From assembly GCA_005805505.1 (NCBI GenBank), contig SYMJ01000010.1:1-40881 (forward strand): a stretch of DNA of 40,881 nt. Direction: 5' to 3'. The notes under the pieces are model-generated. The model had not been told where the DNA came from. It ran no database searches and saw nothing but the letters and a program-made list of their open reading frames with translations. A program made the translations under genes and the position numbers. This document shows, piece by piece, positions 1 through 40,881 of this stretch; the stretch's first letter is position 1; every line of letters begins with the position of its first letter. Source of the DNA: Verrucomicrobiales bacterium. Lineage in GTDB: Bacteria > Verrucomicrobiota > Verrucomicrobiia > Limisphaerales > UBA9464.

Positions 1-229
1 CCAGAGCGCCGTTCTTGCGGGTGGTGTCGGGATAAATAGCCACCGGCTTCAAGACACAGTCGGAGCTACGTCCCTCAGCTTGGCGGGTAGAACTGCCGTC
101 GAAATTCCAGAGGGGCAATTGCTCCAGCTTCGGAAAGCTCTCAAAATCCTTGATCTGGGTTTTGCCGCGGAGGTTGGGGACTGGCTGGTAACCATCGAGC
201 CAGATATATTCCAATTTGTATTTAGCCAT
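1..229 (-). CDS. glnA: Glutamine synthetase, type II (GSII), N-terminal part only
   Basis: Only the first 76 codons are inside the window; the gene continues past base 1. The reading begins MAKYKLEYIWLDG at 229 and shows the beta-grasp signature WNFDGSSTRQAEG, followed by a D-C-V-L-K-P segment typical of the eukaryote-like GSII family (GlnII/GLN3-type short enzymes) and not of the long bacterial GSI. The enzyme makes glutamine from glutamate, ammonia and ATP in the cytoplasm. The ATG at 229 was chosen because family similarity starts immediately after it; no strong Shine-Dalgarno is visible. A sigma-54-like promoter lies about 45 bases upstream of the start. The presence of glnK-amtB nearby supports a nitrogen-assimilation role. 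The catalytic domain cannot be inspected because it is outside the window. Confidence 0.9.
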   Translation of the reverse strand, partial: MAKYKLEYIWLDGYQPVPNLRGKTQIKDFESFPKLEQLPLWNFDGSSTRQAEGRSSDCVLKPVAIYPDTTRKNGAL

Positions 230-248
230 GGATGTGAATGGTAGTGAC

Positions 249-276
249 TGCAGCGAATCGTCCCGATGCAGCGAAT
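249..276. repeat. 10-bp direct repeat in the glnA leader
   Basis: TGCAGCGAAT occurs at 249-258 and again at 267-276, an exact copy with an 18-base period. The pair straddles the predicted glnA transcription start (near 272) and lies wholly between the -12 element and the start codon. It may be a regulator half-site pair or mRNA-leader element; nothing more can be said from sequence. Confidence 0.5.
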
Positions 277-283
277 TCATGAA

Positions 284-298
284 GCAGGGCAGGTGCCA
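284..298 (-). promoter_or_regulatory. Sigma-54 (RpoN) -24/-12 promoter candidate for glnA
   Basis: Read on the minus strand, this is TGGCAC-CTGCC-CTGC followed by TT. It matches the RpoN consensus TGGCAC-N5-TTGC at 14 of 15 positions counting N as free, with GG and GC exactly 12 bases apart. It would start transcription near 272, leaving a leader of about 44 nt before the glnA ATG at 229. A related element precedes glnK. Most of the rest of 230-576 holds nothing else I can name: I see no convincing NtrC-type palindrome and no further gene. Confidence 0.6.
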
Positions 299-576
299 TG
301 ATTCGTTCGCCGCACTTCCCGCCCGGGGAAATGGGATGTTTTCGGCGGAAATGATAAACTTAGTGGGCCTGCTCGCCTACAAATTTTGCGCGAAGACCGA
401 TAAACGAGTGTTGATTGTTGGTCTGGGTGGGTAAAAAGAATCAAAATGTCCGCAGGGTTGTTGAAAATTTCAGGGCAAGGTGCCGATCGCATGGGTGCGG
501 CTTGCCCCATCCTGGGCTTCCACCAGCTTCCCCACTGGCCGGATGGCGGTCGGCCTTCTAGGGTGCCGGCACGCTC

Positions 577-981
577 ATGTTGAAGGTCAAAGACACACTG
601 CGGTCTACGGTCCACCTGAGCTTCGATGGCCGGGTGATCAAGACCTACCACGGCCCCGATGCCGCCATTCGATTCGAAACCGAGGTGAAAGTTCTGAAGT
701 TCTTGGAGGCTCGAGGGTGTCCCTTCGTGCCGCGACTCATCGCAGAAAATTCGAACCTTCCTCAAATTGTTACGACCAATTGCGGGCAACGGGTCGAGCA
801 CTTGGATTCTGAGCGGCTCCAAAGCCTCTTTGCTGAGTTGGAAACTTACGACGTCCGGCACGACGACCAGGCTGCCAGGAATGTCACCTACCGGGGATCC
901 GATGGACGGTTTTGCATCATCGATTTTGAGTTTGCGACTTTATTGAACTCGGCCTCCACCCCATCCCTTGAGGGCCTTTGA
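577..981 (+). CDS. Very small APH/kinase-fold phosphotransferase-like protein
   Basis: A 134-residue protein carrying a compressed kinase-like core. Visible elements are a possible beta3 lysine in RVIKTY (K22), an acidic helix-C-like stretch with E34/E36, a Brenner-type catalytic loop H95-x-D97-x4-N102 (RHDDQAARN), and a metal-binding segment I-D116-F-E-F in place of DFG, as in aminoglycoside/choline kinase relatives. There is no glycine-rich loop, and only about 20 residues separate hinge and catalytic loop, so it is much shorter than usual kinases (over 200 residues). An in-frame stop at 559-561 limits extension upstream, so the ATG at 577 is the best start. Its stop codon directly abuts the ATG of the PP2C phosphatase gene at 982, implying co-translation and an opposed kinase/phosphatase pair. 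Activity and substrate are unknown; it could be a degenerate pseudokinase. Confidence 0.65.
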   Translation: MLKVKDTLRSTVHLSFDGRVIKTYHGPDAAIRFETEVKVLKFLEARGCPFVPRLIAENSNLPQIVTTNCGQRVEHLDSERLQSLFAELETYDVRHDDQAARNVTYRGSDGRFCIIDFEFATLLNSASTPSLEGL

Positions 982-1860
982 ATGAATGCCACGGCCCGTA
1001 ATATCGCCCGCTTCCGCCTGCACTGGTCCGGTTGTTCCGACCGCGGGAAGGTTCGCGCCAACAATGAGGATGCCTTCGTGGGGCTGCGGTTCAACCGGCA
1101 GGAGTTGGAGCGTCTGGGCAAGGAGGGGCAGTCGACGCTCCAGACGGCCGATTTCGTCTTTGCCGTCAGTGATGGCATGGGGGGCGCGCAAGCCGGAGAA
1201 TTTGCCAGTCGGATTGCCGTCGAAAAGGTGCCTCAAATTTTGCCGAAGGGATTCCGTTCGGAATCAGGGCATCCAGAAGCCGATTCTGCCGAGGTGCTCT
1301 TGCAGGCGCTCTTCCAGGAAATTCACAAGGCCCTGGTCTATCTGGGCCGAAGTTATGAGGAGTGCCGTGGCATGGAGACGACCCTGAGCTTGTGCTGGTT
1401 TGCTCCGAGGCTTCTTCACTTTGCCCATGTGGGTGACAGTCGAATCTATCACCTGCCCGTCACCGGAGGCATTCGTCAGCTCACCGAAGACGACACTCAC
1501 GTGGGTTGGCTGCATCGGCAGGGAAAGATCAATGAGCGCGAGGCCAGGACCCATCCGAGGAGGAATGTGCTCCAGAAGGCACTGGGAGGTGACAATCAGT
1601 TCGTGGATCCCCAGATCGGCTCCGTTGCCTACACTGTTGGTGATCGATTTTTGCTCTGCTCCGACGGTTTGGTTGAAGGTTTGTATGATGCCCACCTGCT
1701 GGATCTGATCGGGGTAGCCGGAGTGGCTGGAACGCAGGAGGGATTGGGGCAGCGCTTGGTCGAGGCCTCTGTGGCAGCCAGCGGTCGAGACAACACGACA
1801 GCCTTGGTGATTGAAGTGGCAGGCGTCGGATCGGGTGGGGACTCCGATCGCATTTATTAG
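982..1860 (+). CDS. PP2C-family serine/threonine protein phosphatase
   Basis: A 292-residue cytoplasmic metal-dependent phosphatase with the expected PP2C motif order: SDRGKVRANNEDAF near residues 19-32, VSDGMGG near 65-71, HVGDSRIY near 150, a regulatory HPRRNVLQKALG stretch, LLCSDGLVEG near 230, and SGRDNTT near the C-terminus. The metal-binding aspartates in ED, DG, SDG and RDN are all present, so it should be active. No sensor or membrane segment is fused to it. It starts one base after the stop of the small kinase-like gene, so both are probably one transcription unit and act on the same phosphoprotein. Downstream it converges with amtB. Confidence 0.92.
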   Translation: MNATARNIARFRLHWSGCSDRGKVRANNEDAFVGLRFNRQELERLGKEGQSTLQTADFVFAVSDGMGGAQAGEFASRIAVEKVPQILPKGFRSESGHPEADSAEVLLQALFQEIHKALVYLGRSYEECRGMETTLSLCWFAPRLLHFAHVGDSRIYHLPVTGGIRQLTEDDTHVGWLHRQGKINEREARTHPRRNVLQKALGGDNQFVDPQIGSVAYTVGDRFLLCSDGLVEGLYDAHLLDLIGVAGVAGTQEGLGQRLVEASVAASGRDNTTALVIEVAGVGSGGDSDRIY

Positions 1861-1881
1861 GTCCCTCTGGAGCCAGACAGC

Positions 1882-1909
1882 AAAAAACCGCACTGGTTTC
1901 CCAGTGCGG
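1882..1909 (-). terminator. Rho-independent terminator of the glnK-amtB operon
   Basis: CCGCACTGG (1888-1896) and CCAGTGCGG (1901-1909) form a perfect 9-bp stem with a TTTC loop. The six A residues at 1882-1887 read as a T-run on the minus strand, so it terminates transcription leaving amtB. On the plus strand the hairpin is followed by a weaker T-rich stretch and may also stop the PP2C transcript. Confidence 0.85.
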
Positions 1910-1939
1910 CTTGAAGAGTTTTTCGGGGGGCCCGAGGGG

Positions 1940-3355
1940 TTAGTTGTGGTAGCCTTCTTCGCCGTGCTCGGCGAGGTCGAGACCGTTGATTTCTACTTCC
2001 TCGGTCGGGCGGAGTCCGACGAGCGCCTTCACGATGTAGGCGATGATGGCTGTGGCGACGACGCTCCAGACGATGGTCAGCGCGACCGCCTTGAGCTGGG
2101 CACCGAGTAGGCCGTCCTTCAGGCCTCCCACCACCGAGTTAGCCTTCTCGTCGGCCAAGATGCCGGTGAGGATGGCTCCCAAGGTGCCGCCGATGCCGTG
2201 CACACCGAAGGTATCCAGAGCATCATCGTAACCGATCATCTTCTTGAGGAAGGAGCAGGCCAGGTAGGGAATGATGCCAGCCAAGACGCCGACGAGGACC
2301 GCGGAAGTCGGGGTGATGAAGCCGCAGGCCGGAGTGACCACAACCAAACCAGCGACGATGCCCGAGCAGAATCCGAGGACGCTGGGCTTGCCTCGAGTAA
2401 TCCACTCAATCATGGGCCAGACGAAACCGGCGGTGGCGGCAGCCAAGGTGGTGGTGGTGAACGCGTTGGCGGCGATCGCGTCGGCGCCAAGTGCGGAACC
2501 CGCATTGAAGCCGTACCAGCCGACCCAGAGCATGCCCGTGCCAACCATGCACAAGGTCATCGAGTGCGGGGTCATCGGCTCACGGCCGTAGTTCTTGCGC
2601 TTGCCGAGGATGATGCAAAGGACCAGAGCGCTCCATCCTGAGGTCATGTGGACCACGGTGCCTCCGGCGAAATCCAGTGCCTTGATGGCGGCGTCTTTGT
2701 TGAGCGGTCCGCACATCAAGCCGGTAGTGGACCAGACCATGTGAGCGAACGGGAAGTACACCGCGAACATCCAAATGGTCACGAACAGAAGCACTGCGAT
2801 GAACTTCATACGCTCAGCGATGGCTCCGATGATCAAGGCCGGTGTGATGATGGCGAAGGTCAGCTGGAACATGGCCCACATGGAGTCGCTGATCCAGTAG
2901 TAGCCCGCGCCCACGGCACCGGACTCGACGCCCTTGAGCATCGCGTACGCAGAATCGCCAATGATTGCATTGCCCACGCCGAACGAGAGGCTGTATCCAA
3001 TGGCCCACCAAAGGATCGTCACCAGTCCGGCGATGCCCATGCACTGAGCCAACACCGAAAGGATGTTCTTCTTGCGGACCAGACCGCCGTAGAACAACGC
3101 CAATCCGGGCATGGTCATGAACAGCACCAGCGCGGTGGAGGTCATTTGCCAAGCGTTATGGCCGGGGCCTGGGCCTGCGATCTTGCTGGTCACGTTGGTG
3201 TTGGCAGCGGTGGCGCGGACGGAGTTGTTGACGTACGCCTCTAAGTCGGCCAAGCGCTCCTCAACGCTGGGGTCAGCGGCGCGGGTATCGACTGCGGAAA
3301 ACGCCAGAAGGGCGCAGGTGAGAGTCAGGAAAAATTTTCTAAAAAACGTTTTCAT
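1940..3355 (-). CDS. amtB: Ammonium transporter AmtB
   Basis: A 471-residue inner-membrane Amt/Mep/Rh-family channel. An N-terminal signal-like hydrophobic segment (MKTFFRKFFLTLTCALLAF) and a charged helical stretch (about residues 29-50) precede the first conserved membrane helix, STALVLFMTMPGLALFYGG. The two pore histidines are recognisable in DFAGGTVVHMTSG and in DTFGVHGIGGTLGAI, and the cytoplasmic tail ends EHGEEGYHN, the segment that contacts the PII protein in known AmtB-GlnK complexes. About eleven membrane segments follow the extension. It lies 66 bases downstream of glnK on the same strand and is closed by a hairpin terminator. Function: ammonium uptake, gated by GlnK. The extracytoplasmic N-terminal extension of about 60 residues before the core is longer than in E. 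coli AmtB. Confidence 0.96.
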   Translation of the reverse strand: MKTFFRKFFLTLTCALLAFSAVDTRAADPSVEERLADLEAYVNNSVRATAANTNVTSKIAGPGPGHNAWQMTSTALVLFMTMPGLALFYGGLVRKKNILSVLAQCMGIAGLVTILWWAIGYSLSFGVGNAIIGDSAYAMLKGVESGAVGAGYYWISDSMWAMFQLTFAIITPALIIGAIAERMKFIAVLLFVTIWMFAVYFPFAHMVWSTTGLMCGPLNKDAAIKALDFAGGTVVHMTSGWSALVLCIILGKRKNYGREPMTPHSMTLCMVGTGMLWVGWYGFNAGSALGADAIAANAFTTTTLAAATAGFVWPMIEWITRGKPSVLGFCSGIVAGLVVVTPACGFITPTSAVLVGVLAGIIPYLACSFLKKMIGYDDALDTFGVHGIGGTLGAILTGILADEKANSVVGGLKDGLLGAQLKAVALTIVWSVVATAIIAYIVKALVGLRPTEEVEINGLDLAEHGEEGYHN

Positions 3356-3421
3356 CTATTTTTGGGTCTTTGGGTCCAGTAGGGGGTTATTGGGGCTGGG
3401 TGTTGGAGGGATGCCTTCAGT

Positions 3422-3775
<354 letters not shown>

Positions 3776-3894
3776 TTACTGAAGGGGGCCTGTGAGCACC
3801 TCTTCATGGTGTTAATGCGATGCCGGAAAATTCGGCTCGACCCGCAGGAGTTTGTTTTCCTGAGTGTCTACCATTTCGGCTTAAAACTCGGAAA

Positions 3895-3909
3895 GCAGCA
3901 GGGATGCCA
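3895..3909 (-). promoter_or_regulatory. Sigma-54 (RpoN) -24/-12 promoter candidate for glnK-amtB
   Basis: On the minus strand the sequence is TGGCAT-CCCTG-CTGC followed by TTT, with the GG and GC dinucleotides exactly 12 bases apart. It differs from TGGCAC-N5-TTGC at two positions, and CTGCTTT agrees with the usual T-rich tail after the -12 box. It predicts a start near 3884 and a leader of about 124 nt. The remainder of 3761-4104 has no gene I can support; a loose palindrome AGCACC-N7-GGTGTT lies in the leader at about 3795-3814. Confidence 0.55.
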
Positions 3910-4104
3910 ATCACATTTTCGCTCTGGTTTATCAGGCTAAAACTGTGGAAAGGCTGGAAAAACCCTTTGTGATTTCCACCCGTCGTTTTCGAGTCGAAAG
4001 CCGGGGTGGTTCTTTTTGACCAGTCAGGTGAAAAAGGGCAGGGAGGCTGTGCAGAAACAGAAGTTGAATCCGTCAGGCCCCGTGGTGAGGCGAGCGGTCT
4101 TTGA

Positions 4105-5649
4105 TCAAGGCTTGGGAGGCAACGACGGACCCAAGAGCAAAACGGTGCTAACGATCACAACCCAGGCGACTGCATCGAGCCACAGCCCATGACGCATCAT
4201 GGTCTTCAGAGGGATGCAGCCCGTTCCGTAGGCCATGGCATTGGGCGCCGTGGAAACCGGTAACAAGAAGCCCATGGAGCAGCCGAGGCAGGTGGCCAGG
4301 GCGGGCTTGAGGGGATCGATACCCGCTGCCTGCGCAACAGCAATGGCGATGGGCACCACCATTGTGGCCGAGGCGGTATTGGTGGTGGTTTCACTGACGA
4401 GGATGCCGACTCCGGTGAAGAGTAGGGTCAGGCCCACCACCGAATGGCTTTGGAACAGCGCCGCCAAGCCCGACCCAATCCAGTGGGCCAAGCCGGTGGA
4501 AAACATTAATTCGCCCAAGCACATGCCTCCGGCAAAGAGGAGGATTGTTCCCCAATCAATGGCTGCGGCGTCCCGCCACTCCAGGGTGAAGGAATCTCGT
4601 TGGGAATTAGTGGGCAGAAAGAACATCGCTGAAGCCGCCAGAAGGCCGATGATGCTTTCTGGAGCGTGGGCACTAATCCATAAATAAGCAGGACTCGACG
4701 ATCCTCGGTCATCCAAAGCCGCGATGAGTCCGGGCAAGATCCACAAGCCTACTGCCCCCAGGAATACAGCCACCACATTCAATTGCCCGCGGGTCCAACT
4801 GCCCAGGCTGGCCCGTTCCGTCGCCAGCCAATCGCGGTTGGTGGACAGGGATACGGTCGGAATCGGGCAATGTCGGCTGAACCGCCAAACCAGAAACCCT
4901 GTCAGAACGATGGCAATCGGAAGTCCCAGGCCCATCCACTGGAAGAAGGTGATTTTGTAACCCAAGAGCCGCTCGATGGCTCCGATCCCGATGAGGTTGG
5001 GCGGGGTGCCGATGGGCGTGGCCAAGCCGCCGACGGAGGCCGCGAAGGCGGTGATGAGCATGAGCCCTGCAGCAAATGGCGTGGCTTGATAATTAGTTAT
5101 TCCTTGGCGAGAGCCCAATTCGGCCAAAATCGACAGGCCGATGGGCAGCATCATGGCCGTCGTGGCCGCGTTGGAGACCCACATGGAAATCACCGCCGTA
5201 ATGCCTGCGAAGGCGGCGTACAGGCGGGTGGGGCTGGCTCCGACCCAGGGCATCGCCAGCAGCGTGAAGGCAAAACGTCGGTTAAGACCATGTTTGAGCA
5301 TCGCCTCACCCATCATGAAACTGCCCATGAACAAGAAGATGACCGGGTCGGAGAAGGGCTTAAAAACCTCCCGGGCTGAGCCCAGCCCAGCCAGCACGCA
5401 GAGTGACGGTGCCAAGAGCGCCGTCGCCGCTAGAGGAATGGCCTCGGTCATCCAAAGTGTCAGCGCCATGCCGACGATGGCGAAGAGGTGTCGAGCCGAA
5501 ACGGACAATCCCGGAAATGGAATGAACCACAGCACGACCAAAACCATCGGGGCCAGGTACCAACCCACACGTTTACGCAGGCGCTCAAAACGTTCCTCGG
5601 CCGGTGACATGTTGGTACTCAGGGCGAGGTCTTGGGTGGGTAGCGACAT
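4105..5649 (-). CDS. SLC13/DASS-family sodium:dicarboxylate (anion) symporter
   Basis: A 514-residue polytopic membrane protein of the divalent anion:Na+ symporter family. The paired substrate/sodium-binding hairpin motifs characteristic of this fold are visible: SNAATTAMMLP at about residues 159-169 and SETTTNTASATM at about 419-430, each followed by a proline-containing helix. The family transports succinate, malate, fumarate, citrate or sulfate; the exact substrate cannot be read here. The start at 5649 gives a soluble N-terminal stretch of about 30 residues; a second ATG 13 codons in (MSPAEERF) is also possible. It is transcribed toward the nitrogen genes but separated from glnK by over 300 bases with a promoter region, so it is probably a separate unit. 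Confidence 0.9.
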   Translation of the reverse strand: MSLPTQDLALSTNMSPAEERFERLRKRVGWYLAPMVLVVLWFIPFPGLSVSARHLFAIVGMALTLWMTEAIPLAATALLAPSLCVLAGLGSAREVFKPFSDPVIFLFMGSFMMGEAMLKHGLNRRFAFTLLAMPWVGASPTRLYAAFAGITAVISMWVSNAATTAMMLPIGLSILAELGSRQGITNYQATPFAAGLMLITAFAASVGGLATPIGTPPNLIGIGAIERLLGYKITFFQWMGLGLPIAIVLTGFLVWRFSRHCPIPTVSLSTNRDWLATERASLGSWTRGQLNVVAVFLGAVGLWILPGLIAALDDRGSSSPAYLWISAHAPESIIGLLAASAMFFLPTNSQRDSFTLEWRDAAAIDWGTILLFAGGMCLGELMFSTGLAHWIGSGLAALFQSHSVVGLTLLFTGVGILVSETTTNTASATMVVPIAIAVAQAAGIDPLKPALATCLGCSMGFLLPVSTAPNAMAYGTGCIPLKTMMRHGLWLDAVAWVVIVSTVLLLGPSLPPKP

Positions 5650-5714
5650 GGGTCAATGGGGGACCTGAGTATTTTTACGGGGTGCCTTGAGAAGGGGACC
5701 CAGCCGGTCACCTG

Positions 5715-6845
5715 TCAATGCGGGGATCCGAAGCAGTACACAGAGCCGTCGTCGCAACCGATGACGATGTGGCCATCTACCACGGCGGGGGAACTTTGAA
5801 TCGGTTGGCCCAGTTCGTAATTCCAGCGCTCCTTGCCGTCGGCCAAAGAGACGATGTAAAGCCGTCCGTCGTCGGACCCGACAATCACGCGGTCGCCGGC
5901 CACCACCGGAGAACTCTCCACTTTGCCCCGGGTCTGGAAGGTCCAGACCGCCTTGCCGTCGGCCCGTTGGATGCAGTGGAGGCGTTTGTCGCGGCTGCCG
6001 ATCAACACACGGTCGGCGGTCACGGCCGGCGAGGACATGAAGGGGAAAGCCCGGTCGCGATACTTCCAAAGGATCTTCCCCTCCTCGACATCGACGCAGA
6101 GCAATTCGTTTTCGTAGTGGCCCACATAAAGCAGGTTCCCCTCCATGGCCCCGGAGGCTGCGATGTACGCGCCGGCTTCGATTTCCCGCAATTTCTTGCC
6201 GCCGACCACATCGACCACATGGACGATGGCGTCGCAGCCGCCGAAGGCGGTTCGCCCACGGGAAATGGCCGGCGAGCCATTAATGTAATTGCCCGTCTCG
6301 TAGACCCAGTTCGATTTTCCGGTGGTGGCCTCGAGGCTGTAGAGCTTGAAGTCGTAGCCGCCGACAAGGATGTTGGTGGAGGTTCCGTTGGTGCTGGTGA
6401 TCCAGTTGGCGCTGCTCTTGATCTTGTCGTCAAAGCCCTGGCTCCACAGTTTGGCCCCGGTCTTGGCGTCGAGGGCGAAGAAGTTGGTCAGGGTGTCACC
6501 GATGAAGACACGGCCGTCGAGAACCAGGGGCGACGCCTCCACTGGCCCGCCGGTTCGGAAGGACCAGCGTTTGCTGCCGTCTGAAAGCGAAAGGCAGACC
6601 ACGTTGGAATCGGCCGATCCAATAAAGACGGCCCCGTCGACGATGGCGGCGGTGGCACTGACCGCACCGCCGGTCTTGAAACGCCACTTCAGCACCGGTG
6701 CCTCCGGGATGCGCGCCGGACTGACCCCGCTCTGGGCCGGATCGCCCCGGAACATCGGCCAAGAGTTTCCCGTGGCGGCATGAAGGCCACCGAGACCTTC
6801 GGCACCAAGAGTAATAGCCATGACCAGAAGGGCGATGCGGATCAT
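5715..6845 (-). CDS. Secreted PQQ-type beta-propeller repeat protein
   Basis: A protein of about 376 residues made of repeated WD/PQQ-like blades of about 40 residues, each with a V-D-G-x-V-(F/I)-I-G core and an L-x-D-G-x-x-x-W turn (for example DGAVFIGSADS, DGRVFIGDTL). The start at 6845 (MIRIALLVMAITLGAEG) is preferred because it gives a clean signal peptide ending near LHAATG; an in-frame ATG at 6893 would add 16 non-hydrophobic residues. It resembles BamB and other PQQ-like propeller proteins, and is likely exported to the periplasm. No quinoprotein catalytic residues (Asp/Asn/disulfide of alcohol dehydrogenases) are evident, so a scaffold or binding role is as likely as an enzyme. Precise function unknown. 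Confidence 0.85.
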   Translation of the reverse strand: MIRIALLVMAITLGAEGLGGLHAATGNSWPMFRGDPAQSGVSPARIPEAPVLKWRFKTGGAVSATAAIVDGAVFIGSADSNVVCLSLSDGSKRWSFRTGGPVEASPLVLDGRVFIGDTLTNFFALDAKTGAKLWSQGFDDKIKSSANWITSTNGTSTNILVGGYDFKLYSLEATTGKSNWVYETGNYINGSPAISRGRTAFGGCDAIVHVVDVVGGKKLREIEAGAYIAASGAMEGNLLYVGHYENELLCVDVEEGKILWKYRDRAFPFMSSPAVTADRVLIGSRDKRLHCIQRADGKAVWTFQTRGKVESSPVVAGDRVIVGSDDGRLYIVSLADGKERWNYELGQPIQSSPAVVDGHIVIGCDDGSVYCFGSPH

Positions 6846-7038
6846 GCGGTCAAGGTTCGGTGATTGCTCCAGGAAGGCAATGCAGAGACGCAAGGTCCGA
6901 CGGATTGGCCCATGGGATGCAGCGGGGAGATTTGAAACGTCTCATTTCCAGGTCGGCCGACGGTTCTCGACCGGCATCAAGCGCCTCAATACAACCCTTC
7001 CTCGTTGGACCAAAGGCCCCTAACCTTTTGGAGTCGTC

Positions 7039-7641
7039 ATGGCGTCTGACCTCTTTCCCGATACGATCCTCATCCGGCCCGATATTCTGAGTCGGCTCGA
7101 TTTTGCCGTGCTCTTCGGCAACACCGCTCCCGTTGAACTGGAGTTGGGTGCGGGGGATGGCTCCTTCCTGCTCCAGTATTCTGCGGCGCATCCGGAGGTG
7201 GATTTTCTGGGTGTGGAACGACTATTTGGACGGCTGCGAAAGATCGACCGGAAGGGCCGGCGTCAGGGATTGAAGAACCTCCGCGGGTTGCGCATGGAGG
7301 CGACCTACCTCATGGACTGGATGATCGCTCCGGCCTCACTGTCGGCCATTCATGTGTATTTTCCTGATCCCTGGCCCAAGAAGCGGCATCACCGTCGACG
7401 TCTGATCAATCCTGCCTTCGCCGCATTGGCCGCTCAAAGCCTCAGGCCTGGGGGACGATTCCATTGCCGCACCGATGACGCTTCGTACTTCGAGCAAATG
7501 CTGGAGGTCTTCAATGGAGCCTCGGAACACTTCCTCCCCGGTCAGGAGCCCGAGGGCTTGTTAGAGGTGAAGACGGACTTTGAGCGGGAGTTCAATGCCC
7601 AGGGAATTCTCACTCGACACGCGACTTGGGTGCGGCGCTGA
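7039..7641 (+). CDS. trmB: tRNA (guanine-N7-)-methyltransferase
   Basis: A 200-residue SAM-dependent class I methyltransferase of the TrmB family, which makes m7G46 in the tRNA variable loop. The SAM-binding motif is ELELGAGDGSFLLQ (about residues 33-46). The family hallmark YFPDPWPKKRHHRRRL lies at about 107-122, and the C-terminal recognition motif appears as TDFERE. The length is typical of short TrmB proteins. The next gene starts 14 bases after its stop, so they form an operon. Confidence 0.95.
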   Translation: MASDLFPDTILIRPDILSRLDFAVLFGNTAPVELELGAGDGSFLLQYSAAHPEVDFLGVERLFGRLRKIDRKGRRQGLKNLRGLRMEATYLMDWMIAPASLSAIHVYFPDPWPKKRHHRRRLINPAFAALAAQSLRPGGRFHCRTDDASYFEQMLEVFNGASEHFLPGQEPEGLLEVKTDFEREFNAQGILTRHATWVRR

Positions 7642-7655
7642 CTGGGGATAACCCC

Positions 7656-8648
7656 ATGAGCGTCGCGCCGCGAAGAGTCTTGCTGATCCGTAATCCATCG
7701 TCGGCTTCATCCCGGCCGCAGACCGACCGTTTGGAGCGATTCGTGGCCTGTTTGGCCGAGGGCAGGGTTCATTGCGATATTCGAGTCACCGAATACGCCG
7801 GTCATGCGCTGGAATTGGCGCGCACCCATGCGGCCGCATTTGAGTGCGTGATTGCCGCCGGGGGCGATGGAACGGTGCATGAGGTGGCCAGTGGGCTGAT
7901 TGCCGGAGGTTCTAGGGCCGTACTCGCGGTGGCCCCGTTCGGACGTGGCAATGACATCGCCCAATTGGCGGGAGTGTTCGGATCGGTTGGTCGGGACGAT
8001 GAGGCAGCGATCCGTGCGATCCTGGAACCCAGGCCGGTCACCCTCGACACGATCCGGGTCACGTGGCGTGAGAATCCTTCAGCGGGAACGGAGTCCGGAG
8101 GCGCTGCGGCCGAATCGATTGAGCGGGTCCGGCATGCCCTCCTTTTCGGCGGGGTGGGTTTTGTCGGCGAACTGCTCCGCAAGACCACGCCGGCCACCGT
8201 AAAATGGTTCGGCCCCCGGTGGTGTTATTCGGCCGGTTTTTTTCGGGCGCTGTTTTCGTTCCGGCCCCCGGTCCTTCGGGTTCGTTCGGAGCAGGGCGAG
8301 CAAGTGCTTTCCAATGCGGTGGCGGTGGTGGTCGGCAATGCTCCCTTCGCCGGCGGTGGGTTAATGCGCATCGGACCGGGAGCCTCAATGACCGATGGGG
8401 TCTTGGAGTTGACCTTGATCGAGGCGGTGGGGCGCTGGGCATTGGCTCTTCAATTCTTACGCCTGCTGCGCGGTACCCATGTCCGTCACCGGCAGGTCCG
8501 GTTCTTTCGAGGGCATTGGTTGGAGGTGTCCGCCGATCCTCCGCAACTGCTTGCGTTGGATGGCGAACTCCTGGGAATCAGCCCGGTGCGTTTCGAGGTG
8601 AACCCTCGCTCCTTGACCTTGCTGACAGGGCCGGCGTCGGTGGTGTGA
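7656..8648 (+). CDS. Diacylglycerol-kinase-family lipid kinase (DagK/YegS-like)
   Basis: A 330-residue kinase of the DAGK catalytic superfamily. The nucleotide-binding motif GGDGTVHEVASGL is at residues 69-81, followed by PFGRGNDIAQLAG, the second conserved loop. The C-terminal beta-sandwich carries VVVGNAPFAGGGLMRIGP and a terminal LALDGE segment typical of the family. The ATG at 7656 is preferred because a GGGGA stretch lies about 8 bases upstream; an in-frame start at 7626 would overlap trmB. The family phosphorylates diacylglycerol, or in some members sphingosine or other lipids; substrate not determinable. It is probably co-transcribed with trmB and converges with the acyltransferase gene. 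Confidence 0.88.
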   Translation: MSVAPRRVLLIRNPSSASSRPQTDRLERFVACLAEGRVHCDIRVTEYAGHALELARTHAAAFECVIAAGGDGTVHEVASGLIAGGSRAVLAVAPFGRGNDIAQLAGVFGSVGRDDEAAIRAILEPRPVTLDTIRVTWRENPSAGTESGGAAAESIERVRHALLFGGVGFVGELLRKTTPATVKWFGPRWCYSAGFFRALFSFRPPVLRVRSEQGEQVLSNAVAVVVGNAPFAGGGLMRIGPGASMTDGVLELTLIEAVGRWALALQFLRLLRGTHVRHRQVRFFRGHWLEVSADPPQLLALDGELLGISPVRFEVNPRSLTLLTGPASVV

Positions 8649-8720
8649 CGGGGGGTTCAACGCAACACAACGGTCGCCCACCCGCCGATTCCAGCGGGCT
8701 TCAGTCGGCTTCAGCAAGTC

Positions 8721-10697
8721 TCAACGTGCCGGGAGCAACGGCCGCAGCAGGTCAGAAATTTCCGCAGCCCCGGTATCATTGAGGTGGTCGTCGTCGGTGT
8801 AGAAGAATTTGCGTCCCTCGGCATAGCGGACCGATCCATCTTCCCGGTAGAAACGGGAGGCGCTGTCCACGATTCGGAGGTTCGGAAAGCGCTCCTGCAG
8901 GCGCTGTAAAATCCGCACGCTCTCCCGGCGGTAGGGTTCGCGGGTATCGGGCAGGATGCGGGGCAGCGCCTCGTCAGTCCCGCGCCGCCAATGGACCCAC
9001 CCCCGAATGTTTTCATTTTCGCCGACTCGCAGAACGGGGACTTGGGTCACCAGAATGACGGTCCGCGCCAAGGGACAAACTTCCTCCAGGAAGGTGCTGA
9101 GATCCCGCTCTAGATCCTTGCCAGACCAGGCATCCCATCGATCGATGACTAAGAGCGTTTCTGGCCGCCATTCGCGGAGATACCGGCGTCGGGCTTCATC
9201 GAAGGCGGCCCCGTCCTCGCGCCTCGGGAATAGCGGGCTGTCGACATTTACAAACAAGGCCGGGATGCCATTGCCTGCGCTCAGGAAAGCGACCGGAACC
9301 CGGCGTTCACGGCACAAGTCATCGATTACTTTCGAATACATCAGCGCATGGGAACTGCCGAAAACCACGACCTGGGGGGTGATCGAATTTCCCGAGGTCC
9401 TCAGTCCGCCGGTACGCCACGGTTCAGGAGGCCGGTCGGCCGAAGGAACGGGGATGCGGCAACCCCAGTAGCGGGAGGATTCGCTCCAGTGGGGATCTTG
9501 GGGCGTCGAGCAGTCGTAGAGGCGGCCCGAGAAGGTCATGGGCTCGAAGCGATGGTCGGGATCCACCTCAGAATGCCGATACCACGACAACACGCAGAGA
9601 GCGGTGGTGAGAGCTATTCCACCGGCCAGCCAGGCCAATCGTCTCGGGCGGCTTCGGTTGGAATCCCGCAGGGGCTTTTCTACCCAGCGATACGCTGCAT
9701 AGGCGGCTCCCACGCTCAGAATTCCTCCGGCCACTGCGCCGGCGGTCTCCGGCAGATTGCGGTAGTTGGCCAGGAGTCGGCCTAGCACGATGAGCGGCCA
9801 ATGCCAGAGGTAGAGCGAGTAGGACATCAGGCCCAGTCCGACAAGCGTTGGCCACGACAGCGCCCGGGTCAGGGGATGGGTGGGTTCTTGGAGGCTAACC
9901 AGCACGCAGGCCATGCCGACAGTGGGAATCAAGGCCATGGCGCCTAGCGACGAATCCGCATGGGGCACCGCCACCAGGCTGCCCAGGACAAGGGCTAGCC
10001 CGATCCAACCGGTCGCGCGTGGCAGTCGACGGGCGACGGGTGACGATCGTGCCCAGTGCGCCGCGGCCGCACCTAGCAGGAGTTCCCAGGCGCGGGTGGG
10101 CAGCAAGTAGAAGGTTCCGGACGGATGGTGCCGCGATCCGTGAATCCAGAGGGCCAGGCTCAGAATGGCAGGCACCGCGAGACTGCCGAGGTTCACCCAG
10201 CGTTTGCGGTGCAGCAGAAAGAGCAGGGCAGGAAAGAAGAGATAGAATTGCTCCTCGATGCCCAGGCTCCAGAAGTGGGTCAGCGGAGCGCTTTCAGCGG
10301 CATCGCCCCAGTAACTCCCGAGGTGTTTCCATACGAAGAGATTGGAGAGGTTGGCCAGCGTGAAAAGGCCGTGCAGCCCCGGCTGGATGGCCGAATTGGG
10401 AGGCAGGCAGAGGTTCCAAAGCACCAGCGTGACGCCCAGGGTCAAGGTGGCGTTGGGCAGGAGCCGCAAGGCCCGACGCAGGTAGAACTCACGGAAGGAA
10501 AATCGGCCCGACTCGAGGTCGACTGAGACGATTCCGTGGATGAGGAAACCCGAGAGGACAAAGAAAGCATCCACCCCCAGGAACCCGCCGGGCAGCAACG
10601 GCGGGTGCAGGTGAAAGAGCCACACCCCCAGGACGGCGATGCCCCGTAGGCCGTCGAGGGCCGGATTGTAGCCGGGTTTGTGCGGGGTTTCGGACAT
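8721..10697 (-). CDS. OafA-type acyltransferase-3 membrane protein with C-terminal SGNH domain
   Basis: A 658-residue two-part envelope protein. Residues about 10-370 are a polytopic acyltransferase-3 domain opening with ALDGLRGIAVLGVWLFH, then FFVLSGFLI and FYLRRALRLLP; the conserved FH and R-x10-H-type features of the family are present. Residues about 430-658 form an extracytoplasmic SGNH hydrolase-like domain with GSSHA as the nucleophile-serine block and DDDHLNDTG as the catalytic Asp/His block. Such AT3-SGNH fusions O-acetylate polysaccharides such as LPS O-antigen, exopolysaccharide or peptidoglycan. It is last in a minus-strand run after the ChbG/YdjC deacetylase (39-base gap), which suggests linked glycan modification. 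The acceptor is unknown. Confidence 0.9.
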   Translation of the reverse strand: MSETPHKPGYNPALDGLRGIAVLGVWLFHLHPPLLPGGFLGVDAFFVLSGFLIHGIVSVDLESGRFSFREFYLRRALRLLPNATLTLGVTLVLWNLCLPPNSAIQPGLHGLFTLANLSNLFVWKHLGSYWGDAAESAPLTHFWSLGIEEQFYLFFPALLFLLHRKRWVNLGSLAVPAILSLALWIHGSRHHPSGTFYLLPTRAWELLLGAAAAHWARSSPVARRLPRATGWIGLALVLGSLVAVPHADSSLGAMALIPTVGMACVLVSLQEPTHPLTRALSWPTLVGLGLMSYSLYLWHWPLIVLGRLLANYRNLPETAGAVAGGILSVGAAYAAYRWVEKPLRDSNRSRPRRLAWLAGGIALTTALCVLSWYRHSEVDPDHRFEPMTFSGRLYDCSTPQDPHWSESSRYWGCRIPVPSADRPPEPWRTGGLRTSGNSITPQVVVFGSSHALMYSKVIDDLCRERRVPVAFLSAGNGIPALFVNVDSPLFPRREDGAAFDEARRRYLREWRPETLLVIDRWDAWSGKDLERDLSTFLEEVCPLARTVILVTQVPVLRVGENENIRGWVHWRRGTDEALPRILPDTREPYRRESVRILQRLQERFPNLRIVDSASRFYREDGSVRYAEGRKFFYTDDDHLNDTGAAEISDLLRPLLPAR

Positions 10698-10736
10698 GGG
10701 GCGGAGGTCGCGGGAGGATTGAGAGCGGTGAACGCG

Positions 10737-11675
10737 TCAAGGTCCCTTGCGGTCCCGGCGCTGCAGTTCGCGCAGCGGTCGCCATCCGATCCGGACGATC
10801 TTCTCTCGCTCCACGAGGGCCTTGAGATCGGGATCACGGGTAAAGGCCTCGAATTCCTCGGTGCGGGTCTTCCAACTGCCAGTGATGGCCTTCAATTCAT
10901 CGGTGGCCATGCCGGCATGAATGAAGAGTTCGGTCACACCGGGTTTGAGGTCGGCCAGCTTCCGCATCCAATAGCCTTTGACGTCCTTGGGTTCGTCTTG
11001 GAGGTCCTCATACACGAAGGCATCGGGGAACACGATGCCCTGAGCGGCAAAGGTCGCGCGCTGGGTGGAGCCCCCCATTTTGGCCAGAGTGGCTTGCGAG
11101 GCCATGCGGACGGGCAAGTCGAATTCTACGGCCAGTTTAAGGTATTGCTCGGCGTAGGCGGCATTGAGTTGCAGCGTCCCCATGTGGGAGTCGAGGTGGG
11201 TGACGTCGACTCCACCAGCCAGGGCTTGGCGGACTTGGGCCCGGGCCTCGAGGTAGGCCTCCTGAGGCGTGCCCTTGGCATAGACTTGTTGCACGGCCTG
11301 CCACAGGTAGCCGTCGGGGTCGATGAGGCCCGGAACCTCGGAGCGCGGTGCGACGGGACCCCAGCGATAGATGCGCCATTCCGAGGTCTGGGTCAGGTGC
11401 AGACCGAAGTCCTTTTCCGGGTGTGTTTTGGCGTAACTCACCATCTCGGGGAACCACGGGCAGGGGACCATTAGCGTGGCGCTGGTCATCAGGCCCTTTT
11501 CGAGGCACTCGATGGTGGCCAAGTTGGCCGTGTGGCACATTCCGCAGTCGTCGCCGTTAATAATCAGGAGCTTGGCGTCCGCCGGGTAGCCCAGGCGGAT
11601 ATTTAACGGGGTCTCGGCCCCGGTCAGCCCGCAGGCCAAGCCGAGCATCGCAGCAAATGATGGGATCCAGCGCAT
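10737..11675 (-). CDS. Secreted ChbG/YdjC-family carbohydrate deacetylase
   Basis: A 312-residue protein with an N-terminal signal peptide (MRWIPSFAAMLGLACGLTGA) and a ChbG/YdjC-like (beta/alpha) barrel. Metal-binding elements are LIINGDDCGMCHTAN (Asp pair), FGLHLTQTSEW, and THLDSHMGTLQLN (His). The family removes acetyl groups from N-acetylated oligosaccharides such as chitooligosaccharides; cytoplasmic ChbG lacks a signal peptide, so this version appears to act outside the cytoplasm. It precedes the acyltransferase-SGNH gene. Substrate unknown. Confidence 0.85.
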   Translation of the reverse strand: MRWIPSFAAMLGLACGLTGAETPLNIRLGYPADAKLLIINGDDCGMCHTANLATIECLEKGLMTSATLMVPCPWFPEMVSYAKTHPEKDFGLHLTQTSEWRIYRWGPVAPRSEVPGLIDPDGYLWQAVQQVYAKGTPQEAYLEARAQVRQALAGGVDVTHLDSHMGTLQLNAAYAEQYLKLAVEFDLPVRMASQATLAKMGGSTQRATFAAQGIVFPDAFVYEDLQDEPKDVKGYWMRKLADLKPGVTELFIHAGMATDELKAITGSWKTRTEEFEAFTRDPDLKALVEREKIVRIGWRPLRELQRRDRKGP

Positions 11676-11840
11676 GAACGCAAGGTCGTACCCGGGTGGG
11701 CCTGCTTAGGACAGTGCTTTCGCCGTTGGGGTTGGATCTTGGATCCTTGCGTTCTCGCTCGTGCCGACCGGCAACCGGCCCCGATTCCTGCTGGGGCCGC
11801 GGAGCCGCAACTGTTCCCGCCGAGTTTCAGAGTTTCAGCC

Positions 11841-13274
11841 TCAGCCCTTCAACCGGGCCGCATCCGGATGGGTTTTATAGAAGTCGTCGAGGGGGAAGCA
11901 CCCGCTGACCAGACCGTTGCGGGGGGCGGTGGTGCATTCGCTGAAGGTGCGGCAAACTTGGCGGCGTTGCAGGGGGCGTCCGGCCTGGATGTCCGCGGGC
12001 AGATCCGGGTAGCTTAACACCATCCGGCCTAATCCGACGACATCCACATGACCGGCGGCGATTTGCGCTGAGGCGACGGCCGGGAGCCATTCCTGAAGGT
12101 ACGTGTAGGCCGAACCCACCAGGACCAGATTTGGGAACGCAGCCTTGGCCTGGGCGACGGCTTCAATTTGGCGCGCCACGCCCACCAGCGGATCTTCCGG
12201 AGGCAAGTAGCCGTCGCTGGGAGGAGTCATGGCCGGGCGCTGGAGGTGCGGGTTGTAGTAGGGGCTGGCGGCAGTGAGGCAAACCAGCCGGATGCCCAGC
12301 GATTCCAGCAACGCCAAGAAGGCGAACGGCTCCGAGAGATCCATTTCGAGGGCATTGTCCGTATTGGCCCCGAACGCGTAAGGATAGGGGCCGGACCACG
12401 GTGTGGGAGTACCGATGCCGTCGGGTCCCTTCTGGAAAGGAAAACTGTCGAAGAGGCTCAGGCGGACCCCAATGGCCAGGCCGGGGGCGTCGCGGCGGAT
12501 GCCGTTCACGATGTCGGTCAGGAAGCGGGTCCGGTTCGCGAAGGAGCCCCCGTAGCGGCCGGGCCGGGTGACCGCAGAGAGGAACTCGTGGCCCAGATAA
12601 CCGTGGCAGTGCTTGATGTCCACGAAGTCGAAGCCCGCCCGCTGGGCCCGGACGGCCGCGGCGACCATGTCGGCGACAAGGTCGTCTACCTCGGTGTCGC
12701 TCAAGACGGATCGGTCGTCGGTGATGCCGAATCGGGCATCGAGCAGGGGGTGGCGGTAGGCGATCCGCGGTTCGAGACGGACCTTGTCGTAGGGTCGGGC
12801 GAAGCGGCCTGAGTGTGTGAGTTGAAGGCCCACCAGCAGGTCGCCGTCTTGGCCATGCCGTTCCAGATGTGCAGCCACCAGTTCGCCTCGCAGCGCCGCC
12901 AGATCGGGCACGTTGGCCTCAGAAAGAACCAGTTGATGCGGGTTGGCTCTTCCGTCCGGGCGCACGGCCACGGCCTCGCCGCCCCAGATGAGTTTGGCCC
13001 CGCTTTGTCCAAAACGCCGCCAGCGCCGTCGGACCAAGTCGGTCGGTTTTCCGTCCGGGGTGCCATCCCAACCTTCCATAGGCAGGATGGCCCAACGGTT
13101 GCCGATGGGTTTCGGCACACCAATGCCTGCCGGGATCACGCGTCCCAGCACCGCGGGTTGGGCTGTGTCGTCGACGGGCAGGGGGTGTCCAAGTCCTGCG
13201 AACCGCTGGCGCAGATCCTCGGCGCTCTTGAGGATCGCTAGTTTTGGGAATCGGAACGGAGTTGTGGCGGACAT
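11841..13274 (-). CDS. Old Yellow Enzyme family FMN oxidoreductase
   Basis: A 477-residue TIM-barrel flavoprotein. Family motifs in order are [25 protein letters not shown] (active-site H-x-H-G-Y-L), [15 protein letters not shown], and near the C-terminus [16 protein letters not shown] for FMN phosphate binding. It is longer than classic OYEs (about 350-400 residues). The C-terminal segment [19 protein letters not shown] aligns with the iron-sulfur motif of trimethylamine dehydrogenase and dienoyl-CoA reductase, but the second of four cysteines is Phe, and the NAD(P)H-binding domains of those enzymes are absent. It starts 19 bases after the pgpA stop and is probably in the same operon. Likely reduces activated C=C bonds; physiological substrate unknown. 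Confidence 0.87.
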
Positions 13275-13293
13275 GGAAGTTTGGTCAGGGTGT

Positions 13294-13803
13294 TCAGTGC
13301 ATCAGGGCAGCGCCAGCGAGCAGGAGCAGGCCGGTGATCAATCCGGCAGCCACGTCGTCCATCACAATGCCCCAGCCACGTGGGAGGTGCTGGAGGGCGC
13401 CGATGGGACCCGGCTTGCCGATGTCGAGGACCCGGAACAGCGCGAACGCCGCCAACCACCAGAGGCTGTGGGTCGGCAGCACGGTCAGATCTCTGCTAGA
13501 AACCACCCCCAATAAGCCGCCCGCCTGCAAGGGCAACAGGGTGAGTGGAATAGCGACAATTTCGTCGAGGACGACCGATCCTGGGTCGGTTTTGCCCAGC
13601 AAGGCCTCGGCCCGCGAGCAGACCGGAATAGCGAGGAAGATAGCCGTGAGGGTCACGGCGACCGCCATCCAGAGAGGCAGCGAGAGCACTGGGACGGTGA
13701 GAATGCAGCCCACGAGGCTGCCCCAGGTTCCAGGTCCTGGGCGTAGTCGCCCCGAACCGAACCCTTCGGCCAGCCAGAGGATGCCACGGTCGAAGAGGCG
13801 CAT
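13294..13803 (-). CDS. pgpA: Phosphatidylglycerophosphatase A
   Basis: A 169-residue inner-membrane enzyme of the PgpA family, which dephosphorylates phosphatidylglycerophosphate to phosphatidylglycerol. Visible signatures are [17 protein letters not shown] at the N-terminus, the acidic DEIVAIP segment near the middle, and [15 protein letters not shown] near the C-terminus, with hydrophobic helices between them. Length is typical. It heads a minus-strand run leading into the OYE-family gene. Confidence 0.9.
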
Positions 13804-13902
13804 GTCTTAGGGACGGTATTCCTCGGGGTTGGGCCCTGTCTCGGGCAAATATCGAATCGTCGGGCCGTGGACTCTTGTGGGGACGATGGAAAGGGACTGT
13901 GG

Positions 13903-13935
13903 GAAAAGAAAAAGCGGGCGCCTTGCGACGCCCGC
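13903..13935 (-). terminator. Minus-strand Rho-independent terminator with no obvious upstream gene
   Basis: GCGGGCG (13914-13920) pairs with CGCCCGC (13929-13935) over an 8-base loop. Read on the minus strand the hairpin is followed by TTTTTCTTTT, a good termination tract. Nothing comparable follows it on the plus strand. Because the gene to the right starts on the plus strand at about 14205, this implies a short minus-strand transcript beginning between about 13960 and 14200. Confidence 0.7.
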
Positions 13936-13953
13936 CTAACCCAAACAACCAAA

Positions 13954-14124
13954 CTAATCCTCCTCTACCAGTCCGCCTTTTGAGCGTTCCAGAATGAGGG
14001 CCTCCTTCGCGCTGTTGCGGCGGTCGGAAGGTCCTCGGGAGAACCAACGCGAACGATCATGCCATGGGTTAGGCCGTCGGCCAGAGGATTTTTCGTACCC
14101 CTCCCTCTCGTCGGAAAGAGACAA
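13954..14124 (-). CDS. Possible small basic/charged hypothetical protein (about 56 residues)
   Basis: An open frame without an ATG reads, in its C-terminal part, GYEKSSGRRPNPWHDRSRW and then FSRGPSDRRNSAKEALILER, ending KGGLVEED. It stops 19 bases before the minus-strand terminator, exactly where a gene would be expected. A TTG at 14124 is the only usual initiation codon I see near a plausible length, and no Shine-Dalgarno supports it. A competing frame beginning ATG at about 14140 behind AGGA ends QKADW; one of the two may be the real product, or the transcript may be noncoding. No family recognised. Confidence 0.35.
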   Translation of the reverse strand: MSLSDEREGYEKSSGRRPNPWHDRSRWFSRGPSDRRNSAKEALILERSKGGLVEED

Positions 14125-14204
14125 TTGGCTAGTTCTGGTGACATTCCTGTTTCTCTCCGGGCTTCGGGCTTTCGTTGTTCGGGATGAACGGCTTTGATTG
14201 GGGC

Positions 14205-17150
14205 ATGACCTCGCGGTTCCTACTTCTGATGGTATTCTGGGTCTCGTTCGTCCATGCCGAATCCGCGCCGCAGTGGATTTGGGGGCCGGCCGGGGCGGAG
14301 AACGAAGTTCGCTTTTTCCGCAAGACCTTCACCGTACCGCCCGGTGCCATGGGTGGTGATGTCGTTTTGGCGGCCGACGACGAAGCCGAAGTGTCCGTCA
14401 ATCGCCAGCGACTGGGATCCAATAATTCCTGGAAAAAGCCGACGCGACTTAAGATCCGATCGGTGTCCCGGGGAGAGAATGTTCTCGAAATTCGGGCGCG
14501 AAACCTCTCCGGAGGGGCTGGCGTCTTGGCCCGGATCGAGTTCTTGATGCGGGACGCTCCTCGCGTGGACTTCGTGACGGATGGTTCTTGGCAGACATCC
14601 TCGGACGGTGTGTCCGGTTGGACTCCGGTCCAGCTGCTGGGGGTGGTGGGAACTCCGCCCTGGGGCCCCATTTCGTTGGAGCCCGTGGCTACGCCGGTGG
14701 ACGGCATTTCAGTGAAGGAAGGCTTTCGACTGGAACTGGTTCATAGTGCGCGGCCGGGCGAGGGATCTTGGATCTCCATGACGCGGGACGATCAGGGGCG
14801 CTTAATCATCAGTCCTCAGGGGCCTGAGTCTTTGCTCCGCCTGACGATCGAGCAGGGCAAGTTGGCCAAGATGGAACGACTGGAGACCCAGGTGGGTGGG
14901 GCCATGGGCCTGCTGCATGCCTTTGGGGCCCTGTATATGAATGGTCGAGGCCCGGACGGGTATCACTTGTACCGGATTCGAGATGCCGATGGTGATGGCC
15001 GCTACGAGTCCACTCAGCTGCTCCGGCGCTGGACAGGCAGTGGCGGTGAGCACGGACCTCACGCGCTCGTGAAGGGGCCCGACGATCGGATCTATGCCGT
15101 GGCCGGCAACTTCACTGACCTGCCGAGCGATTTGGCGCCTCACTCTCCGGTGGCCCATTATGCCGAGGATCTGGCATTGCCCCGACTGGAGGATGTCAAC
15201 GGATTCGGAGCCGGGCGCAAGGCTCCTGGCGGCTTTGTGCTGAGCCTGGATCGGGACGGCCAGGATGCGCGGTTGTTCTCGGCCGGCCAGCGCAACGCCT
15301 ATGGCATCGCCTTCAACGCCGATGGTGAACTCTTCAGCTTCGATTCGGACATGGAACGTGACTGGGGAACCCCCTGGTATCGGCCCTCGCGAATTCAACA
15401 CCTCGTCAGTGGTTCCGACCACGGTTACCGCGAAGGTTCCGGAAAGTGGCCCGACTATTATGCCGACTCGATGCCCCCAGTGGTGGATGTGGGCATCGGA
15501 TCGCCGACGAGCATCCGATTCGGGACAGGCACGGCCTTTCCTGCCCGCTACCAGAAAGCGCTCTTCGGCCTAGACTGGGTTTTTGGGCGACTCATTGCTG
15601 TGCATCTCCAAGAACAGGGAGCCGGGTACACCGGTCGGGTGGAGACGCTTTTTAGGGGAGGCGCGATGAACCTCACCGATCTGGAGGTGGGACCGGATGG
15701 AGCCCTGTACTGCATCACTGGCGGCCGTGGAGGCCAGTCGGGACTGTACCGACTCACCTTTGTTGGTAACTCGGCCTCCGAGCCTTCGGCCGCAGTGGTG
15801 GCGGGTGCCAAAGAAGCCCGGGCGCAGCGACGGCAATTAGAAGCCGTCCATGGACAAGTGAATGCGGGTTGGCTGGCCTCGGGTTGGTCGCAGTTGGGAT
15901 CGGCTGATCCGATGCTGCGCCAGGCCGCCCGGATTGCGCTGGAATCGCAACCAGTGGCCACCTGGGTCGAGAAGGCTTTGGCCGAGGAGAATCCCAAGAT
16001 CGGTTTGAGCGCCCTGTTAGCCCTGGCGCGATGCGGCGATGGAACGCAGCAAGTGGCGCTGCTCAAAGCCCTGGGCCGGTGGCCCCTCGACGCGTTAGAC
16101 GAAGAGGGGTTTCTGACCCAGCTCCGGGTGATTGAGGTGGCGTTCGCCCGCCATGGAATTCCGGAAGCCCTCAAGCCAATGGTCATTGAAAAACTGGGTC
16201 GCCAGTTCCCAGCCTCAACTTGGCCTCGTAACCGCGAGTTGTCGCAGTTGCTCGTTGCACTGGGCGATGGAGAGGTTGTGCCCAAGATTCTTCAACTGCG
16301 GGATGTCTCGAGGACGTGGCAGGAACGGATGCACTACACGGCCGCCTTGCACGGGATGACCCAAGGGTGGACTCCGGCTTTGCGTCAGCGCTACTTCGCT
16401 GGGTTTCGGCAAATCCCCTCGGGGTGGGGCCACATTCCGGCCGCCTACGAACAATGGTTTCTGGATGTGGACCAGAAGCCCAACCCCGGGGCTGGATTTG
16501 ATCCGTTGATCCAACGCCTCGAGCAGAAGGCCTTCGCGTTAATTCCCGACGCGGAAAAAGGCCCGATTGCTGAGCTGATGAAGTCCCCGCCATCCGCCGT
16601 CCCCGCCCCCACGGTTCCCGCAGCGACACCCAGCCGCCCCAACGGGAATCGAGCATGGAAGTTTGACGACTTGGCCGATGTCTTGAGCACGCCCCTGTCG
16701 GGCCGAAATTATGCGCGAGGTCAGCAAGTTTATCAGCTCTCCCAATGCGGGGTCTGCCACCGCTTTCAGGGGGCAGGAGGCGCAACGGGACCTGAGCTGA
16801 CCGGGGTGTCTAGCCGTTATTCCCGGGCGGACCTGTGGCGTTCCATTGTCGATCCCAACGCGGTCATCTCCGAGCAGTATCAGTCCATGGTCCTGACTCT
16901 GAAAGACGGGAAGGAGATCACGGGTCGGGTGTTGGAAGATTCTCCGACCCAGATCGTTGTTGGGGTTGATGCCCTGACCGATCGAAAGGTGACCGTGCAA
17001 CCCAGTGAGGTGCGTCACCGCGTCGTCTCCAAGGTGTCGTCCATGCCGGAAGGATTGCTCTCGGCTTGGGGGCGGGAAGACATCCTCGACTTGTTGGGCT
17101 ACTTGGAGTCAAACGGGCAGGAAGAGTCTCCGATCTTCAAGCGGCGTTGA
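14205..17150 (+). CDS. Secreted PVC-type propeller/HEAT protein with C-terminal CxxCH cytochrome domain
   Basis: A protein of 981 residues from the ATG at 14205 (MTSRFLLLMVFWVSFVHAES), chosen because it starts a good signal peptide; an ATG at 14175 lies 10 codons upstream. Domains in order: a beta-sandwich/galactose-binding-like module (about 22-150, opening PQWIWGPAGAENEVRFFRKTF), a soluble-dehydrogenase-like six-bladed propeller (about 170-545), helical HEAT-like repeats (about 560-780), a Pro/Ala linker (about 795-815), and a class I cytochrome domain with C848-G-V-C-H852. The last domain continues with the family pattern IVDPNAVISEQYQ and DGKEITGRVLED. Such proteins are abundant in Planctomycetes and Verrucomicrobia and are presumed periplasmic electron-transfer or sugar-oxidation enzymes; no substrate is established. 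Its 3' end overlaps the convergent DUF456 gene by 14 bases. Confidence 0.88.
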   Translation: MTSRFLLLMVFWVSFVHAESAPQWIWGPAGAENEVRFFRKTFTVPPGAMGGDVVLAADDEAEVSVNRQRLGSNNSWKKPTRLKIRSVSRGENVLEIRARNLSGGAGVLARIEFLMRDAPRVDFVTDGSWQTSSDGVSGWTPVQLLGVVGTPPWGPISLEPVATPVDGISVKEGFRLELVHSARPGEGSWISMTRDDQGRLIISPQGPESLLRLTIEQGKLAKMERLETQVGGAMGLLHAFGALYMNGRGPDGYHLYRIRDADGDGRYESTQLLRRWTGSGGEHGPHALVKGPDDRIYAVAGNFTDLPSDLAPHSPVAHYAEDLALPRLEDVNGFGAGRKAPGGFVLSLDRDGQDARLFSAGQRNAYGIAFNADGELFSFDSDMERDWGTPWYRPSRIQHLVSGSDHGYREGSGKWPDYYADSMPPVVDVGIGSPTSIRFGTGTAFPARYQKALFGLDWVFGRLIAVHLQEQGAGYTGRVETLFRGGAMNLTDLEVGPDGALYCITGGRGGQSGLYRLTFVGNSASEPSAAVVAGAKEARAQRRQLEAVHGQVNAGWLASGWSQLGSADPMLRQAARIALESQPVATWVEKALAEENPKIGLSALLALARCGDGTQQVALLKALGRWPLDALDEEGFLTQLRVIEVAFARHGIPEALKPMVIEKLGRQFPASTWPRNRELSQLLVALGDGEVVPKILQLRDVSRTWQERMHYTAALHGMTQGWTPALRQRYFAGFRQIPSGWGHIPAAYEQWFLDVDQKPNPGAGFDPLIQRLEQKAFALIPDAEKGPIAELMKSPPSAVPAPTVPAATPSRPNGNRAWKFDDLADVLSTPLSGRNYARGQQVYQLSQCGVCHRFQGAGGATGPELTGVSSRYSRADLWRSIVDPNAVISEQYQSMVLTLKDGKEITGRVLEDSPTQIVVGVDALTDRKVTVQPSEVRHRVVSKVSSMPEGLLSAWGREDILDLLGYLESNGQEESPIFKRR

Positions 17151-17643
17151 GCGCTTTCCACAGCACATGGACAACCCAGAGGAGGATCATGCCGCTGGCG
17201 CTGGCCACCTTGACAGCGGTCCCGGCGATGAGGCCGAGTGCCGCCCCGACGCCCGCGCTACCCGCCTCGCTCCAGGGGCGTCCTCCGATCCATTCGCCGA
17301 GAATGGCGCCCAGTAACGGGCCTACGATCCATCCCAACGGAGGCCACCACAACCCCAACAAACCGCCGATGGCTGCTCCCACCATACCGCGCCAGGTGGC
17401 TCCGAGTCGTTGGGCACCATAGCTGGCCGCCGCGAAGTCTAAGAGGGCCGAGAACACTGCGACGACGATGAGCGTGAGCAGAACCCATGTGGCTGCCCCG
17501 TGATCCCCGAGGATCCATCGGTGCCCCAGCGCTGCGAGGGCAATCAACGGAGTGCCGGGGAGTCCGGGCAGGAGCGCGCCCGCCAAGCCGACGAGCATGA
17601 TGAGGAGGGTTAGGGCGAAGGTGGTGATTTCGGAGGGGCTCAC
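17137..17643 (-). CDS. DUF456 family small membrane protein
   Basis: A 168-residue hydrophobic protein with about five to six membrane segments and Gly/Ala-rich helices. LVGLAGALLPGLPGTPLIALAALGHRW at the N-terminus and the internal repeat-like GAAIGGLLGLWWPPLGWIVGPLLGA/LGEWIGG match the DUF456 family. The function of DUF456 is not known. Its end overlaps the end of the upstream convergent cytochrome gene by 14 bases. Confidence 0.85.
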   Translation of the reverse strand: MSPSEITTFALTLLIMLVGLAGALLPGLPGTPLIALAALGHRWILGDHGAATWVLLTLIVVAVFSALLDFAAASYGAQRLGATWRGMVGAAIGGLLGLWWPPLGWIVGPLLGAILGEWIGGRPWSEAGSAGVGAALGLIAGTAVKVASASGMILLWVVHVLWKALNAA

Positions 17644-18252
17644 GGTCGTAGTTGGGATGAACGGAACGCAGCGTGTGGGATCTGGAGATGGGGATGGCAG
17701 TTTTTTTGTTAGCCAGAGCCTCGATGCAGATGTCTTTGACTAGGATCTGTGTTTGGGCCTTGGGTTCAGCGGCCCGCGCAGCGACCCGGCAGCGGTGGCA
17801 TTGCAGAGTCTCACGCTCACTTTCTTCTGCAAGGTTCGGAAAAAGCCTGAAAACAGAACTGCCTCTCAGCACCCATCTAAACGAATCCCATCGGATCGAA
17901 AAGTGTGTCCGTCGAGGTTGGATGTCTTTGGCTGTCGCCGAAGACGTCGGACAAGTTCTCAGAGTCTCCGACCCTCCCGCTGCCAGTTCCAGCCCTCGCC
18001 CGGATGATTGAGATTGTTGTTTTTAGCCAGTTGGTAGTTGACGCAGCGAAAATCCCTGTTACGGTGATGGTGTTCTTTCGCAGCAGAGTTTTAAAAGCGC
18101 AGTAATTTGGCTTCCTTGATTTTTCACCGGAGCGAATTAACTTAACTTTTAATCGTAGGGCTGAAGTTTTGGTGCCTGACGTTTATAGGTTTCCACAGAG
18201 TGTTTTCAGGGAGTGATTTTAAATTGTTCAAGTTTTGTTGGGTGTGTCGTTC
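17644..18252. other. Intergenic region without a supported gene
   Basis: I see no convincing coding frame here. Open frames of 60-110 codons exist on both strands but lack codon bias or family resemblance. Base composition drops sharply in GC from about 18000 onward, continuing into the possible structured RNA. It presumably contains the promoter of the DUF456 gene and of whatever transcript the plus-strand terminators at 18446-18524 serve. Confidence 0.5.
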
Positions 18253-18445
18253 GTTGAAATTTTCAAATTTTTGAAAACAAAGCGCTCAAGTCAGACTCAA
18301 CAAGGCATTTAACAAAGCAAAATCAGTCTAGTTAAACAATTCAGTTAAACCTTGTCAGTCAGTCGCACTATTCGTTTTCTGAGGCGTCGTTGTTCAACTC
18401 CTCAGGATCTCCACTAAGTCCTACAGAACTGATTCTGATTATTCC
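18253..18445 (+). ncRNA. Candidate structured small RNA (AT-rich, rod-like fold)
   Basis: Nested complementary segments can form one long interrupted stem: GTTGAA 18253-18258 with TTCAAC 18393-18398; GAAAAC 18273-18278 with GTTTTC 18374-18379; GCG 18282-18284 with CGC 18364-18366; GACT 18294-18297 with AGTC 18357-18360; ACAAGG 18300-18305 with CCTTGT 18350-18355; and TTTAAC 18308-18313 with GTTAAA 18344-18349. All pairs are in nested order. The region sits directly upstream of two plus-strand terminators and has no coding frame. A 6S-like RNA is one possibility, but no diagnostic sequence is recognised; AT-rich DNA can give such pairing by chance. Confidence 0.35.
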
Positions 18446-18487
18446 CCGGGGCGTATGGTCATCCTCTGACTGGCGCCCCGGTTTTTC
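18446..18487 (+). terminator. Rho-independent terminator 1 (tandem pair)
   Basis: CCGGGGCG (18446-18453) pairs with CGCCCCGG (18474-18481) over a 20-base loop and is followed by TTTTTC. It is the first of two back-to-back plus-strand terminators with no plus-strand protein gene in the preceding kilobase. Confidence 0.7.
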
Positions 18488-18491
18488 TTTG

Positions 18492-18524
18492 GACCCCCGT
18501 CGGAACGACGGGGGTCTTTTTTTT
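18492..18524 (+). terminator. Rho-independent terminator 2, very strong
   Basis: GACCCCCGTCG (18492-18502) pairs perfectly with CGACGGGGGTC (18506-18516) over a 3-base loop, followed by eight T residues. An intron-like GTGCG sequence begins two bases after the T-run. Confidence 0.9.
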
Positions 18525-18525
18525 G

Positions 18526-18840
18526 GTGCGCCCGGCAGGGCGCACTTTCCAACGGGTTAAAGTCCCGAGCAGGCCCCACAAGGAACAGGCTACTCACGAG
18601 GGACAGGCTACCCACAAGGGACAGGCTGCTCAACCTCATCCAAGCACCTCCGAGGTAGGGCGATTTCTCCGAAAGCGCCACGTCCGCAGACACGGACCGC
18701 TCAGAGATCGGTCCCCAACCATAAGGTCCTCGGGCGGCCTCCGGGGGGCAAAAACCAACTGTCGGTAACGGTGTGAAAACCAATGAAACCTGCTGGCTTA
18801 AAAACCACTGAAAATAGCGAGGAACCCTTTTCTTCGTTAG
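18526..18840 (+). mobile_element. Possible group IIC intron relic (5'-end-like, no reverse transcriptase)
   Basis: The segment opens with GTGCG and a perfect hairpin GTGCGCCC-GGCA-GGGCGCAC (18526-18545). A small stem CGGG/CCCG (18553-18556, 18564-18567) around TTAAAGT follows, resembling the domain I start of bacterial group II introns, where AACGGGTGAAAGTCCCG-like sequences are usual. Class IIC introns are known to insert just after the T-run of Rho-independent terminators, which is exactly this position. There is no reverse transcriptase gene and I could not identify a convincing domain V, so this would be a truncated copy. The right boundary is a guess. It could instead be a lineage-specific intergenic repeat. 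Confidence 0.35.
18577..18630 (+). repeat. Three tandem 18-bp imperfect repeats
   Basis: Units at 18577-18594, 18595-18612 and 18613-18630 follow the pattern CAC(A/G)AGG(A/G)ACAGGCT(A/G)C(T/C), with two or three differences between neighbours. Being head to tail without spacers, they are not a CRISPR array. They lie inside the intron-like segment upstream of the DUF362 gene. Confidence 0.8.
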
Positions 18841-18903
18841 GGATTCAGAATGATATCGTTGTTTTGCCTAAGTCCGGAAGAGTTGGCATCCTCGTCGGCA
18901 CAG

Positions 18904-19965
18904 ATGCGTCACATTCTCTACATCTGGGTGTTGGTGTGGTTGGGGGCTGGGTTCCACCGATCAGCGTTGCTGGTTGCAGCAACCCCTAAGGCTACCAATG
19001 ATTCAATCCAAGCCCCAGCCAAGGCCCGGATTCATGCCATTTCGGATCCTAGGGCGACCTCTGCATTCATTCCGGATTCGGAAGTGGTTCGGAAGCTGGT
19101 GGACTGGGGGCTGTTGGCCCTGTCCGGGAAGACCAACACGGCCACAGCCTGGAAGGTGTGGGTCAAACCTGCTGATGTGGTGGGTTTCAAAGTGATTTCG
19201 GCCCCAGGAACGCTGACGGGTACCCGACCTGCCGTGGTCGAGGCGTTGGTCGAGTCACTCATCCAGTCTGGGCATCCTGCTCAGCGGATTGTGATTTGGG
19301 ATCGTCAGGCTCGTGATCTCAAGACGGCCGGTTTCCAGGAACTGGCTCGCCGATTGGGCGTCCGCTGTGTGGCTACAACCGATGCGGGATGGGATGGAAA
19401 TCAGTTTTACGAGGCGGCAGCGCAGGGGAAACTCGTCTACGGCGATCTGGAGTTCGGGAAGGGCGACCGCTTTGCCGTTGGACGCCGCTCCCATGTCTCA
19501 AAACTACTCACTCAGGAAGTGACCCGAATCATCCCTGTGACCCCCATTTTGACTCACCATTCCGGAGGGATCTACGGCCACCTGCTGTCGCTGGCCTTTG
19601 GTTCCGTGGACAATATGTACCGCTTTGAAACCGACTCCAGCCGGACCGAGGAGTCGGTGCCGGAACTCTGCGCGCTGGATGACCTCATGCCTAAGGTGGC
19701 CTTTGGAGTCACCGATGCGCTGGTGGGCCAGGTCCGGGGCGATGACAAGGCTCGGTTGCATGACACGATTGCTCTCAATGAATTGCGCTTCGGAACCGAT
19801 CTGGTGGCTTTGGACGTGATCTCGATGTCCGACGTGGTGGGCGCACGCAAGGCCTATCCCATCGAAGGGGAAAAACCTATGCGCACCGACCTCTTCTTCA
19901 ATGCGGAGTTGCTGGAACTCGGAATCGCCAACACCAACCGGATCGAGCTTCTTCGGGCTCCGTGA
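18904..19965 (+). CDS. DUF362 domain protein with signal peptide
   Basis: A protein of about 353 residues from the ATG at 18904 (MRHILYIWVLVWLGAG), preferred over 18850 because it begins a hydrophobic export signal ending near LLVAATP. The body matches DUF362-type proteins: VVGFKVISAPGTLTGTRPAVVEALVESL, IVIWDRQ, HHSGGIYGHLLSLAFGS, and ALNELRFGTDLVALD with a C-terminal metal/ligand-like region. DUF362 members are often fused to ferredoxins; no cysteine clusters occur here. The function is unknown. The GNAT acetyltransferase gene begins at its stop codon. Confidence 0.75.
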   Translation: MRHILYIWVLVWLGAGFHRSALLVAATPKATNDSIQAPAKARIHAISDPRATSAFIPDSEVVRKLVDWGLLALSGKTNTATAWKVWVKPADVVGFKVISAPGTLTGTRPAVVEALVESLIQSGHPAQRIVIWDRQARDLKTAGFQELARRLGVRCVATTDAGWDGNQFYEAAAQGKLVYGDLEFGKGDRFAVGRRSHVSKLLTQEVTRIIPVTPILTHHSGGIYGHLLSLAFGSVDNMYRFETDSSRTEESVPELCALDDLMPKVAFGVTDALVGQVRGDDKARLHDTIALNELRFGTDLVALDVISMSDVVGARKAYPIEGEKPMRTDLFFNAELLELGIANTNRIELLRAP

Positions 19966-20522
19966 TGAATCCGTTGGAGGCCGAGGTCTGGATTGAGCCC
20001 GTGGGTGAGGCAGATTTGCCGAAAGTCCGCGACCTGGCCGAACGCATCTGGCGCTCTTCTTATGCCGGGCTGCTGTCGCCAGGACAAATCGAGTACATGC
20101 TGGACTGGATGTATAGCCTGGAACGCCTCCGGCGTGACTGGACGTCCGGGGTCGTATTCCATTGGCCCATCGTGGACCAAATCCCGGTGGGCTACATGGC
20201 CACCCAGACCGACCCGCACGCCGCGGTCTTGCACCTACACAAGCTGTACGTGTTGCCGCAGTTTCAGGGAAAGGGCCTTGGTGGCCGACTTCTTGAACAT
20301 GCTTTCCAAGCGGCCACTCAGGCCGGGTGTCGGACTGTCCGACTTCATGTGAACAAAGGGAATCTCCGAGCCATCGCCTGCTACCACCGACATGGGTTTC
20401 TCAAGGAAGCCTCGGTGGTGAATGACATCGGCGGCGGATATTTCATGGATGACTATGTGATGGTCCGTCCATTGGATCTGAACACGGCCCAGTCGGTACC
20501 GAGTTCCGGTTTGTTGCGGTGA
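19965..20522 (+). CDS. GNAT-family N-acetyltransferase
   Basis: A 185-residue acetyltransferase. The acetyl-CoA pyrophosphate-binding motif is LYVLPQFQGKGLGGRLLEHAF at about residues 91-111 (Q-G-K-G-L-G-G), followed by VRLHVNKGNLRAIACYHRHGF, the typical C-terminal GNAT segment with N and Y-x-x-x-GF. The ATG at 19965 overlaps the DUF362 stop codon (TGATG), so the genes are translationally coupled; GTG at 19962 is one codon earlier. Substrate (amino acid, amine or protein N-terminus) unknown. Confidence 0.88.
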   Translation: MNPLEAEVWIEPVGEADLPKVRDLAERIWRSSYAGLLSPGQIEYMLDWMYSLERLRRDWTSGVVFHWPIVDQIPVGYMATQTDPHAAVLHLHKLYVLPQFQGKGLGGRLLEHAFQAATQAGCRTVRLHVNKGNLRAIACYHRHGFLKEASVVNDIGGGYFMDDYVMVRPLDLNTAQSVPSSGLLR

Positions 20523-20630
20523 GGAACCGCAGGAAACACGGTCCAAACTTTGATGCTGTTCGATCCGACCTGGGCCACAGATAACGAAACCGGACAAACC
20601 GCGATGGGAACTGGCGGCATTCGCCGAGGC

Positions 20631-21251
20631 TTAACTGGCCAGATGACCCAGACGCTCCTGCAGTTGCGAGGTCCAGCGACTCACGTAGCTCATGGCACGG
20701 GCCGCGTCCTCAAGGGATTCCAGCGGTAGGTGAGTCTTTCTATCGGGCGCTGAGGGCGAGGGAGCCGATTCCCAAGCCTCATTGAGGCTTTTTAACGTCG
20801 TTTCCAACGCTTCCCGCCGCACGTTCACTTGACGCTGAAGGACCATTAATCGGTCACTCCATTCGAGCGCCTGTCGCATTCGCTGGAGTTTGAGCATGGG
20901 AGACTCCGAATTCGGGTTCGACGCCAAGAAGGTGTCGGCATCGCGGCAGCACTGACCAATCTCGACGAAAAGATCCATCGTCCCGGCAGGAATGCGCTGA
21001 ATGTCCCGGGATGGAGCCCCGCGTTCTAGCTCCAGCAAGTGGAAGAGCCGGTCGCGGGTCTCCCGCAATGTGTTGTAGGCAGCGTTGAGTTCGGCGGAGC
21101 GGTCATTGGCTTGTGCCCGCTCGGAGTCCGTACCGCCATGGAAACGGTCCGGGTGTGCGGCCGCGGACAATTTTAGAAAACGGGCCTTGAGGGCGTCGGC
21201 ATCGAGCCAGGGGCGACGCGGTTCTTGGAGCAACTCGAAACAATCGGTCAT
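20631..21251 (-). CDS. HscB-like J-domain co-chaperone
   Basis: About 206 residues from the ATG at 21251 (MTDCFELLQEP), which is where similarity to J-domain proteins begins; an ATG at 21290 would add 13 residues. The N-terminal J domain has the invariant HPD at residues 33-35 in LSAAAHPDRFHGG, and AELNAAYNTLRETRDRLFHLLEL that fits HscB and not DnaJ. The C-terminal half is a helical bundle like the HscB Fe-S-scaffold binding domain. HscB stimulates the HscA Hsp70 for iron-sulfur cluster transfer from IscU. No isc genes are present next to it. The J-domain assignment is firm; HscB identity is probable. Confidence 0.75.
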   Translation of the reverse strand: MTDCFELLQEPRRPWLDADALKARFLKLSAAAHPDRFHGGTDSERAQANDRSAELNAAYNTLRETRDRLFHLLELERGAPSRDIQRIPAGTMDLFVEIGQCCRDADTFLASNPNSESPMLKLQRMRQALEWSDRLMVLQRQVNVRREALETTLKSLNEAWESAPSPSAPDRKTHLPLESLEDAARAMSYVSRWTSQLQERLGHLAS

Positions 21252-21449
21252 GAACAGGGAGACCGTGGCCCCGGAAGGCGCCGGCTTCAAATGCTACGTC
21301 AAACCATCGCCCGGATTGTTCCGAGGAACGGTTGGGCAAGAGAATGGGTGAGAACGGTGTCAGGGGCTGGGATGCAGCCATGGATTTTCGCGGAAAGAGC
21401 CGTTCAGCGTCATCCTGGCACCCGACGGTTCCTGTCGTATTAAAGGGCC

Positions 21450-21554
21450 TTAGCCTTCGTCCCGGTTGGACACTGGTGCATCGCTGACATTCCAGCGTGC
21501 CATCTGCGCATAGCACTCCTCGCAGGATACGGTACTGTTTGCGTCACAGCGCAT
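21450..21554 (-). CDS. Possible 34-residue cysteine-containing micro-ORF
   Basis: A minus-strand frame starting ATG at 21554 reads MRCDANSTVSCEECYAQM and ends PVSNRDEG. It contains C3 and a C11-x-x-C14 pair that could bind a metal. The frame stays open upstream of the ATG, the nearest purine-rich stretch (AAGGGAG) is 18 bases from the start, and there is no terminator, so support is weak. Most of the remaining 21252-21666 interval holds nothing I can name. Confidence 0.2.
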   Translation of the reverse strand: MRCDANSTVSCEECYAQMARWNVSDAPVSNRDEG

Positions 21555-21666
21555 CCATGGACTGCCCGGGTTCTCCCTTGCCGTCGTGCGTTCCGGGAGG
21601 GTCAATCCTTTCCTGAATGCGCGCGTCGGCGACGGCGTCCGCGATTTGCGTTGTTTGACTCAAGCC

Positions 21667-24600
21667 ATGAAACAGTTCCTTAGATCCCTCCTGCCGATGT
21701 GGGCCTTGTTGGCGCTCACTGTCGGACTTCACGCCGCTCCGCTCCGCGTCTTCATCCGCGGCGGCGTCAAAACCCACGGCCCCAACCAGCACGATCATCC
21801 GCGGTTCCTGGGTGAATGGGCCAAGCTCCTCACCGAGCGAGGAATCACCGCCAGCGGCGCTATGGAATTTCCGACGGCCGCCCAGTTGGAGGCGACCGAT
21901 GTGCTGGTGATTTACGCGGCCGACGGCATGAAAATCATCGGCGACGAACGCGCACGCTTCGAGCACTTCCTGTCCCGCGGTGGTGGCGTGGTGGTGCTTC
22001 ACGACGGCGTGGTCAGCGGTGATCAGCACGAGTGGTGCAAGAAGATCATCGGTGGCGCCTGGCGCTGGGATGGCGAGAAGAAGACTCAGTGGCACGAGGG
22101 CAATGTCGGGGTCTATTTCGTCAATCCCGAGCATCCGATTGTGAAGGGCGTGTCCAACTTCGACTGGAAGGACGAGGTCTACAACCGCCTCGACATGGCC
22201 GAGGACGTCAACGTGTTGGCCCAGAGTTTTGTCGATGTCTTCAACATCTGGCCCCAGCTGTGGACTTATGAGAAGACCTTGCCCGAGGCCAAGGCACCTT
22301 ACCGGGCCTTTGTCAGCATCCCCGGTCACGAGTACGACTCGTTCAATACCCCCCATTACCGGGCCATTTTGCTGCGCGGCATCGCCTGGGCCGGTCAACG
22401 CGCCAACGCCGATGAGTTCTGCAAGCCCGAGGAATTGGCTTCGCTCAAGTACCCGGCCGGGGGGCCGAAGCCCGCCGCCGAGGCGCTCAAGACCTTCCAG
22501 ACCCATCCGGAGTTCAAGGTGTCCCTGACGGCCGACGAGAACGTGGCCGAGAAGATCATGTCTATGGACTGGGACGAGAAGGGTCGCCTGTGGGTGGTTG
22601 AGACGCCCGAGTACCCGGGAGGTCGCGACGTGAACAAGAACGACTTCAAGGCCTACTGGAACCGCGCCCAAGACCCCAAGACCTTCCCTGTTGGCGGCAA
22701 GCAACCTCGCAAGCCGCTCGACCGTATCTCCCTTCTGGAAGACACCAACGGCGATGGCGTGGCCGACAAGCGCACCCTTTTTGCTGACGGTCTGGAACTG
22801 CCCACCTCGCTGGTGTTCTGGAAAGACGGCGTCATCGTGGCTCAGGCTCCCGACATCTTGTGGATTCGGGACACCAATGGAGACGGTCGGGCGGACAAGG
22901 TCGAAACCCTCTATACCGGCTGGGGCACCTTCGACACCCACGCGGTCATTAGCAATTTCCGCTGGGGCATGGATGGCTGGATTTACGGATCGGTGGGCTA
23001 CACCCGTGGACGCGTGAAGTCTGGCGACGGATCCAAGGACTTCGGCGACATCGCCGCGGGTATTTACCGCTTCAAGCCCGATGGCTCCGCGGTCGAGCAA
23101 ATCGCCGCCGGGGGTTGCAATACTTGGGGCTGCGAGATCGCACCCGACAACGAAATCCTCTTCACGACGGCCACCTGCGGCGAGCCCATCTGCCACGTGG
23201 TGATCCCTGAGAAGATCTTGGCTCGCGGACAGGTGGGCGGCATGAAGTCGTTCTTCAATGTCATTGAGGAGAACAAGATTTACCCGGCCTTCGATGAGAA
23301 GCGCCAGCCGTACGTGCAAATCGACTGGGTGGGCGCTTGGACCGCAGCCGCGGGAGCGACAATTTATGACGGCGGCGCTTGGCCGGCCAAGTGGGCGGCC
23401 ACCGAGCGGTATTCGTTCTTCATGGGCGAGGCCACCCGCCAGCTCTTCCATCATGAGTTTCTGGATCCGAAGGGCGCGACCTACCAAGGCCGCAAAGAAG
23501 ACGGCCGCAAGCAGACCGAGTTCCTCGCCAGCACCGATTATTGGTTCCGACCCATCCACAGCCGCGCGGGCCCGGACGGGGCTATCTATCTGGTCGATCT
23601 CTACAATCAAATCGCCGTCCACAATGACACCCGGGGTCCGGGTCACGGCGCCCGCAATGCGGCTGCCCGCCCGGATCGGGATCACCACTTCACCCGCATT
23701 TGGCGCATCCAGCACAAGGATGCCAAGACGCTGCCGACCGCGAAGTTCGACCGCAACGACGCGGAGACCCTGGTCACCGCCCTGAATCATCCGAATGGTT
23801 GGGTTCGTTCCACGGCCAATCGCCTCCTGGTTGAGCAGCCCGCCGTGCTGAAATCGGCATTGCCCGGTCTGGGTCAGCTCATCGGCGACACTGCCGCCCC
23901 GGCTGAATCCCGCATCCAAGCCTTGTGGCTTTACCGCGTGGCCGCCTCCAACGGGCCCGTGCCCTGGGACGATGCGGCCGCCGCCTCGGTCATGAACGAT
24001 TCGTCCCCCTGGGTTCGCAAGAATGCCCTTCGGGTGGCTACCGAGTTGGTGGCCAACCCAGCCAATCTCCGCTCAAAAGATTCCGATCCGCTGAAGACCA
24101 CGGAAAAAGCCGTCATCGAGCGCTTGAGCGACCCCGATGGCCGCGTACGCATTAACGCCCTGATGGCCGCGGGTTCCTTGCCGGCGTCTCGTGCCTTGGC
24201 CAATGCCGTGGTGGCCGCTTGGCCCAACCTCAAGGATCGTTGGCTGGAGTCCGCCGCGGTCGGTGCCGCCGACAAGGATCCGCTGCTCTTCCTCGAGGCG
24301 GTCTTTGCTGCCCAAGATCCGGCGTTCGTCGTTGGATATGTGCCGCACCTGGCCCGGATGGTTGCCAATCGACGGGATGCCGCGCTGGCCGGACGCATGG
24401 TGCAATTGCTCGCGCGTCAACCGGCCGCCACCGATGGCCTTAAGGCGGCCGCCCTCGAAGCGTTGTCGGCCGCGCTCGACGCCCGCCTGCAGCCCGAACT
24501 CGATGCGGCCAATTTGGGCGCCTTGAAGTCGCTACTGGCTTCGGGTCGCACCGCTGGTTCGGTGTTGCCCTTGGTGGCCCGCTGGAAGGCGGCTTCGGCC

Positions 24601-26814
24601 TTGGCTGCCGAACTCAAGCCCGCCATTCAGGCCGCCTCGGCCCAGATCGGGGACGCCGCGTTGTCGGACGCCTCTCGCGGCCAGATCGCCGCCAATTTAA
24701 TTGGTGTCCGCAACATCGATTCGTCGGTCATCCCTGCTGTCGCTTCTCTAGTGACCCCGGCCGTGAGTCCGGCGCTCCAAAAGTCTCTCATCGAGGCCCT
24801 GGGTTCCGCCCCCGAAGGTGGGATGGCTCTGGTCCAACGGTTCGCCCAGTTGCCCACCGGTCAGTTGGAGACGGCTTTTGCTCAGGTACTCAAGCGGGCC
24901 GACTCATCCGCCGCCTTCATCGAGGCGCTCGCCGCTCACAAGATCGACGTGGTGCTGCTCGGACCTGCCCGCCTGCACCGTCTCCGCACCCACGGTGACG
25001 CCAAAATTGCGGCCCGCGCCACCCAGGTTATCGACGACCTGAAGGGGCCGGAGGCCAAGGAGAAGGACGCCCTCATCGCCAAGTTGCAGCCGGAAGTGGA
25101 GAAGCCGGGCGATGTGGCCAACGGCAAGAAGGTCTACACCGCCAACTGCGCCGGCTGCCACATTTACAAGGGTGAGGGCCGTAACTTGGCTCCCAACCTC
25201 AACGGCATGGGGGCCCACGGTGCGGCCGACTTGCTCATCCACATCGTGGACCCGAACCGCGTGGTCGAGCCGAACTTCATCAGCGTTAGCGTGGAGACCA
25301 AGTCGGGGGATCAGTTCGATGGCATCATCGAGCGTGAGAATGCCTCGGAAGTGGTCCTGCGCGACGCGACGTCCGACCACACCTTGCGTGTCTCCGACAT
25401 TGCCAACCGCAAGTCTACGGGGCGCTCGCTCATGCCCGAGGGCTTCGATGCCTTGGGCGCGGCCGCTCTGCGGGATTTGCTGGCCTACATGACCGTCGAT
25501 GACAATCGCTTCCGCATCATTGATTTGGGTGGGGCTTTCACGGCCAACAGCGGTCGTGGCCTCTACATCACGCCGGAGCAGGAAGACGACACCGTTACCT
25601 TCCGCAGCTACGGCCTCAAGCGCGTCGAAGACATTCCTTTCGACGTGATCAGCCCTGAGAAAGCCGTCGCCAACGTGGTCGTTCTCAAGGGGGGAGCGTC
25701 GGACTCCTGGTCGCGCAAGAGTCTGCCTAAGCGGGTCGAGGTGAAGGTGGGTGTGGCGGCCTCCAAGCTGCACATCCTGGGCGGCGTGGCGGGCTGGGGT
25801 TATCCCGCGGTGGGCGAGAAGGTCAATGCCCTGAAAATGACGGCCGTTTTTGAAGGCGGTGCGACGCAGGAGATCCTCCTGAAGAACGGCGTGGAAATCG
25901 CCGACTACCGCGGTCGTGCGGATGTGACGGGTTCCAAGGGGTTGCCGAGCTGGACCAAGGGGCCTGGCCAGATTCGTTGGCTGACCAAGAATATTACCAA
26001 GCCCGGTGTGATCCAGAAATTGGTGCTGGAGAGCTACGACAACGAAGTGGCGCCGACCCTCTTCGCCATCACAGCCGAGTTGGGCGCGCCGGCGGGACCT
26101 GAGCAGGCTCAGGTCAATCCGGTGGCCGCACCGCTGAAGTGGGGCAATGGGCTCAAGACACTGCTCATTGGCGGTGGTGCTTCGCACGACTACAACCGCT
26201 GGTTCAACCTAGCGGATGTGGCGATGCTCAATGACTCCGGGCACATTTCGGCCAACTACCGCGAGTCACAGGACGTGACCATCGAGGCTGTGAAGTCCGC
26301 GGACATCTTGCTCATCAGCGCCAACAAGGCCTTTCCCGATGCAGCGGTGCGCGAGGCCATCGCAGCCCATGCTGCGGCCGGCAAAGGTCTGGTTCTGCTG
26401 CACCCGGGCCTGTGGTACAACTGGGCCAACTGGCCTGCTTACAACCGGGAATTGGCCGGCGGCGGTTCCCGCGGCCATGACTCTTACGGGGAGTTTGAAG
26501 TCACCGTTTCCGGCGTGAAGCACCCCTTGCTTCAGGGTGTTCCGGAGCACTTCAAGCTCAGCGACGAGCTCTACTACTACGAGGCCGATCCGGCTGGAAC
26601 GCCCATCCAGGTGCTGGCCACCGCCCACTCTAAGCCCAAGAACAAGGACTTCCCGCAGGTCTTCGTGGTGAACCATCCCAAGGCCCGCATCGCCGGCATC
26701 ACGTTGGGTCACGACGCCATCGCTCACGGGCATATCGCCTATCAGCAGTTGCTCAAGAATGCGGTGCTGTGGACGGCTCACAAGGAGGCCTGGATCACGG
26801 CCAACGCGAAGTAA
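21667..26814 (+). CDS. Giant secreted ThuA-propeller-HEAT-cytochrome c-ThuA protein
   Basis: A 1715-residue exported protein; the ATG at 21667 (MKQFLRSLLPMWALLALTVG) starts a signal peptide. Domains: ThuA-like glutamine-amidotransferase-fold module (about 25-250, ending a VVVLHDGVVSG block), PVC-type soluble-dehydrogenase propeller (about 290-690, with DTNGDGVADK and DTNGDGRADK calcium-like loops), alanine-rich HEAT-like repeats (about 700-1130), a cytochrome c domain with C-A-G-C-H at about 1161-1165 and the IVDPNRVVEPNFISV block, a beta-rich module of unknown type (about 1280-1480), and a second ThuA-like module (about 1495-1715, KTLLIGGGASHDYNRW). ThuA domains are linked to trehalose and other sugar keto/oxidation pathways in other bacteria. 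A strong terminator follows. Substrate unknown. Confidence 0.9.
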   Translation: MKQFLRSLLPMWALLALTVGLHAAPLRVFIRGGVKTHGPNQHDHPRFLGEWAKLLTERGITASGAMEFPTAAQLEATDVLVIYAADGMKIIGDERARFEHFLSRGGGVVVLHDGVVSGDQHEWCKKIIGGAWRWDGEKKTQWHEGNVGVYFVNPEHPIVKGVSNFDWKDEVYNRLDMAEDVNVLAQSFVDVFNIWPQLWTYEKTLPEAKAPYRAFVSIPGHEYDSFNTPHYRAILLRGIAWAGQRANADEFCKPEELASLKYPAGGPKPAAEALKTFQTHPEFKVSLTADENVAEKIMSMDWDEKGRLWVVETPEYPGGRDVNKNDFKAYWNRAQDPKTFPVGGKQPRKPLDRISLLEDTNGDGVADKRTLFADGLELPTSLVFWKDGVIVAQAPDILWIRDTNGDGRADKVETLYTGWGTFDTHAVISNFRWGMDGWIYGSVGYTRGRVKSGDGSKDFGDIAAGIYRFKPDGSAVEQIAAGGCNTWGCEIAPDNEILFTTATCGEPICHVVIPEKILARGQVGGMKSFFNVIEENKIYPAFDEKRQPYVQIDWVGAWTAAAGATIYDGGAWPAKWAATERYSFFMGEATRQLFHHEFLDPKGATYQGRKEDGRKQTEFLASTDYWFRPIHSRAGPDGAIYLVDLYNQIAVHNDTRGPGHGARNAAARPDRDHHFTRIWRIQHKDAKTLPTAKFDRNDAETLVTALNHPNGWVRSTANRLLVEQPAVLKSALPGLGQLIGDTAAPAESRIQALWLYRVAASNGPVPWDDAAAASVMNDSSPWVRKNALRVATELVANPANLRSKDSDPLKTTEKAVIERLSDPDGRVRINALMAAGSLPASRALANAVVAAWPNLKDRWLESAAVGAADKDPLLFLEAVFAAQDPAFVVGYVPHLARMVANRRDAALAGRMVQLLARQPAATDGLKAAALEALSAALDARLQPELDAANLGALKSLLASGRTAGSVLPLVARWKAASALAAELKPAIQAASAQIGDAALSDASRGQIAANLIGVRNIDSSVIPAVASLVTPAVSPALQKSLIEALGSAPEGGMALVQRFAQLPTGQLETAFAQVLKRADSSAAFIEALAAHKIDVVLLGPARLHRLRTHGDAKIAARATQVIDDLKGPEAKEKDALIAKLQPEVEKPGDVANGKKVYTANCAGCHIYKGEGRNLAPNLNGMGAHGAADLLIHIVDPNRVVEPNFISVSVETKSGDQFDGIIERENASEVVLRDATSDHTLRVSDIANRKSTGRSLMPEGFDALGAAALRDLLAYMTVDDNRFRIIDLGGAFTANSGRGLYITPEQEDDTVTFRSYGLKRVEDIPFDVISPEKAVANVVVLKGGASDSWSRKSLPKRVEVKVGVAASKLHILGGVAGWGYPAVGEKVNALKMTAVFEGGATQEILLKNGVEIADYRGRADVTGSKGLPSWTKGPGQIRWLTKNITKPGVIQKLVLESYDNEVAPTLFAITAELGAPAGPEQAQVNPVAAPLKWGNGLKTLLIGGGASHDYNRWFNLADVAMLNDSGHISANYRESQDVTIEAVKSADILLISANKAFPDAAVREAIAAHAAAGKGLVLLHPGLWYNWANWPAYNRELAGGGSRGHDSYGEFEVTVSGVKHPLLQGVPEHFKLSDELYYYEADPAGTPIQVLATAHSKPKNKDFPQVFVVNHPKARIAGITLGHDAIAHGHIAYQQLLKNAVLWTAHKEAWITANAK

Positions 26815-26835
26815 GCTTCAGGCTAGATTCGATGC

Positions 26836-26873
26836 AGCGCGGCGGGTGTGTTCTTCACCCCGCCGCGCTTTTT
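26836..26873 (+). terminator. Rho-independent terminator after the ThuA/cytochrome gene
   Basis: AGCGCGGCGGG (26836-26846) pairs perfectly with CCCGCCGCGCT (26859-26869) across a 12-base loop, followed by a run of T (26869-26873). It lies 21 bases after the stop codon. Confidence 0.9.
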
Positions 26874-26954
26874 GCTGTGGGGTGCCGATTGAAAGTCTCT
26901 GACGGTGGCTTCATCGTGGCGACTCAACGGTCTGACACGGTGCACTCGCCTCCT

Positions 26955-28739
26955 ATGAGTCGTTTTCAAGATACTTGGCCCCGCTTCCGAAGCCGGTGCG
27001 CACTGGTCCTCATTGGGGGGCTGTTCACAGTCCTAGCCCGCGCTGTCAGCTTGGATTTGGTTTTTCGCCCTACCTGGGATGGTAAGCCTCTGGAAATCGA
27101 GGCGCTGCGCCATGAGACCGGGGCCGGCGAATTGCTGTCGGTGACCCGCCTGAGCGCTCTGTTATCGGGAGCCGCGCTGGAGACCGTCGACGGGAAGTGG
27201 GTGGAAGTGACTCCGGCCCATGCGTGGATCGACGTCGCGTCCGGTCGACTGCGTTGGACCTTGAATCCGGTTCCGCCGGGCCAATACCGGGCGCTGCGTT
27301 TTTGGATCGGGCCGGACCCGGTCGAGAACCACGCCGATCCGGCCAAACGGTTGCCCGACGATCCGTTATCGCCCGCTCTCAATGGCCTGCATTGGGACTG
27401 GCAGGGCGGGTACATCTTCATGGCGCTGGAGGGGCGCTATCGTTCGGGCACTGGTCCCATCGCCGGCTATTCGCTGCATGTCGCCCGGGATCCCCGACGC
27501 ACCCGGATATCGCTCGCGGTACCGTTGGATCTAACGCGGAACGGGGTCCTCCGGTTGGACTGGGATTTGGCATCCTTGTTCCGCTTGCCTCGGCCAATTT
27601 CACTGGCGCGGGATGGGCAATCCACCCATTCGCGCGAACAGGATTCATTGGCCGATGCGTTGGGCCGAAACCTACCCTTGTCGTTTCGCGCAGGAGAATT
27701 GCTCGATAGCCCAGGGGTCGTCGAGAAGGCGACGGTTCCTCCCGTCGTTCCCAAAGACCTGCCCCCAAAATACACGCCCCATCGATTCGCGATGGCGGGA
27801 ACCTTTCCCATCCCGCCGCTCCCTCGGGACAATCCGTTGATCGAGGAACGAATCGCGTTGGGACGCCGGTTGTTTCAAGAGACGGCCTTGTCGGCCGATC
27901 GATCCATTGCCTGCGCCTCCTGCCACGCGGCGGCCTCGGGGTTTTCGGATTCGCGTCGTTTTAGTCCGGGCGTTCAGGGCCAACTGGGAACTCGGCAGTC
28001 CATGGCCTTGGTTAATTTGGCCTGGAAGCGGGAGTTTTTCTGGGACGGTCGAGCCCGATCGTTGCGGGAGCAGGTATTGATGCCTATTCAGGATCCGACC
28101 GAGATGGCCGAGACCTTGGAGTCGGTGGTCAGCAAACTATCGGGAATGCCCGAGTATCCGGCATTGTTCGAAAAAGCGTTTGGGACTCCGCGCATCGACG
28201 CCGAACGCATCGCGTTGGCGTTGGAACAGTTTGTCCTGACCCTCACCGGGTTCCGGTCCCAGTTTGATTTGTCGATTCAAGGAAAGGCCACCCTCAGCGA
28301 TCTGGAACGCCGGGGGTTGGAACTCTTCATGACCGAGAACGAACCGCGTATGGGGCAGCGTGGGGCCGACTGCTTCCACTGCCATGGCGGGATGCTCTTC
28401 ACCGATCACCAATTTCACGACAATGGATTGGACCTCGAACCCAGCGATCCAGGTAGGGCCGGCGTCACCAAGCGTAATTCCGATCGGGGCAAGTTCGTGA
28501 CGCCGACCTTGCGCAACATTGCGCGAACCGCTCCCTACATGCATGACGGCCGCTTCCAGACGCTGGAGGAGGTGGTGCGCCATTACTCGGAGGGTGTTCA
28601 GGCGAGCCCCAACCTGGACCCCAACTTGGCCAAACACACCGCCGGGGGTCTTCACCTCAGCCCTGACGATCAATCTGCCCTGGTGGCTTTCCTGAAAACC
28701 TTGAGTGAACCGACTGTTCAGCCGTCGGCTCCGCAGTAA
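26955..28739 (+). CDS. MbnP-like copper-binding domain fused to an MbnH/CCP-type diheme peroxidase
   Basis: A 594-residue exported protein; ATG at 26955 (MSRFQDTWPRFRSRCALVLIGG) gives a signal peptide. Residues about 32-170 resemble MbnP: VSLDLVFRPTWDGKPLEIE, the long PLSPALNGLHWDWQGGYIF block with H146/W147/W149, and YSLHVA. Residues about 285-585 are a diheme peroxidase of the MauG/CcpA/MbnH type with CASCH at 320-324, CFHCH at 473-477 and DGRFQTLEEVVRHYSEG near the end. In methanotrophs MbnH is a diheme enzyme that converts a tryptophan of MbnP to kynurenine for copper binding; there they are separate genes. A fused enzyme and substrate is therefore plausible here but inferred. Confidence 0.85.
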   Translation: MSRFQDTWPRFRSRCALVLIGGLFTVLARAVSLDLVFRPTWDGKPLEIEALRHETGAGELLSVTRLSALLSGAALETVDGKWVEVTPAHAWIDVASGRLRWTLNPVPPGQYRALRFWIGPDPVENHADPAKRLPDDPLSPALNGLHWDWQGGYIFMALEGRYRSGTGPIAGYSLHVARDPRRTRISLAVPLDLTRNGVLRLDWDLASLFRLPRPISLARDGQSTHSREQDSLADALGRNLPLSFRAGELLDSPGVVEKATVPPVVPKDLPPKYTPHRFAMAGTFPIPPLPRDNPLIEERIALGRRLFQETALSADRSIACASCHAAASGFSDSRRFSPGVQGQLGTRQSMALVNLAWKREFFWDGRARSLREQVLMPIQDPTEMAETLESVVSKLSGMPEYPALFEKAFGTPRIDAERIALALEQFVLTLTGFRSQFDLSIQGKATLSDLERRGLELFMTENEPRMGQRGADCFHCHGGMLFTDHQFHDNGLDLEPSDPGRAGVTKRNSDRGKFVTPTLRNIARTAPYMHDGRFQTLEEVVRHYSEGVQASPNLDPNLAKHTAGGLHLSPDDQSALVAFLKTLSEPTVQPSAPQ

Positions 28740-28816
28740 GAGCCGCGCAAGGATTGATCCCTCGGTAACTCAGAATTTGTAACCCCAATCCACTCCCACC
28801 GTCTCTCTATCAACTC

Positions 28817-30187
28817 ATGAACACCCGGAAACTTCAGATCGCGGCGCTCACCTGCTGCTTGTGGAATGCTTGGCTCCCGTTGCAGTCGAATGCCGCATCG
28901 CAATGGCCTGGCTGGCGGGGCCCACAGGCCAACGGAGTGGCTACCGACGCCCACCCACCGACCCAATGGAGCGAGACCAATCATGTGCAATGGAAGGTGA
29001 CTATCCCGGGGCGAGGGAGCTCCACACCGATCGTCTGGGACGATCAAGTCTTCATTCTCACGGCCATCCCCACCGGGCCTGAAGCCGCTGCGGAGACTGC
29101 GGACGCGAGCGGTCAACCACCCGATCGGTCTGAGCGCCCTCGGAGAGGAGGCGCAGGAGGCGGGGGAGGCATGGTCGATCGTCCGACCCGGGCCCAGCAG
29201 TTCACGGTGCTGAGCTTCGATCGCAAGACGGGCAAGCAGCGTTGGACCCAATCCCCGCGCACCCAATTGCCGCATGAGGGACACCACAAAGATCACGGGT
29301 TTGCTTCGGCCTCTCCGGTCACCGATGGCAAGCACCTGATTGTCTCATTTGGATCGTTTGGCCTCTACGGGTACGACCTCAAGGGCAAGCTCCTCTGGGA
29401 AAAGGACCTCGGCGACATGCGCACCCGCAACAGCTTCGGCGAGGGCAGTTCGCCGGCCCTCGACGGCAACACGGTGGTCGTGCTCTGGGATCATGAGGGA
29501 GACGACTTCATCGTGGCCCTCGACAAGCGTGACGGTCGGGAACTGTGGCGGCAGACGCGCGATGAACCGACCGGTTGGTGCACCCCGTTGATCGTCAGCC
29601 ATGGCGGTCGCAAACAGGTAATCGTCAACGGCACCAACAAGATCCGCAGCTACGACCTCAAGGACGGCAAATTGCTTTGGGAGTGTGCCGGGCAGACAGT
29701 CAATGCGATCCCCTCGGCGGTCGCCTCCCAGGATCGGGTTTTTGTGATGAGTGGTTATCGGGGCAATGCCCTTCAGGCCCTTCGCCTAGATCGTTCCGGC
29801 GATCTCACCGGTACTGACGGCATTGTCTGGTCGCACGCCAAAAGCACCCCGTACGTCCCGTCGCCCTTGCTGGTGAGTGACACGCTGTACTTTATTTCCA
29901 ACAACAGCGCTCTGCTTTCAGCCTTCGACGCCGTCACCGGCAAGGCCCATTTCGAAGCGGAGCGTCTGGACGGGCTCAACGGTGTTTACGCCTCCCCGGT
30001 GGCCGCCGATGGGCGGATTTACGTGGTCGGGCGAGATGGCAACACGGCGGTCTTACGCCACGGCTCTCGATTGGAAGTTTTGGCCAAGAACCACCTCGAA
30101 GACGGATTTGATGCCTCGCCGGCGATCGTGGGTCGGCAGATTTTCTTGCGCGGCCGGCAGAGCCTTTACTGCATCAGCGAAAAGTAA
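28817..30187 (+). CDS. Secreted PQQ-like beta-propeller protein
   Basis: A 456-residue protein with signal peptide (MNTRKLQIAALTCCLWNAWL, cleavage near SNAAS). The mature part begins QWPGWRGPQANGV, a common opening of PVC-group PQQ-like propellers. Blade motifs include SSTPIVWDDQVFILTAIP, FGEGSSPALDGNTVVVLWDH and FDASPAIVGRQIFLRGRQSLYC. A low-complexity GAGGGGGM insert near residue 115 sits between blades. It lies 77 bases after the MbnP-peroxidase gene with no terminator between, so co-transcription is likely. The absence of recognisable quinoprotein catalytic residues leaves its role open: protein scaffold, sugar binding or dehydrogenase. Confidence 0.85.
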   Translation: MNTRKLQIAALTCCLWNAWLPLQSNAASQWPGWRGPQANGVATDAHPPTQWSETNHVQWKVTIPGRGSSTPIVWDDQVFILTAIPTGPEAAAETADASGQPPDRSERPRRGGAGGGGGMVDRPTRAQQFTVLSFDRKTGKQRWTQSPRTQLPHEGHHKDHGFASASPVTDGKHLIVSFGSFGLYGYDLKGKLLWEKDLGDMRTRNSFGEGSSPALDGNTVVVLWDHEGDDFIVALDKRDGRELWRQTRDEPTGWCTPLIVSHGGRKQVIVNGTNKIRSYDLKDGKLLWECAGQTVNAIPSAVASQDRVFVMSGYRGNALQALRLDRSGDLTGTDGIVWSHAKSTPYVPSPLLVSDTLYFISNNSALLSAFDAVTGKAHFEAERLDGLNGVYASPVAADGRIYVVGRDGNTAVLRHGSRLEVLAKNHLEDGFDASPAIVGRQIFLRGRQSLYCISEK

Positions 30188-30213
30188 TGCGGCAGGCGGT
30201 AGCCAAGGGCTCA

Positions 30214-31653
30214 TCAACCGAGCACCGCCGAAAGCACCGTCCCATGGACATCGGTCAGGCGGTAGTTTCGGCCCTGATGGCGGAAGGTCAGTCGTTCGTG
30301 ATCGATGCCTAGGCAATGCAGCAGGGTCGCATTCATGTCATGGATGTGCACCGGATCGCGGACCACATTGTAAGCGAAGTCGTCGGTCTCTCCGTAAGAC
30401 ACTCCTCCTCGAATGCCGCCACCCGCCATCCAGACGCTGTAGCAACGAGGGTGGTGGTCGCGGCCAAAGTTGGTGGCCGTCAGCGTTCCCTGGCTGAAGA
30501 CGGTGCGTCCGAACTCGCCGGCCCAAACAACCAGGGTGTCTTCCAAGAGGCCGCGCTGGCGTAGGTCGGTGATCAGGGCCGCGGACGCTTGGTCGGTGTC
30601 GTAAGCTTGGTGCCGGATTCCGGAGGGCAGGTTGTCATGTTGGTCCCAGCCCCGGTGGTAGAGTTGGACGAAGCGGACACCGCGTTCGGAGAGTCGCCGC
30701 GCCAAGACGCAGTTGGCGGCGAAGCTCCCTGGTTTGCGTGACTCAGGACCATAAAGTTCGAAGGTCGAGGCGGGTTCGCCCGAGAGGTCGGTCAGTTCGG
30801 GTACCGAGGCCTGCATCCGAAAGGCCAATTCGTAGTGGTTGATCCGGGTTTGGATCTCCGGGTCTTGATACTCTTCGAAGTTCAGTCGGTTCAGTTGACC
30901 GATATCGTCCAGCATTCCCCGGCGCATTCCCCGATTCACTCCGGCGGGATCGCTGAGGAAGAGCACCGGGTCTTTGCCTGGGCTAAATCGAACCCCCTGG
31001 TGATGGGACGGAAGGAAGCCTGCGCCCCACATCCGCTCGTGCAACGGTTGGGCGTTGGTCGGGCCGCTGGGGCGGGAGATCATCACCACGAAGGTGGGAA
31101 GGTCCCGGTTTTCACTTCCCAGTCCGTAGGAGAGCCAGGATCCCATCGATGGCCGTCCGGCCTGCTGGTGCCCCGTCTGAAGGAGGGTCATGGCCGGATC
31201 GTGGTTGATGGCTTCGGTGTGCATCGAGCGGATGAGACACAACTCGTCGGCGACGCGGGCGGTGTGTGGCAACAGTTCGCTGAGCAGGAGGCCTGATTGA
31301 CCGGCGGGCCGAAATGCGAACGGACTCGGGGCGATGGGAAAAGACTTTTGCCCCGAGGTCATCCCGGTAAGCCGCTGGGAGCCGCGGATGGAATCGGGCA
31401 ATTCTTCCCTGAACCGAGCCTTCAGGCCGGGCTTCGGATCGAAGAGGTCGAGGTGCGAGGGGGCTCCGGCTTGAGTTAGATAGATGATCCGACGGGCGCG
31501 GGGAATGAGGCTTCCCTTCAGGATCGGAGTCCCGGAAACCGCCCCGGCGAGCGGGTTCAGCAGCGAGGCCAAAGCGGCCGCCCCGAGCGTGGCGCCCGCC
31601 TGCCCGAGGAATTGCCGACGCGAGGCTTGAAGTGGGGGAGTGTTCGGGGACAT
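30214..31653 (-). CDS. DUF1501 protein with Tat signal
   Basis: A 479-residue protein of the DUF1501 (sulfatase/alkaline-phosphatase-like fold) family common in Planctomycetes and Verrucomicrobia. It opens with a twin-arginine signal, S11-R-R-Q-F-L (ASRRQFLGQAGATLGAAAL), indicating folded export, possibly with a metal cofactor. Later blocks are IIYLTQAGAPSHLDLFDPKP, RSMHTEAINHDPAM, VVWAGEFGRTVFSQG and GRDHHPRCYSVWMAGGGI. It begins three bases after the stop of the PSCyt1/DUF1549/DUF1553 gene, the usual partner, so the two form an operon. The function of the pair is not known, though polysaccharide or sulfated-glycan use is often suggested. Confidence 0.9.
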   Translation of the reverse strand: MSPNTPPLQASRRQFLGQAGATLGAAALASLLNPLAGAVSGTPILKGSLIPRARRIIYLTQAGAPSHLDLFDPKPGLKARFREELPDSIRGSQRLTGMTSGQKSFPIAPSPFAFRPAGQSGLLLSELLPHTARVADELCLIRSMHTEAINHDPAMTLLQTGHQQAGRPSMGSWLSYGLGSENRDLPTFVVMISRPSGPTNAQPLHERMWGAGFLPSHHQGVRFSPGKDPVLFLSDPAGVNRGMRRGMLDDIGQLNRLNFEEYQDPEIQTRINHYELAFRMQASVPELTDLSGEPASTFELYGPESRKPGSFAANCVLARRLSERGVRFVQLYHRGWDQHDNLPSGIRHQAYDTDQASAALITDLRQRGLLEDTLVVWAGEFGRTVFSQGTLTATNFGRDHHPRCYSVWMAGGGIRGGVSYGETDDFAYNVVRDPVHIHDMNATLLHCLGIDHERLTFRHQGRNYRLTDVHGTVLSAVLG

Positions 31654-31656
31654 GGG

Positions 31657-34600
31657 CTATTGACGTGTCAGAGTCTCCTCGAGGTTGAGAATGGAGCCCG
31701 CTGTGAGGGTCCATGAGGCCAGTTCGATCGGATCCAGCGTGGCGTCTGCCTTGGACTCTCCCACGGTCAGCAGTTGGGAGGCCGCCGAGGGGTTTTGTGT
31801 AAAGTGCTCCTGCGTTCGTTTCAGACCTAGGCTGAGGATCCGGTGTTCGCGATCCGAAGGATGGCGGCCCAGGATGCGCAGAAAAGCTGAGCGGATCCGG
31901 CTGTCAGCATCGGGAGTTTCGCGGAGGAGTCGTTGAGCCAGGAATCGGGCGGCTTCGACATAGGTGGGGTCGTTGAGTAGGTTCAACGCCTGCAGCGGTG
32001 TGCTGGTCCGCGAGCGCCGGGTTACGCAAGTTTCCCGGAACGGGCGGTCGAAGAGCAGCAGGGCCGGATTGGGGACAGACCGCTTCCAGTAGGTGTACAG
32101 GGTCCTCCGGTAGAGAGCCGTTCCGTGATCCTGCTCGTAGGTGTTGGCCGAGGAGCCGGCCACGACTTGTTCGTACAAACCGGGAGGGTGGTACGGTTTA
32201 ACCGAGGCTCCCCCTTGGGTCTCGATCAGGAGCCCCGATGAGGCCAGAGCACTGTCACGAATGATCTCTGCGGACCATCGGAAACGGGGTCCGCGCGACA
32301 GGAGGCGGTTTTCTGGGTCCTTGGTGAGGGTCTCGGGTCGAACTTGGGAAGCCTGACGGTAGGTGGCGCTGGTGACCAGGAGTCGGACCATGTGTTTCTG
32401 GTCCCAGCCCGAATCCACGAACTCACGGGCTAGCCAGTCCAACAGTTCGGGATGACTGGGGGGTTCCCCCTGCGATCCGAAATCCTCGGTTGTTCGCACG
32501 AGTCCCGTGCCTAGCAGCGTTAGCCACCAGCGGTTCATGATCACCCGCGCCGGCAATGGGTTCTCAGGGCTCACTAGCCATCGAGCTAGGGCAAGTCGAT
32601 CAGTCCGGCCGCTCTTGGGCATCGGTGGCAGAAGGCGGGGCGACGCGGGTTCCACACGTTCTCCCTTCTGATCATAGGCTCCCCGGAGCAACACGTGAGT
32701 GGGTCGAGGCTCCTTGGTTTCCTCCATCACCAGAGTTACGGGAATTGATAGGTCCAAGGTATCCAGATCTCGCTGGCGTTGCTGGACACTCTTCTGGAGC
32801 TGCCGAAACCCGGCCTCGGAATCGAGGCGAAAATCCTCGATTTGCCGGCGATGATCTGCCGTCCAGTTAGTGCTCGGTTTAGAGAGGAGGTCGGCGATGG
32901 GCGGGGTGGGAATCCGATCGACCGGTTCCCGGGTGGTGTCGACGCGCAGCTCGATGTCCGAGGATCCGGCCACGTCCCGGTAGACAATCTCCAGTTCCAA
33001 GGGGGACGCCTTGGGCTCTTTGGCTCCCCCCTGAGGAATGGATTCAGGCAGCAACACGATGCGGACTTCAGGTTGGGTGGTCCAATCCAGGGAGAAGGCG
33101 GTATCGAGTTTATCGTCGAGCGCAGGCGCCACGGACTCGGCGGCGCGGGAGTCCAGCGTGCTGCGGGCTCGAAGCGTGATGGCGCGATCTTGCCCCGCCT
33201 TGCGGAGGCGAAGTTCGCCGAGGGCGATTCGGCGGGGTTCCGGTGAACTTCCAATCCCCGTTGGCCTGAAGGTCAATCGGAGGGCAGTCGCCGGTGAATC
33301 CCACGTCAGGCGGATCGAGCGGTTCGTGCCGGACTGGACCGGAAGGAGAGTGGTTCCCGAGGTTTCCCAGGCCACCGGATGCGCCCGGAGGTTCGATGAC
33401 CAGGATTCAGGATCGGCCACGATTTCCGGGCGTCGCTGGGCCAGCAACGACTCCTCGGATCGCAGCGAGCCGCGTTCACGATCCAACCGAGTCTGTTGTT
33501 CAGGGGAGGGGATTTGAAGCATCGGAGGAGTGCTTCGCCGGATCGGTGCACCATAATCGCCGACCCCCTTTTCGGTGATGTTGTGGAAGAAAGCGTACAG
33601 TCCGTAGTAGTCGCGCTGGCTGATGGGGTCGAACTTGTGGTCGTGGCAGCGAGCGCAGGTGAAGGTCAGGCCGAGCCAGGCAGTGGCGGTGGTCTCAACT
33701 CGGTCGAAGCAGTATTCGGCGAGGAATTCCTCGGGAATGATGCCGCCTTCTTCGTTGATCATGTGGTTCCTGTGGAACCCGGTGGCGATCCGCTGATCGA
33801 GAGTGGGCGAGGGCAGGAGATCCCCGGCCAGTTGTTCGATAGTGAACTGGTCGAAGGGTTGATTGCGGTTCAGCGCCCGGACTACCCAATCGCGCCAGGC
33901 CCAGAGTTCGCGATCGCGGTCTACTTGGTAGCCGTTGCTGTCGGCGAAGCGGGCCACATCCAGCCAATCCTGAGCCATGCGTTCTCCCCAGCGGGGCGAG
34001 GCCAGACGACGGTCCACCCACCGTTCATAAGCCTCAGAGGACGGGTCGCGGAGGAAGTCCTTCACCTCCTCAGGGGTCGGTGGAAGCCCGGTGAGGTCGA
34101 GAGTTAACCGACGGAAAAGGATTTCGGGCGCCGCCTCTGGCGCTGGAGAAAGACCTGCCTGCTCTAGGCGTTTTAGAATGAACCGATCGATCGGGTTGCG
34201 GGTCCGGAACGAAGGTTTCACCTCAGGAGGAGGCTGGCGCACCGGCTGCACGAACGCCCAGTGCGGTTCGTAGTTCGCACCGGCCAGGATCCACTGCCGT
34301 AGGATCTCGCGCTGGGCGGCAGTCAACGGCGCGTGCTCTGGCGCTGGCGGCATCTGTGCGTCAAGATCGCTGATTGTGATGCGGCGGAACAGCTCACTGG
34401 CCTCGGGTTTTCCCGGGATCAGGGGAATAGCTCCGGATTTTGCAGGCTTCAGTGCCTCCTCTCTGAGATCCAGCCTGAGGCTTGATTTTCGGGTGTTGGC
34501 GTCGAATCCATGGCACTGGAAACAGTGTTCCGAAAGCAGTGGGCGAACATCTCGGTTGAAGCGGATTTCCTCGGCGGCCTCTGTCTCGATCAGAGATGTC

Positions 34601-34689
34601 GCCATGCAGCACGCTATCCAAAGCCAGAGGGAAATCTTCCTTCTGAAATTGGAGTCCAATAATGCAATGGCAGCGGACGGCAGGATCAT
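31657..34689 (-). CDS. PSCyt1-DUF1549-DUF1553 cytochrome (planctomycete-type)
   Basis: A 1010-residue exported protein. A signal segment (RRKISLWLWIACCMATSLIE) is followed by the PSCyt1 heme domain with C56-F-Q-C59-H60 and the family pattern ARDANTRKSSLRLD-like (here GFDANTRKSSLRLDLREEA). DUF1549 follows at about 165-370 (NPIDRFILKRLEQAGLSPAPEA, GERMAQDWLDVARFADSNG). A central beta-rich part lies at about 430-600, then DUF1553 at about 700-960 (RVIMNRWWLTLLGTGLVRT, FDRPFRETCVTRRSRTSTP, QALNLLNDP). The DUF1501 gene follows immediately. Such proteins are hallmarks of PVC bacteria; their substrate is unestablished. The ATG at 34689 gives a long n-region before the signal core; no clear Shine-Dalgarno was found. 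Confidence 0.92.
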   Translation of the reverse strand: MILPSAAIALLDSNFRRKISLWLWIACCMATSLIETEAAEEIRFNRDVRPLLSEHCFQCHGFDANTRKSSLRLDLREEALKPAKSGAIPLIPGKPEASELFRRITISDLDAQMPPAPEHAPLTAAQREILRQWILAGANYEPHWAFVQPVRQPPPEVKPSFRTRNPIDRFILKRLEQAGLSPAPEAAPEILFRRLTLDLTGLPPTPEEVKDFLRDPSSEAYERWVDRRLASPRWGERMAQDWLDVARFADSNGYQVDRDRELWAWRDWVVRALNRNQPFDQFTIEQLAGDLLPSPTLDQRIATGFHRNHMINEEGGIIPEEFLAEYCFDRVETTATAWLGLTFTCARCHDHKFDPISQRDYYGLYAFFHNITEKGVGDYGAPIRRSTPPMLQIPSPEQQTRLDRERGSLRSEESLLAQRRPEIVADPESWSSNLRAHPVAWETSGTTLLPVQSGTNRSIRLTWDSPATALRLTFRPTGIGSSPEPRRIALGELRLRKAGQDRAITLRARSTLDSRAAESVAPALDDKLDTAFSLDWTTQPEVRIVLLPESIPQGGAKEPKASPLELEIVYRDVAGSSDIELRVDTTREPVDRIPTPPIADLLSKPSTNWTADHRRQIEDFRLDSEAGFRQLQKSVQQRQRDLDTLDLSIPVTLVMEETKEPRPTHVLLRGAYDQKGERVEPASPRLLPPMPKSGRTDRLALARWLVSPENPLPARVIMNRWWLTLLGTGLVRTTEDFGSQGEPPSHPELLDWLAREFVDSGWDQKHMVRLLVTSATYRQASQVRPETLTKDPENRLLSRGPRFRWSAEIIRDSALASSGLLIETQGGASVKPYHPPGLYEQVVAGSSANTYEQDHGTALYRRTLYTYWKRSVPNPALLLFDRPFRETCVTRRSRTSTPLQALNLLNDPTYVEAARFLAQRLLRETPDADSRIRSAFLRILGRHPSDREHRILSLGLKRTQEHFTQNPSAASQLLTVGESKADATLDPIELASWTLTAGSILNLEETLTRQ

Positions 34690-34767
34690 GACAAGTGAAC
34701 CGGTGGATTAATCGTCTTTCAGTTTGAGGTGTATCCACCAGAAGAACAAGCCGAGGCGTTGAGCCCT

Positions 34768-35475
34768 TCAATAGCGTTGCTCGCGCCAGTCCTCGACCGT
34801 CATGGCTCGGCCGTTTTTCCATCCGGCATGGCCGTCGAAGAAAAGTAGGTTGGCTCCCTCGCCATGGCGTTTGGCAGCGACCCGACGATCGCCGCTCAGG
34901 GTGCGGCCGGTGGCGCCGTAGGGCAGGTGGGACGGGGTCCACACGTCATTCAGATCCACGCTGCCGATGACGTTGGTTACCGTGAAGACCGGCCGCCACG
35001 ACGCACTCTCGTTGTCGGCGAAGTAGACCGTATCGGAGGGACTGTGCACCCGCTGGAGGTTCACTGCTCCGGTCACTTCATTGCCGACGGTGTCGCGTGG
35101 GCTGCTGAACTGCCAGGCATTCACCACATAGCAGACCACCTGCTTTTTGTTGGGGTAGCTGGGGCAGGTGTAGACCTTGATTCGTCCGTATTGATCCCGG
35201 GCGGCGGCCGTTCCGCCGAGGCTGGGGATGTACATTTGCCACCAGTAGGGCTCGTTACCCCGAGGGACTTTCCCGCCGTGGTCATCGGCATACAGGAGCA
35301 TCGCCAATCCCATTTGGCGAAGGTTGGTGTAGCAGGCGGTCTTGCGGCCCTTCTCCTTCGCCTTGGCCAAGGCTGGCAGGAGCATGCCCGCCAGGATGGC
35401 TATGATGGCGATGACTACCAGTAGCTCGATGAGCGTGAAGGCCCGATGAGGTCTGATGGTACCGCGGGGGATCAT
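34768..35475 (-). CDS. Type IV pilin/type II pseudopilin-like protein with H-X9-DG motif
   Basis: A 235-residue protein with a short basic leader ([12 protein letters not shown]), then [21 protein letters not shown], the class III prepilin signal and membrane helix. Glu5 of the mature form is present. The residue before the cut is Ala where Gly is usual. The region [22 protein letters not shown] and the C-terminal [12 protein letters not shown] (H-X9-DG) are typical of the numerous prepilin-like proteins of Verrucomicrobia and Planctomycetes. These are probably assembled or exported by a type II/IV system and may be surface or periplasmic proteins, not pilus subunits. It is transcribed away from the divergent GGT gene. 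Confidence 0.92.
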
Positions 35476-35559
35476 GCTTCTGATGGAAACCGATCAGGCC
35501 CGGGAATCAATCGGCCAATTGGATGCGCGGCAAATTCCTAGAGCGGGAGCCGCCGAGCG

Positions 35560-35577
35560 GCTTGAAGCTTTTCAAGC
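35560..35577. repeat. Inverted repeat in the prepilin/GGT divergent region
   Basis: GCTTGAA (35560-35566) and TTCAAGC (35571-35577) form a perfect 7-bp inverted repeat around GCTT. It lies between divergently transcribed genes and could be an operator or a small hairpin. Confidence 0.35.
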
Positions 35578-35695
35578 ATCCGGGTGTGGAACAGCGTTGA
35601 ACCAATGCCGCGTCCGTGGGCGACATTGGGGGCGCTTGAGCGAATACATCAGCCCATGGCGGCGTAGATGAGGGGGAACTGAAGGAGACATGACG

Positions 35696-37441
35696 ATGAA
35701 AGACCAATTTTCCAGCCGGGTTCGATGGGTTCGATTCGATGCCTGTCTCGTCCTGCCACTGTTGCTGCTCGCGCTACAGTCCTTCCTTGGAAGCCAAGGG
35801 CTAAGTGCCGCTGAACCCGCCGCACCTCGCAAGGGTCTGGTCGCAACCGTGAATCCGGTGGCTACCGAGGCGGGCTTGCAGGCCTTGCGCGACGGGGGCA
35901 ATGCGGTCGATGCGGCCATTGCCTGCGCCCTGACCTTGGGTGTGGTCGATGGTCACAATTCGGGCCTCGGCGGCGGATGTTTCATGACCTTGCGGCTAGC
36001 TGATGGACGGCTGATCACTCTGGATGGCCGCGAGATGGCCCCGGCCGCGGCCACACGCGACCTGTTCTTGCGCGAGGGCAAGGCCGATCCGCTCCTCAGT
36101 CAGGATGGAGCCTTGTCGGTCGGCATTCCCGGTGAGTTCGCCACGCTCGCCTACGCCAGCACCAACTACGGACGCCTGCCGTTGGGTCGTCTTTTGGAGG
36201 CCGCCGCCCGAGTCGCCGAGAAGGGATTCCAGCTCGACCGCCACTACGTCGGCCGCCTGAAGGAGACGCGCTCCCAGTTGGCGCTGTTCCCTGAGAGCGA
36301 GGCCATCTTTTTGAAGGGCTTGCCGACGGTGCCATCGGCGGGCGATCGCTTGCGCCAACCCGACCTGGCCCGGTCGTACCGGCAGATGGCCGCGGGCGGC
36401 GTGGCTTGGTTCTACCGGGGTGACTTCGCACGCCGCACGGCCAAGTGGATGCAAGCCCATGGCGGCATGGTCACGGCTTCCGACTTCGCCCGCTACGAGG
36501 TGGTGCCGCGCGAACCAGTCCGAGGCACTTATCGAGGCCACGAAATCGTGAGCTTCCCGCCGCCCAGCTCAGGTGGAGTCCATGTCGTCGAGATCCTTAA
36601 CATCCTCGAGCACTTCGATCTCGCAGCCATGGGTGATGGTTCTGCCGAAATGGCCCATGTCGTCGCCGAGGCAATGAAGCTGGCCTTCGCCGATCGGGCT
36701 CGTTGGCTGGGTGATCCTGACTTCGCGCGCGTGCCCCGTGGGTTGGTGTCCAAGAAGTACGCGGCCGACCTGGCACGGCGGATCCGTCTCGATCGAGCCT
36801 CGGTCGTCGCGGCGGCCGGCACCCCGCCCGAGGCCGACCGCGAGTGGTTTACCCGGGAGCGGAACCGGCACACCACGCACTTCTCCACCGCGGACACCGA
36901 GGGCAATTGGGTGGCGTGCACCGCCTCGCTGAACACGAGCTTCGGCAGCAAGGTGGTCGTGCCGGGCACGGGCCTCTTGCTCAATAACCACATGGACGAC
37001 TTCTCGGCCCAGCCGGGTGTGCCGAACTTCTTCGGCCTGGTGGGCGCCGAGGCCAATGCCATTGAGGCACGCAAGCGGCCGCTCTCGAGCATGAGCCCGA
37101 CGCTGGTGCTCCGAGATGGTCAGCCGATTCTCAGCGTGGGTGCGGCCGGTGGGCCGACCATTATTTCGCAAACCCTCCTGGCCATCCTGCGGACCATCGA
37201 CTTCAAGAAATCGCCCCGCGAAGCCCTGGCCGCCCCGCGTCTTCATCATCAGTGGAAGCCTGATGAGCTCCATGTGGAACGCGCCTGGGGTGAAGCCATC
37301 ATCGCCGAGTTGCGGCGCCGTGGGCACACGGTTGCGGTCGATGCCTCGCTGGGTGCCGCTCAGGCGGTGGGCCGTGATGCCCAAGGCCGATGGTCTGCCG
37401 CGGCCGATCCCCGGGGCGAGGGGGCTGCTGGGGTCTGGTAG
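35696..37441 (+). CDS. ggt: Gamma-glutamyltranspeptidase (exported)
   Basis: About 581 residues; the ATG at 35696 is preferred to 35690 because AGGAG at 35683-35687 is 8 bases upstream of it but only 2 from the earlier ATG. A signal peptide (hydrophobic VLPLLLLALQSFLG) precedes the family core: GGNAVDAAIACALTLGVVDGHNSGLGGG, FPPPSSGGVHVVEIL, and the autocleavage site T393-T-H-F-S (first Thr as nucleophile), then NHMDDFSAQPGVPNFFGLVG and PLSSMSPT. The lid-loop and oxyanion residues are present, so it should self-process into two subunits. It removes gamma-glutamyl groups from glutathione and similar compounds in the periplasm. It converges with pxpA. Confidence 0.95.
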   Translation: MKDQFSSRVRWVRFDACLVLPLLLLALQSFLGSQGLSAAEPAAPRKGLVATVNPVATEAGLQALRDGGNAVDAAIACALTLGVVDGHNSGLGGGCFMTLRLADGRLITLDGREMAPAAATRDLFLREGKADPLLSQDGALSVGIPGEFATLAYASTNYGRLPLGRLLEAAARVAEKGFQLDRHYVGRLKETRSQLALFPESEAIFLKGLPTVPSAGDRLRQPDLARSYRQMAAGGVAWFYRGDFARRTAKWMQAHGGMVTASDFARYEVVPREPVRGTYRGHEIVSFPPPSSGGVHVVEILNILEHFDLAAMGDGSAEMAHVVAEAMKLAFADRARWLGDPDFARVPRGLVSKKYAADLARRIRLDRASVVAAAGTPPEADREWFTRERNRHTTHFSTADTEGNWVACTASLNTSFGSKVVVPGTGLLLNNHMDDFSAQPGVPNFFGLVGAEANAIEARKRPLSSMSPTLVLRDGQPILSVGAAGGPTIISQTLLAILRTIDFKKSPREALAAPRLHHQWKPDELHVERAWGEAIIAELRRRGHTVAVDASLGAAQAVGRDAQGRWSAAADPRGEGAAGVW

Positions 37442-37567
37442 GCGGGTGGGGTCTGGCGGGGTGTAGCTTTCGGGAGGTGATGCCCCAGAATTCTTTCAGT
37501 CAAAAGGACGAGCAGGTTGGATCGATCTACTCGGCCTCGGGAAGCTGACGATTGCCGGCCTTGGGCC

Positions 37568-38293
37568 TTATCGATCCATCGCTCTGCGGATGGCCCGAGC
37601 CAGCGCGACGGCACCGGGCGTGTCGCCATGCAGGCAGAGCGTCTGGGCGGGCACGGCAACCCAAGTTCCATCGAGGCTCTTCCACCCGCCGGTTTGCTGC
37701 CATTCGCGCAGGCGCTCGGTGATGTCCCGGGTGCGGGTCAACAGCGCCCCGTCTTGATTTCGCGGCACGAGTTGGCCATCCGCCTGGTAGGCCCGGTCGA
37801 TGAACCCTTCGGCCCACGCGCTGATCCCAGCTTTGTGAGCCAGCGTCAGTACGAGGCCTCCGGCGCGCGAGTAAATCGTCACCTGAGGAAACCACCGCGC
37901 CACTGTCTCGACATAGGCCCGGCCGAGGGCGTTGTCGTCCTCCACGGCATGATACAGCGCTCCGTGCAGCTTGATGTGATGCAACCGGCTGCCCTGCCGT
38001 CGGGCCAAAAGATCCAGCGCACCGACTTGCTGGAGCACGAGTGTCTGGAGTTGCCGAGGCGACAGGGTCACCTCGCCCCGTCCGAATTCTCCGGCCACTC
38101 CGGGGTGGGCCCCTAGTCGGACCGCCAGAGCCTTCGCTTCGACCACCACCCGCTCCATTGTGAGCGCATCCCCGGCATGCCCGCCGCAGGCCACATTCGC
38201 CGAGGTCACCTGCCGCACCAGCGCCCGCGTCCGCGCCCAAGGCTCCCCCTCGCCCAGATCGCAATTCAGATCCCAGCCGACCGTCGATCGCAT
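37568..38293 (-). CDS. pxpA: 5-oxoprolinase subunit A (LamB/YcsF family)
   Basis: A 241-residue (beta/alpha) enzyme subunit with DLNCDLGEG at the N-terminus, ANVACGGHAGD, LGAHPG, and IKLHGALYHAV, all signatures of PxpA. With PxpB and PxpC it performs ATP-dependent opening of 5-oxoproline to glutamate. It lies 52 bases after the vapC stop on the same strand, and the PxpB-PxpC fusion gene is about 1 kb upstream in transcription order. GGT is the convergent neighbour, so the cluster concerns gamma-glutamyl and 5-oxoproline recycling. Confidence 0.95.
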   Translation of the reverse strand: MRSTVGWDLNCDLGEGEPWARTRALVRQVTSANVACGGHAGDALTMERVVVEAKALAVRLGAHPGVAGEFGRGEVTLSPRQLQTLVLQQVGALDLLARRQGSRLHHIKLHGALYHAVEDDNALGRAYVETVARWFPQVTIYSRAGGLVLTLAHKAGISAWAEGFIDRAYQADGQLVPRNQDGALLTRTRDITERLREWQQTGGWKSLDGTWVAVPAQTLCLHGDTPGAVALARAIRRAMDR

Positions 38294-38345
38294 GGCCCGA
38301 TGAAAGCAGAGAAAGGAACCGCGAGCGACTCCGGGGCTCGAGACG

Positions 38346-38804
38346 TCATGGACGACGTGGAGAGGTTGATCCCGCGGAGATCAACGGGTTCTGCCACATC
38401 AATCCGGGAAAACGCGCGAAGTCGCTGTCGTTGGTGAACAGCGTCGCCCGGTGTTCGATGGCGTAGGCGGCCAGGATGGCGTCGGAGAGGACCGGGCCCG
38501 CCGCCATGGCTGCGGTCATCAACTCCATAACTCGGTTGAAGTGCAGTGCACCGGGGACGAGGGTCCGCACCTGAGGCAAATCCATCCAACCTTCCACCAC
38601 TTGTCGCGCATCGATCAAAGGCACTCGGGCTGCACCGAGTCTGGGATTGGTTGCGATGCGCACGAAGCCGAAGGCGATCTCCAGCGGTATCCCGATCAGT
38701 TCGTCTCCGTTCATCGCCTGTTTCCACCAACCACGGGCCGCCCCATGTTGCGGCGTGTGTGGGTTGTAGGCGTAAAGCAGCAAGTTGAGATCGGGGAGGA
38801 TCAC
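38346..38804 (-). CDS. vapC: VapC-type PIN-domain toxin ribonuclease
   Basis: A 152-residue PIN-domain protein of typical toxin length. The four acidic active-site positions are visible: D5 in ILPDLNLLLYA, E42 in IPLEIAFGF, D108 in VLSDAILAAYA, and D126/D128 in FTNDSDF. The stretch RIATNPRLG at about 49-57 fits a VapC subfamily. VapC toxins cleave tRNA or rRNA when released from VapB. Its ATG overlaps the antitoxin stop by 4 bases (ATGA), the standard order antitoxin-toxin. No second copy is in the window. Confidence 0.9.
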   Translation of the reverse strand: MILPDLNLLLYAYNPHTPQHGAARGWWKQAMNGDELIGIPLEIAFGFVRIATNPRLGAARVPLIDARQVVEGWMDLPQVRTLVPGALHFNRVMELMTAAMAAGPVLSDAILAAYAIEHRATLFTNDSDFARFPGLMWQNPLISAGSTSPRRP

Positions 38805-39049
38805 GACCCGAGTTCGAGGATTGTGTCTTCATCTTCCCATTCGGCCGCGAGCCGGTTGAAGCTCTGCCGAGTGAGTTCCGGGGGGAAGGGGGCCGAAAAG
38901 AGGGGTTGAAGTTGGACCCCGCTCGGTCGGCGTCCTAAGGCACGCTTGATCGCCTGATTCAACACCATCTTGAAGGACAGCCCGGTTCGCTGGACCTCCT
39001 GTCGGAGCAGTGCCTCCGTATCGGCATCGATCGTGATCGTGGTCCTCAT
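38801..39049 (-). CDS. vapB: VapB-like antitoxin
   Basis: About 82 residues from the ATG at 39049 (MRTTITIDADTEALLRQE); a GTG at 39058 would add three residues. The N-terminal ribbon-helix-helix-like segment and LSFKMVLNQAIKRALGRR fit VapB antitoxins; the acidic C-terminal tail (EWEDEDTILELGS) is suited to binding and neutralising the toxin. Antitoxin-toxin overlap is 4 bases. A perfect inverted repeat immediately upstream is the likely autoregulatory operator. Confidence 0.87.
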   Translation of the reverse strand: MRTTITIDADTEALLRQEVQRTGLSFKMVLNQAIKRALGRRPSGVQLQPLFSAPFPPELTRQSFNRLAAEWEDEDTILELGS

Positions 39050-39060
39050 AGTTAGCACCG

Positions 39061-39083
39061 TGACAGCAGTGTCGATGCTGTCA
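39061..39083. promoter_or_regulatory. Inverted-repeat operator candidate for vapBC
   Basis: TGACAGCA (39061-39068) and TGCTGTCA (39076-39083) form a perfect 8-bp inverted repeat with a 7-base spacer, ending 12 bases upstream of the vapB ATG. On the minus strand TTGACA overlaps the left arm and could be a -35, although no good -10 is seen at usual spacing. The rest of 39084-39315 has no gene I can support. Confidence 0.6.
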
Positions 39084-39315
39084 AGATAGCAAAATCTGCC
39101 CCCTTAATCTCGATCGGCAGATCGGTTTTCCCGGACGCCCGTGATACCTGGGTCTGACGGGTTCGGCAGTTTTCTGGCCGAAAAGCGGACTGTGAGTAGC
39201 CGAGAATGTCCGCACTGACGATGGCCGTTAGCCACTGGCTTTTCGCTCTGCTGCGGGAATGATTGGTTCCCGATAAGCACACCCCAAGCTTTCCGAATGG
39301 CCCAACCCGGCCGGC

Positions 39316-40881
39316 TTACCCGGTGGCCTTTGCGAGGATGAAGCGGACGGGTTGGCTAGTGCGGCGCTGCACGAGACGGGGTAGGTCGCGGGGATCGATC
39401 CAGCCGATCTTGGGGTAGCCACCGAGGGTCGGGCCGTCCTGCAAAGTGACGATGGGTTGGCCGTCGGAGGGCACTTGGATCGAGCCCGTCAGCACCGGTT
39501 CCGAGATGAGTGAGCCGCCAGTCCATGCGAGACCGCCTGGGGACTGCGGTCCTGGGGAGGCATGGGGCGGTCCAGCGAGCGGCCTCAAAGTATGCCCGAT
39601 CGAAGGCATCGTCGGCCGGTTGGAGCCGCGCCGGGCGTCCCGATCGCTCTGCAGTCGATACCCCACACGGTCGCATTGGCTAGTGACGCGCCACTCGGTT
39701 TCGAACAGGCGGCGTTGGCTTTCTGCGTCGAACTGCTCCCACTGCGGACCCGGCCAGACGCGCAGCGGGCCTGTGTCGCGATCGGTCACCCATGGGTCGG
39801 GTGAGACGCCACGCGCGGCGACACCGGCGGGTGGGCACCAATCGCCCGCAAGATTCCGCAAGAGCAGGTCGCCGGATCGCAAGGTGTGACCGATGCCCGC
39901 CCTCGGATTCGTGCTGCGACTGCCCAGGAATGCGTTCGCTCGGAATCCTCCGGGCACCGCCAGATACGTCCAGACACCAGAATCTCCGGGGCCGAAGTCG
40001 AGCGACTCGCCGGCTCGGACGCGGAAGGCCCGGTAGGGAGCCTGTCCCCGCGAATGCGAGCCGCCGCACACCGCAATCCAGCCGTCGCGCAGGGCCTCCA
40101 GGCGTTGGCCTTGGAGACAGAGTTCCAACACGGGGGCGTCCGGAGAATTATCCAGCAGGCGATTGGCCCAGGCAGCGGTGAGCGGATCCATCGTGCCGCT
40201 CGTTGGCACGCCGAAGCGCCGGAAGCCCTGCCGACCGGTGTCTTGAAGGCTCATCCCGAGACCCGGTTCTAGGATGCGCAAGACGGGCTCGCCCTCCGGA
40301 GAACCGGCTCGATTCGACACGGCGGTCGTCACCAGGGCCGCATCCGGAGACCCGGGTAAAAGTCCGCCTTCAGACGGAATCGAGGCTTCGGTCCCGGGAG
40401 GTCCGTCGATCGGCACGAAGCGCACCCGGTCTCCGGCCTGCAATCGGAACATCTTCTCCAAGTCGCTGGTGTGCGGATCGAAAAGCGCCGTGGAGGTTTG
40501 GCCGATAATGTTCCATCCGCCCGGGCTGGGGATGCTGTAAATACCGGTGTGATCGCCACCGATGGCCACGCTGCCGGCCGGCACTCGCGGCCGAGGGGTG
40601 GCCAGTCGCGGAGTGGCCAGCGCGGTATCCAAGCCACCGAGGTAGGGGAACCCGGGCGCGAAGCCGAGGCAGAGCACCCGGTAGCGGCCCTGATGATGGC
40701 GCTCGATCACGGCTTCCGGGCTCAGGCCGGAGTGATGGGCCACGCGATCCAGATCCGGCCCGCCGTAGTGCACGGGGATCTCCACGCAACGATCGGGTTC
40801 CGACGTCGCTGGCTGAGCGATCGCCTGCTCCACGAGTTTCTGCAGCGTGGCTTGGTCAAGGGGCTGGGCCTCGGGGTGGAA
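39316..40881 (-). CDS. 5-oxoprolinase subunits B and C fused (PxpB-PxpC), 5' end outside window
   Basis: At least 521 residues; the frame remains open through base 40881 with F-H-P-E-A-Q-P-L-D reading into the known frame, so the N-terminus lies beyond the window. PxpB part (kinase-inhibitor/AHS1-like): CVEIPVHYGGPDLDRVA, LGFAPGFPYLGGL, and GDHTGIYSIPSPGGWNIIG. PxpC part (AHS2-like) begins about 180 residues later: LRILEPGLGMSLQDTGRQG, VPTSGTMDPLTAAWANRLL and VCGGSHSRGQAPYRAFRVR. Together with PxpA this makes ATP-dependent 5-oxoprolinase. Fused B-C proteins are known as urea-amidolyase-related proteins; two separate genes are the E. coli arrangement. A GTG at 40833 is not a credible start because coding similarity continues upstream. 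Confidence 0.92.
   Translation of the reverse strand, partial: FHPEAQPLDQATLQKLVEQAIAQPATSEPDRCVEIPVHYGGPDLDRVAHHSGLSPEAVIERHHQGRYRVLCLGFAPGFPYLGGLDTALATPRLATPRPRVPAGSVAIGGDHTGIYSIPSPGGWNIIGQTSTALFDPHTSDLEKMFRLQAGDRVRFVPIDGPPGTEASIPSEGGLLPGSPDAALVTTAVSNRAGSPEGEPVLRILEPGLGMSLQDTGRQGFRRFGVPTSGTMDPLTAAWANRLLDNSPDAPVLELCLQGQRLEALRDGWIAVCGGSHSRGQAPYRAFRVRAGESLDFGPGDSGVWTYLAVPGGFRANAFLGSRSTNPRAGIGHTLRSGDLLLRNLAGDWCPPAGVAARGVSPDPWVTDRDTGPLRVWPGPQWEQFDAESQRRLFETEWRVTSQCDRVGYRLQSDRDARRGSNRPTMPSIGHTLRPLAGPPHASPGPQSPGGLAWTGGSLISEPVLTGSIQVPSDGQPIVTLQDGPTLGGYPKIGWIDPRDLPRLVQRRTSQPVRFILAKATG

Follow-up and report, generated by a model that had tools for sequence, protein, structure and literature searches.

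An MbnP-like domain joined in one chain to a MauG/MbnH-type diheme domain: a candidate self-maturing copper protein in Verrucomicrobiota

Proteins of the MbnP domain family are the known substrate of the diheme enzyme MbnH. In Manesis et al. 2021 (PNAS), the first Trp of the MbnP WxW block is reportedly converted to kynurenine, and the Cu(I) site is said to consist of a His, a Met, and a solvent molecule, with the kynurenine close by. This pair (PDB entries 7l6g and 6e1c; NCBIfam models TIGR04052 and TIGR04039) is encoded by two genes, and PMC3621798 already describes such pairs far beyond methanobactin producers, adding that the MbnP sequence shows no marked resemblance to that of MopE or CorA. 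According to PMC3423442 and PMC3912023, these latter proteins, i.e., MopE/SACCP and CorA/CorB of methanotrophs, have a copper site made of kynurenine and two His and are co-transcribed with a diheme peroxidase gene, while MauG acts on a separate protein, methylamine dehydrogenase (PMC3912023).

The window, the 40,881-nucleotide stretch analysed here, comes from contig SYMJ01000010.1 of a Verrucomicrobiales bacterium, and its open frame at 26955-28739 (+ strand; 594 aa plus stop in the ORF reading) encodes a chain in which a likely signal peptide is followed by two domains recognised by Pfam profiles, MbnP and the diheme CCP_MauG. The sequence-only reading had placed an MbnP-like domain with the block HWDWQGGY and a diheme peroxidase with two CxxCH sites in one exported polypeptide, and the frame is indeed open across both. 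The fusion is like the MbnP/MbnH pair in its MbnP fold, its WxW block, and its Tyr-bearing, MauG-like diheme enzyme, but it holds in one chain the two partners that the pair keeps in two genes. In MopE/CorA, too, the genes are separate, and the motif is Trp-x-His instead of the HWxW of the fusion; likewise, the MbnP family protein and the cytochrome-c peroxidase of Deinococcus (NZ_OV024759.1, AP021851.1) are encoded separately, unlike the fusion. The features of the gene are as follows.

26955..28739, + strand: whole fused gene (594 aa), comprising signal peptide, MbnP domain, linker, and MauG/MbnH-like diheme domain
26955..27044, + strand: predicted Sec signal peptide, residues 1-30, cleavage near ARA (sequence reading; helix 7-27 in the model)
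27048..27614, + strand: MbnP domain, PF20243 (Pfam profile; fold match to 7l6g)
27390..27413, + strand: HWDWQGGY block, residues 146-153 (alignments)
27393-27395, + strand: W147, predicted kynurenine precursor, within HWDWQGGY (alignments)
27477..27479, + strand: H175, predicted to bind copper; it matches the His kept in all MbnPs compared (alignments)
27621..27632, + strand: STHS motif containing H225, at the position of the classical MbnP motif GCMS, His replacing Met (alignments)
27705..27803, + strand: variable linker, residues 251-283 (lower model confidence at about 251-260)
27804..28724, + strand: diheme domain, MauG/MbnH-like (Pfam profile; fold search)
27912..27926, + strand: first heme motif CASCH, residues 320-324 (sequence)
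28041..28103, + strand: W363, Q373, P377, and E383, spaced as MauG W93, Q103, P107, and E113 (residue comparison)
28371..28385, + strand: second heme motif CFHCH, residues 473-477 (sequence)
28584..28586, + strand: Y544, aligned with the MauG heme ligand Tyr294 (alignment)

Residues 1-30 likely form a Sec signal peptide, so that the protein would be exported. A template-free model of the whole protein has a mean pLDDT of 87.5 and a pTM of 0.84. In the genome of the window, profile searches return a single match to MbnP and two to CCP_MauG, the fused gene itself being one of those two.

The sequence-only reading named an N-terminal domain unrelated to MbnP as one outcome that would undo it, and this possibility is ruled out by two kinds of evidence. 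The PF20243 profile matches residues 32-220 with 87.2 bits against a cut-off of 27 (E 1.7e-24), and a template-free model of residues 29-261 alone (pLDDT 89.5), used as query in a fold search, finds the six chains of 7l6g, the MbnP of Methylosinus trichosporium, as its only PDB matches at E <= 0.001. Because no other structure falls below that threshold (best 7l6g match E 1.5e-8, TM-score by query 0.60-0.68; following PDB entry E 0.034), the domain is assigned to MbnP by fold. Searches of the PDB by sequence are less telling: the single-sequence search with the domain returned no MbnP, just unrelated weak matches, and the profile search matched 7l6g weakly (E 0.013). The family and fold assignments stand, but the domain reaches 22.5 bits with the strict NCBIfam model TIGR04052, below its equivalog cut-off of 140, as does the split MbnP protein of D. 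radiodurans with 85.2 bits.

The C-terminal half belongs to the CCP_MauG superfamily and to its MauG/MbnH type, having two CxxCH motifs and a Tyr at the position of MauG Tyr294. The best stretch of the PF03150 (CCP_MauG) match covers residues 298-445 (176.9 bits, domain E 5e-52), the best PDB match of the full-protein model is MbnH 6e1c (E 1.9e-21), with peroxidase and MauG chains ranking lower, and Y544 aligns with MauG residue 294, the Tyr heme ligand, as counted along the printed chain. MauG and the fusion share five diheme-site residues (W, Q, P, E, and Tyr); W93, Q103, P107, and E113 are named in PMC6405878, the last in its reference list. With TIGR04039, the strict MbnH model, the diheme half scores 214.4 bits, below the cut-off of 362.85, whereas the MbnH of M. 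parvus scores 493.7 bits, so that the fusion misses both strict cut-offs of the pair. In a tree of 26 diheme domains, which includes 11 fused and six MbnH sequences, the fused domains form one group (support 100/97) and the MbnH domains another (100/99), with MauG apart from both. The Deinococcus diheme genes group weakly with MbnH rather than with the fusion (88/81), and the fused group is joined by two Photobacterium peroxidases (92/93); neither value reaches the program's mark for firm support. The domain had been called MbnH-type, and this holds for its Tyr ligand and closest structure, but not for its ancestry within the 26-domain tree: it sits in a clade of its own within the CCP_MauG superfamily, so that simple capture of an MbnH does not account for the enzyme half.

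The same tree touches on an annotation matter. Five diheme genes that adjoin MbnP genes (L108:4615-5775, L109:4545-5816, L113:3696-4880, L114:3516-4685, and L115:3610-4761) are publicly annotated as "methanobactin export MATE transporter MbnM". The L108 gene, the only one of the five so scored, is MbnH at 493.7 bits, and all five share a tree group with a Pseudoalteromonas gene labelled MbnH; the MbnM labels therefore look wrong.

Conservation was read from 25 sequences, the window's and 24 others, found by the family profile with no motif filter. Invariant in all 25 are H146, W147, E159, H175, H225, S226, both heme motifs, W363, Q373, and E383, while W149, the second Trp of WxW, occurs in 24 and P377 in 22; position 544 is Tyr in the 24 sequences that reach it. 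The sole sequence with a broken WxW block (L021, HWDPQQGY) retains W147 and the three His, and its keeping of the first Trp fits the report that this is the residue oxidised. A second and larger set derives from genome_contigs, where relatives are encoded at 319 places: the best-scoring 80 were examined, and the 72 not cut by a contig end make, with the window, a table of 73 sequences, the eight cut loci being left out. The search pattern itself required L145, H146, W147, and W149, so their invariance in that table follows from it, and the 25-sequence profile set is the one to be trusted for these residues. Loci L017, L021, L022, and L026 were left out of alignment A1.

For the putative copper site, the comparison was extended to classical MbnPs. 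H175 is the only His invariant over the fused, D. radiodurans, and classical proteins (12 of 12). The Met of the C-terminal CMS/CMG motif is, as judged by eye, the only one common to the six classical MbnPs, and conservation across these six sequences makes it probably the Met ligand of MbnP. This GCMS motif is absent from the fused proteins, which have THS or SHS at the place by ungapped match: STHSREGDP of a relative matches the classical GCMSGLDDP, and the window reads STHSREQDS. An invariant His, H225, thus stands in place of the GCMS Met, which predicts a His/His/kynurenine site as in MopE/CorA. The alignments suggest such a site for the fused proteins, with the Met-to-H225 change being new here. 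To our knowledge, a Cu(I) site of this composition is known only from the MopE/CorA proteins. The Deinococcus MbnPs resemble the fusion in having a His near the STHS position (QVHFGP/QVHGGP, on a shorter loop), placed by eye, since the MAFFT alignment handled D. radiodurans poorly in this region and the profile alignment puts the His 2-3 columns off. Two other candidate ligands were set aside: His126 (ENHADP) is present in classical MbnPs too, but in only 11 of the 25 fused sequences, and the Met of GMAW is Leu in Trichormus, whereas the CMS/CMG Met is kept in six of six.

Taken together, both domains reside in a single conserved polypeptide, with an MbnP fold in the first and the residue set of the MauG/MbnH type in the second, and we consider it fairly probable that this polypeptide is an exported copper protein carrying its own maturation enzyme. 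By analogy with the characterised relatives, from which the use of H2O2 and the copper role are both taken, H2O2 would drive the diheme domain to a bis-Fe(IV) state, and this domain would oxidise W147 of the MbnP domain to kynurenine, either in the same chain or in a second copy. The kynurenine would then bind Cu(I) together with H175 and H225, and perhaps H146 as well. With each enzyme bound to a single substrate, the diheme part probably remains of use once the oxidation is done and would keep a later role, e.g., setting the redox state of the copper. Tryptophan oxidation and copper binding by the fused protein are what we infer along these lines.

The alternative that survives best, although we regard it as unlikely, is that the diheme half acts as an ordinary H2O2 peroxidase while the MbnP half does no more than bind copper or anchor the enzyme, with no kynurenine being made. 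The bCCP peroxidases are close in sequence and fold, and PMC6405878 reports that BthA Y463H, in which the Tyr ligand is changed, keeps its peroxidase activity. However, both the Tyr at the MauG position and the first Trp of the WxW block are kept in every fused sequence that could be compared at these positions. Moreover, the fusion partner is the very domain family that serves as the known substrate of MbnH.

The genes around the fusion bring in a further protein. Directly upstream of the fused gene, on the same strand, 40 of 73 loci with at least 600 nt of upstream DNA have a gene for a long-insert YHYH protein (PF14240), such as L038:2343-3932 and L044:2316-3938; without the near clade of the window, the share is 40 of 65. 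Among 387 genomes, YHYH is present in 22 of the 22 with MbnP versus 26 of the 365 without (Fisher p 6.6e-23, without correction for kinship), and, over 85 YHYH matches, it lies within 6 kb of 16 of the 26 MbnP places, in 12 of these upstream on the same strand. The window and its eight near relatives with upstream DNA (L028-L035) have no adjacent YHYH gene; the genome of the window has three YHYH genes, all on other contigs. A sequence search found no solved relative of YHYH and one literature search found no tested function for it. These associations make the YHYH protein likely a partner in the same metal-handling pathway.

The YHYH protein, or some other protein, could instead be the main substrate of the diheme domain in place of the fused MbnP domain, for which the adjacency and co-occurrence just given would speak, as would a conserved Trp and His in the YHYH partner (12 sequences). 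We hold this to be quite improbable: the window and L028-L035 keep the fusion with no YHYH gene beside it, and the site predicted for YHYH in PMC7824862, a Zn site of three His and one Asp (with a hydrolase predicted in phages), needs no Trp oxidation. The reading in which the fused protein oxidises its own Trp to kynurenine, and so makes its own His/His/kynurenine Cu(I) site, can be widened to include the long YHYH protein as a new copper-handling component in Verrucomicrobiota; in this full form we offer it tentatively, as a possibility with somewhat less than even prospects.

The remaining neighbours are mixed. In the window, neither adjoining gene is a copper gene: upstream lies a ThuA/PVC-type heme protein (21670-26814; 1714 aa, with two ThuA stretches, DUF7133, HEAT-like repeats, and a CxxCH domain), kept in L028-L035 with a relative in L065, and downstream a PQQ-type propeller protein, kept in L028-L031 and L036, with L068 and L104 each having a relative of it. 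Elsewhere, 24 of 36 non-YHYH upstream neighbours and 49 of 67 downstream ones, called by a simple longest-frame script, were scanned. CusA/CzcA efflux genes lie directly upstream in two of the 24 (L050 and L097), and an RND adaptor resembling CusB/CzcB occurs at L048, while the 49 downstream neighbours gave no copper family among the 25 families listed of 46. Eight loci have a gene of the GSDH (glucose/sorbosone dehydrogenase) type directly downstream, e.g., L080:2323-4884, and some of them are titled Prosthecobacter or Verrucomicrobiaceae. Among plasmid records, the MbnP domain has only two matches at E <= 1, both in Deinococcus, and both have a diheme gene and a gene for copper resistance in their vicinity, the latter being CopC and CopD in D. 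radiodurans; the diheme gene of this species has the top bit score (187) among the 25 listed of 296 plasmid matches to the protein. These plasmid matches and the efflux genes of L050 and L097 favour the copper reading, and our confidence is tempered by the few loci with metal genes, by the strict MbnP and MbnH cut-offs that the fusion misses, and by the patchy occurrence of the family: PF20243 is found in 22 of the 387 Verrucomicrobiota genomes, 21 of them in the class of the window.

In these genomes the 27 PF20243 matches amount to 26 places, as L017 and L026 are one place, and 24 of the 26 are open frames that hold the MbnP match and two heme motifs. The other two look, from their sequences, like broken copies of the fused gene: in genome G108 (L017/L026) it has frame breaks inside both domains, and in G121 (L022/L120; L120:5731-9546) transposase-domain frames separate the MbnP piece from the diheme end. 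A survey of fused versus split pairs had been proposed with the original observation, and none of the 26 places is a split pair. Outside the phylum the survey covered plasmid records: 296 of them match the protein, with no match covering 80% of its length, and in the eight inspected records with an MbnP gene a separate diheme gene adjoins it or, in D. grandis, follows two other genes. Among the best 80 of the 319 relatives, all 72 uncut loci hold the MbnP match and both heme motifs in one frame, and 79 of the 80 carry taxon titles that we take to belong to Verrucomicrobiota, the title of the other one (L061) giving no more than "bacterium".

Both domains are under purifying selection, with Ka/Ks of 0.08-0.15 against five close relatives (81-92% identity in the MbnP domain). 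A sixth and more distant relative, L037, gives 0.217 for MbnP with Ks saturated for the diheme part, and the linker (31-33 codons), whose boundary was our choice for this computation, is too noisy for use. A chance read-through, frameshift, or assembly artefact joining two genes, for which no support was found beyond an assembly of 247 contigs that is 79.6% complete, is thus vanishingly improbable, since the 24 open phylum loci and the 72 uncut ones come fused, the latter from assemblies other than that of the window, one of them the complete genome CP011265.1 (L055), and since selection acts on both domains.

A search limited to an open-access library found no description of the fusion. Manesis et al. 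2021 (PNAS) are said to have surveyed gene neighbourhoods, and that survey may mention it. The sequence-only reading had also presented a copper function outside methanobactin systems as a novelty, which it is not, because the pair was already known far beyond methanobactin producers; what is new here is the invariant H225 replacing the GCMS Met and the link to the YHYH gene.

In our view, the locus represents a genuine, conserved form of the MbnP/MbnH pair that occurs patchily across its phylum; it comes with a predicted exchange of copper ligand and a gene partner that had not been suspected. With enzyme and substrate in one chain, it offers a clean system for the chemistry from tryptophan to kynurenine, in which the recognition between partners need not be rebuilt, and the predicted change in the ligand set is open to tests by single substitutions. 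The YHYH family gains a likely partner and, if the reading is true, kynurenine copper sites would reach part of another phylum.
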